Assembly (NCBI GenBank): GCA_000296795.1
Contig: BAFH01000003.1
Coordinates: 806,401 to 870,400 of the forward strand
DNA from: Candidatus Jettenia caeni
Lineage (GTDB): Bacteria > Planctomycetota > Brocadiia > Brocadiales > Brocadiaceae
DNA length: 64,000 nucleotides
Reading direction: 5' to 3'
A program made the translations under genes and the position numbers. This document shows, piece after piece, positions 1 to 64,000 of the stretch; position 1 is the stretch's first letter, and each line of letters starts with the position of its first letter. The notes beneath the pieces are model-generated. The model searched no databases. It was not told where the DNA came from and saw only the letters and a list, made by a program, of their open reading frames with translations.

Positions 1-1
1 C

Positions 2-421
2 TACGTATTCAATGGAGAACGGGATAGTGGTGGTTTTAAGCCGAGATTTTCCCTGAATGTTATACATGGTAGTGTAAAAATAGGCAACCTTTCTGTTGCG
101 CCTATAGAGGCTATTCATGGCGATGGACAGGTGACAGGTTACCGGTTTGAGAAATTTGCTTACATTACTGATGTCAATGATATCCCTGCCGAATCACTGG
201 AAAAGCTCAGAGGGCTGGATGTGCTCGTATTAGGGGCATTGCGCTATATTCCTCATGCAAAACACTTTAGTATTGAGCAGGCATTGTCTATCGTTGAGAA
301 ATTAAGGCCACACAAGGCATACTTTACCCATATGTGCCACGATATCGAACATGAAGAGGCTAATCGTAAACTTCCATCAGGTGTTGAATTTGCATTTGAT
401 GGGCTTATGATTGAAGTTTGA
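2..421 (+). CDS. MBL-fold phosphodiesterase, PhnP-like (5' partial)
   Basis: The reading frame is open from the left edge of the window and ends in TGA at 419-421, so only the C-terminal ~139 residues are visible. A GTG at 131 could start a 96-residue ORF, but similarity clearly continues upstream of it. The visible part reads like the C-terminal half of the PhnP / phosphoribosyl 1,2-cyclic phosphate phosphodiesterase group of metallo-beta-lactamase-fold hydrolases: 'FAYITDVNDIP', then 'LGALRYIPHAKHFSIEQAL', then a late metal-ligand motif 'FTHMCHD'. The N-terminal HxHxDH motif lies outside the window. Substrate cannot be told from this part. It is probably a cytoplasmic housekeeping hydrolase. 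Confidence 0.8.
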   Translation, partial: YVFNGERDSGGFKPRFSLNVIHGSVKIGNLSVAPIEAIHGDGQVTGYRFEKFAYITDVNDIPAESLEKLRGLDVLVLGALRYIPHAKHFSIEQALSIVEKLRPHKAYFTHMCHDIEHEEANRKLPSGVEFAFDGLMIEV

Positions 422-479
422 TTGAAAATTATTATAGAAGAAAGTAATTCCATTTTAACACATTAAAAGGAGATAAGAA

Positions 480-605
480 ATGTTGAAGAAGATTGGTATT
501 ATAATGACTTTTATTAGTGTTGTTAGTGTATTCATAGTGTGCGCAGGTTGCCATCACGGTGATCATTGCTGTCAAACAAAATTGCAAAGACCCTTATCTG
601 AATGA
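480..605 (+). CDS. Small His/Cys-rich exported peptide (41 aa)
   Basis: A short ORF starts at ATG 480 after a good ribosome binding site (AAGGAGA at about 467-473) and stops at TGA 603-605. The 41-residue product has a basic start (MLKK), a hydrophobic segment and a cysteine after 'VCAG' that resembles a lipobox, although position -3 is Cys rather than Leu/Val/Ile. The short mature part reads 'CHHGDHCC', so it could bind a metal ion. It lies 58 bp after the MBL gene and upstream of the lipoprotein operon. No family is recognised. The strong RBS and signal-like layout support a real gene; function is unknown. Confidence 0.5.
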   Translation: MLKKIGIIMTFISVVSVFIVCAGCHHGDHCCQTKLQRPLSE

Positions 606-635
606 TATTGTGTTTGGGTTTTAAAAAAAATTCTA

Positions 636-663
636 TTGACAGGTAATTTATTTTTGTTATAGT
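636..663 (+). promoter_or_regulatory. Candidate sigma70 promoter of the lipoprotein operon
   Basis: TTGACA at 636-641 is followed after 16 bp by TATAGT at 658-663. It lies in AT-rich DNA about 190 bp upstream of the likely start of the first operon gene. Spacing and match to the consensus are good. The long leader has no recognised riboswitch. Confidence 0.45.
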
Positions 664-851
664 TTTCACAAAAATTTATATATTTTTCTTTATTGTGAGA
701 ATTGTTATTCGTTTGAGATTCCCACCTTCGCTATCAGATAATTGCGCCTTTAATGAAAGTATGGGGCAATAGTGAATGAAATAATTTGATGTCGAATTTA
801 GTTTTTAGAGCATTTTTCCTTTCATCAGAATCAGTCCTGCCTAAGGTTCGT

Positions 852-2093
852 ATGAGAATGTATACCTCATTCATACAGTGCATATGCGTATACCTGTCGA
901 TTCTTTCTCCTTTTCTTTTTATAAATACCCTTTCAATTGCTGAATCAGGCGAACAGTCTATGCGCAAGGCTGCTATTTTTGTGGAAAATCGGGCTGGCAG
1001 CGCCTTTCATGATAAAGTACCTGTGCTGGAGGATTTCATTACCAGTCGTATAACGGAGAAAGGATTCAGTGTACTCAGCCGGGAAGTCGTGATCAATAGC
1101 CTGAATAATTATCCTGCACAAGAACCGAAGGGTTCTGATGAAGAGTTAAAGGATTTTATCAATGCCGTGCAGCTTCTGAAAGCCTCATTAACTAAAGATC
1201 AAAAAGGTTTGGAGGAGAGGGTATCGGGTGCAGGACTGGACAAACTCCTCAGTAAAGAAACTTCTGTTTTGCGATTAACGCAGATGATAGGTGCAGATTA
1301 TATCGTTGTGGTTTCCCTGGCTTCCCTTGGCACGGAAAAGAAAGCATTTAAAGGCTACGGGGTGGAAACCATGAATCTCATTACTCATGTACGAATAAGT
1401 TATAAGATTCTCGATAGTGTATATGGTGGGACTTTGGTTGCAGATACTGTCAGGGTGAGTAAATCTTTGCGTTCTACAGAAAGCAGCCGCAGCGAGGACA
1501 GCGATATGATCAATGGACTATTGGATGATGCGGCAGTTAAGGTTGCAGAAGGTTTAGACAAAAAACACCTTGCCCAACCTCCTCCGGGACGTAACCTTGT
1601 TGAAATTACGATTGCTTGCGGGATGCAGGATTTAGCCCAGTTGCCAATAAGCATTCCTGATGTTCGATTGACAGAAAACGGTACCGTGATAATTGAAAAG
1701 GACGCATTGGAAGTACAAGCGCTGGATGTTACTGTTGAACTGAATGGAACGGTTATTGGTTCTGCCCCCGGCGTTTTTAAGGTGCCTCAGGGACTCAGTA
1801 AAATTCGCCTTTCCCGTGAAGGGTTTAAGGATTGGGAGCGGACAATCAATATCATTGAAGGGCAGAAACTAAAGGTAGCCTTGCAGATGCATGAGACCGG
1901 ATATGCGCGATGGAAAGATAATACTGCATTTCTCCAGGATTTGAAAAATGGAGAGAAACTGACAGATGCCACAGTCGAATTGATAAAAGGGGGCGCACAG
2001 ATGCTGAGACAAAGCGGGTTCAATATACATGTCAAAGGGGATTTCAATATAGATCCTAAGAAGGGTAATTCAATTTTTAATCTATCTCGTTAA
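852..2093 (+). CDS. Exported CsgG/LpoB-fold protein with PEGA-like domain
   Basis: The frame is open from ATG 786, but ATG 852 is preferred: AAGG lies just upstream and the product then begins with a signal peptide (hydrophobic 'CVYLSILSPFLFINTLSIA'). The mature N-terminal half ('RKAAIFVENRAG', 'GFSVLSREVVINSL', 'MIGADYIVVVSL', 'VRISYKILDSVYGG') has the alternating pattern of the CsgG/TolB-N/LpoB fold, which binds or assembles at the outer membrane. The C-terminal part ('VELNGTVIGSAPGVFKVPQGLSKIRLSREGFKDWE') is a PEGA-type beta domain. It is first of five same-strand genes, 18 bp before the next. The domain assignment is from motif patterns only; the role is inferred as periplasmic or envelope-associated. 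Confidence 0.65.
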   Translation: MRMYTSFIQCICVYLSILSPFLFINTLSIAESGEQSMRKAAIFVENRAGSAFHDKVPVLEDFITSRITEKGFSVLSREVVINSLNNYPAQEPKGSDEELKDFINAVQLLKASLTKDQKGLEERVSGAGLDKLLSKETSVLRLTQMIGADYIVVVSLASLGTEKKAFKGYGVETMNLITHVRISYKILDSVYGGTLVADTVRVSKSLRSTESSRSEDSDMINGLLDDAAVKVAEGLDKKHLAQPPPGRNLVEITIACGMQDLAQLPISIPDVRLTENGTVIIEKDALEVQALDVTVELNGTVIGSAPGVFKVPQGLSKIRLSREGFKDWERTINIIEGQKLKVALQMHETGYARWKDNTAFLQDLKNGEKLTDATVELIKGGAQMLRQSGFNIHVKGDFNIDPKKGNSIFNLSR

Positions 2094-2111
2094 AAAATAA
2101 ACGGTATACCT

Positions 2112-3014
2112 ATGAAACTCTTATTAATTGGTAAAATCTTTTTCACCATTTGTACGTTAGCTTTTTTTGCCCCGGCGCTTACCTGGGCGCAAAAGGAGAC
2201 ATTAGGTGTCTCTGCCGTCAAACCTACTCCCGCTCTTGTGCAAGGTGTAGAACGGGCAGGCAAGAGGATTGAAATGGACCGTGTATTACAATCACTGGAC
2301 GGTCAACTGACCGACTCTATTCATGCGACAAGAAAATTCCAGGTAGTAGGGAGGAGTGATTTAAGTGAAATTTTAAAGGAGCAGGAGTTTGCCAATTCCG
2401 GGAATGTTGACTCAAATGACAAATCTGCCGCATTGCAGTCCAAATTAGCCGGAGCGAAATATCTCCTTGTCACAACCGTTGATGATTTTCAGGATTACAC
2501 GGAGACCGCCACTTTTAAAAGCACTGGCAGAAGCGCTACAAAACGTGTTGTCAGACTTTCTTGTGCAGGTAAAATATACGACTCAACTACGGGGAAATTA
2601 CTGGAGTCTACGAATTTCCAGATGAGTAATAAAGACATTTCAGAAAATCGGACGTATTCGACAAGGGAGGGTATGGTGGGCGAGGATCTGTTGGTGACAA
2701 TCGCCCGAGAAATGGCGGGAAAAATCGCTAATCGTGTAGCCGATGTAATTTTTCCGCCCAGGGTGCTGAGTAAGAGAGACAAGCAGGTTACCATCAATCG
2801 TGGCGATGGCACTGACGTTGCGGTAGGGCAGGTCTGGAATGTTTTTGCCGTAGGTGAAGAATTAGTTGATCCTGACACGAAAGAATCTCTGGGCAGAGAA
2901 GAAGTGCTCATTGGTAAGGTAAAAATCATTAGCATTCTACCTAAGACGTCAACAGCGGAGATTCTGGAAGATTTTGGAATTAACAAAGATACTCTTCTGA
3001 GAAAGGCGCAGTAG
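2112..3014 (+). CDS. CsgG-family exported protein
   Basis: 300 residues with a clear signal peptide ending near 'APALTWAQ'. The body matches the CsgG family: an N-terminal 'ERAGKRIEMDRVLQSLDGQLTDSI' segment, 'RKFQVVGRSDLSEILKEQ', then 'LAGAKYLLVTTVDDFQD', and a later strand-rich 'IYDSTTGKLLESTNFQ'. CsgG of curli systems forms an outer-membrane secretion pore, but no lipobox cysteine and no curli genes are present here, so this is more likely a periplasmic CsgG-fold relative. It follows the PEGA-type gene closely and precedes the COG3014 lipoprotein gene after a 190-bp spacer holding a palindromic element. Confidence 0.7.
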   Translation: MKLLLIGKIFFTICTLAFFAPALTWAQKETLGVSAVKPTPALVQGVERAGKRIEMDRVLQSLDGQLTDSIHATRKFQVVGRSDLSEILKEQEFANSGNVDSNDKSAALQSKLAGAKYLLVTTVDDFQDYTETATFKSTGRSATKRVVRLSCAGKIYDSTTGKLLESTNFQMSNKDISENRTYSTREGMVGEDLLVTIAREMAGKIANRVADVIFPPRVLSKRDKQVTINRGDGTDVAVGQVWNVFAVGEELVDPDTKESLGREEVLIGKVKIISILPKTSTAEILEDFGINKDTLLRKAQ

Positions 3015-3038
3015 GGAGTCTCATCACATGGGTATCTA

Positions 3039-3183
3039 TATACAGCGTCATTCATCAGATACGAATCTCCGTTTTCACAGGGACAAGTATGTCATTCCCG
3101 CGGAAGCGGGAATCCGGAAAAATACCGGATTCCGGGTCAAGCCCGGAATGACAGACAGTTGTAAACGTATGTCGCCATGTATA
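3039..3183. repeat. MITE-like palindromic element, copy A
   Basis: A 145-bp element with imperfect terminal inverted repeats (TATACAGCGTCAT on the left; TATACATGGCGACAT as reverse complement of the right end). The core is a nested palindrome, GTCATTCCCGC...GCGGGAAT and CCGGGTCAAGCCCGG...GAATGAC. The same element, 125 bp long and lacking a 22-bp internal stretch, is at 18719-18843. It sits inside the lipoprotein operon, between the CsgG and COG3014 genes, where it may act as an mRNA-processing or attenuation hairpin. Confidence 0.7.
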
Positions 3184-3205
3184 TCTGGTAAAATAGGAGA
3201 ATGAT

Positions 3206-4774
3206 GTGGTGCAAACAGGTAACAGAAAAATGAAAAGATTACTGGGGGCTATTTTTGTTACATTCCTGGTCGGATGGTTTGGCGCCGGGTGCGCAAGTTA
3301 TAATAAGCAAACCAAAAACATAAACCAAAGTTGGGAATCAGGCAATATTCAGTCTGCTGCCGCACAGGTTTCTGCTGAAGCAGAAAAACGTAAGGATACG
3401 AAAGACGCCGTAATATGGCGACTGGAACAAGGAGCCGTATTGCGGGCTGCCGGACAATTAGAGGAAAGTAATCATGCCTTTGATATGGCCGAAGAGATGA
3501 TCAACCGGTTCGAAGAAAAGGCAAAGGTTAAAGTTTCCCATGAGACTTTGGCATCTGTTACTAATTTGACAACGTTACCTTACGAGGGTTTTGCCTATGA
3601 TAAGATCATGATGAATACCTACAAGGCGTTGAACTATTTGGAATTGGGAGATTATGAAAAAGCCAGGGTAGAATTTAACCGTGCATACGAGCGCCAGGAT
3701 GAGGCTGTTCAGGTAAATGCGGCGCGTATTGAAAAAGCACAGGAAGAAGGGAAGAGAAAAAACCTGTATGTCGATTTGGAAGACGTTCATAATGATGGGA
3801 GATTCAGGAATCAATTCGAGAACAATTATGCCAGCCTTGAACAGTTCAAAGCGTATGCGGACTATGTGAATCCATTGACCGTTTATCTGGATGCCCTGTT
3901 TTTCATGAATCAGGCAGCAGGATTTTCAGATTTAGAGAGATCGCGTAAGTCGTTCGAGCGGGTACTTGGTATGGTGAATGAGAGTAAGTTTATTCATCAG
4001 GATTTGGAAACCCTGCAGCAGGTAATAGAAGGGCATCCGATTCCAGCAACTACGTATGTCTTTTTTGAGACCGGTCTGGCGCCAGAACGCGAGCAAATCC
4101 GCATTGATCTCCCGCTTTTTATCGTTACCCCTCAGGTGCCTTATGTGGGCGCCGCCTTTCCGAAACTGAAGTACCGGAATAGCTATCTGTCAGGTCTTTA
4201 CGTTTCCTCTGAAGAGATGACCGAGTCGACCCTGTTGTTATCAAACATGGATGCGGTCGTTACCCATGAATTTAAAAATGTGCTTCCCCTTATCATTACA
4301 AAGACACTTATTGCATCTGCACTAAAGGCGGGTGCTGCCTATGGGGCATATGCAGGCATGACGAATGGGGGAAGAAATAACCCTGAAGCCGGGTTGGCAG
4401 TATTGATTGCCGGAGCAATTACCCAGGTAGTCATGAATCAGGCGGATTTAAGGACGTGGACTACCTTGCCCAAGGAATTCCAGGTGTGCCGTTTCCCTAC
4501 CCCAGCTAATCGAAAAATCGAATTATCAGCTCCGGATTGTGGACAAAAAGTACCGGTAATACTAGACGAAGGGGTTGTCAATGTCGTTTGGGTTAAATCG
4601 GTAAACCGAAACAGTCCATTGCTGGTAAAGCAATTTACTTTATTAAAGGACAATACAAAGAGAGATGTGCCTTTCGAGATTCCAGCGTCCAAAAGTATTC
4701 CTCTGGTAGAATCTTCCCGGCCTGAGCAGTCAACACAGAAAAGTGAACAGACAGATAAGGTAAATAAAAGTTAG
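3206..4774 (+). CDS. COG3014-like lipoprotein
   Basis: About 520 residues. AGGAGA at 3196-3201 supports tandem GTG starts at 3206/3209; ATG 3230 is the alternative and gives a cleaner signal peptide ('MKRLLGAIFVTFLVGWFGAGC'). The lipobox 'GAGC' predicts a lipoprotein. Helical TPR-like stretches follow ('NTYKALNYLELGDYEKARVEFNRAYERQ'), then a glycine/alanine-rich hydrophobic segment around residues 370-415 that could insert in a membrane. This is the layout of the uncharacterised COG3014 family. It sits directly before YcfL and LpoB homologues, a combination met in other bacteria, which suggests a shared outer-membrane or peptidoglycan-related role. The biochemical function is unknown. Confidence 0.7.
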   Translation: MVQTGNRKMKRLLGAIFVTFLVGWFGAGCASYNKQTKNINQSWESGNIQSAAAQVSAEAEKRKDTKDAVIWRLEQGAVLRAAGQLEESNHAFDMAEEMINRFEEKAKVKVSHETLASVTNLTTLPYEGFAYDKIMMNTYKALNYLELGDYEKARVEFNRAYERQDEAVQVNAARIEKAQEEGKRKNLYVDLEDVHNDGRFRNQFENNYASLEQFKAYADYVNPLTVYLDALFFMNQAAGFSDLERSRKSFERVLGMVNESKFIHQDLETLQQVIEGHPIPATTYVFFETGLAPEREQIRIDLPLFIVTPQVPYVGAAFPKLKYRNSYLSGLYVSSEEMTESTLLLSNMDAVVTHEFKNVLPLIITKTLIASALKAGAAYGAYAGMTNGGRNNPEAGLAVLIAGAITQVVMNQADLRTWTTLPKEFQVCRFPTPANRKIELSAPDCGQKVPVILDEGVVNVVWVKSVNRNSPLLVKQFTLLKDNTKRDVPFEIPASKSIPLVESSRPEQSTQKSEQTDKVNKS

Positions 4775-4828
4775 CATAAAGAGAAAATATTTTAGTAAGG
4801 ACATAACAATCAAAGTAAGGAATTGAAT

Positions 4829-5254
4829 ATGCAAAAAACGATATGGTTGCTGACAGGTCTCTTGATGAGTACGGCTATGGTATCCTCATCATGTACCACG
4901 GTTAATACCGTAGGAAGGGAAACCCCGGTTGGAACACGCCAGATGATCGCTGATAAACGGGTTATTACTGATGCTACGTTAAATAGAAAGGTTAGCATCG
5001 TTGGCCTGAACGAAAATACTACCAGTGGCGGATTTTTACAGGTGCAAATTGAGCTGCTTAACCAAAAGAATTCCCTGCAGGAATTCAGCTATCATTTTGA
5101 ATGGTTTGATATGAATGGAATGCTCATCAACGCACCTGCTTCTGTGTGGATACCCCGGCATATTGAGGGGCGTGAGACCTTGACAATTACCGCAGTGGCT
5201 CCTACAACAACGGCTAAGGATTTTCGTGTAAAATTTATTGAGAATGTAAGATGA
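4829..5254 (+). CDS. ycfL: YcfL-family (DUF1425) lipoprotein
   Basis: 141 residues from ATG 4829, with TAAGGA about 7 bp upstream; the in-frame TTG at 4823 is less likely. The signal peptide ends in a lipobox-like 'VSSSC'. The mature protein is a single beta-sandwich-type domain with 'LLNQKNSLQEFSYHFEWFDMNGM' and 'RETLTITAVAPTTTAKDFRVKF', the typical core of the YcfL/DUF1425 family. In Escherichia coli ycfL lies next to lpoB (ycfM), as it does here, which supports both calls. The molecular role of YcfL is not established. Confidence 0.8.
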   Translation: MQKTIWLLTGLLMSTAMVSSSCTTVNTVGRETPVGTRQMIADKRVITDATLNRKVSIVGLNENTTSGGFLQVQIELLNQKNSLQEFSYHFEWFDMNGMLINAPASVWIPRHIEGRETLTITAVAPTTTAKDFRVKFIENVR

Positions 5255-5280
5255 TACACAAGAGAAAGGATGAATCATTC

Positions 5281-5877
5281 ATGATGAAAAAGACTTCCCG
5301 CTTTTATCTTATACCGTTACTATCGTTGATAGTTATTGGCGGATGTGCAACACATACAAGGTATGTTGAACCTACTGGCCCGCGTACTTTGGTTACTTCT
5401 GAAATAAATATTCAGGATTTCTCTTACGCTGCCGAAGATATGGTTAAGTCGCTTCTGGTTTCGGGATCTTTAGACAAGACACCCGTGCAGCCTGCTGTTC
5501 TTGCAATTAGCAGGATTGTAAACAATACCACCCAGCAGATTGATACCGATATGCTGATAAAAAAGATTCGGGTTGCCCTCAATCAGAGCGGAAAGGTTTT
5601 AACCACTACAACGATGGGAATAGGCGGTATCGCTGAAGATCCTTTGGCTAAGGATATTCAGCAGGAAAAGGAGTTTTATGCAGATAAAAAAGAACCGCAG
5701 CCGCTGCCTGATTACACGCTTTCCGGTAAAATCATTGAGAAGCGTGATAGCCAAAACAATATTCGCCAGGTTGCATATATCTTTCAGTTATCGCTCACTG
5801 ACGGCAGAGGTTTGGCTGTCTGGGAGGATGAGAAGCAAATTGCTAAACAAGGAAAACAAAGTCTCATAGGTTGGTAG
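5281..5877 (+). CDS. lpoB: LpoB-like penicillin-binding-protein activator
   Basis: The frame opens at 5251 and overlaps the YcfL stop, but AAAGGA at 5265-5270 and the signal peptide favour ATG 5281 or 5284. The lipobox 'VIGGC' predicts an outer-membrane lipoprotein. The mature domain ('LAISRIVNNTTQQIDTDMLIKKIRVALNQSGKVLTT', then 'PDYTLSGKIIEKRD', 'YIFQLSLTDGRGLAVWEDEKQIAKQG') matches the LpoB/COG3417 fold, which in gamma-proteobacteria reaches through peptidoglycan to activate PBP1B. In a planctomycete this would suggest outer-membrane control of peptidoglycan synthesis, but the partner PBP is not in this window. It is last in the operon and is followed by a hairpin at 5899-5925. Confidence 0.8.
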   Translation: MMKKTSRFYLIPLLSLIVIGGCATHTRYVEPTGPRTLVTSEINIQDFSYAAEDMVKSLLVSGSLDKTPVQPAVLAISRIVNNTTQQIDTDMLIKKIRVALNQSGKVLTTTTMGIGGIAEDPLAKDIQQEKEFYADKKEPQPLPDYTLSGKIIEKRDSQNNIRQVAYIFQLSLTDGRGLAVWEDEKQIAKQGKQSLIGW

Positions 5878-6348
5878 TAAACTAACATAGTTTGTGGTGG
5901 CGGATTAAGCGATAGCGAATCCGCCTTTTCTGGAAATAGTATCGGTGGATTCGGCGTAAAAACCAACGCCTTGATCCACCCTGCTCATACCTTGATGTAT
6001 AGGAATTTCAAGTGTGTTGCCACCCCCAGAATCCCCCTCACGGAGCGTATCCTTACCCACATCTTTAGAATACCATAAAGAGATGCCTCGCCGGAGGCGT
6101 CTCTCTGGAAATTTTTATTCTCTGTAAGCCTATTTCTGGGTGGCACTGACAAACTCTGTTTGTCAGTGTGATATATTCCCTATCCACGGGTGTATTCGAA
6201 CAACACGGACAAAAGATCCCCGTTCAAGACATACGGAGACATGGTTTGTCGGTGCCACCCTGTTCTTCCTTCTCGTTCCAACGCTCTCAGACTGGGTCAA
6301 ATGGACATTCTTTGTTCATATATAGAACTTATTAATTTATACACTACA
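5878..6348. repeat. Intergenic repeat block after lpoB
   Basis: No gene is seen. Contents: (1) 5899-5925, a hairpin GGCGGATT...AATCCGCC followed by TTTT, a possible terminator for the lipoprotein operon; (2) 5903-5972, a 70-bp segment present inverted at 18898-18967 with 7 mismatches; (3) at 5994, a solo left end of the ATGTATAGGAATTTCAA family; (4) 6083-6105, a short hairpin; (5) 6139-6259, a 121-bp element bounded by 16-bp inverted repeats (GGTGGCACTGACAAAC and GTTTGTCGGTGCCACC, one mismatch). The small ORF across 6140-6325 lies inside this repeat and is not credible. Confidence 0.6.
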
Positions 6349-6357
6349 ATATAAATG

Positions 6358-7508
6358 GGCTTTGTTGCACAAAGCCGGATAAATATCTGATATACTAAGA
6401 GAATAAGGGAAAGAGTACCATAAATTATTTTGTAGGATAAGTATATCAGTATGAAGCAACAGAAACGGGACGTAAAGAAACTAGCAGGAACAGATAAAAG
6501 GCCGCTCCAAGAACAGAAAAAGAAGAAATCAAAGAAGGACTACCGGGTAAGAAACTGGTCAGAGTATACAGAGGCATTAAGACAAAGAGGGTCTCTTGAT
6601 GTATGGATAGATGAGGGGGTACAAGAGAAATGGAATGCAGAGCCAACGGGCCAAAGAGGGTCTCCCCCTACGTATAGTGATCTGGCCATAACATCAACGC
6701 TTCAGTTGGGTATCGTATTTCATCAAAGACTTCGTCAAACAGAAGGATTAGTCAAATCACTGTTTCGGCTCATGAATATCCCTCTGAAGGTTCCTGATTA
6801 TTCAACCCTGTCTCGAAGAGGTGAAACAGTGGGAATTTCTTTAGCGAAAGAGAAGAAAGAGAATCTGGTATTAGTCCTTGATAGCAGTGGGTTAAAGGTC
6901 TATGGGGAAGGGGAATGGAAGGTAAGACAGCATGGATATACCAAGAGAAGAACATGGAGAAAGATTCATTTGTCCATTACTCCTGATGGAGAGATAAGAG
7001 CACAAGAGCTTACCGAGAATAGTACTGGTGATTCAGAGGTAGTAGATAAGCTTCTAAGCCAGGAAGAGTCAAGGATTGATACCTTTGCCGGTGATGGCTC
7101 CTATGATAAGAGGAAGGTCTATGAGAGTTGTAAGAGAAGAGGGATTCTCAGAATACTTATTCCTCCGAGGAAGGATGCAAAGATATGGCAGCATGGCAAC
7201 TGCAGTACAGAGCCACATGTCCGAGATGAGACGATAAGGCATATCAGAAGAACTTCCCTAAGACAGTGGAAAGAGCGTGTTGGTTACCACGTCCGCTCTC
7301 TGGTTGAGAATGCGATATTTCGATTCAAAACCATCTTTGGCGATAGGCTTTATGCCAGAAATCTTGCTCAACAAAGAACAGAAGTAGGTATCAAGGCATC
7401 TTTTTTAAACCGTATGATGAAATTAGGAATGCCGGAAAGTTATGCGATCTCATAAATTGCATACTACAGGGAAAAACTGCTTTTTTATCGGATTTGTGCA
7501 ACAAAGCC
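6358..7508 (+). mobile_element. IS5-family (IS903-type) insertion sequence, copy 1
   Basis: A complete 1151-bp element. Its ends are GGCTTTGTTGCACAAA and the inverted TTTGTGCAACAAAGCC, resembling IS903 ends, and it is flanked by a perfect 9-bp target duplication ATATAAATG at 6349-6357 and 7509-7517. Nine-bp duplications are usual for the IS903 group. It inserted just at the left end of an ATGTATAGGAATTTCAA repeat. A second copy at 53710-54860 differs at one base in the coding region, so movement was recent. Confidence 0.95.
6451..7455 (+). CDS. IS5-family DDE transposase
   Basis: 334 residues in one uninterrupted frame, with an AGGATAAG RBS just upstream of ATG 6451. The N-terminus is very basic (residues 1-35) and the DDE catalytic core can be read: D144 in 'VLDSSGLKV', D215 in 'FAGDGSYDK' and E286 in 'RSLVENAIFRFK', with the Y-x2-R-x3-E-x6-K type signature around E286. 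It catalyses cut-and-paste or replicative movement of the surrounding element. It is intact and likely functional. Residue 318 is Phe here and Val in the other copy (T at 7402 versus G at 54754). Confidence 0.95.
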   Translation: MKQQKRDVKKLAGTDKRPLQEQKKKKSKKDYRVRNWSEYTEALRQRGSLDVWIDEGVQEKWNAEPTGQRGSPPTYSDLAITSTLQLGIVFHQRLRQTEGLVKSLFRLMNIPLKVPDYSTLSRRGETVGISLAKEKKENLVLVLDSSGLKVYGEGEWKVRQHGYTKRRTWRKIHLSITPDGEIRAQELTENSTGDSEVVDKLLSQEESRIDTFAGDGSYDKRKVYESCKRRGILRILIPPRKDAKIWQHGNCSTEPHVRDETIRHIRRTSLRQWKERVGYHVRSLVENAIFRFKTIFGDRLYARNLAQQRTEVGIKASFLNRMMKLGMPESYAIS

Positions 7509-7513
7509 ATATA

Positions 7514-7655
7514 AATGTATAGGAATTTCAATCCCGTAGGGTAACCCTTTAGGGTTGTTCTTACCCAGGTATACCCCAGCGGGGAAGCAAGGCTAAAGCC
7601 TTGCCCTACATCTTGCATAAAGATAAAATTCGCCGAAGACCTGGTTTAGGTATAT
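7514..7655. repeat. ATGTATAGGAATTTCAA-family repeat
   Basis: It begins with the family left end, contains GTAGGGTAACCC...GGGTT and GCAAGGCTAAAGCCTTGC hairpins, and ends with CGCCGAAGACCTGGTTTA, the family right end. It lies directly right of the IS copy and before the convergent end of the flippase gene, so it may also serve as a terminator hairpin. Confidence 0.7.
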
Positions 7656-7666
7656 ACTGTGTTTTC

Positions 7667-8782
7667 TTAATGAGGAGTTTCTTTTGTTATACCTTCTAAT
7701 TCTTCCAGCTTTCCTTCAGCAATCTCTTCTTCCAGTCTTACCACTTCCCGGAAAGCGATACCTTCTCTCCAGAGAAAAAGAAAACCCAAAACTATGGAAG
7801 GCAGAACACTGATGGCCCACAAGATAATAGCATAGCTTTGAGCTGCTGTCGCCTGTATCCCAAAAATATCCAGTGATTTTAGTATTGCGATATGAAAGAC
7901 TCCAATGTACCCGGGCGCTTGAGGCAGAGCAATTGCCAGCGCCAGACAAACAGCGATAAGGCATGCGCCAACGAAAGGAAGATGTATATGGAAGGAAAAT
8001 CCAAGGAGATATATTTCTGCTCCGGCAATAATCCAGATCAGGAATGAAAGCGCTAGTATCCATAGGGTCTGCGCTTTGTTCTCCAGTATCCTTAGTCCAT
8101 AAACAAAGGATTCGTAAAACTCCATAGTTTTATCCTTAAATTTGTGGGGGAGAAAGGAACAGAGTTTCAGCAGTATTTTTCTAAAGAAATCAGGCCTTAT
8201 AATAACTAAAAAAAGGGAAACGGTAGTAAGGACTCCTATCACAGCGAATACCTCAGTCCATTTTTTCAAGGAGGGAATAATGGATTCCTTAATTGTGTTT
8301 ACTTCATGGGGTGAAACCTGAACAGAGGGATTGTGGTTCGTTGCAGAGGGGTGTGGCAGTAAAGCGATGACGACCACGGTAAAGAGAATAAGGCTTAACA
8401 TATCGAATATCCGCTCCACGATTACGGTGGCAACCGAGGTTGAAAATTTTACACCCTCCTTTTTATATAATAAAAAAGGCCGTAAAACTTCTCCAACACG
8501 GGCGGGAAGGATGTTGTTTGCCATGAAACCAATGCAGGTGATAGATAACAGGTTTATCATAGGAATTGATTTAATGTGCGATAATAATCCTTGCCAACGA
8601 AGCGTCCTCACTGCAAAAAATAGCAAGGATAAAATAAGTGTTGGTATGATAAACCAATAATTTGCTTCCCGTAAGGCATTTCCCAGGAGTGACCATTTGA
8701 TATTTTTGACAAATAACCATAAGCAAACAACGCTAACGATAATACTTAAAATGAAAAAGATATTTTTTTTGTTCAAATTCAT
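7667..8782 (-). CDS. LPG-synthase-TM / YbhN-type flippase-like membrane protein
   Basis: 371 residues with about eight hydrophobic segments. Motifs typical of the lysylphosphatidylglycerol synthase transmembrane family (UPF0104) are visible: 'FFAVRTLRWQGLL' , 'GFMANNILPARVGEVLRPFLL', 'VATVIVERIFDML' and 'ALPQAPGYIGVFHIAI'. Members of this group move lipids or lipid-linked sugars across membranes; the soluble aminoacyl-transfer domain of true MprF is absent. Its start is 7 bp after the uvrA stop, so the two genes are probably co-transcribed. The C-terminal tail is acidic and cytoplasmic. The exact lipid substrate cannot be told. Confidence 0.8.
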   Translation of the reverse strand: MNLNKKNIFFILSIIVSVVCLWLFVKNIKWSLLGNALREANYWFIIPTLILSLLFFAVRTLRWQGLLSHIKSIPMINLLSITCIGFMANNILPARVGEVLRPFLLYKKEGVKFSTSVATVIVERIFDMLSLILFTVVVIALLPHPSATNHNPSVQVSPHEVNTIKESIIPSLKKWTEVFAVIGVLTTVSLFLVIIRPDFFRKILLKLCSFLPHKFKDKTMEFYESFVYGLRILENKAQTLWILALSFLIWIIAGAEIYLLGFSFHIHLPFVGACLIAVCLALAIALPQAPGYIGVFHIAILKSLDIFGIQATAAQSYAIILWAISVLPSIVLGFLFLWREGIAFREVVRLEEEIAEGKLEELEGITKETPH

Positions 8783-8789
8783 TGCTTTA

Positions 8790-11660
8790 TCAATTTGAGA
8801 TAACGCTCCGTTTGCGTCTGCCTGCGTTTGATGTTTGAGAAAAATAAGGCTTCAAATACCTGCCGGTATAACTTGATTGTATTTGAGAGATTTGTTCCGG
8901 CGTGCCACATCCAACGACATATCCGCCCGCATTGCCGCCTTCGGGACCAAGATCGATAAGATAATCAGCAGATTTAATAATATCCAGATTATGTTCCACC
9001 ACGATTAAAGAGTGTCCGGCCTCAAGTAATTTCTGAAAACATGTGAGTAATTTTTGAATATCATCCATGTGGAGTCCTATCGTAGGTTCATCAAAGATAA
9101 AGAGCATCACGTCGGTGTTTTCCTGAGCTATGTAGGATGAAATTTTGAGTCTTTGTGCCTCTCCTCCGGATAAGGTTGTTGCAGGTTGGCCTAACCGCAG
9201 GTAGCCCAATCCCGTATCCTGAAGAAATTTTAATCCTTTGGTAATTCGCGCTGAATCATGGAAGAATATAAGGGCTTCATCTACCGTCATTTCCAATACC
9301 TCATGGATGTTTTTGTCTTTATATTTTACATCAAGCACCTTTTTATTAAATCGTTTCCCGTTACATTTATCGCAGGTAATTGTAATGTCTGCAAGGAACT
9401 GCATATCGACTATAATATAGCCGGCGCCCTCGCATTGTTCGCATCTTCCGCCAGCCACATTGAAAGAAAAAGAGCCGATTTCCAGTTTTCGTATTTTTGC
9501 ATCCCGGGTTGATGAAAAGAGCCTTCGGATTTCATCAAATATCTTTATGTATGTAACGGGATTAGAACGAGGGGTTCGGCCTATGGGTGATTGATCCACA
9601 AGGACAACATCAGTAATTAATTGTGTACCTTCGATACCCTTGTATTTTCCTATGAGTCCTGCGTACCCTTTTTTCTTTTCTTTTATTGCCCCGTAAAGGG
9701 TATCTTGTACAAGGGTGCTTTTCCCTGATCCGGATACCCCCGTTACACATACGAGCATATTAAGAGGAAAGGTAACATCTATTCCCTTCAAATTATTTTG
9801 TGAAGCGCCTCTCAATACAATGGCCTTCTTGGAACTTTTTTTCCGGTTCCGGGGTATTTTAATCTCTTTAGCGCCTTTTAAATATTGTCCCGTCAGTGAA
9901 ATATTATGAGCAGGCAAATCTTTAAATGCACCCTGATAAACAAGCATGCCGCCATTTTCACCTGCCCCCGGTCCAATATCGATAATCTCATCCGCTGCCT
10001 TAATGACCTCTTTTTCATGTTCAACGACGACAACGGTGTTTCCAATACTCTGTAATCGTTTCAGGATCTGTATGAGCCTGTCGGTATCTCTCGGATGAAG
10101 CCCAATACTCGGTTCATCCAGGATATAGAGGGTATTTACCAGTGAAGAACCCAGAGATGTTGTAAGGTTTACCCGTTGTGCTTCTCCTCCGGAAAGGGTA
10201 CGGGTCATACGATCCAGGGTCAGATATTCTAATCCTACCTGGATCATGTAGTCTAACCGCTTTTTGATTTCCTGTAAAAGCAAGTGAGCTATATTGGTTT
10301 CATAATCGGTAAGCTGAAGTTCTTTGAAGAATTGGTAAGCTTCTTCAATTGTCATGTTGCAGATATCCGATATATTCTTATTGTTAATCAGAACATGTAA
10401 TGCCTGATTTTTCAAGCGTTTTCCATTGCAGGTATGACAAAGGGTATATCCCCGGTATTTACTCAGGAATACGCGGATGTGCATCTTATATTTTCGTTGT
10501 TCTAACCAGTGAAAAAAATCGTAGATACCACAGAAATCTTCTGTGCCTTCCAGGATTAATTTTACCTGCTCCTTCGTTAATTTACGGAAGGGGACAGTGA
10601 GTGGTATATTATATTTTGCAGATGCCTTTTTAAGCGATTCAAACATCGAGTTGTAGGTAGGTGTTTTCCAGGGAGCGATAGCTCCCTGATTCAACGTTTT
10701 TTCTTTATCCGGTATGACGGCATCCAGGTTGATATCGATAGTATGTCCAAAACCCTGACATTTAGGACAGGCGCCAATCGGGTTGTTAAACGAAAATAGC
10801 ATAGGTACGGGATCAGGATATTCAATAGCACAATAACTGCAAAAGAATTGCTTGCTGTATTTGAGTTCTCTCCAGGGGGCTCCCTGAATATTAAGAGGCT
10901 GGCCTTGTATATGCGGATCATTACAAAGAGAAGAATCAGGACTATTGTAGATAATACTTGCATGTCCCGCACCCAGGCGGTATGCAGTTTCCAGAGCATC
11001 CACAAGGCGTTCTTTACTAACGTCTTTAACGACAAGCCGGTCAATAATTCCATAAACAAATTTTGCAGATCTGATATCCCAATCGTTTTTTTCTGAGGTG
11101 ATGTCAAGAATAGCAGTATCGGCCAGGATTCTTACCAACCCACGCTCTTTCAGCAGGTTAATGTGTGCCTGACTTGAAACTTTTTGACTCATAACGATTG
11201 GGAATGTAACGAGGAACCGTGTTTCTTCCGGCAATGATAAGATGGTTTCCACAATATGAGAGACAGAGTCTATTTGTACCTGTCGGTTACAGATGCTACA
11301 AAAGGTCTTGCCAATCCGGGCAAACAGTAATCTCAGGTAGTCATTAATCTCTGTGGCAGTCCCAACGGTTGAGCGGCGGTTTTTTACCGGATTTTTTTGC
11401 TGAATGGCTATTGCAGGCGGGATTCCTTCGATGTGATCTACATCCGGTTTATCCATTTTTTCCAGGAATTGACGCGCATAAGCTGAAAAAGACTCTACAT
11501 ATCGCCTTTGCCCCTCTGCAAAAAGGGTATCAAATGCCAGGCTTGATTTGCCCGATCCACTGACTCCTGTAATCACCACAAGCTTTTTATGCGGGATTTC
11601 AACGGTGATATTCTTAAGATTATGCACCCGTATGCCACGGGCAATAATGGATTTTTTCAT
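8790..11660 (-). CDS. uvrA: UvrA, excinuclease ABC subunit A
   Basis: 956 residues, close to the usual 940. Both ABC halves are complete: Walker A 'GVSGSGKSS' near residue 33 and 'GVSGSGKST' near 640; signature 'LSGGEAQR' in each half; Walker B 'LYILDEPSIGLHP' and 'LFIFDEPTIGLH'. Zinc-binding cysteine pairs are present (CSYC...CPKC; CEQC...CDKC). UvrA recognises bulky DNA lesions and loads UvrB in nucleotide-excision repair. uvrB and uvrC are not in the window. No Shine-Dalgarno sequence is obvious before the ATG at 11660. Confidence 0.97.
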   Translation of the reverse strand: MKKSIIARGIRVHNLKNITVEIPHKKLVVITGVSGSGKSSLAFDTLFAEGQRRYVESFSAYARQFLEKMDKPDVDHIEGIPPAIAIQQKNPVKNRRSTVGTATEINDYLRLLFARIGKTFCSICNRQVQIDSVSHIVETILSLPEETRFLVTFPIVMSQKVSSQAHINLLKERGLVRILADTAILDITSEKNDWDIRSAKFVYGIIDRLVVKDVSKERLVDALETAYRLGAGHASIIYNSPDSSLCNDPHIQGQPLNIQGAPWRELKYSKQFFCSYCAIEYPDPVPMLFSFNNPIGACPKCQGFGHTIDINLDAVIPDKEKTLNQGAIAPWKTPTYNSMFESLKKASAKYNIPLTVPFRKLTKEQVKLILEGTEDFCGIYDFFHWLEQRKYKMHIRVFLSKYRGYTLCHTCNGKRLKNQALHVLINNKNISDICNMTIEEAYQFFKELQLTDYETNIAHLLLQEIKKRLDYMIQVGLEYLTLDRMTRTLSGGEAQRVNLTTSLGSSLVNTLYILDEPSIGLHPRDTDRLIQILKRLQSIGNTVVVVEHEKEVIKAADEIIDIGPGAGENGGMLVYQGAFKDLPAHNISLTGQYLKGAKEIKIPRNRKKSSKKAIVLRGASQNNLKGIDVTFPLNMLVCVTGVSGSGKSTLVQDTLYGAIKEKKKGYAGLIGKYKGIEGTQLITDVVLVDQSPIGRTPRSNPVTYIKIFDEIRRLFSSTRDAKIRKLEIGSFSFNVAGGRCEQCEGAGYIIVDMQFLADITITCDKCNGKRFNKKVLDVKYKDKNIHEVLEMTVDEALIFFHDSARITKGLKFLQDTGLGYLRLGQPATTLSGGEAQRLKISSYIAQENTDVMLFIFDEPTIGLHMDDIQKLLTCFQKLLEAGHSLIVVEHNLDIIKSADYLIDLGPEGGNAGGYVVGCGTPEQISQIQSSYTGRYLKPYFSQTSNAGRRKRSVISN

Positions 11661-11773
11661 AGTTGTGTAATTGTTTTAGTTGAATGGTAAAGAAATTTTC
11701 ATTTGGACACGGATGAACATAGATTTCTTAATAATTTCCCTGTATCTGTTTCGTGTTCATTCGTGGCTAACAC

Positions 11774-12631
11774 CTACAGGTTTTTGTCCAGGTACTCCTT
11801 TAATGCCTCCTGCCACGGTTTCATGGTTTGCCCGCTATCTTGGGTATATTTAGTGCAGTTGAGAGAAGAATTTTGAGGAACCATTGCAGCACGTTTGTAA
11901 TCAGCAGTTTTCACCGGGAGTACCGATACAGAGCTATCGGTTAATTCGAAGATCTTCTTTGCCCATTCATACCGTGAACAAGTCCCTGAATTTGTTATAT
12001 GATAGAGGCCCCGAAGGTCCAGCGAAATCATTGTTCCTATTGCATGCGATAAGTTTGCTGTATACGTAGGGCTTCCATACTGATCAGTTACAACGGACAC
12101 TGAGCGGTTCTTTTTTCCAAGATCAAGCATGGTAGTTACGAAATTTCTTCTCCACGGACCAAAGAGCCATGCTGTCCTGATGATAATGTAATTATCCAAT
12201 ATCTCCTGTATAGCCAACTCTCCTGCAAGTTTCGATTTACCATAAACCGATATGGGATTCGTTTGATCCGTTTCGATATAAGGCTCATTTTTCGTGCCAT
12301 CAAATACATAGTCAGTACTTATCTGGATAACCTTTGCCTCTGCATGTTTTGCAGCCAATGCTATATTTTTTGCTCCGGCAGCGTTAACGGCAAAAGCCAC
12401 AGGTATCTGTGTTTCACATGCATCTACATTTGTAAACGCTGCACAATTGATAATAGTATTTGGCCTGATGTGAGCGATGAGTCTGGAGGTGTCTGAATGA
12501 TGAGTAATATCCACCTGCTTATGGTTTACGCCAATTACTTCGGAAATACTTTTGGAATGAGAGAGATTGGACAAATAGTTAACAAGATATCTGCCCAGCA
12601 TGCCGTCAGAGCCAATAACAAGTATTTTCAT
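11774..12631 (-). CDS. rfbD: dTDP-4-dehydrorhamnose reductase
   Basis: 285 residues of the extended short-chain dehydrogenase fold. The NAD(P)-binding motif 'GSDGMLGRYL' is at the N-terminus; 'NCAAFTNVDACE', 'ISTDYVFDG' and the catalytic 'YGKSKLAGE' (Tyr-x3-Lys) follow, with 'IRTAWLFGP' after them. The enzyme makes dTDP-L-rhamnose for surface polysaccharide. Its ATG overlaps the stop of the exporter gene upstream by 4 bp (ATGA), so translation is coupled to the MsbA-type transporter, linking sugar precursor synthesis to glycan or lipid export. The other rml genes are not nearby. Confidence 0.92.
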   Translation of the reverse strand: MKILVIGSDGMLGRYLVNYLSNLSHSKSISEVIGVNHKQVDITHHSDTSRLIAHIRPNTIINCAAFTNVDACETQIPVAFAVNAAGAKNIALAAKHAEAKVIQISTDYVFDGTKNEPYIETDQTNPISVYGKSKLAGELAIQEILDNYIIIRTAWLFGPWRRNFVTTMLDLGKKNRSVSVVTDQYGSPTYTANLSHAIGTMISLDLRGLYHITNSGTCSRYEWAKKIFELTDSSVSVLPVKTADYKRAAMVPQNSSLNCTKYTQDSGQTMKPWQEALKEYLDKNL

Positions 12632-14517
12632 AGAGAGATTGTATTAAAATGTAACTGATAGACACGTTTATATTCCCCTTCTTCCGACATGAGGGACTCA
12701 TGATTGCCTACTTCTATGATACGTCCATGTTTCATTACAACGATTCTGTTACAATGTTGTATTGTGGAGAGGCGGTGGGCAACAATAATGGTTGTTCTGC
12801 CGGTAATCAGATTGTTTAATGCATCCTGCACCAGCTTCTCAGATGTATAATCCAGGGATGAAGTTGCTTCATCCAAGAGTAAAATGGGAGCGTTTTTTAA
12901 TATGGCGCGGGCAATGGCAATTCGCTGGCGTTGTCCTCCCGATAATTTCACCCCCAATTCACCTACCACCGTATCATAGCCTTTGGGAAGTTCCATAATG
13001 AAGTCGTGAATATGGGCAGCTTGTGCCGCAGCATGAACGTCAGCTATCGAGGCATCCCTTTTTCCATAGAGAATATTCTCATAAAAACTACGATTAAAAA
13101 GAAAGGTCTGTTGGGCTACAATCGCAATATGAGAAAGAAGCGATTCTCGTTTGATCTGCCGTATATCTATTCCATCAATTTCGATACTACCTTCGACAGG
13201 ATCATAGAAACGCGGTATTAAGTTTATAAGACTGGTCTTACCTGCCCCGCTTTCACCTACAATGGCAATAACCTCCCCTTTATAAATCGTAAGGCATATA
13301 TCTTTCAATTTAAATTCTTTACTGCCATCATATGAAAAGCTTACATTCTTAAAGGAGATGCCTTCTTCTATTCTATCGAGATGCACAGCTTCAGGATGGT
13401 CTTTTATATCTGGCTCTATTGTTAATAGCTCAAAGACCCTGCTTACACCGGAAAGCGATTCCTGCAGGCTTGCGTAACCCTTCGCCAATTTCTTTACTGA
13501 AGTAATTACCATAAAACCGGTAGCAGTAATAAACCCCGCAAGTTCTCCAGGCGTGATTTTTTTTGATATGACTACATAACCGCCAAAAGCAATTAAAGCA
13601 GCAAGCCCTAAGGTATAGACGAATTCACTGGTGCTGGTATTGAGCGCCTTTGCCTTAACCATTTTTAACCTTTTTTTGTAGAAGCGTTCACTGATCGTGT
13701 GTATCTCCCGGCTCTCTTCATCTTCCATTTTGAATGCCTTTACAATCCGAATACCTGCAAACATTTCACGTAAGGCGTCCGTAAGATCGGAGAGATGCCG
13801 GAGGCTCCCTTTGCCATGTTTTTTAATCTTCTTGCCCATGATCAGTACCGGGAAGAACACGATGGGAAAAACAATCAGGGTGAATAACGACAGCTTCCAG
13901 CTAAAATAAAATGCTAAGACCAGTCCACATATCAGTTTCATGGGCTGAAGCAATATTTCATCAAAAAGAATGGTGAGTCCGGATTGTGTAACGGCCATAT
14001 CATTTGTTAATCTCGACAGCAAATCACCACTCTTCCTGTTTTCAAAAAAACTGAGGGGTTGAGGCAGCAGATGGTCACATACCTTATTTCGAATATCCAC
14101 AACCACAGCCCACATGATAAGGTTTCTGAAATATTGCTGAAAATAAGATGACAGGAAAATAATGGGAGCGAGGATTGCCATTACTATGCCGATACTGGTA
14201 AATGAACCTGTTGCACGTTTCTGCACTCGTTCGATAAAGGTAAATTTATTGAAGACCTGTTCTTTAAATTGCCTGGCAGGAGAAGAACTTTTCTGGTCCT
14301 GTACCGGTTGATCTATATCTATCTTTGGCAAGTCAGTTATTTCTTGTACTTCCCCATGAAGCAATTTGTCCAGAATAGGTTTGATCAGTGATATCTGAAT
14401 GCCATTTGCCGATGTATAGAGTATCATACTGATAATGGCCAATATCATAATCCTCCAATAGGGTTTTGCAAAAGATAATAACTTGGCGCACTCACGGAAA
14501 AGTGAATTCCTTATCAT
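12628..14517 (-). CDS. MsbA-type ABC exporter (permease-ATPase fusion)
   Basis: 629 residues: an N-terminal ABC exporter membrane domain (about six helices, residues 15-350) and a C-terminal nucleotide-binding domain with Walker A 'GESGAGKTS', 'QQTFLFNRSFYENILYG', signature 'LSGGQRQR' and Walker B 'LLLDEATSSLD'. The family homodimerises and flips lipids such as lipid A core or lipid-linked oligosaccharides. A hydrophilic insert after the first helices (about residues 65-95) is longer than usual. GAGGAAC lies just upstream of ATG 14517. Coupling to rfbD favours a role in LPS or glycan export; multidrug export is the alternative. Confidence 0.9.
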   Translation of the reverse strand: MIRNSLFRECAKLLSFAKPYWRIMILAIISMILYTSANGIQISLIKPILDKLLHGEVQEITDLPKIDIDQPVQDQKSSSPARQFKEQVFNKFTFIERVQKRATGSFTSIGIVMAILAPIIFLSSYFQQYFRNLIMWAVVVDIRNKVCDHLLPQPLSFFENRKSGDLLSRLTNDMAVTQSGLTILFDEILLQPMKLICGLVLAFYFSWKLSLFTLIVFPIVFFPVLIMGKKIKKHGKGSLRHLSDLTDALREMFAGIRIVKAFKMEDEESREIHTISERFYKKRLKMVKAKALNTSTSEFVYTLGLAALIAFGGYVVISKKITPGELAGFITATGFMVITSVKKLAKGYASLQESLSGVSRVFELLTIEPDIKDHPEAVHLDRIEEGISFKNVSFSYDGSKEFKLKDICLTIYKGEVIAIVGESGAGKTSLINLIPRFYDPVEGSIEIDGIDIRQIKRESLLSHIAIVAQQTFLFNRSFYENILYGKRDASIADVHAAAQAAHIHDFIMELPKGYDTVVGELGVKLSGGQRQRIAIARAILKNAPILLLDEATSSLDYTSEKLVQDALNNLITGRTTIIVAHRLSTIQHCNRIVVMKHGRIIEVGNHESLMSEEGEYKRVYQLHFNTISL

Positions 14518-14987
14518 CGGTTCCTCAATTGATTTTGTGAAATAAAAGGCATTAAAGAAGATACGTTGTGCAGGGGTGATAGAATAAAATCTGATGTGTT
14601 AAGCACGTATTACATTGTTTATAGAGTTTTATAATCGCTCGTTACCGAGCTATGTTTTAGGGATATTACCTGCCATCACTCATCAGCTACAAAACATTTC
14701 AGGCGCTATTCAACTGGAAAAATGCTATCACATAGCTATCTGTTTTTCAATAAAAAGATTTTGTGTTGACCCGACTGAGGAAGATAAAATATAATCTTCA
14801 AGGTAAAAAGAATGAAATTTTCTTGAAAGGCTTGGGAATCAAAGTAAAATGGTAAGACATAAAAACAGAAAAAATACGTCATAAACCATTGAAACAAGAA
14901 AGTTTGTATTGATTATCTATAATAAGTAAACATTCGGGAATTTTGTTATTGCTAACACTTCCTTTTCTTCTATGAGTAAAATATATT
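14518..14987. other. Divergent intergenic region between exporter and recJ
   Basis: 470 bp, AT-rich and without a credible gene. It must hold promoters for both directions. A good plus-strand candidate is at 14766-14795. Just before recJ there is a tandem ATGAGTAAAATATATT / ATGAGTAAAAG arrangement; the first ATG (14971) gives only a 7-codon ORF overlapping the recJ start, a possible minimal leader. Confidence 0.5.
14766..14795 (+). promoter_or_regulatory. Candidate sigma70 promoter upstream of recJ
   Basis: TTGACC (14766-14771) and TATAAT (14790-14795) are separated by 18 bp. The -10 is a perfect match. It points to recJ, leaving a leader of about 185 nt, or could drive a small RNA in that leader. 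Confidence 0.5.
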
Positions 14988-16721
14988 ATGAGTAAAAGGT
15001 GGATATTTTTTCCCCTCAACAAGGCATTACAGATAGAGATTGCAAGTAAACTTAAAATATCACCTTTGTTGGCACAAGTCCTTATCAATCGTGGGATACT
15101 GGATATTACATCGGCGAGAAACTTTCTCCAGCCGCAAATTGCGGGATTAGGAGATCCTTCTCTCCTTCACGGCATGGAAGAGGCATCTATCCGGATTAAT
15201 AAAGCTGTAAGTAAAGGGGAGAAGATTGTTATCTATGGTGATTACGACGTTGACGGACTAACAGCTACTGCGGTCATGTATCGTTGCCTGAAACTATTAG
15301 GAGCGCAGGTACGTTATTATATCCCTGAAAGGCTGGAAGAGGGGTATGGTCTCAATGCAGATGCCATTAGAAGATTAAAAGAGGATGGAGCTGCTGTTAT
15401 TCTGACAGTAGATTGTGGTATCAATGCCTGCCGTGAGGCAGATCTCGCGCGTGCGTATGGTATTGATCTGATTATTACTGATCACCATCAACCTGGCCAG
15501 GAAATACCTAATGCTTTTGTGGTGATCAATCCGAAATTGGAATCATCTCCGGGCGTCTTCAGAGATCTTTCCGGAGTCGGCATTGCTTTTAAGCTTGCAT
15601 GGGCTATCGGGCAATATTTTTCTCCTCTCAGGAAGGTATCTCCGGAATTCAAAGATTTTCTCCTCAGCGCAATAGGGCTGGTATCATTGGGTACGATTGC
15701 TGATGTAGTGCCGCTGGTGGGTGAAAACCGTATTCTGACAAAATACGGACTTAGCGCATTGCAATATACTGAAATTCCGGGTCTGCGGGCGCTTCTCGAT
15801 ATCGCGGACCTTTCCCATACAAACCTTGATGTCTTTCATGTGGGATACCGGTTGGGACCCCGCCTGAATGCCCCGGGTCGTATAAGTAATGCCGGTATTG
15901 TGGTGGAGATGTTAACTACGGCGTGTAAAGAAAGGGCCGTAGAGATTGCCAATTTTCTGGAACAGGAGAATAAAAGACGGCAAGACATCCAGGTTGATAT
16001 CATGGTATCGGCAAGAAAGAAGGTTATCAATGAAATAAACCTGGATGAAACGAGCGCTATCGTGTTGGCAGACCAGACCTGGCATCCTGGAGTTATAGGA
16101 ATTATTGCCTCGAAAATTGTGGAAGAGTTTAACCGTCCCACGGTAATGATTGCTATTACCGATGATGTGGGTCATGGCTCCGCACGTTCCATCCCGTCAT
16201 TCCATATACTGAAAGCCCTGGAATTTTGTAAGAGTAAGCTGCTTTCGGTAGGGGGTCATGCACAGGCTGCCGGATTAAAGATACATCCTCAACACATCAA
16301 CGAATTTCGTGATATGCTCAACAGCGCGACATCTCAAAGGCTTCACAAGACGGATCTGGTACCCGTCCTGAATATTGATGCAGAAATTACCCTTTCGATG
16401 CTATCGAAGGCATTAGTGACAGAACTTGCGCGTCTGTCCCCCTACGGCGAAGGGAACCCCGCCCCTGTGTTTGCTGCCACAAATTTAAAAATTGTCGGTC
16501 AGCCACGCCGTATTGGTACAAAGGGGCAACATCTGAGCTTTTATGTGAAACAGGAAGATGTTGCTATCAGGGCTGTAGCTTTTGGGATGGGCGGACAAAT
16601 AGACAGGCTGAGACAAAACGGGAGGGCATGTTCTCTTGCCTTCGCCGTAAAAATAAATAATTGGATGGATGGTGATAATCTTGAACTGGAGGTTAAAGAT
16701 ATAAAATTTGATAATGAATAA
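14988..16721 (+). CDS. recJ: RecJ single-stranded-DNA-specific exonuclease
   Basis: 577 residues, the usual length. DHH-family motifs are complete: 'YGDYDVDGLTATAVMY', 'VDCGINA', 'IITDHHQPG', then the DHHA1 part with 'GHGSARSIPSFHILKAL' and 'VGGHAQAAG' and a C-terminal OB-like region. RecJ digests single-stranded DNA 5' to 3' in recombination, mismatch and base-excision repair and uses Mn2+/Mg2+ bound by the Asp/His motifs. The stop TAA shares its last base with the ATG of the next gene, so the two are translationally coupled. Confidence 0.96.
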   Translation: MSKRWIFFPLNKALQIEIASKLKISPLLAQVLINRGILDITSARNFLQPQIAGLGDPSLLHGMEEASIRINKAVSKGEKIVIYGDYDVDGLTATAVMYRCLKLLGAQVRYYIPERLEEGYGLNADAIRRLKEDGAAVILTVDCGINACREADLARAYGIDLIITDHHQPGQEIPNAFVVINPKLESSPGVFRDLSGVGIAFKLAWAIGQYFSPLRKVSPEFKDFLLSAIGLVSLGTIADVVPLVGENRILTKYGLSALQYTEIPGLRALLDIADLSHTNLDVFHVGYRLGPRLNAPGRISNAGIVVEMLTTACKERAVEIANFLEQENKRRQDIQVDIMVSARKKVINEINLDETSAIVLADQTWHPGVIGIIASKIVEEFNRPTVMIAITDDVGHGSARSIPSFHILKALEFCKSKLLSVGGHAQAAGLKIHPQHINEFRDMLNSATSQRLHKTDLVPVLNIDAEITLSMLSKALVTELARLSPYGEGNPAPVFAATNLKIVGQPRRIGTKGQHLSFYVKQEDVAIRAVAFGMGGQIDRLRQNGRACSLAFAVKINNWMDGDNLELEVKDIKFDNE

Positions 16722-17797
16722 TGGACAATATCTGTATTGCAAAAGAGTGGGAGCTTGTTGCTGACCGGATAAAACAAAATGCAAAAACCTGCATCGTTCT
16801 CGGTAGTGTTAATAGTGGCAAAAGCACCTTCTGTAAATTTCTGGTCCGGAAATGGACGGCATCTAAAATGTGCGTTGGGTATGTCGATAGTGATGTAGGG
16901 CAATCCACTTTAGGCCTGCCAACCACGATATCGATGAAGGTTTTTCGTGATCCTCCCCATCCTGATGATTATTCACGTCCGAACGGCTTGCACTTTGTAG
17001 GAAATACTTCGCCGGAAGGTTTTTTGTTACAGACCCTCCATGCATTAAGAATCATGGTGGACACCTGTTTTCAACAGGGTTCGGAAATTGCCCTGATAGA
17101 CACGACGGGTTTTATCGATGGCCCCGTTGCCCGTATTCTGAAATTCTACAAGATAGAAATGCTCAAACCTCAATGGATTATTGCATTACAGGCACAGGGA
17201 GAGATTGAGCATCTTTTGAGAGGATACGAGAGAATGGGCTGGCAGATCATACGGCTTGCAAGTTCAAAGCACGTGATAGTGCGTTCGCAAGCTGAAAGGC
17301 AGAGATACAGAAGCGAAAAATACCGGGCGTATTTCAAACGGGCAAGGGTAATACCGTATCCCGTTACCAAACTTGTATTCCCCTCCTCTATCCTGGGTGT
17401 CGGCCAAAGGGTATATCCTGCTGACATACCAAAAGAAATTCTTGCAAATATTTCTGATTGCTGGTACATGGAAAAGAGCGGATCTGAACTATTAATAGTA
17501 GCAGATCAAGCTGATACGATACTACCGGCAGATAAATTGAAAAAATTTTTTGGAATTGCTACGGTGGTATGTATCAATAAATCTGAATTAAAAGACCTCC
17601 TTGTCGGCTTACATGATAAGAGAAATAATACCCTGGGACTGGGCACAATTGTTGATTTAGACCCTATTACGGAAACATTAACACTCTTTACACCGGTACA
17701 GGATACTCATAAGATAGTAACCGTGCATCTGGGGGCATTAAAAATCGGACAGGGTGGAAATGAAACTGGCAAGATAAAGGTTATTCGCTATGCTTAG
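16721..17797 (+). CDS. CLP1/GRC3-like polynucleotide 5'-kinase
   Basis: 358 residues. The N-terminal P-loop 'VLGSVNSGKSTFCKFLV', followed by 'VGYVDSDVGQSTLGLPTT' and later 'ALIDTTGFIDGPVARILKFYKIEML', is the pattern of the CLP1_P domain found in the eukaryotic/archaeal RNA 5'-OH kinases Clp1 and Grc3/Nol9. A C-terminal beta domain ('GLGTIVDLDPITETLTLFTPV') resembles the Grc3 C-terminal part. Such kinases phosphorylate 5'-OH ends of RNA or DNA. The 1-base overlap with recJ implies joint expression and suggests a DNA- or RNA-end processing partnership. Activity and substrate are inference only. Confidence 0.8.
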   Translation: MDNICIAKEWELVADRIKQNAKTCIVLGSVNSGKSTFCKFLVRKWTASKMCVGYVDSDVGQSTLGLPTTISMKVFRDPPHPDDYSRPNGLHFVGNTSPEGFLLQTLHALRIMVDTCFQQGSEIALIDTTGFIDGPVARILKFYKIEMLKPQWIIALQAQGEIEHLLRGYERMGWQIIRLASSKHVIVRSQAERQRYRSEKYRAYFKRARVIPYPVTKLVFPSSILGVGQRVYPADIPKEILANISDCWYMEKSGSELLIVADQADTILPADKLKKFFGIATVVCINKSELKDLLVGLHDKRNNTLGLGTIVDLDPITETLTLFTPVQDTHKIVTVHLGALKIGQGGNETGKIKVIRYA

Positions 17798-17880
17798 ATT
17801 GGTCAGTGCCCTCTGTATGAGACTGAACATACCGCATTTAACCCTGAAGGAGTGACATCTCAACGCAAATATCCTCTGTC

Positions 17881-17908
17881 ACCCCTTCGGGGTTGAAGGG
17901 CTTTTTTC
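17881..17908 (+). terminator. Candidate terminator after recJ-kinase operon
   Basis: A CCCCTTCGGGG hairpin with a UUCG-type loop is followed by GAAGGGC and a run of six T, about 85 bp after the kinase stop. It is also part of the composite repeat, so it may simply be a repeat hairpin that works as a terminator. Confidence 0.35.
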
Positions 17909-18072
17909 CTGCTTTTTCTATAATCATGACATCCCTACGGGATTAGGTAGAGACGCAAGATTTTGCGTCTCTACAACCGACAAACGCAACATTTTGCGTC
18001 TGTACCATTGCAACATCATGTATCTCGGCGTTTAACGTTGAGAAATTTCAATTCCGTAGGGCAACCCTTTAG

Positions 18073-18179
18073 AGCTTGTGCAAAAAGTCCCAAGCTGGGT
18101 CATATACAGTATTGATCTAAATGAGAAAATACCATATAGTGTATCGTGGCTAAAAATAGTCATACTTCTTGCACAGGCT
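18073..18179. mobile_element. 107-bp MITE with 6-bp target duplication, copy 1
   Basis: Termini AGCTTGTGCAAAAAGT and AGCCTGTGCAAGAAGT (reverse complement of the right end) are flanked by CTTTAG at 18067-18072 and 18180-18185. The third composite copy carries the corresponding uninterrupted sequence (CCCTTTAGAGTTGCC near 44740). The same insertion at the same site is in the inverted composite copy at 34552-34658. It has no ORF. The transposase family that moved it is not recognised. Confidence 0.8.
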
Positions 18180-18718
18180 CTTTAGGGTTGCCATCCCCAT
18201 ACACTATTCAGGCGGGGCGGCAAGGCTAAAGCCTCGCCCTACATCGACACCGTTTTTTCATGAGGAGAGACGGTAAGATTTTACGTCTCTCCTGCCAAAG
18301 ATAGCCTCATGGATGATCTAGGTAACTACAGCGTAAAAGAACAATAACCATTAGATACTATAATCTAAGCCCGAAGGGCTGTCATGATTATAGATAACAC
18401 ACAACCACGAGTACATAACTCCGAAGGGGTGACATAATTATAAACCCCATGAATGAAACTGAACACACCAGCGTGTGTCAGAGCACAATGGTAGAGACGC
18501 AAAATCTTGCGTCTCCAACATCTTGCGTCTCTACCATATGTTGTCTGGTTTTAATCGTTGATCACTATAGCTTTGTTGCAAAAAATCCTTTCCAAATCTG
18601 ATTGCAACAAAAATCCCTCTGCATTCACGAAATTTCTCTTTTCTCAAGGGGGATAAAGGGGAATTACAGAAGATGATATTTCATATCTCCAGGACTTAAA
18701 ATCCCTTAGATCTCCTGA

Positions 18719-18843
18719 TATACACAGCGTCATTAATCAGATACGAATATGTCATTCCCGCGGAAGCGGGAATCCGGAAAAATACTGGAGTCCGGGTCAA
18801 GCCCGGAATGACAGATAGTTGTAAACTTATGTCGCTATGTATA
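18719..18843. repeat. MITE-like palindromic element, copy B
   Basis: 125 bp, the partner of 3039-3183: TATACACAGCGTCAT at the left, a core of GTCATTCCCGCGGAAGCGGG and CCGGGTCAAGCCCGG, and ATGTCGCTATGTATA at the right. It lacks the 22-bp internal stretch of copy A. Confidence 0.7.
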
Positions 18844-18897
18844 GTAATAAAAGTCCTGTCAAACCCTTTCTGAATTTCAACAGAGAATACTGTTTTC

Positions 18898-18967
18898 AAG
18901 GTGTTGGTTTTTACGCCGAAGCCACCAATACTATTTCCAGAAAAGATGAATTCGCTGTCGCTTAATC
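18898..18967 (-). repeat. 70-bp dispersed repeat, inverted relative to 5903-5972
   Basis: 63 of 70 positions match the reverse complement of 5903-5972, including GGTTTTTACGCCGAA and ATACTATTTCCAGAAAAG. It lies 55 bp from copy B of the TATACA element, while the 5903 copy is 2.7 kb from copy A. Confidence 0.65.
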
Positions 18968-19245
18968 AACCCTGCCGAAAACCCGCTTAAATAACATGAA
19001 AATTCCTATACAATGAAATTATAATTGCCATATCTGGCAAATTTTATTATTCTAAGACAGTTTATCGTTATTTTATTATAATGAATAGCTATGGGAGTTT
19101 AAATCAATGAGAAAACAGGTAAAAATTGCAGAAGAGGGAAAGGTAAGGCATTGAGAAATCGCCATCCCTTCAATTTCTCAACACGCTATTTTCTTAACCC
19201 CGATTATGAGCCTCTTGTTGTTTTCTTAAAGGTAAATACTATTTC

Positions 19246-20448
19246 ATGAAAAAGTATATCATCGGCATTTTTTGCCTCATTACCCTGGTAATAGGATATC
19301 TGTATTTCTTTAACAGCAAAGACACTATTCAATACAAGACAGAAAAGATTGATAGAGGTAATATTAGCAAGTATGTTACTGCAACCGGAACCGTAAACCC
19401 TGTAAGAACGGTAATAATTGGCAGCCAGGTTTCAGGCCTTATAACCAAACTGTATGCCGATTTTAATTCTGAGGTGAAAGCAGGGCAGATTGTTGCACAG
19501 ATCGAACCAACCCCTTTTGAGCACCGGGTGAAAAATGCGGAAGCGACCCTTGCCATTGCTACAGCTAGTCTTGAGAAGTCGAAGGTGAATTTGAAAAATA
19601 GCAAGAGAAATTACCGTCGCTTAAAAGAGCTGTTCGAAAAAAAGATAATCTCAGACACTGATTTTGATGCAGCGCTGGCAACCTATGAAGCGAATTTAGC
19701 TGATGTGAAATTAGCAGAAGCACAGGTATTGCAAGCAAAAGCTTCACTGGGAGTTGCAAAAACGGATTTAGAACATACCGTAATTATTTCACCATTGGAT
19801 GGTGTCGTGATATCGAGGGATGTCGATGTAGGACAGACCGTAGCTGCAAGCTTTCAGACTCCTACATTATTTACTATTGCTGCAGACCTGGTGCATATGC
19901 AGGTAAATACCAATGTTGATGAGGCTGATATCGGTATGGTCAGGGTAGGGCAGGATGCAAAGTTTACAGTAGATGCTTTTCCTGAGGATGTTTTTGAGGG
20001 CAAGGTAATCGAGATCCGTATGTCCCCTGTTATCTTCCAAAACGTTGTCACCTATAATACGATAATTAGTGTTAATAATACAGAGCTTAAGCTTTTACCC
20101 GGAATGACGGCAAATACTTCCATCCTGGTAGCCAGGGTAGAAAATGTTCTGAGAATTCCTAATGCCGCATTACGGTATACTCCTTCGGAGGTTTTAAAAG
20201 GCGAAATAGATAAAAAGACCTTAGTTGAAAGGAAATTTGCCAAGAAAACAAGCACACATATCTGGATCCTGGAACAGGGAAAATTGGGACAAGTGGCTGT
20301 AAAGCTGGGAATTGGCGATGACCATTTTACCCAAATTTTAGAAGGTGATGTAAAAGAGGGACAAGAGGTTGTTATTTCGGAGATTGCTCATTCTAAAGCA
20401 TCTCCAAAAGGCGGGCAAAGGGTTCCCTGGCGTGGCGGCCGTTATTAA
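19246..20448 (+). CDS. macA: MacA-like periplasmic adaptor (HlyD family)
   Basis: 400 residues with one N-terminal membrane anchor ('IIGIFCLITLVIGYLYFF'). The order is that of MacA-type membrane-fusion proteins: first lipoyl half 'GTVNPVRTVIIGSQVSGLITKLYADFNSEVKAGQIVAQI', a coiled-coil hairpin at about residues 95-165, second lipoyl half 'TVIISPLDGVVISRDVDVGQTVAASFQTP', then beta-barrel 'MQVNTNVDEADIGMVRVGQDA'. MacA links an ABC transporter in the inner membrane to an outer-membrane channel. The matching ATPase (20610) and permease (21629) follow on the same strand. No TolC-like gene is in the window. Confidence 0.9.
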   Translation: MKKYIIGIFCLITLVIGYLYFFNSKDTIQYKTEKIDRGNISKYVTATGTVNPVRTVIIGSQVSGLITKLYADFNSEVKAGQIVAQIEPTPFEHRVKNAEATLAIATASLEKSKVNLKNSKRNYRRLKELFEKKIISDTDFDAALATYEANLADVKLAEAQVLQAKASLGVAKTDLEHTVIISPLDGVVISRDVDVGQTVAASFQTPTLFTIAADLVHMQVNTNVDEADIGMVRVGQDAKFTVDAFPEDVFEGKVIEIRMSPVIFQNVVTYNTIISVNNTELKLLPGMTANTSILVARVENVLRIPNAALRYTPSEVLKGEIDKKTLVERKFAKKTSTHIWILEQGKLGQVAVKLGIGDDHFTQILEGDVKEGQEVVISEIAHSKASPKGGQRVPWRGGRY

Positions 20449-20609
20449 CTTTGTACCATAGTTACTCAAAATAAAGTTGGATTTCAGGTACCTGTTTATG
20501 CGGGAATTATGAACCGGAAATTGAGAATAACGAAACTTTCTACCTTTCCAACCTCTTTTTTTCTGATTTCAATTATTCTTATAGTTCTTAATCCTGGCAT
20601 GTTGGAGAT

Positions 20610-21326
20610 ATGCAAGATCAGAATATCGTATCATTAGATAAGATTTACAAAATATACAGTATGGGAGAAGTTAAGGTTACGGCCTTGAACGGGATTTCTC
20701 TTACTATGAAAAAGGGAGAATTTGTAGCTATTATGGGGGCCTCCGGTTCAGGTAAGTCTACCCTGATGCATGTCATAGGGTGTCTTGATAGCCCCACATC
20801 CGGGAATTACTATTTGGAAGGAGTTAATATCTCCAAATTTTCAAAAAATGAATTAGCTGAAATCCGCAACAAGAAACTAGGATTTGTGTTCCAGAGTTTT
20901 AATCTCTTGAGTCGGACTACCGTAATAGAAAACATTGAATTACCGCTTATTTATAGCAAAAAAATATCTAAGATTGACAAAGATAGGATACATCAGATTA
21001 TGAAGACTTTGGGCCTTGAGGGGTTCGATGAGCATTATCCGAATCAATTGTCTGGAGGACAACAACAGCGTGTAGCTATTGCACGCGCTATTATCAATAA
21101 TCCGACCTTACTCCTTGCTGATGAGCCTACCGGCAATCTTGATAGCGCTACAAGCATGGACGTTATGAGGGTTCTCCATGACCTCAACCAAAAATGGGGC
21201 ATTACTATTATCCTGGTCACTCATGAAAACGATATTGCAGGCTATGCCCGCAGGATTATTGTTCTCAAAGATGGTAAAGTATTGAGCGATACATCCCCAC
21301 AAATCTATGTCAGACCCGTATCTTAA
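20610..21326 (+). CDS. MacB/LolD-type ABC transporter ATPase
   Basis: 238 residues, a stand-alone nucleotide-binding domain. Walker A 'GASGSGKST', Q-loop '[22 protein letters not shown]', signature '[15 protein letters not shown]', Walker B '[12 protein letters not shown]' and H-loop 'ILVTHEND' are all intact. The sequence belongs to the LolD/MacB-N group that works with FtsX-fold permeases. A TTGGAGAT RBS precedes ATG 20610. It serves the MacB-type permease at 21629; in this operon the MacB ATPase and membrane parts are separate proteins. Confidence 0.93.
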
Positions 21327-21467
21327 CTACTCAGGTAGTATAGTTTCCATGAAAGAGTTAGCGTCGTCCTGATTTTAGAGAAAAACTTACGAAAAAAGAA
21401 ATTTTACCGTATAATATATACTTTAAAGAAGTTTTGATGAAGAAGCATATACATTAACGTAATGTAT

Positions 21468-21605
21468 ATGTATAGGGATTTCAATTATGTAGGGCAACCC
21501 TTTAGGGTTGCTATCCCCGAGTATGCATTCTGGCGGAGAAGCAAGGTTAAAGCCTTGCCCTACCATGGTGACACCGTTTTTTCATGAGTTTGCTGCTGAA
21601 GGCAG
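21468..21605. repeat. ATGTATAGGGATTTCAA-family repeat inside the efflux operon
   Basis: A family left end (ATGTATAGGGATTTCAA), GTAGGGCAACCC...GGGTTGC and GCAAGGTTAAAGCCTTGC hairpins, and a right half (CACCGTTTTTTCATGAG) shared with the composite repeats. It fills most of the 302-bp gap between the ATPase and permease genes and could separate their expression. Confidence 0.7.
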
Positions 21606-21628
21606 CCTAAAAGAAGCCTCTTATACCC

Positions 21629-22837
21629 ATGCCACCGCTTTTAAAAATAGCGTTACGCGCAATTATGAGGAATAAATTACGTTCCTCCTTGACGATACTT
21701 GGCATCGTTATAGGTGTGGGCGCTGTAATCGCTATGGTTAGTATCGGACAGGGGGCAAAGGTTATGGTTGAAAAACAACTCGAGAGCCTTGGTACAAATG
21801 TACTCATTATTATTCCTATTAGTACGACGCATACTGCTACCAGAGGCACTACGGGAACCATTACCTTAACTGTTAATGATGCTATGGCTATAGAGCGGGA
21901 ATGCAGCGCAATAAGTTATGTTTCTCCGGGTCTCAGGACAAATACACAGGTTGTTTATGGTAACTTAAACTGGACGACCTCTGTGTTAGGGATAGGGCCT
22001 GATTATCAACTGATAAGGAATTGGTCAATGGAATCCGGAAGATTTATTACCCAGCAGGAAGTAAATACTATGGCAAAGGTTTGTATCCTGGGGAAAACGG
22101 TTGTAGATAACCTTTTCGGGGCGTTAGATCCTGTTGATAAATCGGTTCGGGTGAATAATATACCCTTTAAGGTCGTTGGAGTTTTAAGCGCTAAGGGGGA
22201 ATCTGCTATGGGTCAGGATCAGGATGATGTTGTATTATTGCCCTACACGACTCTTCAAAGGAAAATTATGGGGGTGACTCATATTGGCGTAGTCTATGCC
22301 TCCACGGTTACCACAGAAGCTCGATTTGAGGCGATTGACCAGATTACTACCTTATTAAGGCAGCGCCATCGTTTGAGGCCGAACGAGGAAAATGATTTTA
22401 ACGTTATCAGCCAGGTAGAATTTGCTTCGACCATTATGGAGACGAGCCGTACCATGACGATGCTTCTGGGGAGTATTGCATCGGTGTCTCTGATTGTTGG
22501 GGGTATCGGCATTATGAATATTATGTTGGTTTCTACGACTGAGAGGACACGGGAGATTGGTATCAGGATGGCAGTCGGCGCCAAAGAGAAGGATATCCTC
22601 TTCCAGTTTCTCATAGAGGCCACGGTTCTTAGCTCTATTGGCGGGATAATCGGGGTTGTTTTCGGTATTGTATTATCAAAGTTGGTTTCTTATTTCGGGG
22701 GCTGGCCTTCATTACTTTCCCCAATTTCTATTGCTATTGCCTTTCTTTTCTCAAATATGGTTGGTATTTTCTTTGGTTATTATCCGGCACGAAAGGCATC
22801 GCGCCTTAACCTGATTGATGCGCTCCGATATGAATAG
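21629..22837 (+). CDS. MacB-type ABC transporter permease (FtsX fold)
   Basis: 402 residues. An N-terminal helix ('LTILGIVIGVGAVIAMVSIGQGA') is followed by a periplasmic MacB_PCD domain (about residues 45-270) and a C-terminal FtsX domain with three helices, including 'ASVSLIVGGIGIMNIMLVSTTERTREIGIRMAVGA', the family hallmark. It works with the ATPase at 20610 and the adaptor at 19246 to push substrates from the periplasm through an outer-membrane channel. The start at 21629 has no clear Shine-Dalgarno sequence. Its last codons overlap the next gene. Confidence 0.92.
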   Translation: MPPLLKIALRAIMRNKLRSSLTILGIVIGVGAVIAMVSIGQGAKVMVEKQLESLGTNVLIIIPISTTHTATRGTTGTITLTVNDAMAIERECSAISYVSPGLRTNTQVVYGNLNWTTSVLGIGPDYQLIRNWSMESGRFITQQEVNTMAKVCILGKTVVDNLFGALDPVDKSVRVNNIPFKVVGVLSAKGESAMGQDQDDVVLLPYTTLQRKIMGVTHIGVVYASTVTTEARFEAIDQITTLLRQRHRLRPNEENDFNVISQVEFASTIMETSRTMTMLLGSIASVSLIVGGIGIMNIMLVSTTERTREIGIRMAVGAKEKDILFQFLIEATVLSSIGGIIGVVFGIVLSKLVSYFGGWPSLLSPISIAIAFLFSNMVGIFFGYYPARKASRLNLIDALRYE

Positions 22838-24830
22838 AACAAATACAGGAAATACCTATATAAGGCTTTTGGGCTATCTAAAACCGTACTGGCATAAGTC
22901 TGTTATTGTTTTAATCCTTTCAGCAGTTGGCGCATATATCGCAGTCTTGCCTACTCAGATATTAGGTATTGCAGTAGATGAAATTAAGATAGCTGATACC
23001 TACGTTCAAACCCATCGTTCTGATGAAACGCTCCGGAATGATAAACCGTATTCTCATGAACAAAAGAACCCTATTCCACTCTCAAAACCCATGACCGCCA
23101 TTTCTGCTTATATCCATGAACGATGGTTTGAAAACCATAATCAAACCCTTGTCACGCTGGTCTTTTTTGCCATGAGTTTTATCATTCTGCATACCTTTGG
23201 CGGAGCTGTTACCCTTATTCATGGCTTCATTACTTCTGAATTGGGGCAGAGGCTCATTTATGATTTGCGGAATGAGCTCTATAATCATATCCAGGGGCTT
23301 CCTCTCAGTTACTTTGAAAATAACAAGACAGGCGATATTATGAGCCGTATCATGAATGATGTCAATTCGCTCGAACAGGCAATTGTAGGCCCCGTTATTA
23401 CCTTCATTACTGATATGTTCAAATTTGGCTGGATTCTCTATTTTTGCTTAAAACTTGACTGGATGCTTACCGTCATCGCCTTATTCGTATGTCCATTTAT
23501 CTCTCTCTGTACCTATAACTTTGGAAAAAGGATCAGAAGAGTCTTCCGTTCCTTAAGGGATAAAACAGGCGAGCTTAACGCCCTGATTCAGGATAATATA
23601 TCGGGTATTCGTGTCATTGCAGGGTTTGCAAAGGAGTCCGATGAGATGAAACGATTCCAGAAAAAGAATTATGAGAACTACGCCCTCTACGTTCGGATCC
23701 TGAAACTTGTATCTGCCCTGCGGCCTGTGGTTGACCTGATGACCGAAACCGGCGCTATGGTAGTTATCTGCCTGGGTGGATATAAGGTATTGCAAGGACA
23801 ACTTTCTGCCGGTACCTTTGTTATATTTTTCCCGTATCTTCAGATGATGTACGGTCCCATTACGGGTCTTACGCGTTTCTACAATCAGGTACAGCGCGCC
23901 ATTGCCTCTACCGAGCGTGTTTTTGAGGTTTTAGATACACCCGGTGACCTGAAGGTTGCTCCTGATGCCGTTGACTTGCCCCCTGTCCTCGGAGTTGTAG
24001 AATTTAAGCGTGTCCATTTTATGTATAACAACGATATGGAAGTTCTGACAAACATAAATATAAAAGCGCTTCCCGGACAGATGATTGCCCTTGTAGGCCC
24101 CAGTGGTAGCGGTAAAACTACCCTTACAAAGCTCATTCCCCGGTTTTATGATCCTACACAGGGGGATGTCTTTGTTGATGGTTATAATATCAAGGATGTT
24201 AAACCTCATTCCTTACGGAAGCAGATGGCTATGGTACTTCAGGAACCGTTTCTCTTTAATGATACGGTAAAGGCAAATATCGGGTATGCCCGTTCCGATG
24301 CTTCAGATAAAGAAATTGAAGAAGCTGCCCGCGCCGCTAACGCACATGATTTCATTGTGGAATTGCCAAAGGGATATGATTCAGTAATCGGAGAACGTGG
24401 AGTAAAACTTTCCGGAGGACAGAAACAGCGTATTGCTATTGCCTGTGCTATCCTTGCCAATCCGCGTATACTTATTCTGGACGAGGCTACCTCATCGGTA
24501 GATACCGAGACAGAGCAGCTTATTCAGCATGCTATCTATCGTCTGGTTAAGGACCGCACTACTTTTGTCATTGCACACCGGTTATCGACGATATTGCATG
24601 CAGACTTAATTATTGTCCTGGAGAAGGGTCAGATCGTAGAAATGGGGCTTCATCATGAGCTTCTTGCAAACGGCGGACTCTATAAAAAACTGTTTGAAAT
24701 GCAATTTGACACACAAGAGAAGATAAAACCGGAAATTTCCGGGGGAGAGACAGGGAAAGCAGGCATAACCGTTTCATCAGAGCCTATCCTCGATTTGAAT
24801 GTATCATCACAGCCTTCAAAATGGTCATAG
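22830..24830 (+). CDS. ABC exporter, permease-ATPase fusion
   Basis: About 666 residues from ATG 22830, which overlaps the permease stop by 8 bp; in-frame TTG 22815 and ATG 22818 are alternatives. The membrane domain (six helices) has an unusually long loop after helix 1 (about residues 50-95, hydrophilic). Then come Walker A 'GPSGSGKTT', 'LQEPFLFNDTVKANIGYA', signature 'LSGGQKQRIAIACAI' and Walker B 'LILDEATSSVD'. It is of the MsbA/multidrug exporter type. Overlap with the macB-like gene places it in the same transcript, so the operon encodes three different efflux machines. Confidence 0.9.
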   Translation: MNRTNTGNTYIRLLGYLKPYWHKSVIVLILSAVGAYIAVLPTQILGIAVDEIKIADTYVQTHRSDETLRNDKPYSHEQKNPIPLSKPMTAISAYIHERWFENHNQTLVTLVFFAMSFIILHTFGGAVTLIHGFITSELGQRLIYDLRNELYNHIQGLPLSYFENNKTGDIMSRIMNDVNSLEQAIVGPVITFITDMFKFGWILYFCLKLDWMLTVIALFVCPFISLCTYNFGKRIRRVFRSLRDKTGELNALIQDNISGIRVIAGFAKESDEMKRFQKKNYENYALYVRILKLVSALRPVVDLMTETGAMVVICLGGYKVLQGQLSAGTFVIFFPYLQMMYGPITGLTRFYNQVQRAIASTERVFEVLDTPGDLKVAPDAVDLPPVLGVVEFKRVHFMYNNDMEVLTNINIKALPGQMIALVGPSGSGKTTLTKLIPRFYDPTQGDVFVDGYNIKDVKPHSLRKQMAMVLQEPFLFNDTVKANIGYARSDASDKEIEEAARAANAHDFIVELPKGYDSVIGERGVKLSGGQKQRIAIACAILANPRILILDEATSSVDTETEQLIQHAIYRLVKDRTTFVIAHRLSTILHADLIIVLEKGQIVEMGLHHELLANGGLYKKLFEMQFDTQEKIKPEISGGETGKAGITVSSEPILDLNVSSQPSKWS

Positions 24831-24852
24831 AAATTAGAGATAATAATTTATA

Positions 24853-25968
24853 ATGAAAAGAACGATACCTATCCTTATCTGTGTCAGCCTTATGCTGGTT
24901 TCGGGCTGTATAAAATCAGAAAAACAGGCTGAACAATCAAAAGATCAGGCCGTACCAGTGCTCGTTTCCACGGTTATTCAAAAAGATGTTCCCATCGTAT
25001 TGCACAGTATCGGAACGGTAGAGGCATATTCGACGGTATCGGTTGTTTCGCAGGTTGAAGGTATGCTGACACGGGTCTATTTCAAGGAGGGCCAGTATGT
25101 AAAAAAAGGACAGCTTCTCTTTACGATTGATCCCCGGCCATACGAAGTTGCGCTGAAGAAGGCTCAGGCTGACCTGGAAAAAAATGTTACCCAGGCAAAA
25201 AATGCCGAAGCGCAGTACTACCGCTATACAGAATTAATAAAAGCAGGAATCGTTACGAAGGAAGAATATGATCAGGCGAATACCAATGCTGAAGCCCTTA
25301 AATCTATTGTTAATGCGGATAAGGCATCTTTAGAAATTGTGAAACTTCAGCTTAACTACTGTTTCATTCGTTCGCCTATCAATGGGCGTACCGGCGCTCT
25401 TATGGTGGATCAAGGTAATATTGTCAAGGCAAATGAAGAACCTGCGCTGGTAATTATCAATCAGGTTAGTCCTATCTATGTGTCTTTTTCCATTCCGGAA
25501 CAAGAGCTTCATAGGGTTAAGAGCTATATGGATTCCGGAGAGCTTGGTGTAAAAGCCGTTATTCCGGGTGATGAAAATCATCCTGTGGCAGGTAGTATTG
25601 CTTTTATAGATAACGAGATTGATAGAACTACAGGTACCATACGGCTCAAAGCAGTTTTTACCAATAAAGATCATCGGCTTTGGCCTGGTCAGTTTGTGAA
25701 TATCATGGTAAATCTTGCTATACAACCGGATGCCGTTGTGGTTCCATCACAGGCAGTTCAAACAGGGCAGCATGGTCAGTATGTCTTTGTCGTGGGACCT
25801 GATTTGACAGGAGAATACCGCCCTGTCGTTACGGGCAGGATGTTTAAAGGAGAAAGTGTTGTTGAGAAAGGGCTTCAGCCGGGAGAAAGAGTTGTGGTAG
25901 ATGGTCAACTCCGGCTTACTTCAGGAACTAAAGTTGAGGTGAAGCGTGGATTGAAAGAGGATGGGTAA
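24853..25968 (+). CDS. RND efflux periplasmic adaptor lipoprotein
   Basis: 371 residues. A signal peptide ends in lipobox 'LVSGC', so the adaptor is lipid-anchored like AcrA/MdtA relatives. Lipoyl half 'SVVSQVEGMLTRVYFKEGQYVKKGQLLFTIDPRPYE', a coiled-coil hairpin (about residues 95-155), the second half 'CFIRSPINGRTGALMVDQGNIVKAN', a beta-barrel and a membrane-proximal domain 'GQYVFVVGPDL' follow in order. It bridges the RND pump encoded 8 bp downstream to an outer-membrane channel that is not encoded here. Confidence 0.93.
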   Translation: MKRTIPILICVSLMLVSGCIKSEKQAEQSKDQAVPVLVSTVIQKDVPIVLHSIGTVEAYSTVSVVSQVEGMLTRVYFKEGQYVKKGQLLFTIDPRPYEVALKKAQADLEKNVTQAKNAEAQYYRYTELIKAGIVTKEEYDQANTNAEALKSIVNADKASLEIVKLQLNYCFIRSPINGRTGALMVDQGNIVKANEEPALVIINQVSPIYVSFSIPEQELHRVKSYMDSGELGVKAVIPGDENHPVAGSIAFIDNEIDRTTGTIRLKAVFTNKDHRLWPGQFVNIMVNLAIQPDAVVVPSQAVQTGQHGQYVFVVGPDLTGEYRPVVTGRMFKGESVVEKGLQPGERVVVDGQLRLTSGTKVEVKRGLKEDG

Positions 25969-25976
25969 CGTATCGT

Positions 25977-28900
25977 ATGAATATCATTGAGCCTTTTATA
26001 CGACGCCCGGTCATGACAACCCTTGTCATGATTGCTATTTTGCTTTTTGGTGTTGCAGGATATCGGTTTCTTCCGGTAAATGATTTACCCAATGTGGATT
26101 TTCCGACCATCCTGGTAAGCGCCAGCCTTCCCGGTGCAAGTCCGGAAACCATGGCTTCCTCTGTTGCAACTCCATTGGAAAGACAATTCTCTACCATTGC
26201 CGGATTGGATTCTATGAGCTCATCCAATTCTTTAGGCAGCACACAAATTACCTTACAATTTAATTTAAACCGGGATATTGATGCAGCAGCGCTGGATGTT
26301 CAGTCTGCAATTACAGCGGCATCAGGCAATCTTCCCCGTGAGATGTTAACCCCTCCTTCTTATAAGAAGGTAAATCCTGCCGATTTGCCTATTCTTTACC
26401 TGTCACTGAGTTCATCCACACTCCTTCTCTCCGTAGTGAACGAATATGCAGAAACTTTTATGGCGCAGCGTATTTCCATGATTGATGGAGTAGCTCAGGT
26501 TCTCGTCTACGGCTCGCAGAAATATGCTGTCCGGATTCAACTTGACCCGACAGCCCTTGCCACACGGGGTATCGGAATAGATGAGGTGGAGCATGCTATC
26601 CGGCAGGGTAATGTCAATCTTCCCACAGGAACACTCTATGGAACTCATCAGGCGTTTACGGTGCAGGCAACTGGCCAGCTTACCAACGCCGCCGCTTACC
26701 GGTCTCTCATCGTGGCCTATCGTAATGGATCTCCCGTGCGTCTTCAGGAACTGGGAAGGGTCATTGATAGCGTCCAGATTGATAAAGTGGCAAACTGGTA
26801 TAACCGTACTCGTGCTATTGTTTTGGCTATACAACGGCAGCCAGGTACCAATACGGTGGAAGTTGTGGATAACATCCGGAAGCTTATGTCCAGCTTTCAT
26901 GCGCAATTGCCGGCTTCGGTTAGCCTTGATATTCTTTTCGACCGGTCCGTTATCATTCGTGAATCTGTCGAAGATGTTAAGTTTACTTTGCTCCTGACTA
27001 TCTGTCTCGTAGTAATGGTAATATTTCTTTTTCTCCGTAACATCTCTGCGACGGTTATTCCTAGTTTAGCAGTGCCTTTATCAATTATTGGTACCTTTGC
27101 TGTTATGTACCTTTTGGACTATAGTCTGAATAATCTCTCTCTTATGGCATTGACTCTCTCGGTAGGGTTTGTAGTGGATGATGCTATCGTCATGCTGGAA
27201 AATATTGTCCGTCACAGAGAAATGGGAAAGGGGATGTTTCAGGCAGCCCTTCATGGATCCAAAGAAATCGGTTTTACTATTGTATCTATGACAATCTCTC
27301 TTGCAGCCGTTTTTATTCCGGTTTTTTTTATGGGAGGAATTATTGGCCGGTTGCTTCATGAATTTGCAGTGACCATTAGTATGGCAATCCTGATTTCCGG
27401 TTTTGTCTCTTTAAGCCTTACCCCCATGCTTTGCAGTCGGTTTTTGCGGTCATCTGATTCGACGAAACATGGCCGCTTGTATGCCACTTTTGAACGTTTT
27501 TTTGATAGTATGCTTTTCGTGTACCAAGGGAGTCTTCAATGGGTTTTAAAACATCGCTTAGCTACCATGCTATTCTCCATTGTTATTCTCTTTCTTACCC
27601 TGTATCTTTTTCGCGTAATTCCCAAAGGATTTATTCCCAGTGAGGATAGAAACCAGATTGTCATAACGACAGAGGCGTCGCAGGATATTTCCTTCGATGC
27701 CATGGTAGAACATCAGCAAGCGGTAGCCAGGGTTTTTCAAAATGATCCAAATGTCATGTCCTACTCGTCAAATGTCACAACAAGCAACCAGGGGCGTATC
27801 TTTCTGCGTCTGAAGCCGCGTTCCCAGCGCCGTTTCAGTGTTGATGAACTTATCCAGGAATTTCGTTCTAAACTGGCAAAAATTCCTGGCATTATGGTCT
27901 TCATGCAAAATCCTCCCCCCATCCGGATTGGAGGGCAGTTAACGAAGAGCCTCTATCAATTTACCCTGCAGTGCCCGGATACAAAAGAATTATTCCACTA
28001 TGCCTCCTTGCTTGAAAATACCATGCAGGCATTACCTGAACTTCAGGATGTAACGAGTGACCTGCAGATCAAAAGTCGCCAGGTAAGTATTGAGATTGAC
28101 CGTGATAAGGCTTCAACTCTTGGTATCACAGCGGATCAGATTGAAAATGCCCTTTACAATGCTTACAGTTCCCGGCAGATTTCAACTATCTATACGCCGA
28201 ACAATCAATATTGGGTTATTATGGAACTTGAACCACACTATCAGAAGGATCCATCAGCGCTTTCCATGCTGTATATCCGTTCAGTCAGTGGACAATTGGT
28301 ACCTTTGAGTGCAATAGTGAAATTTACAGAAAGTGTTGGACCTTTAACGATAAATCACTTTGGCCAGTTGCCCTCTGTTACTATTTCTTTTAATTTGAGA
28401 CCCGGTGTAGCTTTAAGTGACGCTGTGGATGTTGTGGGGAAAACCGCGCGCAGTATCCTTCCCGATACTATCAGTACCAGTTTTCAAGGTACTGCCCAGG
28501 AATTTGAGGCATCATTAAAAGGTTTGGGCATATTGCTTATTCTGTCTATTCTGGTTATTTACATAGTATTGGGTATCCTCTATGAGAGTTTTATTCATCC
28601 GTTGACTATCCTGTCAGGCCTTCCTTCCGCAGGTGTTGGAGCGTTATTGACCATTTTGATTTTCCGTGAGGATTTAAATATCTACACGTTTGTAGGAATT
28701 ATTATGCTGGTAGGCATCGTCAAAAAAAATGCCATTATGATGATTGATTTTGCCCTGGATGCACAGAGAAATGAAGGGAAAAATGCCGCTGATGCTATCT
28801 ACGATGGCTGCATCGTGCGTTTCCGTCCCATTATGATGACAACTCTGGCGGCCCTGATGGGCGCATTACCTATTGCATTCGGTTTTGGCGCAGGAGCTGA

Positions 28901-29111
28901 ATCACGTCGCCCGTTAGGTCTGGCCGTAGTCGGTGGCTTATTATTTTCTCAAATTGTGACGCTGTACATAACACCGGTTTATTATATTTACCTGGAATCT
29001 CTGAAAGAAAAGATAGGGAGATGGGTACGATCCGGTACCGTAACGAAAAATATAACCTGTGACACGGCACAGGGGTGTGATATGACAAAGGTGAGACATG
29101 ATACATTATAA
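25977..29111 (+). CDS. RND multidrug efflux pump (MdtB/AcrB type)
   Basis: 1044 residues, the standard RND length. N-terminal 'IEPFIRRPVMTTLVMIAILLFG' and two six-helix halves with large periplasmic loops are visible. The proton-relay residues are present: the Asp pair in 'SVGFVVDDAIVMLENIVRH' (TM4) and Lys in 'MLVGIVKKNAIMMIDFA' (TM10). 'FIPVFFMGGIIGRLLHEFAVTIS' is characteristic of the MdtB/MdtC/AcrB group. It exports drugs or other amphiphiles using the proton gradient. It is last in the efflux block and is followed by a palindromic repeat. Confidence 0.96.
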   Translation: MNIIEPFIRRPVMTTLVMIAILLFGVAGYRFLPVNDLPNVDFPTILVSASLPGASPETMASSVATPLERQFSTIAGLDSMSSSNSLGSTQITLQFNLNRDIDAAALDVQSAITAASGNLPREMLTPPSYKKVNPADLPILYLSLSSSTLLLSVVNEYAETFMAQRISMIDGVAQVLVYGSQKYAVRIQLDPTALATRGIGIDEVEHAIRQGNVNLPTGTLYGTHQAFTVQATGQLTNAAAYRSLIVAYRNGSPVRLQELGRVIDSVQIDKVANWYNRTRAIVLAIQRQPGTNTVEVVDNIRKLMSSFHAQLPASVSLDILFDRSVIIRESVEDVKFTLLLTICLVVMVIFLFLRNISATVIPSLAVPLSIIGTFAVMYLLDYSLNNLSLMALTLSVGFVVDDAIVMLENIVRHREMGKGMFQAALHGSKEIGFTIVSMTISLAAVFIPVFFMGGIIGRLLHEFAVTISMAILISGFVSLSLTPMLCSRFLRSSDSTKHGRLYATFERFFDSMLFVYQGSLQWVLKHRLATMLFSIVILFLTLYLFRVIPKGFIPSEDRNQIVITTEASQDISFDAMVEHQQAVARVFQNDPNVMSYSSNVTTSNQGRIFLRLKPRSQRRFSVDELIQEFRSKLAKIPGIMVFMQNPPPIRIGGQLTKSLYQFTLQCPDTKELFHYASLLENTMQALPELQDVTSDLQIKSRQVSIEIDRDKASTLGITADQIENALYNAYSSRQISTIYTPNNQYWVIMELEPHYQKDPSALSMLYIRSVSGQLVPLSAIVKFTESVGPLTINHFGQLPSVTISFNLRPGVALSDAVDVVGKTARSILPDTISTSFQGTAQEFEASLKGLGILLILSILVIYIVLGILYESFIHPLTILSGLPSAGVGALLTILIFREDLNIYTFVGIIMLVGIVKKNAIMMIDFALDAQRNEGKNAADAIYDGCIVRFRPIMMTTLAALMGALPIAFGFGAGAESRRPLGLAVVGGLLFSQIVTLYITPVYYIYLESLKEKIGRWVRSGTVTKNITCDTAQGCDMTKVRHDTL

Positions 29112-29124
29112 GAATGATAAATTT

Positions 29125-29219
29125 AATGTATAGGAATTTCAAACTAACTATGGAGTGGCAAGGCACGCCTTGCCACTACACGTTGCTAAAGTCGCCGAAG
29201 GCCTGTTTTAATGTAGAGG
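29125..29219. repeat. ATGTATAGGAATTTCAA-family repeat
   Basis: Left end ATGTATAGGAATTTCAA, one strong hairpin GTGGCAAGGC / GCCTTGCCAC, and right end GTCGCCGAAGGCCTG with TTTTAATGTAGAGGAA. It sits between the convergent RND pump and VOC genes. The same hairpin type recurs near 59055-59120. Confidence 0.75.
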
Positions 29220-29248
29220 AAATCCAAAGTTAAAAAGAATCGTGTATG

Positions 29249-29707
29249 TTATTGATATTCTGCTAATTCCAACAATATCCCGTCCGGATCGAGAAAGTAA
29301 CAAAGTATTTTATGTCCTGCATCATGAGTTACAGTACTTGTTGGTACAGCGACAGGATTACTGATGACTTTGATTCCTGCTTCTTTTAAATGCCTTGCTA
29401 CTGTGTGGATATTCTCTACTCTAAAGGCAATATGCCTTAAGCCAATAGTGTTTGCAAGGGAATTTATTGAAAGTATCTCACCCCGAGGTGATGTATAGCA
29501 AAGTAACTCCAAACGTGGTTCTCCGGCAGGCGCTACTATATAGACTACATCGGCGTGGATGTTTTTAAGGCCTACGACAGATTCAATCCAGTCTCCTTCA
29601 AGATGAGCTCTTCGAATTTCTTTAAACCCCAATAGTTCAGTATAAAATTGAACAGACCGTTCCAGATTGGAAACTACCAGGTTGATGTGGTCAACGGCAT
29701 AGATCAT
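29249..29707 (-). CDS. VOC-family (glyoxalase-like) protein
   Basis: 152 residues with two betaalphabetabetabeta modules. The expected four metal ligands can be read: His in 'VDHINLVV', Glu in 'PRLELLCY', His in 'GLRHIAFRV' and Glu in 'GILLELAEY'. The family includes lactoylglutathione lyase, methylmalonyl-CoA epimerase and dioxygenases; the sequence does not allow a choice. A very good AAGGAGT ribosome binding site precedes the ATG at 29707. It is monocistronic, convergent with the efflux block. Confidence 0.88.
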   Translation of the reverse strand: MIYAVDHINLVVSNLERSVQFYTELLGFKEIRRAHLEGDWIESVVGLKNIHADVVYIVAPAGEPRLELLCYTSPRGEILSINSLANTIGLRHIAFRVENIHTVARHLKEAGIKVISNPVAVPTSTVTHDAGHKILCYFLDPDGILLELAEYQ

Positions 29708-30374
29708 GGATTACTCCTTACTTCCCTGTTCTGAAAAGATGGAAAGCTTTTCTGTACTATAGTATTCCTTTTATTCTCTAAACTTGCGGTATTCTAACGT
29801 CAAACTATAATAAAATCAAAGGTTAAAGATGGTCCGGAGATTTAAATACAATAAATCAGAGGGAGAGATATGTATGTTATAAGGTATGTTTTTAGGGAAA
29901 AATACTCCTCATGATATGCTCCATGCTTTTATAAAGCTGGAAATAGGACTTGAAAATTAAGTGATTTTCTATAGTATGCACATTACGTATGTTGTCATTG
30001 TTTTCACGAGTTTGCAACCATTATCCTCTGTTTAAGCCTCGGGATTCATAGATAAGCCACTTCAAATATCATCACAGGCGACTAATATTGTGATATTCCT
30101 ACCCTTTGTGAATTAAGGGAAAAAGGAATTGCGTATAAGGTAATGCCTGAAAAGTAAGGGATTAAGGGATAGTGGTAAATAAACTCCTGAAGTTTATATT
30201 CTGGTACAGGAAATGCTTCATTTGATAAAAAGGCACATTTTTGGATTTTGCTCATACCAAATACTATCGAATTGTTATGAAAAAGAGGGAGCTTTTTGCT
30301 CAACTGCTGAGATTTGTTCGATAATACTTTGGTAGAAAACGTAATTTATTTTTAGGACAATTGGGAATAAACGC
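29708..30374. other. Non-coding region, no feature recognised
   Basis: 667 bp, AT-rich. The short minus-strand ORFs here have no RBS, no family resemblance, and one overlaps the start of the next gene. No hairpin repeat of the families seen elsewhere was found. It presumably contains promoters for the diverging VOC and ABC exporter genes. Confidence 0.4.
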
Positions 30375-32144
30375 ATGCTAAACATCTTAAAAAACTCTGC
30401 ACTGAAAAAATTTCTATCGTATATAAAACCGTATCGCTGGTTTATCGTAGCCGCTACTTTTTGCGGGCTATTGAAATACAACATTCCTTTAGTACTTCCC
30501 TGGGTTTTTAAAGACGTGATTGATCGTCTGTTATTACCATCTTCATTTGATTTTGCCAGATTCCATTCTATGATGATAGGCCTGATCGTGCTCTATCTGT
30601 TCTGGGCGCTATTTACGTACTTGAGATCTTTCTTTGCCGATCGGGCTGGTCAAAGGCTTATCTTTGATTTACGGCATGAGTTATATGTTCACCTGCAGCG
30701 GATGTCGCTGAGTTTTTACGAGAAACGTCAGGTAGGCTCCGTTGCGTCACGCCTGATCGGTGATATATCGGTTGCCCAGAGCTTTGTGGGCGCCGCCTTT
30801 ACCAACACGATTATGGATGCCAGCTCCCTTATTTTTATTACCGTCTTGCTTTTTCATATGAATTGGCGGCTGGCGCTGGTTTCCATTGCTGTTTTCCCTT
30901 TTTATGTTATTTTAAACAAATTTTTCAAATCCCGAATAAGAAAGACCAGCATGTTAGCGCAGAGAAAAATGGAAGAAATATCCGGGAATCTTCACGAAAA
31001 GTTGGGTGGAATTTCAATTATACAATCTTATACACGGGAAAAGGCGGAAGAGAGACTTTTTTTCCATGATAATCGCGAGTATTTATCCTATCAGCTGGAA
31101 AATATAAATCATAATGCAACTGCATTGGCCGTAATTGGTTTTTTGACTTCTGTCGCCCCAATTCTGGTTGTCTGGTATGGAGCGCTACAAGTCGTACATG
31201 GCCATCTAACGGTCGGTCAGTTAACAGCTTTTTATGCCTACCTGGGAATGTTTTACGGTCCTCTCAACCGGCTTACCGAGCTCAATATTCTCCTGGCCAA
31301 TTCCCAATCTGCAATAGAAAGAATTTTTGAAGTATTTAACACCTCGCCTGAAGTTGTGGATAGTCCTATTGCTAAGGAATACGGGCCTGTCAAAGGTGAG
31401 ATTAAATTCTCAAATGTTCATTTTACCTATGAGGTATCAAAAACTACCCTGAAGGATATCAATCTTCATATACCGGCTGGCTGTACTGTGGCGCTTGTCG
31501 GGCCGAGTGGGGCCGGGAAATCTACTTTCGTTAAGCTTATTCCAAGATTTTATGATGTCACATCAGGAAAAATTACCATTGATGGATGGGATATCCGGGA
31601 TTTTAAGCTCAATTGCCTGAGAAGACAAATTGCCACGGTGCCTCAGGAACCTATTCTGTTTTCCGGGACGATTTATGAGAATATTGTGTTTGGCAAACCT
31701 AATGCGACGGAAGAAGATGTGCAAGCTGCGGCTATTTCTGCTAACGCGCATGATTTTATTTGTAAATTGCCCAATGGGTATCAAACAGAAATTGGAGAGG
31801 GAGGTATGAAACTTTCCGGGGGCCAAAGGCAACGCATTTCTCTGGCGCGGGCATTCTTAAAGAATGCGCCTATTCTGCTTTTGGATGAAGCGACTTCAGC
31901 GCTGGATTCTAAGGCCGAAAATCTGATACAGCAGGCATTGAAGAGACTCATGATAGGCCGGACAACCTTAATTATTGCTCACCGGCTATCCACAATTCAA
32001 TCAGCGAATATGATTATTGTCTTTGATAATGGCGAAATTGTAGAAATTGGCAATCATCAGGAACTGTTGGAGCAATCATACGGACTGTACCGGGGGCTTT
32101 ACGAAGAACAATTCAATAAGAAATCTATTATGGCCATTAAATAA
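30375..32144 (+). CDS. MsbA-like ABC exporter (permease-ATPase fusion)
   Basis: 589 residues: six-helix exporter domain (about residues 15-325) and nucleotide-binding domain with Walker A 'GPSGAGKST', 'VPQEPILFSGTIYENIVFG', signature 'LSGGQRQRISLARAF' and Walker B 'LLLDEATSALD', H-loop 'IIAHRLST'. It is the third fused ABC exporter in this window and nearest the typical MsbA length; lipid or drug export is likely. It is alone on its strand. A short palindrome GGCCATTA/TAATGGCC (32132-32149) covers its stop codon. Confidence 0.92.
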   Translation: MLNILKNSALKKFLSYIKPYRWFIVAATFCGLLKYNIPLVLPWVFKDVIDRLLLPSSFDFARFHSMMIGLIVLYLFWALFTYLRSFFADRAGQRLIFDLRHELYVHLQRMSLSFYEKRQVGSVASRLIGDISVAQSFVGAAFTNTIMDASSLIFITVLLFHMNWRLALVSIAVFPFYVILNKFFKSRIRKTSMLAQRKMEEISGNLHEKLGGISIIQSYTREKAEERLFFHDNREYLSYQLENINHNATALAVIGFLTSVAPILVVWYGALQVVHGHLTVGQLTAFYAYLGMFYGPLNRLTELNILLANSQSAIERIFEVFNTSPEVVDSPIAKEYGPVKGEIKFSNVHFTYEVSKTTLKDINLHIPAGCTVALVGPSGAGKSTFVKLIPRFYDVTSGKITIDGWDIRDFKLNCLRRQIATVPQEPILFSGTIYENIVFGKPNATEEDVQAAAISANAHDFICKLPNGYQTEIGEGGMKLSGGQRQRISLARAFLKNAPILLLDEATSALDSKAENLIQQALKRLMIGRTTLIIAHRLSTIQSANMIIVFDNGEIVEIGNHQELLEQSYGLYRGLYEEQFNKKSIMAIK

Positions 32145-32176
32145 TGGCCTGCCTCTTATTATCATTGGCCTGATTT

Positions 32177-32362
32177 AATGCATAGGAATTCCAATGTTTT
32201 GTTGTAGGGGCAGGTTTTAAACCTGCCCTACTTGTGTTCACTCTTGCCTTGTAGATTCAAAACGTTTGTATTTGTTTTCCGTTTGCCCGAACACAAGGCT
32301 CGCCCATCGCCGGTGTTATAAAAAAGTCACCGAAGTCCTATTTTAAATGCATAGGAATTACA
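32177..32362. repeat. ATGCATAGGAATTCCAA-family repeat
   Basis: Variant left end, a hairpin GTAGGGGCAGGTTT/AAACCTGCCCTAC, a spacer, then AAAAGTCACCGAAGTCCTA and a second family end (AAATGCATAGGAATTACAA). The same interior, diverged, is at about 58762-58925 in the same orientation. It lies between convergent exporter and nfo genes. Confidence 0.7.
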
Positions 32363-32364
32363 AT

Positions 32365-33210
32365 TTACGTAATCATGCCTCTTAATAGTTGGAGATTCGT
32401 TCTAAACCACTCGTCTCCTCCCGGAGTCTCAAGTATCATGGGTATATTTTTAAATTGTATATCGTTTACAAGAAGACGAAAAGGGTCATTTCCGATACAT
32501 CCGTACCCTAAATTCTCATGTCGGTCGATGCGTGTTCCTAAACCCTTTTTAGAATCGTTGATATGGAAAATTGCTATTTTATCGAGTCCTATACTATCGT
32601 GAAACTTCCGGAAAGTTTCTGCGTAGGCTTTTTCTGTTCTCATATCATATCCTGCTGCAAAGGCATGGCAGGTATCAAAACAAACTCCGACCCTGCTTTT
32701 ATCCTGTACAAGCTCGATTATCTTTGCCAGATGTTCAAACGTATAGCCAAGAGCAGATCCCTGGCCTGCTGTATTTTCTATGAGTAATTTCAGTTTGGAA
32801 CCTTTTGTTTGGTCAATCATGATGTTAATACTTTCAGCTATAAGGTTAAGGCAGACATCTTCCGAAATCTTGTTCATATGTGATCCCGGATGCAACACAA
32901 GCCCCGACGCATGTAAATATTCAGCCCGAATAATCTCCTCCAGAAAGGCATTGCGTGATTTTTTTAGTTTTTCTTTTTCAGGACTACCGAGATTCATGAG
33001 ATATGAGGTGTGTATTACTACGGATCTGACCGTTGATTTCCCAAGATTCTCCTTATATTGAACAACCTCTTTTTCTGATAATGATTTTGCTTCCCACCGT
33101 AACTGCTGTTTACTAAAAATCTGTATAGTATCGCATTGTAATGTATCTCCACGCATCGGAGCATTTTCAATACCACCGGAGATTGAGACGTGTGCGCCAA
33201 GCAAGGCCAT
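32365..33210 (-). CDS. nfo: Endonuclease IV (deoxyribonuclease IV)
   Basis: 281 residues, the usual length of the TIM-barrel AP endonuclease 2 family. Zinc-ligand motifs are visible: 'GAHVSISGGI', 'LVLHPGSH', 'IENTAGQGSALGYTFEHL', 'VGVCFDTCHAFAAGYD', 'FHINDSKKGLGTRIDRHENLGYG' and 'ILETPGGD'. It cuts at abasic sites in base-excision repair and needs no other partner. AAGGAA precedes ATG 33210. Together with UvrA, RecJ, RecQ and the MutY-like enzyme it gives the window a rich DNA-repair set. Confidence 0.95.
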   Translation of the reverse strand: MALLGAHVSISGGIENAPMRGDTLQCDTIQIFSKQQLRWEAKSLSEKEVVQYKENLGKSTVRSVVIHTSYLMNLGSPEKEKLKKSRNAFLEEIIRAEYLHASGLVLHPGSHMNKISEDVCLNLIAESINIMIDQTKGSKLKLLIENTAGQGSALGYTFEHLAKIIELVQDKSRVGVCFDTCHAFAAGYDMRTEKAYAETFRKFHDSIGLDKIAIFHINDSKKGLGTRIDRHENLGYGCIGNDPFRLLVNDIQFKNIPMILETPGGDEWFRTNLQLLRGMIT

Positions 33211-33377
33211 GTAATTTTTCCTTATTTATAGATAGAATGGACAAAATAACGGATTCATATGAATTTAGAGCGTTATATTAATAAAGAAAAAGATATAGAA
33301 ACACAAGGAATTAACGTGTTACTATATACAAAGGATGCTATTACGAAAGATAGAAACAGAAAAATGGGAGATTGGAA

Positions 33378-33863
33378 ATGGATATATATGAATATGCAAT
33401 GCAGATGGAGAAGGATGGCGAGAATTACTATCGTGAACTAGCTGGAAAGATTGATAATAAAGGGCTTACCTATATATTTACCGGGCTTGCAGATGCAGAG
33501 GTAATTCATTATCAGATCTTTTTGAAGATGAAGAAGAATGAAAAAGTATTTGTGGCTGATACACCGATATTAACAAAGGTAAAAAATATCTTTATAAAGA
33601 TGAAGGAGGAAAAAGAGATTGCGGGCATTCATACCTCACAGATAGAACTGTATAAAAAGGCTCAGGAGATTGAAAAGAAGAGCCAGGAGTTTTATAGAGA
33701 AAAAGCTCATGAGGTAAAGGACCCATCACAAAAAGAGGCATTCCTGAAGATTGCAGAGGAAGAGAAGAAGCATTTTTTCATATTGGAGAATATCATTGTT
33801 TTTGTTTCACGTGCTGAGAATTGGCTTGAAAATGCTGAATGGTACCGTTTTGATGAATATTAA
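33378..33863 (+). CDS. Ferritin-like / rubrerythrin-like diiron protein
   Basis: 161 residues from ATG 33378, 7 bp after GGGAG; the in-frame TTG 33372 is too close to that RBS. It is one four-helix domain with the paired metal motifs: Glu in 'MEKDGENYYREL', E-x2-H in 'DAEVIHYQIF', Glu in 'EIEKKSQEFYREKA' and E-x2-H in 'EEEKKHFFIL'. No rubredoxin domain with Cys pairs is present, so it is a rubredoxin-less ferritin-like protein, perhaps for peroxide reduction or iron handling. The C-terminal 'ENAEWYRFDEY' is unassigned. It is monocistronic. Confidence 0.85.
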   Translation: MDIYEYAMQMEKDGENYYRELAGKIDNKGLTYIFTGLADAEVIHYQIFLKMKKNEKVFVADTPILTKVKNIFIKMKEEKEIAGIHTSQIELYKKAQEIEKKSQEFYREKAHEVKDPSQKEAFLKIAEEEKKHFFILENIIVFVSRAENWLENAEWYRFDEY

Positions 33864-34269
33864 CCCACCTTGAGTAAGAACCTATCAGAAAACCTATGAG
33901 AGCTATTGAAAAATTGCCTGAAAGAGGGATTTTCTGGTATAGTGATTAACGATGGAAACCAGACAACATATGGCGGAGACAAAGTTTTGTCAACCACATG
34001 CTCTGCGGTATCGTGATCAATGTTTGCCATGTACCCAATGGTAGAGACGCAAGATGTTGCGTCTCTACGTTGTGCTCTGACACACGCTGGTGTACTTGGT
34101 TTCATCCATGGAGTTTATAATCATTTCACCCCTTCGGGGTTATTTACTCGTGGTTGTGTGTTATCTATAATCATGACAGCCCTTCGGGCTTAGATTATAG
34201 TATCTCATGATTATTGTTCCCTTACGCTGTAGTTACAGAGATCACACATGAGGCTATCTTTGGCAGGAG

Positions 34270-34433
34270 GTAACTATTCAGCGTGTTTGAGCGACAAATA
34301 CTATAAATATGGTAAAAAACGCTCGATTTGCATTTTCTGCCTATGTATGGCGGTACTACCTATGGTTAATTTTTGTGATTATGACTATTTTATGCCATAT
34401 ATTGTATTCGTGAAAATCACGCTTAATAGTTAC
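34270..34433. mobile_element. 164-bp IS66-like MITE
   Basis: Termini GTAACTATTCAGCGTG and GTAACTATTAAGCGTG (reverse complement of the right end) are flanked by a perfect 8-bp duplication GGCAGGAG (34262-34269 and 34434-34441). The other two composite copies have the uninterrupted site (CTCTCCTGCCAAAGATA). GTAA ends with 8-bp duplications are features of IS66-family elements; that link is inference. It encodes no transposase. Confidence 0.8.
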
Positions 34434-34551
34434 GGCAGGAGAGACATAAAATCTTACCGTCTCTCCTCATGAAAAAACGAAGTCGATGTAGGGCGAGGCT
34501 TTAGCCTTGCCGCCCCGCCTGAATAGCGCACGGGGGATGGCAACCCTAAAG

Positions 34552-34658
34552 AGCCTGTGCAAAAAGTATGACTATTTTTAGTCACAACACACTATACGGT
34601 ATTTTCACATTTAGATCAATACTGTATATGACCCCGCTTGGGACTTTTTGCACAAGCT
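34552..34658. mobile_element. 107-bp MITE with 6-bp target duplication, copy 2
   Basis: Counterpart of 18073-18179, flanked by CTAAAG at 34546-34551 and 34659-34664 (CTTTAG on the other strand). It is at the same site of the composite repeat, so the insertion predates the separation of these two copies. Confidence 0.8.
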
Positions 34659-35013
34659 CTAAAGGGCGCCCTACGGAATTGAAATTTCTCAACATTAAAC
34701 GCAGAGATACACGATGTTGCAATGGTAAAGATACAAGATGTTGCGTTTGTCGGTTGTAGAGACGCAAAATCTTGTGATTGTACAGACGCAAGATTTTGCG
34801 TCTGTACTCAATCCCGTAGGGATGTCATGATTATAGCAAAAGCAGAAAAAAGCCCTTCAACCCCGAAGGGGTGACATGGGATATCTGCGTTGGGATGTCA
34901 TCCCTTCGGAATTTCATGGTAGGGTATATTGTACCCAGAATCATTTCGCACTTTCGGAGTTGATGCGGTATGTTCGGTCTCATACAGAAGGTGCTATAGT
35001 TTTCACATAGGCA

Positions 35014-35586
35014 TTATTTTTCAACAATTGCCTGCTCAATGATGACTTGAAAAAGAGGGACATCATCGTAACCGCTTTTAGATGCAGTGCTCTGATTTTC
35101 AATGGCATCTACCACGTTCATACCACCTACAACCTTGCCAAATACACAGTAACCCCATCCGGCAGAGTTCTTTCCTTTATGATCAAGGAAGTCGTTATCC
35201 GCTGTATTGATAAAGAACTGAGAGCTGGCAGAGTGAGGATCTGCCTTACGCGCCATAGCTATCGTGCCACGGCTATTTTTGAGTCCGTTATCCGCCTCAT
35301 TGGTAATTGGAGCGCGGGTAGGTTTTTCACGCATATCAGGAGTCAAACCCCCACCCTGAATCATGAATCCCTTAATTACCCGATGAAAAATAGCGCCATT
35401 ATAAAATCCATCACGTGCGTAACGGAGAAAATTTTCCACCGTTTTTGGGGCCGATTGAGGATCAAGCTCCAGGGCAATAATCCCATGATTGGTTTTTAAC
35501 TGAACACGGGGATTAGACGGGTTTGCATAAACAGATTGGACAAGATAAAACAGGGTAATACAGAGTATAACTACGATTTTTTTCAA
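35014..35586 (-). CDS. ppiA: Exported cyclophilin-type peptidyl-prolyl isomerase
   Basis: 190 residues starting at TTG 35586, chosen because AGGAGG lies 7 bp upstream and the product then begins with a signal peptide ('KKIVVILCITLFYLVQSVYA'). The cyclophilin core is complete: 'ALELDPQSAPKTVENFLRYA', 'FHRVIKGFMIQGGG', 'IAMARKADPHSASSQFFIN' and 'YCVFGKVVGGMNVVD'. It assists folding of periplasmic proteins by isomerising prolyl bonds. It is monocistronic and faces away from the composite repeat at its 3' side. Confidence 0.92.
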   Translation of the reverse strand: MKKIVVILCITLFYLVQSVYANPSNPRVQLKTNHGIIALELDPQSAPKTVENFLRYARDGFYNGAIFHRVIKGFMIQGGGLTPDMREKPTRAPITNEADNGLKNSRGTIAMARKADPHSASSQFFINTADNDFLDHKGKNSAGWGYCVFGKVVGGMNVVDAIENQSTASKSGYDDVPLFQVIIEQAIVEK

Positions 35587-36189
35587 AGGGATCCTCCTTT
35601 CATGAGGGAATAATTACCATCTGTTGTTTTTATAAATTTTAACAGTTTTCCGGCTAATAAATTTGTACGATTCTTTTTTGGGGAACCATATACCTGATAT
35701 GCTATGAGCACGTGAGTATCTTTATACCATCACGATGTTGCGATACACCACACTTTAACTATTTTTGAGATAATAATCTACATTTTTTTCATAATACGTT
35801 GTTATCATGATTTATTAACAGACACGTAAGTTCTGGATACATGAAAAGCTAATAAAAGGATTTGTATCGTAAATTAAAATTGGTAGAATAGTTGGCATTG
35901 TTATTTTTCAAAAAACTACAGTGTTACAGTTATGGTTTTGATACATAGATAAAAAGGCCACATGGCCTGCATCCTTCTGGAAATATTGTCTAAGGAAAGA
36001 AAAAATTGCAGACAGTATGTGAATCAAGTAAATGAGGATTACCTATTCAAGAGAGTTTTAATCATAGGAGAAAAGGGGTGAAAGGACTAATGTGCTTTTC
36101 CTGCTGCTCATTTTTGGGAGGGCAAGTTTTGTAGGAATGACAGGGAAGATGGATGGCATGCGCAATGAAATTATAACCAAATAAATCAA
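35587..36189. other. Non-coding region upstream of ppiA
   Basis: About 600 bp, AT-rich. A short perfect palindrome AGGCCACATGGCCT lies near 35956-35969. No ORF with RBS and no recognised regulatory RNA was found. A 14-codon ORF at about 36091 after AGGAGAAAAGG is too short to support. Confidence 0.35.
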
Positions 36190-36273
36190 GGCTGTCATTC
36201 CCGAATGTCTTTATCGGGAATCCAGATGTAAAATTGTAACAAAAGACTGGATTCCCGCTTTCGCGGGAATGAC
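36190..36273. repeat. Palindromic TCATTCCCG element
   Basis: GTCATTCCCGAATG...ATCGGGAATCCAG on the left pairs with CTGGATTCCCGC...GCGGGAATGAC on the right, giving a long cruciform of about 84 bp. The core resembles that of the TATACA elements (GTCATTCCCGC). It ends about 35 bp before the GIY-YIG gene. Confidence 0.65.
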
Positions 36274-36307
36274 AAATAAAAAACTGAAATCCAGAAATGG
36301 AATCTTT

Positions 36308-36607
36308 ATGAGTTATGATAAATATTATTTTGTCTATATTTTGGCAAATAAAAGAAACGGGACTTTATACATCGGCTTTACCAACAATTTGATAAGAAGG
36401 GTTTATGAACATAAAAATGATTTAGTCGAAGGATTTACAAAAAAGTATAAAGTTCATCACCCTGTTTATTATGAAATGACAAACGATGTAAAAAGCGCAA
36501 TTGAGAGAGAAAAACGATTAAAGAAATGGAATAGGAAATGGAAATTAGAATTGATTGAAGAGATGAACCCGCAATGGAAGGATTTATATGATGGACTGGT
36601 TCAATGA
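36308..36607 (+). CDS. GIY-YIG superfamily endonuclease (UPF0213-like)
   Basis: 99 residues from ATG 36308; an in-frame start at 36269 would lie inside the palindromic repeat. The catalytic motif 'YFVYILANKRNGTLYIGFTNNLIRRVYEH' contains the GIY-like 'VYI' and YIG-like 'YIG' with the downstream Arg; 'VYYEMTNDVKSAIEREKRLKKW' carries the expected Glu. These short single-domain proteins are common in bacteria, and their DNA targets are unknown. Direct contact with a cruciform repeat is suggestive. Confidence 0.85.
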   Translation: MSYDKYYFVYILANKRNGTLYIGFTNNLIRRVYEHKNDLVEGFTKKYKVHHPVYYEMTNDVKSAIEREKRLKKWNRKWKLELIEEMNPQWKDLYDGLVQ

Positions 36608-36645
36608 TACTATTTATTTTCTTCAAATTAAAGAGGTGATGCATT

Positions 36646-37068
36646 ATGAAAATTATTCAGCATGGTTTTGTTATGTTCGTCATGACTTTAGCTGTGATCG
36701 TATCGGTTGTTGGTTGTGCTCAGAGCAATAGTGCTGATCTCAAAACCCGTGGCATAAACATGAAGGCAGGAAAAGGAAGACTTTCAGGGAAAGTAACCCG
36801 TGGGCCAATTTCTCCCATAGAAAGGGAGGGTATTTCTTCGGAAGAGCCTGCATCAGGTATAAAGCTTGTGATATTGAATCAAGAAGGGCAAGAGATTGGG
36901 TCGGCAGTGACTGATGATGAGGGTAAATATAGCGCTATATTATCACCGGGTTCTTATCGTATCGAGATGCCTGCCGGGGATTTGACTAAGGATTTACCTG
37001 CTGCCGTTATTGTTGCTGAAAATGAAGAAACACACCTCGATGTCCGTATTGATACGGGCATTCGATGA
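36646..37068 (+). CDS. Lipoprotein with carboxypeptidase-regulatory-like domain
   Basis: 140 residues from ATG 36646 after AGAGGTGAT. The signal peptide ends in lipobox 'VVGC'. A linker with 'RLSGKVTRGPISPIERE' leads to a single beta-sandwich of the CarboxypepD_reg/Cna-B type: 'GIKLVILNQEGQEIGSAVTDDEGKYSAILSPGSYRIEMP'. This kind of domain is structural and often occurs in surface or periplasmic proteins. No catalytic part is present. The gene stands alone, followed by a repeat element. Confidence 0.75.
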   Translation: MKIIQHGFVMFVMTLAVIVSVVGCAQSNSADLKTRGINMKAGKGRLSGKVTRGPISPIEREGISSEEPASGIKLVILNQEGQEIGSAVTDDEGKYSAILSPGSYRIEMPAGDLTKDLPAAVIVAENEETHLDVRIDTGIR

Positions 37069-37493
37069 TTATGATATAGCATCCAATGGATGAAACCGAA
37101 CAGAATATGGTGCAATTTGAGTCTTTGATTGTATACTACTGGTATATGGAACGTTACGGAATCCCTAAACATGTCATTGCGAGGGTCTTTTCCGAAGCAA
37201 TCCTTTGCATGTTTCAGAAGAGATTGCTTCAGACAATACCCTCGCAATGCCCAGCGGGGTGATCTTTCCTCTGTTTGAGGATATATTCGGTTTCATCCTT
37301 GAAATACTTCATATATATTTTAGTGCTCTCATCAGCTTGACACAAGCCTTGATATTGAGTATGATTCTAACACTCATTATTTCATCGATCATAAAATTGA
37401 ATAATAGTATAAATCTGCTTTATAGAGATAAGAGATATCAAGAGCATTTACTATAGTTTATTTATCTAATTTTAACTCAGGGAATACAAGATT
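37069..37493. repeat. Intergenic repeat with CATTGCGAGGG palindrome
   Basis: It begins TATAGCATCCAATGGATGA with ACCGAACAGAATATGG and contains GTCATTGCGAGGGTCTTTTC...GAAGCAATC, paired with GATTGCTTC and ACCCTCGCAATG (37174-37248). The same parts occur inverted at about 41698-41930. The rest up to the UDP-glucose dehydrogenase gene is AT-rich; a weak ORF at 37205 is not supported. Confidence 0.6.
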
Positions 37494-38879
37494 ATGTCAG
37501 ATAAGAAGTTTAGCAAAAATATACTATGCATTGGCGCAGGATACGTTGGCGGGCCTACCATGGCCATGATTGCAGCAAAATGTCCGCAATACAAAGTAAC
37601 TGTGGCCGATATAAATGCAGAGAGGATCAGTGCATGGCAAACAGAAAATCTTCCTATTTACGAACCAGGTTTGCTGGAGGTTGTAAAAAAGGCCCTGGGG
37701 AGGAATTTATTTTTTACTACTGCTATAGAAGAAAATATCAGAGGGGCGGATATTATTTTTGTCTCTGTCAATACGCCCACAAAGATGTATGGCGGCGGGG
37801 CTGGTAAAACAGCAGATCTGCAATTTTGGGAAAAAACAGCACGGGATATCTTCCGGGTAGCTGAATCAGACAAGATTATTATTGAGAAAAGCACATTGCC
37901 GGTTCGGACTGCCGAGGCAATGGAACGAATTCTCAGCGCAAATGGTAAAGGGCTTAATTTTGATGTAATATCGAATCCGGAGTTTTTAGCCGAAGGCACC
38001 GCCATTTCTGATCTCGAAAATCCGGACCGCGTGCTTATTGGATCCAGGGAAACCGAAAGAGGACGGAAAGCAAGAGAGGCAATCGTTGAAATTTATGCTA
38101 ATTGGGTTCCAAGAGATCGGATTATTACCTGTGACGTCTGGAGCGCAGAACTCTCAAAGCTTGTGGCAAATGCGTTTTTGGCGCAGAGGATTTCCTCGAT
38201 TAACAGCATTTCCGCTTTGTGTGAAAAGACAGAAGCCGATATTAAAAAAGTGGCCCATGCAATCGGGATGGATTCCCGGATTGGCTCGAAATTTCTCAAT
38301 GCAAGCGTTGGCTTTGGTGGTTCTTGTTTCAAGAAAGACATCCTCAATCTGGTATACATCTGCGAATATTACGGTCTTCATGAAGTTGCTCAATACTGGG
38401 AGAGTGTTGTAAAGATTAATGAATATCAGGAAGGGCGTTTTGTAAAAAATATGATTAACGTAATGTTCAATACCATTGCTCACAAACGTATAGCTCTCTT
38501 TGGTTTTGCTTTCAAAGCAAATACCGGCGATACCCGTGAATCACCCGCTATTTATATTGCCCGAAAATTAGTTGAAGAACATGCCCGTGTTATCATAACC
38601 GATCCTGAGGCCTTAACGAATGCAGGGCATGATTTGAAAGATATCCGTGAACGGGTTGAATTTGAAATAGATCCTTATGCAGCAGCGCAGGATGCGCATG
38701 CTATTGCGATTATGACTGAATGGGGATTATATAAGACGCTGGATTATCAAAGGATTTATGATAAAATGCAGAAACCGGCCTTTATTTTTGATGGCCGCAA
38801 TATCCTTGATCATCAGAAAATCTATGAGATCGGTTTTAACGTTTATCCGATAGGAAAACCAGCTCTTACACATTTTTAG
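37494..38879 (+). CDS. ugd: UDP-glucose 6-dehydrogenase (eukaryote-like type)
   Basis: 461 residues. NAD-binding 'IGAGYVGGPTMAMIA' is at the N-terminus, followed by 'IFVSVNTPTK', 'IIIEKSTLPVRTAEAMERIL', 'VISNPEFLAEGTAISDLENPDRVLIG', the catalytic cysteine in 'GFGGSCFKKDI' and the C-terminal UDP-binding domain 'GFAFKANTGDTRESPA'. Length and motifs are closer to the animal/plant UGDH type than to the short bacterial Ugd. It oxidises UDP-glucose to UDP-glucuronate for surface polysaccharide. It is a single gene; no glycosyltransferase cluster is adjacent. Confidence 0.92.
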   Translation: MSDKKFSKNILCIGAGYVGGPTMAMIAAKCPQYKVTVADINAERISAWQTENLPIYEPGLLEVVKKALGRNLFFTTAIEENIRGADIIFVSVNTPTKMYGGGAGKTADLQFWEKTARDIFRVAESDKIIIEKSTLPVRTAEAMERILSANGKGLNFDVISNPEFLAEGTAISDLENPDRVLIGSRETERGRKAREAIVEIYANWVPRDRIITCDVWSAELSKLVANAFLAQRISSINSISALCEKTEADIKKVAHAIGMDSRIGSKFLNASVGFGGSCFKKDILNLVYICEYYGLHEVAQYWESVVKINEYQEGRFVKNMINVMFNTIAHKRIALFGFAFKANTGDTRESPAIYIARKLVEEHARVIITDPEALTNAGHDLKDIRERVEFEIDPYAAAQDAHAIAIMTEWGLYKTLDYQRIYDKMQKPAFIFDGRNILDHQKIYEIGFNVYPIGKPALTHF

Positions 38880-38977
38880 GTTGTTACCGTATTTCTGCCT
38901 TTTAAGGCAATATGATTCTCAATGGTTATCTTAAGGAATACATATCCTTAATGATTTGAGAAAGGAGGGTTCTTACC

Positions 38978-41140
38978 ATGAGAAGTTATTCTACAATTGT
39001 AACGTACATTTGCAGTGTTGTTTTCGTGTTATGCCTGCTCTTTGCTCCGGTATTTGTGCTCAATGCACACGATCTTCACACCTTAGATGTCGCTTCACCA
39101 GGAAAAGTATTATTACCAGAGGATTATGGGAAATTGCCTTTAACCTTTGAGGCAAACCAGGGACAAACAGATAGTCGGGTAAAGTTCTTATTGCGGGGTG
39201 ATGGTTGCACCCTTTTTTTAACTCCCACGGAAGCTATATTGGCTTTGAATAAAAAGGGAAATGTGAAATCGTCTGCAAATCCAAAACTTGAAATTCAAGA
39301 TTCACAATCCACAGTGCTTCGCATGAGACTCGTTGATGCTAATCCACAACCTGAAGTAATTGGACTGGAGGAGCAACCTGGCAAGGTTAATTATTGTATT
39401 GGCAACGATTCCAGACAGTGGCGTACGAATATTCCTACCTATGCTAAAATCAAATATCAGGATGTGTATTCCGGCGTAGACCTGGTTTACTATGGGGATC
39501 ATCGGCAATTGGAATATGATTTTATTGTCACTCCCGGTTTTAACCCAAAGGCTATCACCCTGGGCCTTGAAGGTGCTGATAAAGTTAAAGTGGATGTTCA
39601 GGGTAATCTGGTAGTATACACAAACGGTGGTGAGGTAATGTGGCATAAGCCCGTTGTTTATCAGGAGGAAAATGGCCAGCGCAGACCTGTAGATGCGAAG
39701 TATATGCTCAAGAGCAATCGGAATATCGGTTTTCGTGTAGCTGCTTATAACACGAAATTACCGCTCACGATCGACCCTGTGTTAAGCTACTCTACTTATC
39801 TCGGAGGGAGCAGTAATGATGCTGGTCTTAGCATTGCGGTAGACGTCTCAGGAAATGCCTATGTAACCGGTTCTACCTATTCGGCAAATTTTCCCACTAC
39901 AAATCCGGTACAATCAACCGGAGGCGATTCCTTTGATGCCTTTGTGACAAAACTGGATCCTACCGGATCAGTTCTTATCTATTCAACCTACTTTGGGGGA
40001 AGCAGTCACGATCATGGCTTCGGCATTGCTGTTGATGCCTCAGGGAATGTTTGTGTAACGGGTCGTACTCATTCTGCCGACTTTCCCACTGCAAATCCTC
40101 TGCAGTTCACTTATGGCGGCGGCAGTTCCGATGCCTTTGTGACAAAGTTGGACTCCACCGGTTCTGTCTTTATTTACTCAACGTACCTCGGTGGTAGTAG
40201 CCTCGACACGGGTTCTGGCATTGCCGCAGATGCTTCAGGGAATGCCTATGTAACGGGTTCTGCTGAGTCATACAACTTTCCCACTGCAAATCCTTTGCAG
40301 CCTGCTTATGGCGGCGGCAGCTCCGATGCCTTTGTAACAAAATTGAATTCCACTGGTTCTGCCATTATTTACTCAACCTATCTTGGCGGCAGTAAAACTG
40401 ATCAGGGATTTGGTATTGCTGTAGACACTTCAGGGAATGCCTATATAACTGGTTCTACCAGGTCAGGCTATTTTCCCACAGTAAATTCATTGCAATCATC
40501 GAATAGTGGTTCCTCTGATGCCTTTGTGACAAAGTTGAATTCCACCGGTTCTGCCTTTATTTACTCAACGTACCTTGGCGGTAGTGAACTCGACATAGGT
40601 TGTGGCATTGCCGCAGATGCTTCAGGGAATGCCTATGTAACGGGTTCTACTGAGTCATACAACTTTCCCACTGCAAATCCTCTGCAGCCTGCTTATGGCG
40701 GCGGCAGTTCCGATGCCTTTGTAACAAAATTGAATCCCACCGGGTTAACCTGCGCCGGCTCTGCCTTTATTTACTCAACCTATCTTGGCGGCAGTAAAAC
40801 TGATCAGGGATTTGGTATTGCTGTAGATGCTTCAGGGAATGCCTATGTAACTGGTTCTACCAGGTCAGGCTATTTTCCCACTGCAAATCCTCTGCAGCCT
40901 GCCTATGGCGGCGCCTCCGATGCCTTTGTGACAAAGTTGAATTCTACCGGTTCTGTCTTTATTTACTCAACGTACCTTGGCGGTAGTGACCTCGACATGG
41001 GTTCTGGCATTGCCGTAGATACATCAGGGAATGCTTATGTAACGGGTTCTACCAGGTCGACCGGCTTTCCCATTGCAAATCCATTACAGCTTGCTTTGGA
41101 TGGTATTTGTGATGCTTTTATAGCAAAGATTGGTGAATAA
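38978..41140 (+). CDS. Exported SBBP-repeat seven-bladed propeller protein
   Basis: 720 residues after a strong AAAGGAGGG RBS. A signal peptide (hydrophobic to about residue 30) is followed by an N-terminal domain of the kind usually linked to SBBP proteins (about residues 45-265: 'LPLTFEANQGQTDSRVKFLLRG', 'WRTNIPTYAKIKYQDVYSGVDLVYYG', 'LPLTIDPVLSYSTYLGG'). Then come exactly seven repeats of about 64 residues starting 'YSTYLGGS' with 'GIAVDxSGNAYVTGST' and 'DAFVTKL', predicting one closed seven-bladed beta-propeller. Likely surface-exposed or secreted. Ligand unknown. Blade 5 carries a small insertion with a Cys. Confidence 0.88.
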   Translation: MRSYSTIVTYICSVVFVLCLLFAPVFVLNAHDLHTLDVASPGKVLLPEDYGKLPLTFEANQGQTDSRVKFLLRGDGCTLFLTPTEAILALNKKGNVKSSANPKLEIQDSQSTVLRMRLVDANPQPEVIGLEEQPGKVNYCIGNDSRQWRTNIPTYAKIKYQDVYSGVDLVYYGDHRQLEYDFIVTPGFNPKAITLGLEGADKVKVDVQGNLVVYTNGGEVMWHKPVVYQEENGQRRPVDAKYMLKSNRNIGFRVAAYNTKLPLTIDPVLSYSTYLGGSSNDAGLSIAVDVSGNAYVTGSTYSANFPTTNPVQSTGGDSFDAFVTKLDPTGSVLIYSTYFGGSSHDHGFGIAVDASGNVCVTGRTHSADFPTANPLQFTYGGGSSDAFVTKLDSTGSVFIYSTYLGGSSLDTGSGIAADASGNAYVTGSAESYNFPTANPLQPAYGGGSSDAFVTKLNSTGSAIIYSTYLGGSKTDQGFGIAVDTSGNAYITGSTRSGYFPTVNSLQSSNSGSSDAFVTKLNSTGSAFIYSTYLGGSELDIGCGIAADASGNAYVTGSTESYNFPTANPLQPAYGGGSSDAFVTKLNPTGLTCAGSAFIYSTYLGGSKTDQGFGIAVDASGNAYVTGSTRSGYFPTANPLQPAYGGASDAFVTKLNSTGSVFIYSTYLGGSDLDMGSGIAVDTSGNAYVTGSTRSTGFPIANPLQLALDGICDAFIAKIGE
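39788..41140 (+). repeat. Seven tandem ~192-210-bp coding repeats
   Basis: Repeat units start at 39788, 39980, 40175, 40370, 40562, 40772 and 40964, each at the codon for the first Tyr of 'YSTY'. Units 3 and 4 (40175-40561) resemble units 5 and 6 (40562-40963) as a pair much more than their other neighbours, indicating duplication of a two-blade block. Confidence 0.85.
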
Positions 41141-42114
41141 AGATTATATCTGTAGAAGCAGGAGAAGCTATTCCACTATTTCATGTATAGGAATTTCAAA
41201 TTGCCAGATCCTCCCCCTTGATGGGGGAGGTTAGGTGGGGGTGGACAAGCAAGCAGATCACCCTCCCTTAATCCCTCCCATCAAGGGGGGAGAAATTTGT
41301 AGGTAAGTTGCCGAAGGCCTAATTAATGTATAGGAAATTGAAAGTTTATCATTATGCCATTAACACACCCCCTAACCCCTCTCAAGAGGGGAATCAAAAA
41401 GCCCCCTCTCTGGAGGGGATTTAGGGGTGGGTAAAAAGTCGTTGGGTTTGTCTTCTAAAACCCAACCTAATCTAATGTATAGGAATTTCAATATTTATTG
41501 TAGGGGCGAAGCATTTGCCGTTATTGGCCTAAAATACTATGTATACGCTGAACGGCAAATGCTTCGCCCCTACGCCTGGCCGCAAAACAAAAGTTGCCGA
41601 AGGCCTAATTAATGTCAGGGGCCTCTTATAAATACTGCGCATTACGTATCGAGTATCTGGTCAATGTAATTTCGTATAAGAGACCCTCTTCGTATGTGTC
41701 ATTGCGAGGGTCTTATCCGAAGCAATCCCAAAGGTATAGATTGTGGAGCCTGTTCCGAGCTTATCAGCAAGGAATCTCCGAGTTTGCTTCAGCTTTCGCC
41801 TCGCAACCGCTTCACTCCTCGCAATGATATTTTTAAGAATCCCATACATTTCATACACTTGCATACAGCCAAAGATTCAGTTTTTTCCATATTCTGTCCG
41901 GTCTCATCTCTTGGATGCTATAAATCCTGCAAACAAGGCAAAGCCTTGTTGCAGGATTAGGCCATTAAAAAAATATTATAGCGCAAAAAGATACATAAGA
42001 GCAACTGAAAATCAATTGCCTAAAATGACACAGGACTACTCCCAAAATTGCTAAAAATCGTATAGGAGACCTTTGGGCTTTCCTGTAATAATAACTGACA
42101 ATTTCTACCTGTAG
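41141..42114. repeat. Intergenic cluster of four palindromic repeats
   Basis: No gene. In order: a family repeat from 41183 (ATGTATAGGAATTTCAA) with CCCCCTTGATGGGGG arms ending GCCGAAGGCCTAATTAATG; a short copy from about 41327 with CCCTCTCAAGAGGGG and CCCCTCTCTGGAGGGG; a copy 41474-41618 with a long GTAGGGGCGAAGCATTTGCC / GGCAAATGCTTCGCCCCTAC hairpin, almost identical to 58912-59058; and a CATTGCGAGGG element (41698-41930), the inverted partner of 37069-37260. Downstream to 42114 nothing else is seen. Confidence 0.75.
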
Positions 42115-44259
42115 TTATCTCTCTTTTCCGCATTTACTCATCATTTTTGCCCTAACCAATCTTATCTCTTCATAGGAGTAGTCGTTTCCAAGTTTTTCTT
42201 TTACCGGGGTCATGAACTTCATGCCTAACGCTTCCAGGGTTTGCCTGATATGCTGCTGTTTTTCAGGGGGTATGAAGCTGTCTATTGAAATATCCTCGCC
42301 ATCTAATATGAGTTTTTCTATATGAGAAACAATAGTGGATAACGCCAAACCCCTTTGTTGCGCAATTTCTCCGAGGGTAAGGTGTTGCCGGTAAAGTTCT
42401 AAGGTTGTTTGAGTAGTGAGAGTCTTTGGCTGTTTTACAGGAAATTCAGGATGTTTATGGATAATTGGTTTCGATTCGATATGGTGTTGTTTACAGTAAT
42501 CAGTAATTTCCTTGAGAAAAATCTCTCCATATTTATGTAATTTTTGTTCCCCAATACCATTTATTTTCCGCAAATCAGGCAAATTTTGAGGATAACAGAT
42601 AGACATTTCTTTAAGACTGGTATCATGGAAGATAATATAAGGGGGCACAAACTCCTTGTCAGCAAGTGTTTTTCTGAGATTTCTTAAACGTTCAAATAAG
42701 GTACGATCGTAATCCCCATCCCTTTCATCCTTCGGAATGTGAAGTGGTTCTTCGGGTTTTGTCAAAAATACCTTCTCGTTACGTAATAATACTTTTTGGC
42801 TTTTTTCGTTTAGCCTTAAGACGGGGTATTTATCTCCGTCAAGTTTTATGTACCCTAATTGAATTAACTCACGGGTAAACGCCTGCCACTGAGATTTTGT
42901 ATATTCTTTCCCTACACCATATGTCTTAATCGTATCGTGCCGGTTCTGCAATACCTTTTGATTTTTCGAACCTTGTAAGACATCAATAATGTAATTTACT
43001 CCAAATCGTTCACCTACCCTGTAAATGCACGATAATATTTTTTGTGCAGCAATCGTTCCGTCAAATCGTTCCTTTGGCTCTAAACAAACATCACAATTGT
43101 TACAATTCGGTTCATCGAATTTTTCACCAAAATAATCCAGCAATAACTTTCTTCGGCAAATATTGCCCTCACAATAGTTTGTTAGGTGCCTCAACTGTTT
43201 ATATGCAATCAGCTTTTCATTTTCATCTATCTTTTGATGAATAAAATACTCTATTTTAAATTTATCCGCGTAACTAAAGAGCAAGATACAATCACTTTTT
43301 AATCCATCCCTTCCTGCACGTCCTGTTTCCTGGTAATATCCTTCGATGCTTTTCGGTAAATCATAGTGGATCACATATCGTACATCAGGTTTATCAATAC
43401 CCATACCGAAGGCAATCGTTGCCACGATAATTTCAACATCGTCATGGATAAACCGCTCCTGGTTTTCCGTTCTCACTTCAGCGGGTAAACCTGCATGGTA
43501 TGGCAGGACGCGATATCCTTCTGCCTGCAAGCTTGTTGTTAAACTCTCCACGGTTTTACGGCTTTGGCAATAGATGATTCCCGAGTCCTTCTTTCGACTT
43601 TTCAAATAGTGGAGTATTTGATGATATGGGTTATCTTTAGGTTTAATCTGGTAATACAGATTTTTCCTGTTAAAACTCGCCTTGAAAATCCTGCAATCTG
43701 ATAACTTCAATTGTAAGATAATATCTTTCTGAACGGCAGGTGTAGCGGTAGCTGTCAGGGCCATAACAGGTACTTTGGGGAATTTCTCCTTCAATATCTC
43801 CAGCTGACGATATTCGGGTCTGAAATCGTGTCCCCATTCTGAAATACAGTGTGATTCATCAATTGCAAACAGGGAAATCTTCAACCCTTGCAAAAACTGC
43901 AGAAATTCCGGCATAAATAATCTTTCTGGCGCAATATACAGAATCTTTATTTCATTATTTAATAAACTTTGCCTTTTTGCATCGATTTCACTATAGCTCA
44001 ATGAACTATTAATAAATATTGCCGGGATACCGTTAGCAAGCAATCCATCAACCTGATCCTTCATCAAGGCAATGAGGGGAGAGACGACAATCGTCACACC
44101 GCTAAAAAGCAGGGCAGGCAGTTGATAACATAAGGATTTACCACCTCCTGTCGGCATAAGGACAAAGGCATCTCTTTGCGCCAATACTTCCTTAATAATG
44201 TCCTCCTGAAGGGGGTAAAAGCTTGTATAGCCAAAATATTTTTGTAATGTTTTGTACAT
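42115..44259 (-). CDS. recQ: RecQ DNA helicase
   Basis: 714 residues with the complete RecQ order: Walker A 'LMPTGGGKSLCYQLPA', DEAH-type 'AIDESHCISEWGHDFRPEY', 'MALTATATPAV', helicase C 'FGMGIDKPDVRYVIHYDLPKSIEGYYQETGRAGRDG', zinc cluster with Cys in 'CEGNICRRKLL' and 'CNNCDVC', winged-helix RQC, HRDC ('LRKTLADKEFVPPYIIFHDTSLKEM') and a C-terminal HTH_40 segment ('LTLGEIAQQRGLALSTIVSHIEKL'). It unwinds DNA 3' to 5' in recombination repair, often together with RecJ, also encoded in this window. Confidence 0.96.
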   Translation of the reverse strand: MYKTLQKYFGYTSFYPLQEDIIKEVLAQRDAFVLMPTGGGKSLCYQLPALLFSGVTIVVSPLIALMKDQVDGLLANGIPAIFINSSLSYSEIDAKRQSLLNNEIKILYIAPERLFMPEFLQFLQGLKISLFAIDESHCISEWGHDFRPEYRQLEILKEKFPKVPVMALTATATPAVQKDIILQLKLSDCRIFKASFNRKNLYYQIKPKDNPYHQILHYLKSRKKDSGIIYCQSRKTVESLTTSLQAEGYRVLPYHAGLPAEVRTENQERFIHDDVEIIVATIAFGMGIDKPDVRYVIHYDLPKSIEGYYQETGRAGRDGLKSDCILLFSYADKFKIEYFIHQKIDENEKLIAYKQLRHLTNYCEGNICRRKLLLDYFGEKFDEPNCNNCDVCLEPKERFDGTIAAQKILSCIYRVGERFGVNYIIDVLQGSKNQKVLQNRHDTIKTYGVGKEYTKSQWQAFTRELIQLGYIKLDGDKYPVLRLNEKSQKVLLRNEKVFLTKPEEPLHIPKDERDGDYDRTLFERLRNLRKTLADKEFVPPYIIFHDTSLKEMSICYPQNLPDLRKINGIGEQKLHKYGEIFLKEITDYCKQHHIESKPIIHKHPEFPVKQPKTLTTQTTLELYRQHLTLGEIAQQRGLALSTIVSHIEKLILDGEDISIDSFIPPEKQQHIRQTLEALGMKFMTPVKEKLGNDYSYEEIRLVRAKMMSKCGKER

Positions 44260-44404
44260 AGTTCTTTAGATTATCTGTTTCTAAAATACTCGTATATTTT
44301 TCCCCTTTTCTCAACCACTCACATATTTCTCCCTTTTCTAAAGGGGGATCAAGGGGGATTAAAAGACTGCTCCGGATAAAGCCCTTGCAATGATAGATAC
44401 TCTA

Positions 44405-45143
44405 TAATCTACAGTACCCTTTGTATGAAACCGAACATACCGCATTCAACCCCGAAAGTGCGAAATGATTCTGGGTACAATATACCCTACCATCAGATCC
44501 CGAAGGGATGACATCTCAATGCAGATATCCCATGTCACCCCTTCGGGGTTGAAGGGCTTGTTTCTGCTTTTTCTATAATCATGACATCCCTACGGGATTA
44601 GGTAGAGACGCAAGATTTTGCGTCTCTACAACCGACAAACGCAACGTCTTGCGTCTTCAAAATCCTGCGCCTGTACCATTGCAACATCGTGTATCTCTGC
44701 GTTTAATGTTGAGGAATTTCAATTCCGTAGGGCAACCCTTTAGAGTTGCCATCCCCCATGCGCTATTCAGGCGGGGGCGGCAAGGCTAAAGCCCATACGC
44801 ATCAAGCTAAGCTCAGTGGCTCGTTCCCAAACTCTGTTTGGGAACGCAATTGCCTCGAAACTCTGTTTCGAGTAGGGATAGGTTTGAAACCTGCCTCTCC
44901 TGAGGAATCATACACACTATCATTCAGGTTTATCACGGTAGAACAGGCAAGATGCCTGTTCTACCATTGATTCGAGAAACGGAGTTTCTCGTACATGTGT
45001 GTTCCCAAACAGAGTTTGGGAACAAGCTGTCGGCGCTTAGCTTGATGCGTATGAGGCTAAAGCCTCGCCCTACATCGATTCCGTTTTTTCATGAGGAGAG
45101 ACGTAAGATTTTACGTCTCTCCTGCCAAAGATAACCTCATGGT
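44405..45143 (+). repeat. Composite palindromic repeat, copy 3 (partial, direct)
   Basis: Same order and orientation as the first two thirds of 17806-18573: ACCCTTTGTATGA with ACCGAACATACC, CCCCTTCGGGG, GACATCCCTACGGGAT, GTAGAGACGCAAGATTTTGC, AATTTCAATTCCGTAGGG, GGCAAGGCTAAAGCC, and GGAGAGACGTAAGATTTTA to its end at the U32 gene stop. It lacks the 107-bp MITE but carries a 260-bp insertion. Upstream (44320-44375) is a separate AAAGGGGGATCAAGGGGGAT repeat. Confidence 0.8.
44794..45053. mobile_element. 260-bp IS4/IS231-like MITE
   Basis: Perfect 19-bp terminal inverted repeats CATACGCATCAAGCTAAGC are flanked by an 11-bp duplication AGGCTAAAGCC (44783-44793 and 45054-45064); the other composite copies have this target only once. 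The ends resemble those of IS231 (IS4 family, CATGCCCATCAACTTAAG), which also makes 10-12-bp duplications. Inside are at least five nested palindromes, for example TTCCCAAACTCTGTTTGGGAA-type arms and GTAGAACAGGCA/TGCCTGTTCTAC. No transposase ORF. Confidence 0.85.
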
Positions 45144-45144
45144 A

Positions 45145-47793
45145 CTATAGTAAACCTCTTTCAAAATTTCCGATCAATGAATCTTTTATTTTGCTCGTGT
45201 TTTGAATCTTTGAGAATAGAGTATGTATCATATCAGGGGTATAATCCTTATAACACAAATCAACCCTGAAATGTGTTTGTCCTGCCTCAAGGAATTTTGG
45301 GATATAGTGGATAAGAGAAAATGGCTTTTCATGAATGACTATGGTCTTACATTCATTGTCCATTGCTATGAGTTTATCGCCATATTCATTTTCTACAATC
45401 ACTTGCTTGAAATTACACCGATTTTTTCCAGGACAAGTCCCCTTCTTATGTGCCCAAATGCAGGTTTCGGAGATGAAGAGCGGAATATCCTGGTAAATAA
45501 CTATGTCTGTATGGGGAGAAAACAGCTTCTGTAAATTATCTTTATCATCTTCGGGTGATAAGGTGCATCGGTTAAATCCTAATCCTTTCAGTTTTATTGC
45601 AGAGAGCGGATTTAGACAATACAAGGGATAATCGGCGTACAATAGGACATCCTTTCCTTCAAACAGACCTATTGCTCCCAGGTTTGAAACCTGAAATTGC
45701 CTGAATCCCTGGGAGATCAATTCATTGAGGATCTTTTTAAAATGTTCATAGGGGATAGATGCATTCCCTTGATCTCTCATAATAGCAGGAAATGAGAAAA
45801 TGATCTTATCATTCATTTCCGGTAGCCCTCTTTTCGTAAAAATTTCATAAACTTTCTCTTGTATAAAGGGGGGTTGAGGATGATTATCGTTTGTGAAGAT
45901 TTTATCTGTTAGTAAGATGTATATCTTATACATTTTTTCTAACGGTATGTAATTCAAATAATCCAGGTTATCAACTTTGATAGATAGTTTCATTTCATTT
46001 TCAGAAATAATGCTTTGTGAATATGCCTCTTTAGCTGTAGTACTGCCGGGAATACCTCCAAATCCCCCTTGATCCTCCTTTAAAAAAGGGGGAAGGGGTG
46101 AATGTTTTAGAAAAGGGGGATTTAAGAAAATATTGCTGTTCGGGATATTGAATCTGGTAATGGTATCCTTTATCCACTCCTTTATGTTTTTACCTCTATA
46201 CTCCCTATTCTTCATCCATGTTGCTGATAAATTTTGGAGATAATCTCTTCGAATATCATTTAATATGCTGAGCGGGACAAATAAATCCCCGGATATATCG
46301 GCATGCATGCTGGCTAATCTAAACGGCGTCTCACCTGAACGGGAGAAGCATCTTTTTATATCTTCCTCCTGAATTATCTTATGGATTCCTTTCTCCAGAT
46401 TTATAGGATAGTCCTTAGTATATAGGGCGTTCTGTACAACCCCTTGTATGCTAATACCATCTGGCCTTATTCTTACTTTGAGATCGGCTGGTATCTGAGA
46501 AGGTGCGAGCTTTTTCGGCATCTTTGAGGAAAACATCTCATGAACCTTCCGGGAAGAAAGCAGATAGAGCTTTGCGCCTTGTCTATAGTAGTGTTCGGTA
46601 GGAATCGCAGCAATATCACCTGCCTTTATACTAAATACCCTTTTCCCTTTCATCACGATAGTCTTAACAGATAGCAATGCCGGTTTTGCCAAAGTATTCT
46701 CAAAAACCTGTAGCAGGTCCCTTACACCAATCTCCGTATCTGCCCTTATGGTAAGGCATCCCTTTTCTGATTTTATTACTTCACCGGCGTAAGATCCGAC
46801 ATTTGCAGGATATGATGAGTTAATCATATCTGCCGCCTTTACCGGACCATTCCTGATAATTTTTTCATTTTTATAATCACTTTCTCTCAATAAATACGAA
46901 TGGGTTGTTTCCCGGCTAAAAACGGTTTTTATACGGTGAACAGCAGCATCGTAGTCATATAATTTACCATCAATGGCCTGCCGGTAAGCATGTGTTACTA
47001 CGGCAACATATTCTGGTGATTTCATACGTCCTTCAATTTTACATGAATGGACACCTGCATGTATCAGATTGCTTATATAAGGAAGTGTAAGAAGGTCCTT
47101 CATAGAAAAATAATATCCACCTTTATTTTGTTGATCCTTGTAATACATCCTGCATGGCTGTGCGCAGCGCCCACGATTTCCGCTTCGGCCACCTATCACA
47201 CTGCTGAAGAAGCATAATCCGGAATAGGAGTAACAAAGCGCTCCATGGATAAAGACCTCTATCTCTGCGGAGGTATTTTGTGAGATATGATTAATCTCAT
47301 CCATTGATAATTCCCGGGCCAGGACGATGCGTTTAAACCCCATCTTCTCCAGTTGTTTGACTCCGGCAATAGTATGAATGGCCATTTGTGTGCTGGCATG
47401 AACGGTAAATTGGGGGAATTGGGATTGTATTAAAGAGAGGAGTCCCAGATCCTGGAGGATGATGGCATCAGGTTGCAGTTCTTCCAATGCGATTAAATAG
47501 TCCACAATCTTATCCAATTCGCTGGTTTTGATCAGGGTATTCAGGGCGATATAAACCTTGATATGCCTTTCATGCGCATAAGCAATAGCCTTGCTGGCAT
47601 CGTTCAGGCTAAAGTTTTCTGCACTGGCGCGGGCGCTAAAATCATTGAGACCCAGGTAAACGGCATCAGCTCCATTCTCAACAGCAGCAAAAAAACATTC
47701 CATAGTACCGGCAGGGGATAATAACTCGGGCTTTTTTCGTTGAGATTGTGGATAAGATGATAGGGCGTGGGAATGGTTCTTTATCATGATCAT
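45145..47793 (-). CDS. Peptidase U32 family protein with collagenase-like domain
   Basis: About 882 residues from ATG 47793; an upstream in-frame TTG (47814) and ATG 47787 are alternatives and no clear RBS decides. N-terminal U32 domain: 'KPELLSPAGTMECFFAAVENGADAVYLGL', then the family signature 'EVFIHGALCYSYSGLCFFSSVIGGRSGNRGRCAQPCRMYY' with four cysteines, and 'CKIEGRMKSPEYVA'. A DUF3656-type second half follows. Relatives are now known as RNA or cofactor hydroxylation/maturation proteins rather than proteases, with an Fe-S centre. A proline/glycine-rich segment near residues 560-585 is encoded by a palindromic DNA repeat (46060-46123). Confidence 0.88.
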   Translation of the reverse strand: MIMIKNHSHALSSYPQSQRKKPELLSPAGTMECFFAAVENGADAVYLGLNDFSARASAENFSLNDASKAIAYAHERHIKVYIALNTLIKTSELDKIVDYLIALEELQPDAIILQDLGLLSLIQSQFPQFTVHASTQMAIHTIAGVKQLEKMGFKRIVLARELSMDEINHISQNTSAEIEVFIHGALCYSYSGLCFFSSVIGGRSGNRGRCAQPCRMYYKDQQNKGGYYFSMKDLLTLPYISNLIHAGVHSCKIEGRMKSPEYVAVVTHAYRQAIDGKLYDYDAAVHRIKTVFSRETTHSYLLRESDYKNEKIIRNGPVKAADMINSSYPANVGSYAGEVIKSEKGCLTIRADTEIGVRDLLQVFENTLAKPALLSVKTIVMKGKRVFSIKAGDIAAIPTEHYYRQGAKLYLLSSRKVHEMFSSKMPKKLAPSQIPADLKVRIRPDGISIQGVVQNALYTKDYPINLEKGIHKIIQEEDIKRCFSRSGETPFRLASMHADISGDLFVPLSILNDIRRDYLQNLSATWMKNREYRGKNIKEWIKDTITRFNIPNSNIFLNPPFLKHSPLPPFLKEDQGGFGGIPGSTTAKEAYSQSIISENEMKLSIKVDNLDYLNYIPLEKMYKIYILLTDKIFTNDNHPQPPFIQEKVYEIFTKRGLPEMNDKIIFSFPAIMRDQGNASIPYEHFKKILNELISQGFRQFQVSNLGAIGLFEGKDVLLYADYPLYCLNPLSAIKLKGLGFNRCTLSPEDDKDNLQKLFSPHTDIVIYQDIPLFISETCIWAHKKGTCPGKNRCNFKQVIVENEYGDKLIAMDNECKTIVIHEKPFSLIHYIPKFLEAGQTHFRVDLCYKDYTPDMIHTLFSKIQNTSKIKDSLIGNFERGLL
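46060..46123. repeat. Palindromic repeat embedded in the U32 coding sequence
   Basis: Perfect 11-bp arms AAATCCCCCTT (46060-46070) and AAGGGGGATTT (46113-46123) enclose further CCTCCTTT / AAAGGGGGAAGG arms. The encoded stretch reads 'NPPFLKHSPLPPFLKEDQGG', a typical translation of this purine-rich repeat. Non-coding relatives are at 44334-44370, 41206-41290 and 18643-18664. Confidence 0.8.
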
Positions 47794-47920
47794 GTAATTT
47801 TTACATTTAACCAAATACCGGTAACTACAGATTTCACCATTATGCGGATATATAAAAATTTAAGAGGCGCCAGGGAAGATTTATTCACCGTGTAAGAATA
47901 CATATAGTGAAATTGTGGCC

Positions 47921-48091
47921 TTACTTAAAAGTATCTTTGTTTAATGCTTCATACAAGGCAATCTGCTCTTCTACGCTTAATTGTCTGGCCTTATGCTTGT
48001 TACACAAACACATGGAACAGCGTTCATCACTGCAAAACTGACAACTAAAACAGTCGTCACATGGGTACTTTTTATCTTTACACTTACTCAT
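47921..48091 (-). CDS. Cys-rich miniprotein (56 aa)
   Basis: A 57-codon ORF from ATG 48091 to TAA 47921-47923. Eight cysteines lie within 27 residues: 'MSKC', 'PCDDCFSCQFC', 'RCSMCLC', in CxxC spacings that could hold one or two zinc ions or an Fe-S cluster. The C-terminal part 'KARQLSVEEQIALYEALNK' looks helical. It lies 127 bp upstream of the U32 gene on the same strand and may be co-transcribed. There is no clear Shine-Dalgarno sequence, but the pattern of cysteines is unlikely by chance. No named family recognised. Confidence 0.6.
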   Translation of the reverse strand: MSKCKDKKYPCDDCFSCQFCSDERCSMCLCNKHKARQLSVEEQIALYEALNKDTFK

Positions 48092-48339
48092 TTTTCTATA
48101 AGAGGAGTAGTATTGTTTAAAATGTAATAATTACTTTATTTATAAGTATAGAAAATTTATGGGATATTCAAAAGATAAATCATAAATTATTATGGCAACA
48201 AAAGGCGTCTTTGGTAAATCTTACTTCTGAAGGATCTCGTTATTGACTGATATTGAGAATGTTATATAATTGGAAATAGTATACCATAGTTCCTGGAGAT
48301 AACTCTTTTCATAATCTAAATTTACTGAAAACGTGAAAA

Positions 48340-49185
48340 ATGAAGCTTGGCAAATTTGAAATCTATCCGGTTAATGACGGCTACTTTTATCTTGATGGTG
48401 GAGCAGTTTTTGGTGTTGTGCCCCGTGTCTTATGGGAAAAGATATATCTGCCTGATGAAAAAAACAGGATACAGCTTGCTCTCCATTGCCCTTTGGTTGT
48501 AACGAAGAAATATAATATCCTTATCGACACAGGAGTTGGAACAAGGCATGATGAAAAATTTTGCAAGATTTACGGTATCGGTAAAAAATCCAACCTTCTG
48601 GAATCCTTATGTCGCTTTGGATATCAACCGAGAAATATCGATCTCGTTATTAATACCCATCTCCATTTTGATCATGCCGGTGGAAATACAACCTTTAATG
48701 AACAGGGTGAAATTACTCCCGCATTTCCAAAAGCGAAATATCTCATTCAAAAAGGGGAGATGGAAGCAGCCCTGGATGTCAATGAAAGGACAAAGGCAAG
48801 TTATATAAAGGAGGATTTTCTTCCTATCGGTGATTCTAAGTATCTTACCTTGATAGATGATGAGATTGCAGAAATTGATAAAGGGATTTCACTGGTAAGA
48901 ATTGGGGGACATACCCGTCATCATCAATGTGTAAAAATGGAATCCGAAGGGAAAATTGCTTTCTTTCTGGCTGATCTCATTCCCACGATTGCACATCTCC
49001 GTTATCCTTATATTTCTGCATACGATTTATTTCCTTTAGAAACCCTGCAGCAGAAGAAAAACATACTAAAACAAGCATTTGATGAACAGTGGCTTCTGAT
49101 CTTTCAGCACGATCCTAAAGTTCGGATGGGCTATCTTAAGAAAGTGGATGATCGGTTCGATACTGAAGAAGTAAAGATATATTGA
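48340..49185 (+). CDS. MBL-fold metallo-hydrolase (lactonase-like)
   Basis: 281 residues. The zinc motif 'INTHLHFDHAGGN' (HxHxDH) is followed by 'GGHTRHHQ', Asp in 'FFLADLIPT' and His in 'IFQHDPKV', completing the dinuclear site of the metallo-beta-lactamase fold. The N-terminal 'YPVNDGYFYLDGGAVFGVVPRVLWEK' is typical of the AHL-lactonase-like group (AiiA/AttM), but that group also contains other esterases, so the substrate is open. It is 28 bp before mgtC on the same strand. Confidence 0.9.
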   Translation: MKLGKFEIYPVNDGYFYLDGGAVFGVVPRVLWEKIYLPDEKNRIQLALHCPLVVTKKYNILIDTGVGTRHDEKFCKIYGIGKKSNLLESLCRFGYQPRNIDLVINTHLHFDHAGGNTTFNEQGEITPAFPKAKYLIQKGEMEAALDVNERTKASYIKEDFLPIGDSKYLTLIDDEIAEIDKGISLVRIGGHTRHHQCVKMESEGKIAFFLADLIPTIAHLRYPYISAYDLFPLETLQQKKNILKQAFDEQWLLIFQHDPKVRMGYLKKVDDRFDTEEVKIY

Positions 49186-49213
49186 TATTTAATACCTTTG
49201 ATAAGGAGGAGAT

Positions 49214-49930
49214 ATGCCTCACATTATTATAGAAAATCTTTTAAATGTTATAGAGAATATTGATGCTTCTGTTGGAAAACTTCTGCTATCGGCTTTTTTG
49301 GGTGGTATTCTCGGGTGGGAAAGGGAGCGACGGGGACGTCCGGCAGGATTACGGACCCATATTCTGGTGTGCGTAGGTGTAACCTTGATGATGTTAGTCT
49401 CCGAGCATATTTTTGAAAAATACAGAGCGTATACTGTCGACTCCGTTATACGGGTTGATCCTGCCAGGATTGCTGCTCAGGTGCTAACCGGTATTGGCTT
49501 CCTGGGAGCCGGCACTATTATGAAGTTTAGAACATCGGTTAGAGGTTTGACAACGGCTGCATCCTTATGGGTTGTGGCGGGCATCGGTTTGGCAATAGGA
49601 AGTGGTTACTATATGCCCGCTATACTCACCACCGTTTTGGCTCTTTTTTCATTATTATTGTTGCCACTTTTCGATTGGAATATCAAGAACGATAAATACA
49701 AAACGCTTCGGCTTTATATATCAGGTTCTGGCCCGCTTTTTACATCGATTACAGAGATATTAAACAGGAACTCCATGCAATTACAAAATTACGGGTATGA
49801 GAGAGACCTTGTGAAAAATGAGATCCTCTATAATATTAGTGTGAAGTTTAGAGAAGATGCATCAGTCTCGAAGGTTTCTGATGAAATTATAGAGTCAATT
49901 AAGGAAATTCGGAAATTTGGTTGGGAATAG
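49214..49930 (+). CDS. mgtC: MgtC/SapB family membrane protein
   Basis: 238 residues after an excellent AAGGAGGAG RBS. The MgtC core is complete: 'GGILGWERERRGRPAGLRTHILVCVGVTLMML', 'DPARIAAQVLTGIGFLGAGTIMKF' and 'VRGLTTAASLWVVAGIGLAIGSGYY', with about five membrane helices, then a C-terminal ACT-like cytoplasmic domain (about residues 165-238). MgtC modulates the F-ATPase and supports growth at low Mg2+ in Salmonella; many environmental homologues are uncharacterised. It probably shares a transcript with the MBL gene. Confidence 0.93.
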   Translation: MPHIIIENLLNVIENIDASVGKLLLSAFLGGILGWERERRGRPAGLRTHILVCVGVTLMMLVSEHIFEKYRAYTVDSVIRVDPARIAAQVLTGIGFLGAGTIMKFRTSVRGLTTAASLWVVAGIGLAIGSGYYMPAILTTVLALFSLLLLPLFDWNIKNDKYKTLRLYISGSGPLFTSITEILNRNSMQLQNYGYERDLVKNEILYNISVKFREDASVSKVSDEIIESIKEIRKFGWE

Positions 49931-50172
49931 GCGCCCTTTAATTATCTAAATATCTGTCCAATAAACATTTGACAATATACAACCTATTTGATATATTTCC
50001 CGTAAAATCGGATTGCCCGAAGTTGCGGCAAGGTATGATTTTCCATGCTTTTTATCTTAAAAGTAATAAAAAAAAGGGAGATAGTTACTAAAGACTTTTA
50101 TGGGACATAAGTGTTTGAAGTCCGTTATACATAATTTATTTATCGATAAAAGTTTTCATAGGAGACTCTGTA

Positions 50173-51429
50173 ATGATAAAGAATCTAGTATCGCCATTCA
50201 GGGTACCGATATTAATGGCAGTATTAGTTTCTGGAGGTGTATACGGATGTTCTAAGGTTGATATGCCCGATGAGGTTATACTTGCATACCAAAAGGCCAT
50301 TCATATTAACCCCAACCTGGCTGAAGCACACTATAATCTGGGGATGGCTTATAATAATAGAACTATGGCGAATGAGGCAATCGCAGAGTTAAAAAAGACA
50401 GTCGAGATCGACCCAACCTGTAAGGATGCATTTTTCCAGCTTGGTTTGCTTTATATGAATAAGGGCCTTTGGGAGGAAGCGGTAGCCGCGCTTCAATCTG
50501 TGGTGCAATTAGATCCTAACCATGAATTGGCGTATAGCAAACTAGGCGATATCTATAGATCCAAAAAGATGTTTCGTGAAGCAGTTCAGGAGTATAAAAA
50601 AGTATTAGATATTAATCCACAAGATGCCGTTACTCACTATCATTTGGGATTAGCCTATGTAGGTGAAAATGAGAAAGAAGAGGCCATCTGTGCATTTATG
50701 GCGGCTATTGTGATTAATCCTAATTATACGGATGCCCATTTTTGTCTGGGGCAGGTCTACTTAGATATGAAACTGCTGGACGAGGCATTGTCTGAATTTA
50801 AAAAAGTTACCGATATCAATCCTCATCATGCTCCGGCACATTATCATCTCGGTTTAACCTATTATGCGAAAGGCGATACTGATAATGCAATGGATGCCTA
50901 CAAGAAATCGATAGAAATTGACCCTAAGAATCCCAAGGTGCATTATAATCTGGGAATCGTTTATGCTGATGAGCGATTATTTGACAATGCTATTGAAGAA
51001 TTTAGTACAGTGGTAAAACTTGACTCTGATGACGCAGAAGCCCATTACAGACTTGGTAAGGCATATGCTGATAAGCGGGTGTTGGCTAAGGCTATAGCTT
51101 CAGTTCAAAAGGCAGCGGCGGCACATTACAATATCCAGAATCCTTATTCAGATAAAAGGGCTCTTGATGAAGCAATTATCTCATTACAAAAGTCCATAGA
51201 GGTAAACCCTTACGATCCATCCGTATACTTTGATCTTGGCAGTGCATACTCACAAAGCAAGGTTCTTGACGACGCTGCGAAAGCGCTCGAAGAAACGATC
51301 AGAATTGATCCCAATTTTGCAAAGGCACATTATGGTTTAGGTATGATTTACAAGCGAAAGGGTATGGAAGAAGAGGCGCATCGGGAGTTTTCAATATATC
51401 AAAAATTAACAGGACAGTGTAATAAGTAA
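50173..51429 (+). CDS. TPR-repeat lipoprotein
   Basis: 418 residues after AGGAG. A signal peptide ends in lipobox-like 'VYGC'. The rest is about eleven 34-residue TPR units, many with the canonical 'AHYNLGxAYxxxG' and 'AIxxxKKxIEIDP' pattern; one unit near residues 310-330 is incomplete ('KAAAAHYNIQNPYSDK'). TPR superhelices bind protein partners; as an exported lipoprotein it may scaffold envelope complexes. It has no catalytic domain. The gene is monocistronic. Confidence 0.9.
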   Translation: MIKNLVSPFRVPILMAVLVSGGVYGCSKVDMPDEVILAYQKAIHINPNLAEAHYNLGMAYNNRTMANEAIAELKKTVEIDPTCKDAFFQLGLLYMNKGLWEEAVAALQSVVQLDPNHELAYSKLGDIYRSKKMFREAVQEYKKVLDINPQDAVTHYHLGLAYVGENEKEEAICAFMAAIVINPNYTDAHFCLGQVYLDMKLLDEALSEFKKVTDINPHHAPAHYHLGLTYYAKGDTDNAMDAYKKSIEIDPKNPKVHYNLGIVYADERLFDNAIEEFSTVVKLDSDDAEAHYRLGKAYADKRVLAKAIASVQKAAAAHYNIQNPYSDKRALDEAIISLQKSIEVNPYDPSVYFDLGSAYSQSKVLDDAAKALEETIRIDPNFAKAHYGLGMIYKRKGMEEEAHREFSIYQKLTGQCNK

Positions 51430-51588
51430 ATTGTGGAACTGTTTACCGGCATAATAACTATTGGTACTATTCATGATAAAGAATGTACAAGAGAATTACG
51501 AAAAGGAGTGAGTAAAATCCTCTTTTTCCTTTGAATAAAACTTAATGGCGTATTTACCCTCAGAGAAATGGAATAGTATATCTATCCG

Positions 51589-51993
51589 TTACTTTTTCTT
51601 ACATACAATTTCACACAGGCCTTCTATCCATGTATTAGATGTGATAGGTATCCATTCAGGGCGGGAATAGATTTTTTCTTTTTCACTTCCATCTATATAC
51701 TCCACGCGCATCTCAAGAGAGCGGTACCTTCTTTTAGAACAATCTATTTCTCTCAGCATCCTCATCTCTCTTGTTAAAGAGTTTGAATTCTCAGAGACAA
51801 TCGTTTTATCCCATACTCTAACAAGATTATCAGAGGTATATGTTATACTTTTTACATCATAGTAATGTTTGGTGTTGTCTTTACTCGTAGCATAATACTT
51901 CCATTTCTCGTCCCCCGCTTCAATACGGGAAAAAGATACGATAACACTGAAAAGTAAAGATAAAAAGATAACGGGCTTGATGAATGGTTTCAT
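51589..51993 (-). CDS. Surface-adhesin-E-like exported protein
   Basis: 134 residues from ATG 51993, which begins a good signal peptide ('KPFIKPVIFLSLLFSVIVSFSRIEA'); an upstream in-frame TTG at 52029 adds a hydrophilic extension and is less likely. The mature part, 'WKYYATSKDNTKHYYDVKSITYTSDNLVRVWDKTIV' with 'EIDCSKRRYRSLEMRV' and 'EGLCEIVCKKK', matches the pattern of small Surface-adhesin E (PF16747-like) proteins, with two disulfide-capable cysteines. Function is unknown outside Haemophilus. It is convergent with the TPR gene. Confidence 0.65.
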   Translation of the reverse strand: MKPFIKPVIFLSLLFSVIVSFSRIEAGDEKWKYYATSKDNTKHYYDVKSITYTSDNLVRVWDKTIVSENSNSLTREMRMLREIDCSKRRYRSLEMRVEYIDGSEKEKIYSRPEWIPITSNTWIEGLCEIVCKKK

Positions 51994-52128
51994 GATATAA
52001 GTTCTATACTTTATAAAGTATTCCTCCAAAAATGAATTTTATATGGGATTGTTCAAATCTACATGGTTAATTTAATATATGCCACGCTTATGGCCTTATC
52101 CTGAATGCTCTGTGGTTTTATATTCTCT

Positions 52129-52599
52129 CTAAGGTTTTACCAGTGCTCCGCTTATTTTTACTACAGCTTTCTTTACTAATTTTGTAGAATCTCCTACAAC
52201 CAGTTGTGGTATGTGTGCATCCCCTGGAAACAGAACAACGAAAGTGCCGGGATATGCGTCAACACGGGCCGGACACATTCGTGGCCGATGGTAGAACGCT
52301 ACATCTTTTTCCATATTATATGGTATCTTAATCTGAAGGGTATCGATTGGAAACCACTCGATACCTTCAGTGCCTATAAGCACAGTCTGGATATCTATAT
52401 AGTTTTGATGCGCTTCCAGCATTGCCATGTTAGGGAGACGTGTCTCGTAACTCATGACCCGCACAAAAATATCCTTTCCTTGTAGTGTATATTCCTTCTC
52501 TTCCACATCGGGTTTGAGAGATGTTAAGAAATCAAAGGCACGCTTCCAGGCTGCTCCGGAAAAGTAAGTTTCCCAATTTTCCAAACGGTCAATAATCAT
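52129..52599 (-). CDS. YhcH/YjgK/YiaL family (DUF386) protein
   Basis: 156 residues after GAGGTAGGG. One cupin-like beta-sandwich with the family motifs 'EAHQNYIDIQTVLIGTEGIEW', 'FYHRPRMCPARVDAYPGTFVVLFPGDAHIPQL' and 'VKKAVVKI'. The His and Glu residues that bind a metal in YhcH are retained. Characterised relatives act as sugar anomerases or are linked to sialic-acid and beta-galactoside use; no sugar catabolism genes are adjacent here, so the substrate is unknown. Confidence 0.88.
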   Translation of the reverse strand: MIIDRLENWETYFSGAAWKRAFDFLTSLKPDVEEKEYTLQGKDIFVRVMSYETRLPNMAMLEAHQNYIDIQTVLIGTEGIEWFPIDTLQIKIPYNMEKDVAFYHRPRMCPARVDAYPGTFVVLFPGDAHIPQLVVGDSTKLVKKAVVKISGALVKP

Positions 52600-53032
52600 A
52601 CCCTACCTCAATTGAGAATATGTAGTTAAAAATAATAGCCAAAGAAAATAAAAAAATCAGGAAGATCAATCTGCAAAATTACTCTTTTTGTTGTGCCATG
52701 TCCCATTTCTGCGATATCACATTGTTGTATCATGTCGCAACTCTGTATAGACCCTGATGATGATTCTATAACAGTATACTATCAATTTTTCTCCCTGTAT
52801 TCATATTTGAATATAAATTATATCTCATATTCCTTTATTGGCATACATTTTTCTTAATTAGTATAAATCATAGTTCTTTGTCTTTTCAGACAGTCTTTTC
52901 ATTAACTGAATTTGGCTGCAAATATTTTAAAAATGAAAAGCTTTTTAGAACGTTCTTTCAGGAAGATTATGTGTACATTACAAAGAATTGCAATAGAGAA
53001 ATGCCTCCATCACGTAATTTTAAGAGAACGGT
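52600..53032. other. Non-coding region upstream of Hpt-like gene
   Basis: 433 bp, strongly AT-rich. A perfect 10-bp palindrome AGAACGTTCT lies at 52947-52956, about 80 bp before the Hpt-like gene, and could be an operator. No ORF or repeat family is recognised. Confidence 0.35.
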
Positions 53033-53356
53033 ATGCTAAATAGTAACTCAAAACAGGATGAAAAGATTACCGTTTTCGTGAACAGCACCATTGCTAATTT
53101 TATACCTGCATTCTTCAAAAATAGAAGAAATGATATTAAATCTGCTTTGGAGGCTTTGGAACTATGTGATTATGATACCATACAGATAGTAGGGCTCAGT
53201 ATGAAAGGAGCGGGTGAAGGCTATGGGTTCGATGCGATATGCGATATCGGTCTGTCTCTTTATCAGGCTGCAAAAGACAAAAATCCGCACGAAATACGGA
53301 AACAGGTGAGTAAACTTACAAATTATCTCGATCGTGTGAATATAGTCTATAAATAA
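53033..53356 (+). CDS. Hpt-domain-like protein lacking the phospho-histidine
   Basis: 107 residues. The helical pattern ('IPAFFKNRRNDIKSALEALELCDYDTIQIVGLSMKGAGEGYGFDAICDIGLSLYQAAKDKN') closely follows the histidine phosphotransfer domain, in which the motif is normally 'HxxKGxGxxxGF'. Here the position of the reactive histidine is Leu55. Phosphotransfer through this site is therefore not expected; the protein may act as a binding antagonist or structural partner in a two-component pathway. No kinase or receiver gene is adjacent. A hairpin follows its stop at 53362-53396. Confidence 0.65.
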   Translation: MLNSNSKQDEKITVFVNSTIANFIPAFFKNRRNDIKSALEALELCDYDTIQIVGLSMKGAGEGYGFDAICDIGLSLYQAAKDKNPHEIRKQVSKLTNYLDRVNIVYK

Positions 53357-53709
53357 AAATAGCCTGATATACATTGATCAATTTGGTATATCAGGCCTTG
53401 AAATTCCGTATTAATCTATAATTAACAGTAGCGACTTGCTATCAACGCACTTTATATCCCTTTACAAAATTTATTACGTCTTGATTTTACCGCTACTGAA
53501 TGTTTTTAGAGAACATTGAATCATGGAGTATGGGGATATTGAAATTTACTATACAAATTAAAGTCTGCAACTTTTAATCGGTGTTTTTTGCGTATAAATA
53601 CACCTTTGGGAACGTTTAACCCATCTAACACTCCCCACACTCCATAATTATTATATCATGAAAAGCAACTTTTGCAAACCCAACACCTGAAAATTTCATA
53701 ATTTGAAGT
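53357..53709. other. Hairpin and inverted-repeat element left of IS copy 2
   Basis: A hairpin GCCTGATATAC / GTATATCAGGC at 53362-53396 has T-rich DNA only on its minus-strand side, so it is a weak terminator candidate. A second feature is an element of about 125 bp between ATGGAGTATGGGGA (53523-53536) and its imperfect inverse TCCCCACACTCCAT (53632-53645). No gene. Confidence 0.45.
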
Positions 53710-54860
53710 GGCTTTGTTGCACAAAGCCGGATAAATATCTGATATACTAAGAGAATAAGGGAAAGAGTACCATAAATTATTTTGTAGGATAAGTATATCA
53801 GTATGAAGCAACAGAAACGGGACGTAAAGAAACTAGCAGGAACAGATAAAAGGCCGCTCCAAGAACAGAAAAAGAAGAAATCAAAGAAGGACTACCGGGT
53901 AAGAAACTGGTCAGAGTATACAGAGGCATTAAGACAAAGAGGGTCTCTTGATGTATGGATAGATGAGGGGGTACAAGAGAAATGGAATGCAGAGCCAACG
54001 GGCCAAAGAGGGTCTCCCCCTACGTATAGTGATCTGGCCATAACATCAACGCTTCAGTTGGGTATCGTATTTCATCAAAGACTTCGTCAAACAGAAGGAT
54101 TAGTCAAATCACTGTTTCGGCTCATGAATATCCCTCTGAAGGTTCCTGATTATTCAACCCTGTCTCGAAGAGGTGAAACAGTGGGAATTTCTTTAGCGAA
54201 AGAGAAGAAAGAGAATCTGGTATTAGTCCTTGATAGCAGTGGGTTAAAGGTCTATGGGGAAGGGGAATGGAAGGTAAGACAGCATGGATATACCAAGAGA
54301 AGAACATGGAGAAAGATTCATTTGTCCATTACTCCTGATGGAGAGATAAGAGCACAAGAGCTTACCGAGAATAGTACTGGTGATTCAGAGGTAGTAGATA
54401 AGCTTCTAAGCCAGGAAGAGTCAAGGATTGATACCTTTGCCGGTGATGGCTCCTATGATAAGAGGAAGGTCTATGAGAGTTGTAAGAGAAGAGGGATTCT
54501 CAGAATACTTATTCCTCCGAGGAAGGATGCAAAGATATGGCAGCATGGCAACTGCAGTACAGAGCCACATGTCCGAGATGAGACGATAAGGCATATCAGA
54601 AGAACTTCCCTAAGACAGTGGAAAGAGCGTGTTGGTTACCACGTCCGCTCTCTGGTTGAGAATGCGATATTTCGATTCAAAACCATCTTTGGCGATAGGC
54701 TTTATGCCAGAAATCTTGCTCAACAAAGAACAGAAGTAGGTATCAAGGCATCTGTTTTAAACCGTATGATGAAATTAGGAATGCCGGAAAGTTATGCGAT
54801 CTCATAAATTGCATACTACAGGGAAAAACTGCTTTTTTATCGGATTTGTGCAACAAAGCC
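53710..54860 (+). mobile_element. IS5-family (IS903-type) insertion sequence, copy 2
   Basis: 1151 bp, with the same ends as copy 1 at 6358-7508 and one coding-region base difference noted. It is flanked by its own 9-bp duplication ATTTGAAGT (53701-53709 and 54861-54869), so it inserted independently of copy 1. Both copies have the same orientation. Confidence 0.95.
53803..54807 (+). CDS. IS5-family DDE transposase
   Basis: 334 residues, intact, catalytic D144, D215 and E286. It differs from the first copy only at residue 318 (Val here, Phe there). Near identity over the whole element shows recent movement within this genome. The Val form resembles a normal hydrophobic position, so neither variant is obviously inactive. 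Confidence 0.95.
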   Translation: MKQQKRDVKKLAGTDKRPLQEQKKKKSKKDYRVRNWSEYTEALRQRGSLDVWIDEGVQEKWNAEPTGQRGSPPTYSDLAITSTLQLGIVFHQRLRQTEGLVKSLFRLMNIPLKVPDYSTLSRRGETVGISLAKEKKENLVLVLDSSGLKVYGEGEWKVRQHGYTKRRTWRKIHLSITPDGEIRAQELTENSTGDSEVVDKLLSQEESRIDTFAGDGSYDKRKVYESCKRRGILRILIPPRKDAKIWQHGNCSTEPHVRDETIRHIRRTSLRQWKERVGYHVRSLVENAIFRFKTIFGDRLYARNLAQQRTEVGIKASVLNRMMKLGMPESYAIS

Positions 54861-55057
54861 ATTTGAAGTAAATAATCCTTGAAGAGCCGTTTTTCAGGGT
54901 TAATAGAATTGTGCAAATCACATCATATGTTTCAGTATTGATTCTGGAATTTAGGATATATGCAATAAGATATAATTGTTGTTTCCTCTGATTTCTTAAT
55001 CATCCGGGCGATTCCCATGAGATGCGTGAAACAGAGATCAACCTGCAACGATTCAAG

Positions 55058-55273
55058 TCAGGCGTTGCTATGGTACTTGAACGAAACTTTTATCTTCGCC
55101 CGGTAAGCGTGTATCTTGCCTTCCTCAATTTGCACATCCAGTTCGCTTATTTCAGCAATACGAAGATCCCGGATTGTTTTTGAGGCTGTTTCAACAGCAG
55201 CTGCCGTTGCCTTTTCCCATGACTCTGTGCTGGTTCCAATTAGCTCTATTACTTTATAAACACTCTCTGCCAT
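55058..55273 (-). CDS. Dodecin
   Basis: 71 residues, the usual dodecin length, preceded by AAAGGAGA. The betaalphabetabeta pattern is clear: 'VYKVIELIGTSTESWEKATAAAVETASKTIRDLRIAEISELDVQIEEGKIHAYRAKIKVSFKY'-type order with the conserved 'VIELIGTS', 'SWEKA' and 'Y/F' tail. Dodecins form hollow 12-mers that store flavins (riboflavin, FMN) or CoA and protect cells from free flavin. It is monocistronic, lying 197 bp right of the IS copy. Confidence 0.93.
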   Translation of the reverse strand: MAESVYKVIELIGTSTESWEKATAAAVETASKTIRDLRIAEISELDVQIEEGKIHAYRAKIKVSFKYHSNA

Positions 55274-55610
55274 TATATTCTCCTTTCATTATAGTTGTTT
55301 AAAATAAGATTAATAACCGCATTTTCCATACCAGTGGAAGCGGAAATTCATATACTTATCTTACTTCCACGGATTCCTGTTTTAGAAATAAAAGGAATTG
55401 AATCCCTATTACATCATTTCCCCCGCTCTCTTAACGAAGAAAACCAAATTCTTTTGGAAATTAGAACTAAGGAGAATAAAATAGTGAATCTTTATTCAGC
55501 AATTTATTCCGGATGTAATCTTATATCTCTGTATCGACAACGATAAACTCAATGCTAAAGAGATTATCTTTGCCCGGGTATCGGATAAAAAATGATGTTA
55601 AGGTGATACA
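55274..55610. other. Non-coding region, no feature recognised
   Basis: 337 bp between divergent dodecin and acetolactate decarboxylase genes. An ORF from TTG 55295 lacks an RBS and any family resemblance and is not accepted. The region should hold promoters for both genes. Confidence 0.35.
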
Positions 55611-56390
55611 ATGAAATGTATTGATCGTATACTCTTGATAGTATGCTTGATTAGCCCTTTGTATGGATACTCATGTAGTAAGGTAAAAAGAGATATCCTT
55701 TTTCAGACCTCTACCATCAATGCCCTTCTTGAGGGTATATATGATGGTGATGTGACCTTTGGAGAATTGAGGAAATATGGTGATTTTGGTTTGGGAACGC
55801 TGAATGGACTTGATGGAGAACTGGTCGTATTGGATGGAAAATTTTATCAAGTAAGATCTGATGGGATAGTAAATCCTGTAGATAGTTCCATGAAGACACC
55901 TTTTGCCGTGGTTACTTTTCATGAGGCTGATAAGACTGTTATGGCGAATAAATCGTTGAATCTTGAGCAGCTTGAAGGTTATCTCGATAGTATCTTGCCT
56001 TCTCAAAATATCTTTTATGCAATCAGGATAGATGGCACATTTCGGTATATTAAGGTACGAAGTGTTCCAAGACAGGAGAGACCATATCCACGCCTTGTTG
56101 ATGTTGTCAAAAACCAACCGACTTTTGAGTTTTACGATATGAAGGGTACCATAGTGGCATTCTGGCTGCCTGAGTATATAAACGGTATAAATATTCCCGG
56201 ATATCATTTTCACTTTCTTACCGAAGATAAACAGTCCGGTGGACATATCCTTTCTGTAATTACCGGCGATATAAGAATTCAGATCGATTATACCTCAGAA
56301 ATACATATGGTTCTTCCAGGAAGCAAAGAATTTTCTTCTGTGGATTTAACAAAGGAAAAGCAGAAAGAATTGGAGAGCGTTGAAAAATAG
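55611..56390 (+). CDS. budA: Exported alpha-acetolactate decarboxylase
   Basis: 259 residues after AAGGTGAT. An N-terminal signal segment ends at Cys22 ('LYGYSC'), so it may be secreted or lipid-anchored, although the lipobox is imperfect. The enzyme core is readable: 'LLEGIYDGDVTFGELRKYGDFGLGTLNGLDGELVVLDGKFYQV', 'MKTPFAVVTFHEAD', 'GTIVAFWLPEYINGINIPGYHFHFLTEDKQSGGHIL' with the zinc-binding His of 'YHFHF' and 'GGH'. It converts acetolactate to acetoin. No acetolactate synthase gene is nearby. Export is known for the Brevibacillus enzyme. Confidence 0.9.
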   Translation: MKCIDRILLIVCLISPLYGYSCSKVKRDILFQTSTINALLEGIYDGDVTFGELRKYGDFGLGTLNGLDGELVVLDGKFYQVRSDGIVNPVDSSMKTPFAVVTFHEADKTVMANKSLNLEQLEGYLDSILPSQNIFYAIRIDGTFRYIKVRSVPRQERPYPRLVDVVKNQPTFEFYDMKGTIVAFWLPEYINGINIPGYHFHFLTEDKQSGGHILSVITGDIRIQIDYTSEIHMVLPGSKEFSSVDLTKEKQKELESVEK

Positions 56391-56484
56391 TTTTCACGAA
56401 TCAGGATATAGGGGGAAGATAGCACAGGTAAAACAGTCACTAATCTGCCAGTTTCAAATTTCTTTTGCTGTTGTTGAATAAATC

Positions 56485-57378
56485 TTAAGCTATGGTAAAT
56501 TTTTTCCACCTTCTCTTGATAAAACCCTCCTTTTGCAACTGAAATAAAATATCCCTTAATTTTTCCGGACACACCTGCAGTTTTTGCACAATCTCACTCT
56601 CGGAAATATATGATTCACGGGTAAGTACTTTAAGAATCATTCCCCGAATTTGTCTGTTAGAGCCTTGGAATGGAGATTGCTTTTGGTAATGAGCGCTTTT
56701 TCTATTAGGATTCTCATAGTCTTTCTTAAGCATCACCCCATAATCCATAAGGGCGTAATACCAATTACGGGGATTGGAAACATCAAGGGTCTTTTCTACC
56801 AGGAGAATAATTTCAGTATCCTTAATATTAGTCTCATCGTGGAAAAAACTATGGATAAATACCCTCCGTATATTCGTTTCAATAAATACGGTAGGTTTGT
56901 GGAATGCAAAGGCAGAGATTGCAGAAGCGGTTGCCCTGCCAATTCCGGGGAAAGTTATTAATGCGTCCACAGAGGAAGGAAGAACTCCACCAAACTCTTC
57001 TATAACTTTTTGAGCTATCCGTTTCAAAGCCATTGCCCGGCGGTTGTAACCCAATCCCTGCCATTCTTTCAGTACCATCTTCAATGGCGCCCGGGAGAGA
57101 GAGTAAAAATTGGGAAATACCTGAATAAATGATTCGTATTTTCCTATAACCCGCTGTACCTGAGTTTGCTGAAGCATAATTTCTGAAACGAGGATGTGGT
57201 ACGGTTCTTGTGTTATCCGCCAGGGAAGATTGCGGCCATATTCCTGGTAATAACTGTAGATTACTTTTTGAAATTTCTTTATTGCATCCGGAGTCAGGAT
57301 CTTTTTCTGCCCTGCCTGTCCTGGTTTTACCCTTTTATTTTTCTGTTCTTTCGGTTTCGTTATCTTTTCCTTTTCCAT
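56485..57378 (-). CDS. MutY-like adenine glycosylase lacking the Fe-S cluster
   Basis: 297 residues of the HhH-GPD superfamily. MutY-type features: 'LPWR' (51-54), E66 in 'VSEIMLQQTQV' and HhH 'FPGIGRATASAISAFA'. In 'FIETNIRRVFIHSFFH' the usual catalytic Asp position is Glu (E167). The four cysteines that normally bind [4Fe-4S] after the GPD region are absent: 'YGVMLKKDYENPNRKSAHYQKQ' follows, and the only cysteine is C270. No NUDIX-like C-terminal domain is present; the end is a winged-helix-like segment. Members of this cluster-less clade exist in other bacteria. The exact base specificity is uncertain. Confidence 0.82.
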   Translation of the reverse strand: MEKEKITKPKEQKNKRVKPGQAGQKKILTPDAIKKFQKVIYSYYQEYGRNLPWRITQEPYHILVSEIMLQQTQVQRVIGKYESFIQVFPNFYSLSRAPLKMVLKEWQGLGYNRRAMALKRIAQKVIEEFGGVLPSSVDALITFPGIGRATASAISAFAFHKPTVFIETNIRRVFIHSFFHDETNIKDTEIILLVEKTLDVSNPRNWYYALMDYGVMLKKDYENPNRKSAHYQKQSPFQGSNRQIRGMILKVLTRESYISESEIVQKLQVCPEKLRDILFQLQKEGFIKRRWKKFTIA

Positions 57379-57438
57379 AAATGGACAATTTTACCCTGCT
57401 TTGATGTTTGGGAAATTCAACGTTTTTACCATATTCAA

Positions 57439-58437
57439 TTACGGTGCCCAAAGGTACATAAAAGAAGGTGTACCTGACCTGACAAATGTCCTCAAATCAA
57501 AATTTACAAGATTAATGGCATGGGGACCGGTTAGTTTGGAATAAATGTTATTTTTGTAAGCCCCTGGCCTGTGATATATAACCACCCGTGCTTCTGTTAG
57601 TTCCGCTTCTTTCTTTGCCAGTAAAATAGCATCATCTAAATAACCAATCTGATCAACAAGCTTGTGTTCCACAGCTTGCTGGGCAGTATAAATCCTGCCA
57701 TCGGCAAGCGATTTCAGCTCTTTCAGGTCCAATCCGTTTTTATTTCTGTTTTTTACAATAACTGCCAGAAACCTTTCATACATAGTATCGAGTACACCCT
57801 GGAATATCTTTCGTTCCTCTTCTGTCATCGTTTTCAACGGTGACCCCATATCTTTATGCTCGCCAGTCTTGATGGTAGCATCTTTTACACCGATCTTCTG
57901 CAATAACCCTTCGATACTAACATTGAGCATAATAACACCAATACTGCCCGTAACCGCAGTAGGGTGCGCTATAATCTTGTCTGCTGATACGGCCACATAG
58001 TAACCACCCGATGCCCCTAAATCCATAATACAGGCAATAACCTTCATACCGGTATCTTCCTTAAACCTTTCAATCTCATGATAGATCATATCAGAGGCAG
58101 TAACCGACCCGCCGGGACTATTGATACGCAGAATAACGGCCTTCATATGTTTATCCCTTGCCGCCATTTTCAATTCTTCTTTGATACGGGTAAGGATATC
58201 AGGCTCTTCAGAAAGACTTGCCAGACCGCTCTTCTCATCATTGGTAGAAATGACACCGGAAATATCCGTAATGAGGATTTTATCTTTTCCCATCCCCGCA
58301 ACCGTTTTTTCCTGAAGTGGCCCGACAGATGGGATTAAAGAAACAGAAAGAAAGGTACAACCTGAAGAAAAAAGGAGAAAAAGACCGAGTAGGTAGATAG
58401 GGACAGTACGAAAAAAATTACCTCTTATATTTCTCAT
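57439..58437 (-). CDS. sppA: Signal peptide peptidase SppA (S49), lipoprotein
   Basis: 332 residues from ATG 58437, selected because GGGGAGG lies just upstream; the frame extends to 58482. A signal peptide ends in lipobox 'FSSGC', so it is membrane-anchored by lipid. The S49 core is clear: 'LRINSPGGSVTASDMIYHEIERFK', 'GASGGYYVAVSADKIIAHPTAVTGSIGVIM' with the nucleophile Ser in 'GSIG', and 'ADGRIYTAQQAVEHKLVDQIG'. It degrades cleaved signal peptides, working in the periplasm as a ring of subunits. It is transcribed in the same direction as the MutY-like gene with a 60-bp gap. Confidence 0.93.
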   Translation of the reverse strand: MRNIRGNFFRTVPIYLLGLFLLFSSGCTFLSVSLIPSVGPLQEKTVAGMGKDKILITDISGVISTNDEKSGLASLSEEPDILTRIKEELKMAARDKHMKAVILRINSPGGSVTASDMIYHEIERFKEDTGMKVIACIMDLGASGGYYVAVSADKIIAHPTAVTGSIGVIMLNVSIEGLLQKIGVKDATIKTGEHKDMGSPLKTMTEEERKIFQGVLDTMYERFLAVIVKNRNKNGLDLKELKSLADGRIYTAQQAVEHKLVDQIGYLDDAILLAKKEAELTEARVVIYHRPGAYKNNIYSKLTGPHAINLVNFDLRTFVRSGTPSFMYLWAP

Positions 58438-59243
58438 GGCGAGCCTCCCCGTCAAATAATTTTTTACTTCCCTTCTACACAAGAAGAGGGAAAAATTTAT
58501 ACATGAAATGCAACTTCGATTCTTGCGATTGACATGCCTGCGCGTAAAAACTCATACGGATAAGCATGAAGGAACGAAACAAACTGTACCCTACAATTTA
58601 GAGCTACTTATATTTCTTTTATCATTTTACTTATCGTTCCCTGACTTTCAAGGTAAATTATAGCATCCCATAGATGAAACTGACCGTGCCAGTGCGTAAT
58701 CCAGAACACAAGCTATAAGCTTCGTTTCCAGCATAAGCTATTTGGCCTCAATCGTTGATATTTTGTTGTAGGGGCAGGTTTTAAACCTGCCCCTACTTGT
58801 GTTCACCCTTGTCCTGTATGATTCAAAACATGTATACTTGTTTTCAATTTGGGAGAGCACAAGGTTCGCCCCCTACGTTGGCGTTATAAAAAAGTCGTCG
58901 AATACCTAATTAAATGTATAGGAATTTCAATATTTATTGTAGGGGCGAAGCATTTGCCGTTATTGGCCTAAAATACTATGTATGCGCTGAACGGCAAATG
59001 CTTCGCCTCTCTCTACGCCTGGCCGCAAAACAAAAGTTGCCGAAGGCCTAATTTAACGTATAGGAAATGCAAACAAACTACGTAGTGGCAAGGCGAGCCT
59101 TGCCACTATACATCGCTAAAGTCACCTAAGGGCTGATATAATTATAGACAACGAGCAACCACGAATAAACAACCCCGATAGGGGTGAAATGATTATAGCG
59201 CTGTGAGATGGAACCGAACATACTTACCTTATAAAAAAAGCGC
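58438..59243. repeat. Intergenic cluster of palindromic repeats
   Basis: No gene. From left: an AT-rich promoter region for sppA; from about 58666 a TAGCATCCCATAGATGAAAC-type end; a repeat from 58762 with GTAGGGGCAGGTTT / AAACCTGCCCCTAC, the partner of 32177-32362; 58912-59058, a near-identical copy of 41474-41618 with GGGGCGAAGCATTTGCC arms; from 59055 a GTGGCAAGGC / GCCTTGCCAC copy like 29125-29219; then ACCCCGATAGGGGTGAA and GATGGAACCGAACATAC ends near 59175-59222. Confidence 0.75.
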
Positions 59244-62200
59244 CTAATTACTTTTCAATAATTGAATGATAATGTCATCTTCTTTGTCTTTCTCAAGGGG
59301 TATTTTAACCTCGTAGATCGATTTTCTGTAACCATCTTTTTCAGCAATAATACGATAAGTATCTGCATCCGCATATTCAAAGGTAAAACATCCATTTGCA
59401 TCTGACTCCGCGATATCGGCATACCCTTCCCCTTTCAGACTTAACCTTACTCCTTCAATTGCATTACCGCTTTCACTGAAAACATGTCCATGGATATGGA
59501 ATGGTGGATACCCTGCATGGCCGGTATGTTTAAGCCCGTTATTAGTATCATCATAACTATCTGGCGATTTCACAGATATATCTTGAGTTACAGAAGCATC
59601 ATATTCGCTTATAATTCCAACATCGTTCTCATTCGATTTTATCGACGACGCAAGGGAAGCTTTCCAGGCACATTTAAGGTCACCGTTCGTTATATCATAA
59701 TAGCTGATATACACACCATTTGATGGGTTAAGTGCTATAGAGGTATACCTGCCTGCATTCCCACTGCTGTCAATAGTCGTTATTACCCATGAGCCGGAAA
59801 CATTGGTAGCATATTTGAGATCACTATTATCCACATCGTAATAACAGATATGAGCATTCTTAGATGTATCGACTGCAATAGAGGTGTCTATGCCAACGTT
59901 TCCATTAAAGTCCACACGCTTTTTTAGCCATTTGCCAGAGACGTTGGTGGCATACACCAGATCACCGTCATCCCTATTATAATAGCTGATGTACACCTTA
60001 CCTGACGTATCAACCGCTATAGAATTATACCTGCCTAAATCTCCGTAAGTACCTACCGTATTTTTTTTCCACAGACCAGAGGCATTCGTGGCATATTTCA
60101 GATCGTGGTTAGTTACATCATAATAGCTAATATGTACCTTATTTGAGACATCAACCGCAATGGAAGTATCCATACCTACAACTCCGTCACTATCCACAGT
60201 TGCTGTTACCCATAAGCCAGAAACATTGGTAGCATATTTAAGATCTTTGTTAGTCCGATCATAGTAACTTATGTGCGCTTTATTCGATGTGTCAACTGCC
60301 AGAGAGGTATACAACCCCGTATCTTCATCCTTGTCAACACTCTTTGTTATCCAGGAGCCGGAAGCATTCGTAGCATACTTAAGGATTTTATTGGTCCAAT
60401 CATAGTAACTAATATGTACCTTGCCCGGTTTATCAACTGCTATGGAAGTATACCAGCCTACATCTTCTTTATAGTCGACTATACTCTTTACCCATGAGCC
60501 AGTAACATTCGTGGCATACATAAGATTACTATTCGTCCCATCATAATAGCTTATATGCATCTTACCTGATATATCTACTGCTATAGAGCTATACATACCC
60601 ACATATTCTCCATAATCCACCTTCTCAGCAATATATTTTCCTTTATCCACATTTAGTCCAATGAGCGAATGAGAAGCTTCGGTAGCATATTTAAGATCAT
60701 CATTCGTAGTATCATAATAGCTGATGTGTATCTTACCTGATGGCTCAACTGCCAGAGAAGTGTACAGGCCTACGTCTCCTTCACGATCAATCTCCTTTAC
60801 CAGGAAATCAGAAATATCCTTTTTGGTCCACAAACCAGAAGCGTTGGTAGCATAGTTAAGGTTTCCGTTATCCTTATCATAATAGCTAATATGTATCTTG
60901 CCCGATGCATCAATTCCGATAGAAGTATACAGACTTACATTTTGGCTGCTACTATCTATATCTATCTTTTCCCATGATCCGGAGGTATTGGTAGCATATT
61001 TGAGGTTGCCATACGTCACATCATAATAACTCATATGTACTTCGCCTGATATGCCAACGGCTATTGAGGTATACTGTCCCACATTTCCACTATTGTCCAC
61101 ATTTTCTATCATCCATGAACCTGAAGCGTTCGTGTCATATTTAAGATCGCCATTCGTATTATCATAATAACTGATATGCACTTTATTGAACGTATCGACA
61201 GCAAGAGAGGTATACTGTCCCACATCTCCAGTACTATCTATAGGATAAGCCATCCACAAGCCAGAGGCATTCGTGGCATACTTCAGATCGCCATTATCTA
61301 AATCATAATAGCTTACATGTGCATTCCCAAAGGTATCGATAGCTATTGAGGTATACAGTCCTACATCCCCGCTACTGTCCACAGTTGCAATCTTCCATGA
61401 TCCGGAGGCATTCGTGGCATATTTAATCGTATGATTAATCCTGTCACGGTAGCTGATGTGCACCTTGCCTGATGCATCAATTGCCAGAGAAGCATAATAC
61501 CCCACGCCCGGCGACATGTCTACGATCTCAGAATGCCAGCCCGTGCCATCGTGGTGTACGTAACAGAGACGGTCACCGCCGTAGGCAATATGGGGGTGGT
61601 TATCGGTATCAAGGGCAATTGTCCTTGAGGAAAAATAGGAAAACCATTTTGGAGCTTCCACAGGCATTGTTTTCCAGGATGTCTCGGTCTTAAAGCTCCA
61701 AGTATACGGAAAGGCTATCGTATTTCCACTTAAGTCCTTAACATCAGTTGTTATTGTAGCTATGTAGGTCTTACCAGATGCAAGATTCTCTGGAGAAGGT
61801 TTAAATGTGGCAGTAATAGTATTAACATCATAAGATACATCTCCATCAATATTATTACCATCGCTCACGGTAAAGGTGGTTCTGGTAATTGTAGATGGGT
61901 CTATCTTTTCGCTGAAGGTAGCAGTAATAACGGTGTCAATTGCCACGTCCATCGTATTATTTGCTGGGCTTGTAGAAATAACTGTAGGTGGTGTAATATC
62001 AGGTGTGGTGAAACGCCACGAATAGTCTTCTGCCATGTTGTTTCCACTCAGATCTTTAGCACCGGTTGTGACAGTAGCCGTATAGTTCTTATCATAGGCA
62101 AGGCTTGTAAGCGGTGTAAATTGTGCAGTAGCACCACTACAAGATACTTCTCCGCTAATATTATTACTACCATCGCTTATGGTAAATGCCTGAACAATGG

Positions 62201-64000
62201 CAGATGTATCCATCTCCTCATGAAAAGTAACAGTAATGATCGTATCAACGGCCACATCTTTTTCATTATTGTAAGGGTTAGTAAGTTTTATCGTAGGAGC
62301 TGTTGTATCTAAAGTGATAGAATTACTTTCTGTAGCCGATACATTACCTGCTGCATCCTTATACCATACATATACGATCTTTTCACCGTCTCCCTCTTCT
62401 AACGTATACGAGATTTCACTACTATAATTGCTAGTAGGGGCAACAGATATCCAGCCGGAATCAGATGGTAATGGTTTAGCAGAACCGGTAGAAATATAAT
62501 AATCTGTTATCCCTACATTATCTGTAGCATAAAGGTTAAGGGTAACTAAAGTTGAATTGACATACATTGCTCCGTCATTAATGCTAATAGAACCAATAGG
62601 TGGAATAGAATCTATATAAGCTGATACAAATTGCCAAAGCGGGCCGATGCTGGTACTCCCGTTACTATCTTTGGAAATGATCTTCCAGTAATAAGTCGTA
62701 TAAGAGGACAGGAGACCGGGGATGTAAAAGGTATCTGGTTGGTCTGATGAAATAAGTGGTGGATCTGAAGTAGTACCAAAATAAACATCATACGAAACTG
62801 TATCATTAATATCTGGGTCACCACCGCTCCATCGCAATATTACATCTACCGGTTGATCTATTGCACCATCTGCCGGTGTTGGATTTGTGGGAACATTCGG
62901 AGATTGGTTAAATACTGAAACAGTTTTCGTAACTGATGAAATAAACCCATTTTTATCCATCACTTGGAGGGTAACATTATAATTTCCGAGTGAATCATAC
63001 CGATGAACAATTTTCCTGTTTACAGAGAAAATAGTGTCAAATATATTATCACTATCAAGATCCCATCTTACCTTTACCTGTTCACTTTTTGATTCTGCAT
63101 CAGAAGAAAGATTTCCATCAAAAATAAAGATAGTACCTACACCGCCTTGATAAGGATTTACACTAAAATCAGCCATTGGCGGTGTATTAAGAGAGGGTCC
63201 ACCATAAGCACCTCTATCATTTCTCGTGCTATTAGGATCATTATATCTTGTTTCAGGATAACCGCTATCAATAGCAGGAGAGCCTGCTTTGAGATGGAAA
63301 TCATTATTAGGAAAATCAATAAACATAGGATCGGCATCCGTATCACCTGGTCCCATTATTTTAAAGTAATTTGCTTTTGAGTAATAGGGATCGAGTTCAC
63401 CAAAGTTCCCTTTTGTATTATTCCAATACATATTAAATGAAGGAAAGATGTGCTGATGCGCAGTATCAAGGGCATTACTTTCAACTACACCTATATTATT
63501 GTTAGCTATGATATTATTTTTTAAGTAAACTTTGGTATCTTCTACTGAATTGTTAAGACGAACGGCATCGCTAAGATTAATAAATGTATTATTCTCTATG
63601 AAAATATTTGATGATGTATAACCATCAATACCAATACCGAAATTATTATCACTAATTATGTTGTTTCGTATGATAATTTTAGTTGCTCCTATGCTAACAC
63701 CTCTCTTTATCCAATTATTGGAAACAATCGCAGGACCATTCGCACAGTTAACAATCATATAATCACCAAAACCATCCAACATGCTATTTCTGGCCATATC
63801 AATACGGCAACTACTTTTATTAAATACTGTTACCGATGGACCAGCACCTTGCAATCGTATTCCTTCTTTTAATGTTATACTTTCTACCCCATAGTCACCA
63901 TAGTCTCCAGGATATACATAAACCATATCCCCATCCTGTGCTGCATCAATAGCAGCTTGTATCGTACTGTATTGAGTTGGCACTTCCAGGACATTTCTAT
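59244..64000 (-). CDS. Giant modular surface protein (5' partial)
   Basis: The frame is open to the window edge; GTG 63983 is only an internal codon, since 'NVLE' precedes 'VPTQYSTIQAAIDAAQDGD' as in intact relatives. Visible order (numbered from 63983): parallel beta-helix about 1-230 ('NNIISDNNFGIGIDG', 'NSTRNDRGAYGG'), PKD 270-355, fibronectin-III-like 360-460, Ig-like 465-560, two Big_5 (SbsA-type) domains 562-775, fourteen ~42-residue propeller-like repeats about 785-1440 ('GKVHISYYDxTNxDLKYATNASGSW'), and a C-terminal CarboxypepD_reg domain ('HGHVFSESGNAIEGVRLSLKGEGYADI'). It is secreted or surface-bound and probably binds polysaccharide or forms matrix. Confidence 0.85.
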   Translation of the reverse strand, partial: RNVLEVPTQYSTIQAAIDAAQDGDMVYVYPGDYGDYGVESITLKEGIRLQGAGPSVTVFNKSSCRIDMARNSMLDGFGDYMIVNCANGPAIVSNNWIKRGVSIGATKIIIRNNIISDNNFGIGIDGYTSSNIFIENNTFINLSDAVRLNNSVEDTKVYLKNNIIANNNIGVVESNALDTAHQHIFPSFNMYWNNTKGNFGELDPYYSKANYFKIMGPGDTDADPMFIDFPNNDFHLKAGSPAIDSGYPETRYNDPNSTRNDRGAYGGPSLNTPPMADFSVNPYQGGVGTIFIFDGNLSSDAESKSEQVKVRWDLDSDNIFDTIFSVNRKIVHRYDSLGNYNVTLQVMDKNGFISSVTKTVSVFNQSPNVPTNPTPADGAIDQPVDVILRWSGGDPDINDTVSYDVYFGTTSDPPLISSDQPDTFYIPGLLSSYTTYYWKIISKDSNGSTSIGPLWQFVSAYIDSIPPIGSISINDGAMYVNSTLVTLNLYATDNVGITDYYISTGSAKPLPSDSGWISVAPTSNYSSEISYTLEEGDGEKIVYVWYKDAAGNVSATESNSITLDTTAPTIKLTNPYNNEKDVAVDTIITVTFHEEMDTSAIVQAFTISDGSNNISGEVSCSGATAQFTPLTSLAYDKNYTATVTTGAKDLSGNNMAEDYSWRFTTPDITPPTVISTSPANNTMDVAIDTVITATFSEKIDPSTITRTTFTVSDGNNIDGDVSYDVNTITATFKPSPENLASGKTYIATITTDVKDLSGNTIAFPYTWSFKTETSWKTMPVEAPKWFSYFSSRTIALDTDNHPHIAYGGDRLCYVHHDGTGWHSEIVDMSPGVGYYASLAIDASGKVHISYRDRINHTIKYATNASGSWKIATVDSSGDVGLYTSIAIDTFGNAHVSYYDLDNGDLKYATNASGLWMAYPIDSTGDVGQYTSLAVDTFNKVHISYYDNTNGDLKYDTNASGSWMIENVDNSGNVGQYTSIAVGISGEVHMSYYDVTYGNLKYATNTSGSWEKIDIDSSSQNVSLYTSIGIDASGKIHISYYDKDNGNLNYATNASGLWTKKDISDFLVKEIDREGDVGLYTSLAVEPSGKIHISYYDTTNDDLKYATEASHSLIGLNVDKGKYIAEKVDYGEYVGMYSSIAVDISGKMHISYYDGTNSNLMYATNVTGSWVKSIVDYKEDVGWYTSIAVDKPGKVHISYYDWTNKILKYATNASGSWITKSVDKDEDTGLYTSLAVDTSNKAHISYYDRTNKDLKYATNVSGLWVTATVDSDGVVGMDTSIAVDVSNKVHISYYDVTNHDLKYATNASGLWKKNTVGTYGDLGRYNSIAVDTSGKVYISYYNRDDGDLVYATNVSGKWLKKRVDFNGNVGIDTSIAVDTSKNAHICYYDVDNSDLKYATNVSGSWVITTIDSSGNAGRYTSIALNPSNGVYISYYDITNGDLKCAWKASLASSIKSNENDVGIISEYDASVTQDISVKSPDSYDDTNNGLKHTGHAGYPPFHIHGHVFSESGNAIEGVRLSLKGEGYADIAESDANGCFTFEYADADTYRIIAEKDGYRKSIYEVKIPLEKDKEDDIIIQLLKSN
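59670..61600 (-). repeat. Fourteen tandem coding repeats of ~125-150 bp
   Basis: Each unit encodes '(D/E)VGxYTSIAVDxSGKxHISYYDxTNxDLKYATNASGSW'. The first is degenerate ('PHIAYGGDRLCY') and the seventh unit region carries an insert of about 15-20 residues. Fourteen units would fit two seven-bladed propellers. Confidence 0.75.

What the first reader, a model, noticed from the sequence alone, without database searches (positions are those of the whole stretch)
14988..17797. RecJ translationally coupled to a CLP1/GRC3-type polynucleotide kinase
The genes overlap by one base. CLP1/GRC3 kinases are known mainly from eukaryotic and archaeal RNA processing, so a bacterial member fused in expression to a 5'-end exonuclease is unusual. 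A plausible model is that the kinase adjusts 5'-OH ends so that RecJ or a ligase can use them, which would be an undescribed DNA- or RNA-end repair module.
Basis: partly seen in the sequence, partly recalled or inferred. Interest (0 to 1): 0.7.

Follow-up and report, generated by a model that had tools for sequence, protein, structure and literature searches.

The report
Bacterial Clp1 kinase gene behind recJ
Anammox bacteria of the Brocadiaceae family carry a DNA-repair nuclease gene (recJ) and an RNA/DNA 5'-end kinase gene of the Clp1 family as a tight pair; the kinase looks functional, but the pairing was found in one family only, the kinase has been lost there several times, and similar bacterial kinases are already known.

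Summary
recJ (14988-16721) and a Clp1-family gene (16721-17797) share one base, in a Candidatus Jettenia genome. The 358-aa protein is a genuine Clp1-type P-loop protein: Pfam CLP1_P 130 bits; AlphaFold2 model (pLDDT 91) matches human and C. elegans Clp1 over residues 1-344 (Z 27-28). Walker A, DxDxGQ and lid arginines are intact; the clasp Trp is Phe.

The pairing is not unique to this genome. Of 30 Brocadiaceae genomes with recJ, 24 carry clp1 or its remains directly behind it (16 open, 4 with a stop, frameshift or truncation, 4 short remnants); 6 have none. So it is most likely one ancestral arrangement with repeated loss. Outside the family, none of the 56 regions examined contains recJ; NTPase_1 and DUF72 genes recur instead. 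clp1 is under purifying selection (dN/dS 0.14-0.28), weaker than recJ (0.04-0.13), and RecJ does not evolve consistently faster after clp1 loss.

A bacterial Clp1 from Thermus was already shown to be a 5'-OH kinase that prefers RNA (PMC6777427). Best reading: a working, dispensable end-healing kinase co-expressed with RecJ. A dedicated RecJ-kinase DNA repair module is possible but unsupported beyond the gene pair.

The parts
14988..16721 (+). recJ, single-stranded-DNA-specific 5'-3' exonuclease (577 aa)
   Evidence: TIGR00644 537 bits; residues R115, R292, S398, R400 align with the D. radiodurans 5'-phosphate pocket R109, R280, S371, R373
16721..17797 (+). clp1-family polynucleotide 5'-hydroxyl kinase (358 aa)
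   Evidence: PF16575 130 bits; AF2 model pLDDT 90.9; VIA-align Z 28.2 to human Clp1 over residues 1-343
16719..16723 (+). TAATG stop/start overlap of recJ and clp1 (one shared base)
   Evidence: sequence; kept or nearly kept in Brocadiaceae
16802..16828 (+). Walker A of clp1, GSVNSGKST (residues 28-36)
   Evidence: G28, G33 and K34 invariant in 39 bacterial sequences
17282..17311 (+). lid of clp1, RSQAERQRYR (residues 188-197)
   Evidence: R193 and R197 invariant in 39 sequences; aligns with the lid of human Clp1
14766..14795 (+). promoter-like site upstream of recJ (TTGACC-18-TATAAT)
   Evidence: consensus match only, 11 of 12; such matches are about as common in shuffled sequence
17883..17900 (+). 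intrinsic-terminator-like hairpin plus T run after clp1
   Evidence: consensus match only; makes a two-gene unit plausible

Best explanation
recJ and clp1 form a two-gene operon. RecJ is an ordinary single-strand DNA 5'-3' exonuclease. The second protein is a working Clp1-type kinase that moves a phosphate from ATP to a 5'-OH end, probably of RNA first and of single-stranded DNA less well, as its Thermus relative does. The product is a 5'-monophosphate end, which 5'-monophosphate-dependent nucleases and classical ligases can use and which RtcB cannot join. It is an accessory end-healing enzyme. Its place behind recJ gives it steady co-translation; a shared substrate with RecJ is possible but not required. 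Shown: gene structure, family, fold, catalytic residues, family-wide conservation with repeated loss, purifying selection. Inferred: operon and coupling, kinase activity, RNA preference, physiological role.
For: Family and fold. Catalytic residues invariant. Purifying selection on clp1 (dN/dS 0.14-0.28). Adjacency across Brocadiaceae. Repeated decay with recJ retained. CLP1 relatives elsewhere sit beside other genes, so recJ is not a general partner. Activity of the Thermus relative on RNA over DNA: PMC6777427.
Against: No activity, expression or interaction data. The clasp tryptophan of eukaryotic Clp1 is Phe here, so RNA binding may differ. Long retention of the tight overlap across diverged genera could mean a real functional tie to RecJ. 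No RNA substrate or RNA-processing partner was identified.
Confidence: 0.55

Rival explanations
1. A DNA 5'-end module: the kinase converts 5'-OH DNA ends to 5'-phosphate so that RecJ's 5'-phosphate pocket can engage them for resection, or DNA ligase can seal them.
For: Conserved gene pair and overlap in Brocadiaceae. RecJ keeps the residues of the 5'-phosphate pocket (PMC4846377). Thermus Clp1 phosphorylates ssDNA at high enzyme (PMC6777427).
Against: clp1 lost repeatedly while recJ stays. No consistent RecJ rate change after loss compared with UvrA. No recJ beside CLP1 elsewhere. D. radiodurans RecJ was assayed on bought 3'-FAM oligos and the passages read describe no 5' phosphorylation, so 5'-phosphate may not be essential. 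Characterised Clp1 enzymes prefer RNA.
Confidence: 0.25
2. Chance hitch-hiking: clp1 came to lie behind recJ once, in the Brocadiaceae ancestor, and stays there only because the site gives expression; its function has nothing to do with RecJ's substrates.
For: Pairing found in a single family, clp1 tree monophyletic for it, precise absence in G035 compared with G036, weaker constraint than recJ.
Against: The close contact is kept between genomes whose RecJ proteins are only about 70% identical, while genes downstream changed. This rival overlaps with the best explanation and differs mainly in denying any shared substrate.
Confidence: 0.15
3. A Clp1-like ATP-binding scaffold without kinase activity, as in yeast Clp1.
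For: Yeast Clp1 is a kinase-dead family member (PMC6777427). The clasp Trp is replaced.
Against: Walker A lysine, D58, Q61 and lid R193 and R197 are invariant in 39 bacterial sequences; the Thermus relative is active.
Confidence: 0.05

Closest known systems
Thermus scotoductus Clp1 (Ts-Clp1, E8PQM6; PMC6777427)
   Same: Bacterial Clp1-family kinase domain with no eukaryotic N-terminal domain; Walker A and Walker B conserved
   Different: Ts-Clp1 is about 27 kDa and described as lacking a C-terminal domain; the Jettenia protein is 358 aa and its C-terminal part aligns with Clp1 structures to residue 344. The paper does not mention RecJ.
Human and C. elegans Clp1 (8hmy, 4ohy)
   Same: Fold over residues 1-344, Z 27-28, rmsd 2.9-3.1 A; lid arginines
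   Different: No N-terminal domain; 16% identity; clasp Trp replaced by Phe; no tRNA-splicing or mRNA 3'-end context
Grc3/Nol9 with the nuclease Las1
   Same: A Clp1-family kinase paired with a nuclease; fold match Z 18-22
   Different: Las1 is an RNA endonuclease that leaves 5'-OH ends and works in a stable complex (own knowledge); RecJ is a DNA exonuclease that leaves 5'-phosphate, and no complex with Clp1 is known

Membership tests
Clp1/Grc3 polynucleotide kinase family | CLP1_P P-loop domain | tested here: met
   130 bits against cut-off 26.6, residues 28-206
Clp1/Grc3 polynucleotide kinase family | Walker A GxxxxGK[ST] and Asp/Gln of the Walker B region (DxDxGQ) | tested here: met
   G28, G33, K34, D58, G60, Q61 invariant in 39 sequences
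Clp1/Grc3 polynucleotide kinase family | Clasp [T/S/L]xGW (wording of PMC6777427) | tested here: inconclusive
   TTGF in the window: T and G kept, W replaced. F, L, Y or M stands at this place in all 39 bacterial sequences, so it is a lineage-wide variant of the motif and not a loss in this protein; PMC6777427 counts the clasp as conserved in the active Ts-Clp1
Clp1/Grc3 polynucleotide kinase family | Lid RxxxxR | tested here: met
   R188-SQAE-R193; R193 and R197 invariant, aligned with human Clp1
Clp1/Grc3 polynucleotide kinase family | Clp1 fold | tested here: met
   Foldseek E 5.5e-17 to 4oi0; VIA-align Z 28.2 to 8hmy, next fold family Z about 13
Clp1/Grc3 polynucleotide kinase family | 5'-OH polynucleotide kinase activity | not testable with these tools
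   needs an assay
RecJ (single-strand DNA 5'-3' exonuclease) | DHH, DHHA1 and OB domains, score over the equivalog cut-off | tested here: met
Obligate RecJ-kinase module | the two genes gained and lost together | tested here: not met
   recJ retained in genomes that lack clp1 or hold only remnants

The most novel reading that the evidence does not exclude
In Brocadiaceae, the Clp1-type kinase and RecJ form a functional DNA or RNA 5'-end processing pair, an undescribed bacterial kinase-exonuclease system analogous in logic to Las1-Grc3.
Probability: 0.2. Interest if true: 0.65.

Novelty: new member of a known kind. Interest (0 to 1): 0.36.

Why it matters
Clp1-family kinases are studied mainly in eukaryotic RNA processing, and their role in bacteria is unknown. 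A clade in which the gene sits in a conserved pair with a well-understood nuclease, and is lost several times, gives natural intact/lost comparisons for testing what bacterial Clp1 does. It also suggests that a bacterial Clp1 can carry a Clp1-like C-terminal region.

Tried and rejected
Searched for recJ beside CLP1 outside Brocadiaceae: none in 40 regions of a second phylum or 16 other regions of the window's phylum. In about nine of the 40 regions my BLAST labelling did not recognise the divergent CLP1 itself, and some regions are cut by contig ends, so a more distant RecJ could be missed. Archaeal and Thermus neighbourhoods could not be reached with the tools. Tested whether RecJ speeds up after clp1 loss, with UvrA as control: no consistent effect; G031 could not be included, as only a UvrA paralogue was found there. 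RtcB presence does not discriminate: all well-completed genomes of the order have it. DUF72 presence is patchy and shows no clear link to clp1 within Brocadiaceae. No plasmid or phage record holds a relative. Rejected GTPase/SRP-type identity: those folds match only the P-loop core at Z 12-13. No paper linking RecJ with Clp1 was found in the library searched.

Full report
What is there. The window lies in a Candidatus Jettenia genome (Brocadiaceae, anammox): the nearest named relative of the kinase is in Ca. Jettenia ecosi, 94% identical. recJ runs 14988-16721 and the clp1 gene 16721-17797, both on the + strand, sharing the A of TAATG. The gene upstream of recJ is divergent; downstream of clp1 a terminator-like hairpin is followed by 1.4 kb without an ORF of 100 aa. 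A two-gene transcription unit is therefore likely, though no transcript data were available. No Shine-Dalgarno-like sequence is near the clp1 start, and the overlap or near-contact recurs in relatives, which fits coupling by re-initiation (inference).

What the proteins are. RecJ passes the equivalog cut-off and keeps the residues of the D. radiodurans 5'-phosphate pocket: R115, R292, S398, R400 for R109, R280, S371, R373 (pocket from PMC4846377). The kinase matches CLP1_P with 130 bits. An AlphaFold2 model from 39 bacterial sequences has mean pLDDT 90.9 and matches human and C. elegans Clp1 along residues 1-344 with Z 27-28, Grc3 and Nol9 with Z 18-22, while the next P-loop families (SRP GTPases) reach only about 13 over the core. 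Walker A, the DxDxGQ stretch and the lid arginines are invariant; the clasp Trp is Phe here and never Trp in the 39 sequences.

How widespread. In the order, the protein search finds a relative in 33 of 62 genomes. In Brocadiaceae, every close relative sits directly behind recJ. Of 30 family genomes with recJ, 16 have an open clp1; four have a premature stop, frameshift or truncation (G019, G022, G024, G036; some may be assembly errors); four hold only short remnants at the right place (G015, G016, G021, G042); and six have none (G012, G013, G025, G031, G034, G035). On the recJ tree these states are scattered, with at least seven changes of the 'intact' state forced by well-supported branches (G023 and others are placed there, G024 is not in the tree). 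The DNA downstream of recJ in G035 aligns from its first base with DNA about 1.25 kb further down in G036, which has a truncated clp1 in between. The CLP1 tree gives one Brocadiaceae clade (100/100), apart from the CLP1 of two other families of the order, although the deep branches are weakly supported. So: most likely one ancestral pairing, inherited vertically and lost several times. G012 carries a different, 41% identical CLP1 elsewhere.

Elsewhere. CLP1_P is over the family cut-off in 62 of 297 genomes of the phylum of a deltaproteobacterial MAG; over 40 of the listed matches span essentially the whole domain, the rest are mostly short P-loop matches. In 40 such regions and 16 other regions of the window's phylum, no recJ lies nearby. 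Recurrent neighbours are instead NTPase_1 (one-base overlap in L105) and DUF72.

Selection. Pairwise dN/dS is 0.14-0.28 for clp1 and 0.04-0.13 for recJ in the same genome pairs: the kinase is constrained, so it probably works, but less so than recJ. RecJ shows no consistent acceleration relative to UvrA in genomes that lost clp1: in G016 and G034 RecJ is faster than the control, in G021, G025 and G035 slower. This gives no support to dependence of RecJ on the kinase, but a small effect would be missed.

Mechanism. Ts-Clp1, a bacterial relative, phosphorylates 5'-OH RNA and, at higher enzyme, ssDNA (PMC6777427). The conserved active site makes 5'-OH kinase activity likely here. RecJ leaves 5'-phosphate ends itself, and the passages read on its assays show bought 3'-FAM DNA without mention of 5' phosphorylation (PMC4846377), so RecJ probably does not need a kinase except perhaps for unusual 5'-OH ends. 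With losses of clp1 tolerated while recJ stays, the safest reading is an accessory end-healing kinase co-expressed with RecJ; a shared DNA-end pathway remains open at about 0.2-0.25.

Novelty. Bacterial Clp1 and its activity are published. What I did not find described is the family-wide recJ-clp1 pair, its several losses, and a Clp1-like C-terminal region in a bacterial member. That makes a new member of a known kind.

Noticed in passing
L105:5008-6455; also L108, L112, L114: In another family of the order, CLP1 is followed closely by an NTPase_1 (PF03266, THEP1-like) gene, with one-base overlap in L105: a second, different tight pairing of bacterial CLP1.
   Followed up: partly
L109:4807-5526, L111:4685-5416, L116:6368-7102, L161:3785-4510, L163:2822-3535, L164:5611-6342, L166:5621-6352: DUF72 (PF01904) genes lie next to CLP1 in seven loci of different lineages, more widely than recJ does; a possible functional link.
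   Followed up: partly
L102:1571-2431: G012, a Brocadiaceae genome without clp1 behind recJ, has a divergent CLP1 (41% identical) on another contig; replacement or contamination.
   Followed up: no
G000:C3:403347-404654 and G000:C4:628060-629373: The window's genome has two RtcB genes (outside the window); RtcB joins 5'-OH ends that a Clp1 kinase would block.
   Followed up: partly
window 17798-19245: 1.4 kb behind clp1 without a large ORF, with recurring motifs such as GACGCAAGATTTTGCGTCTCTAC that look like a dispersed intergenic repeat.
   Followed up: no
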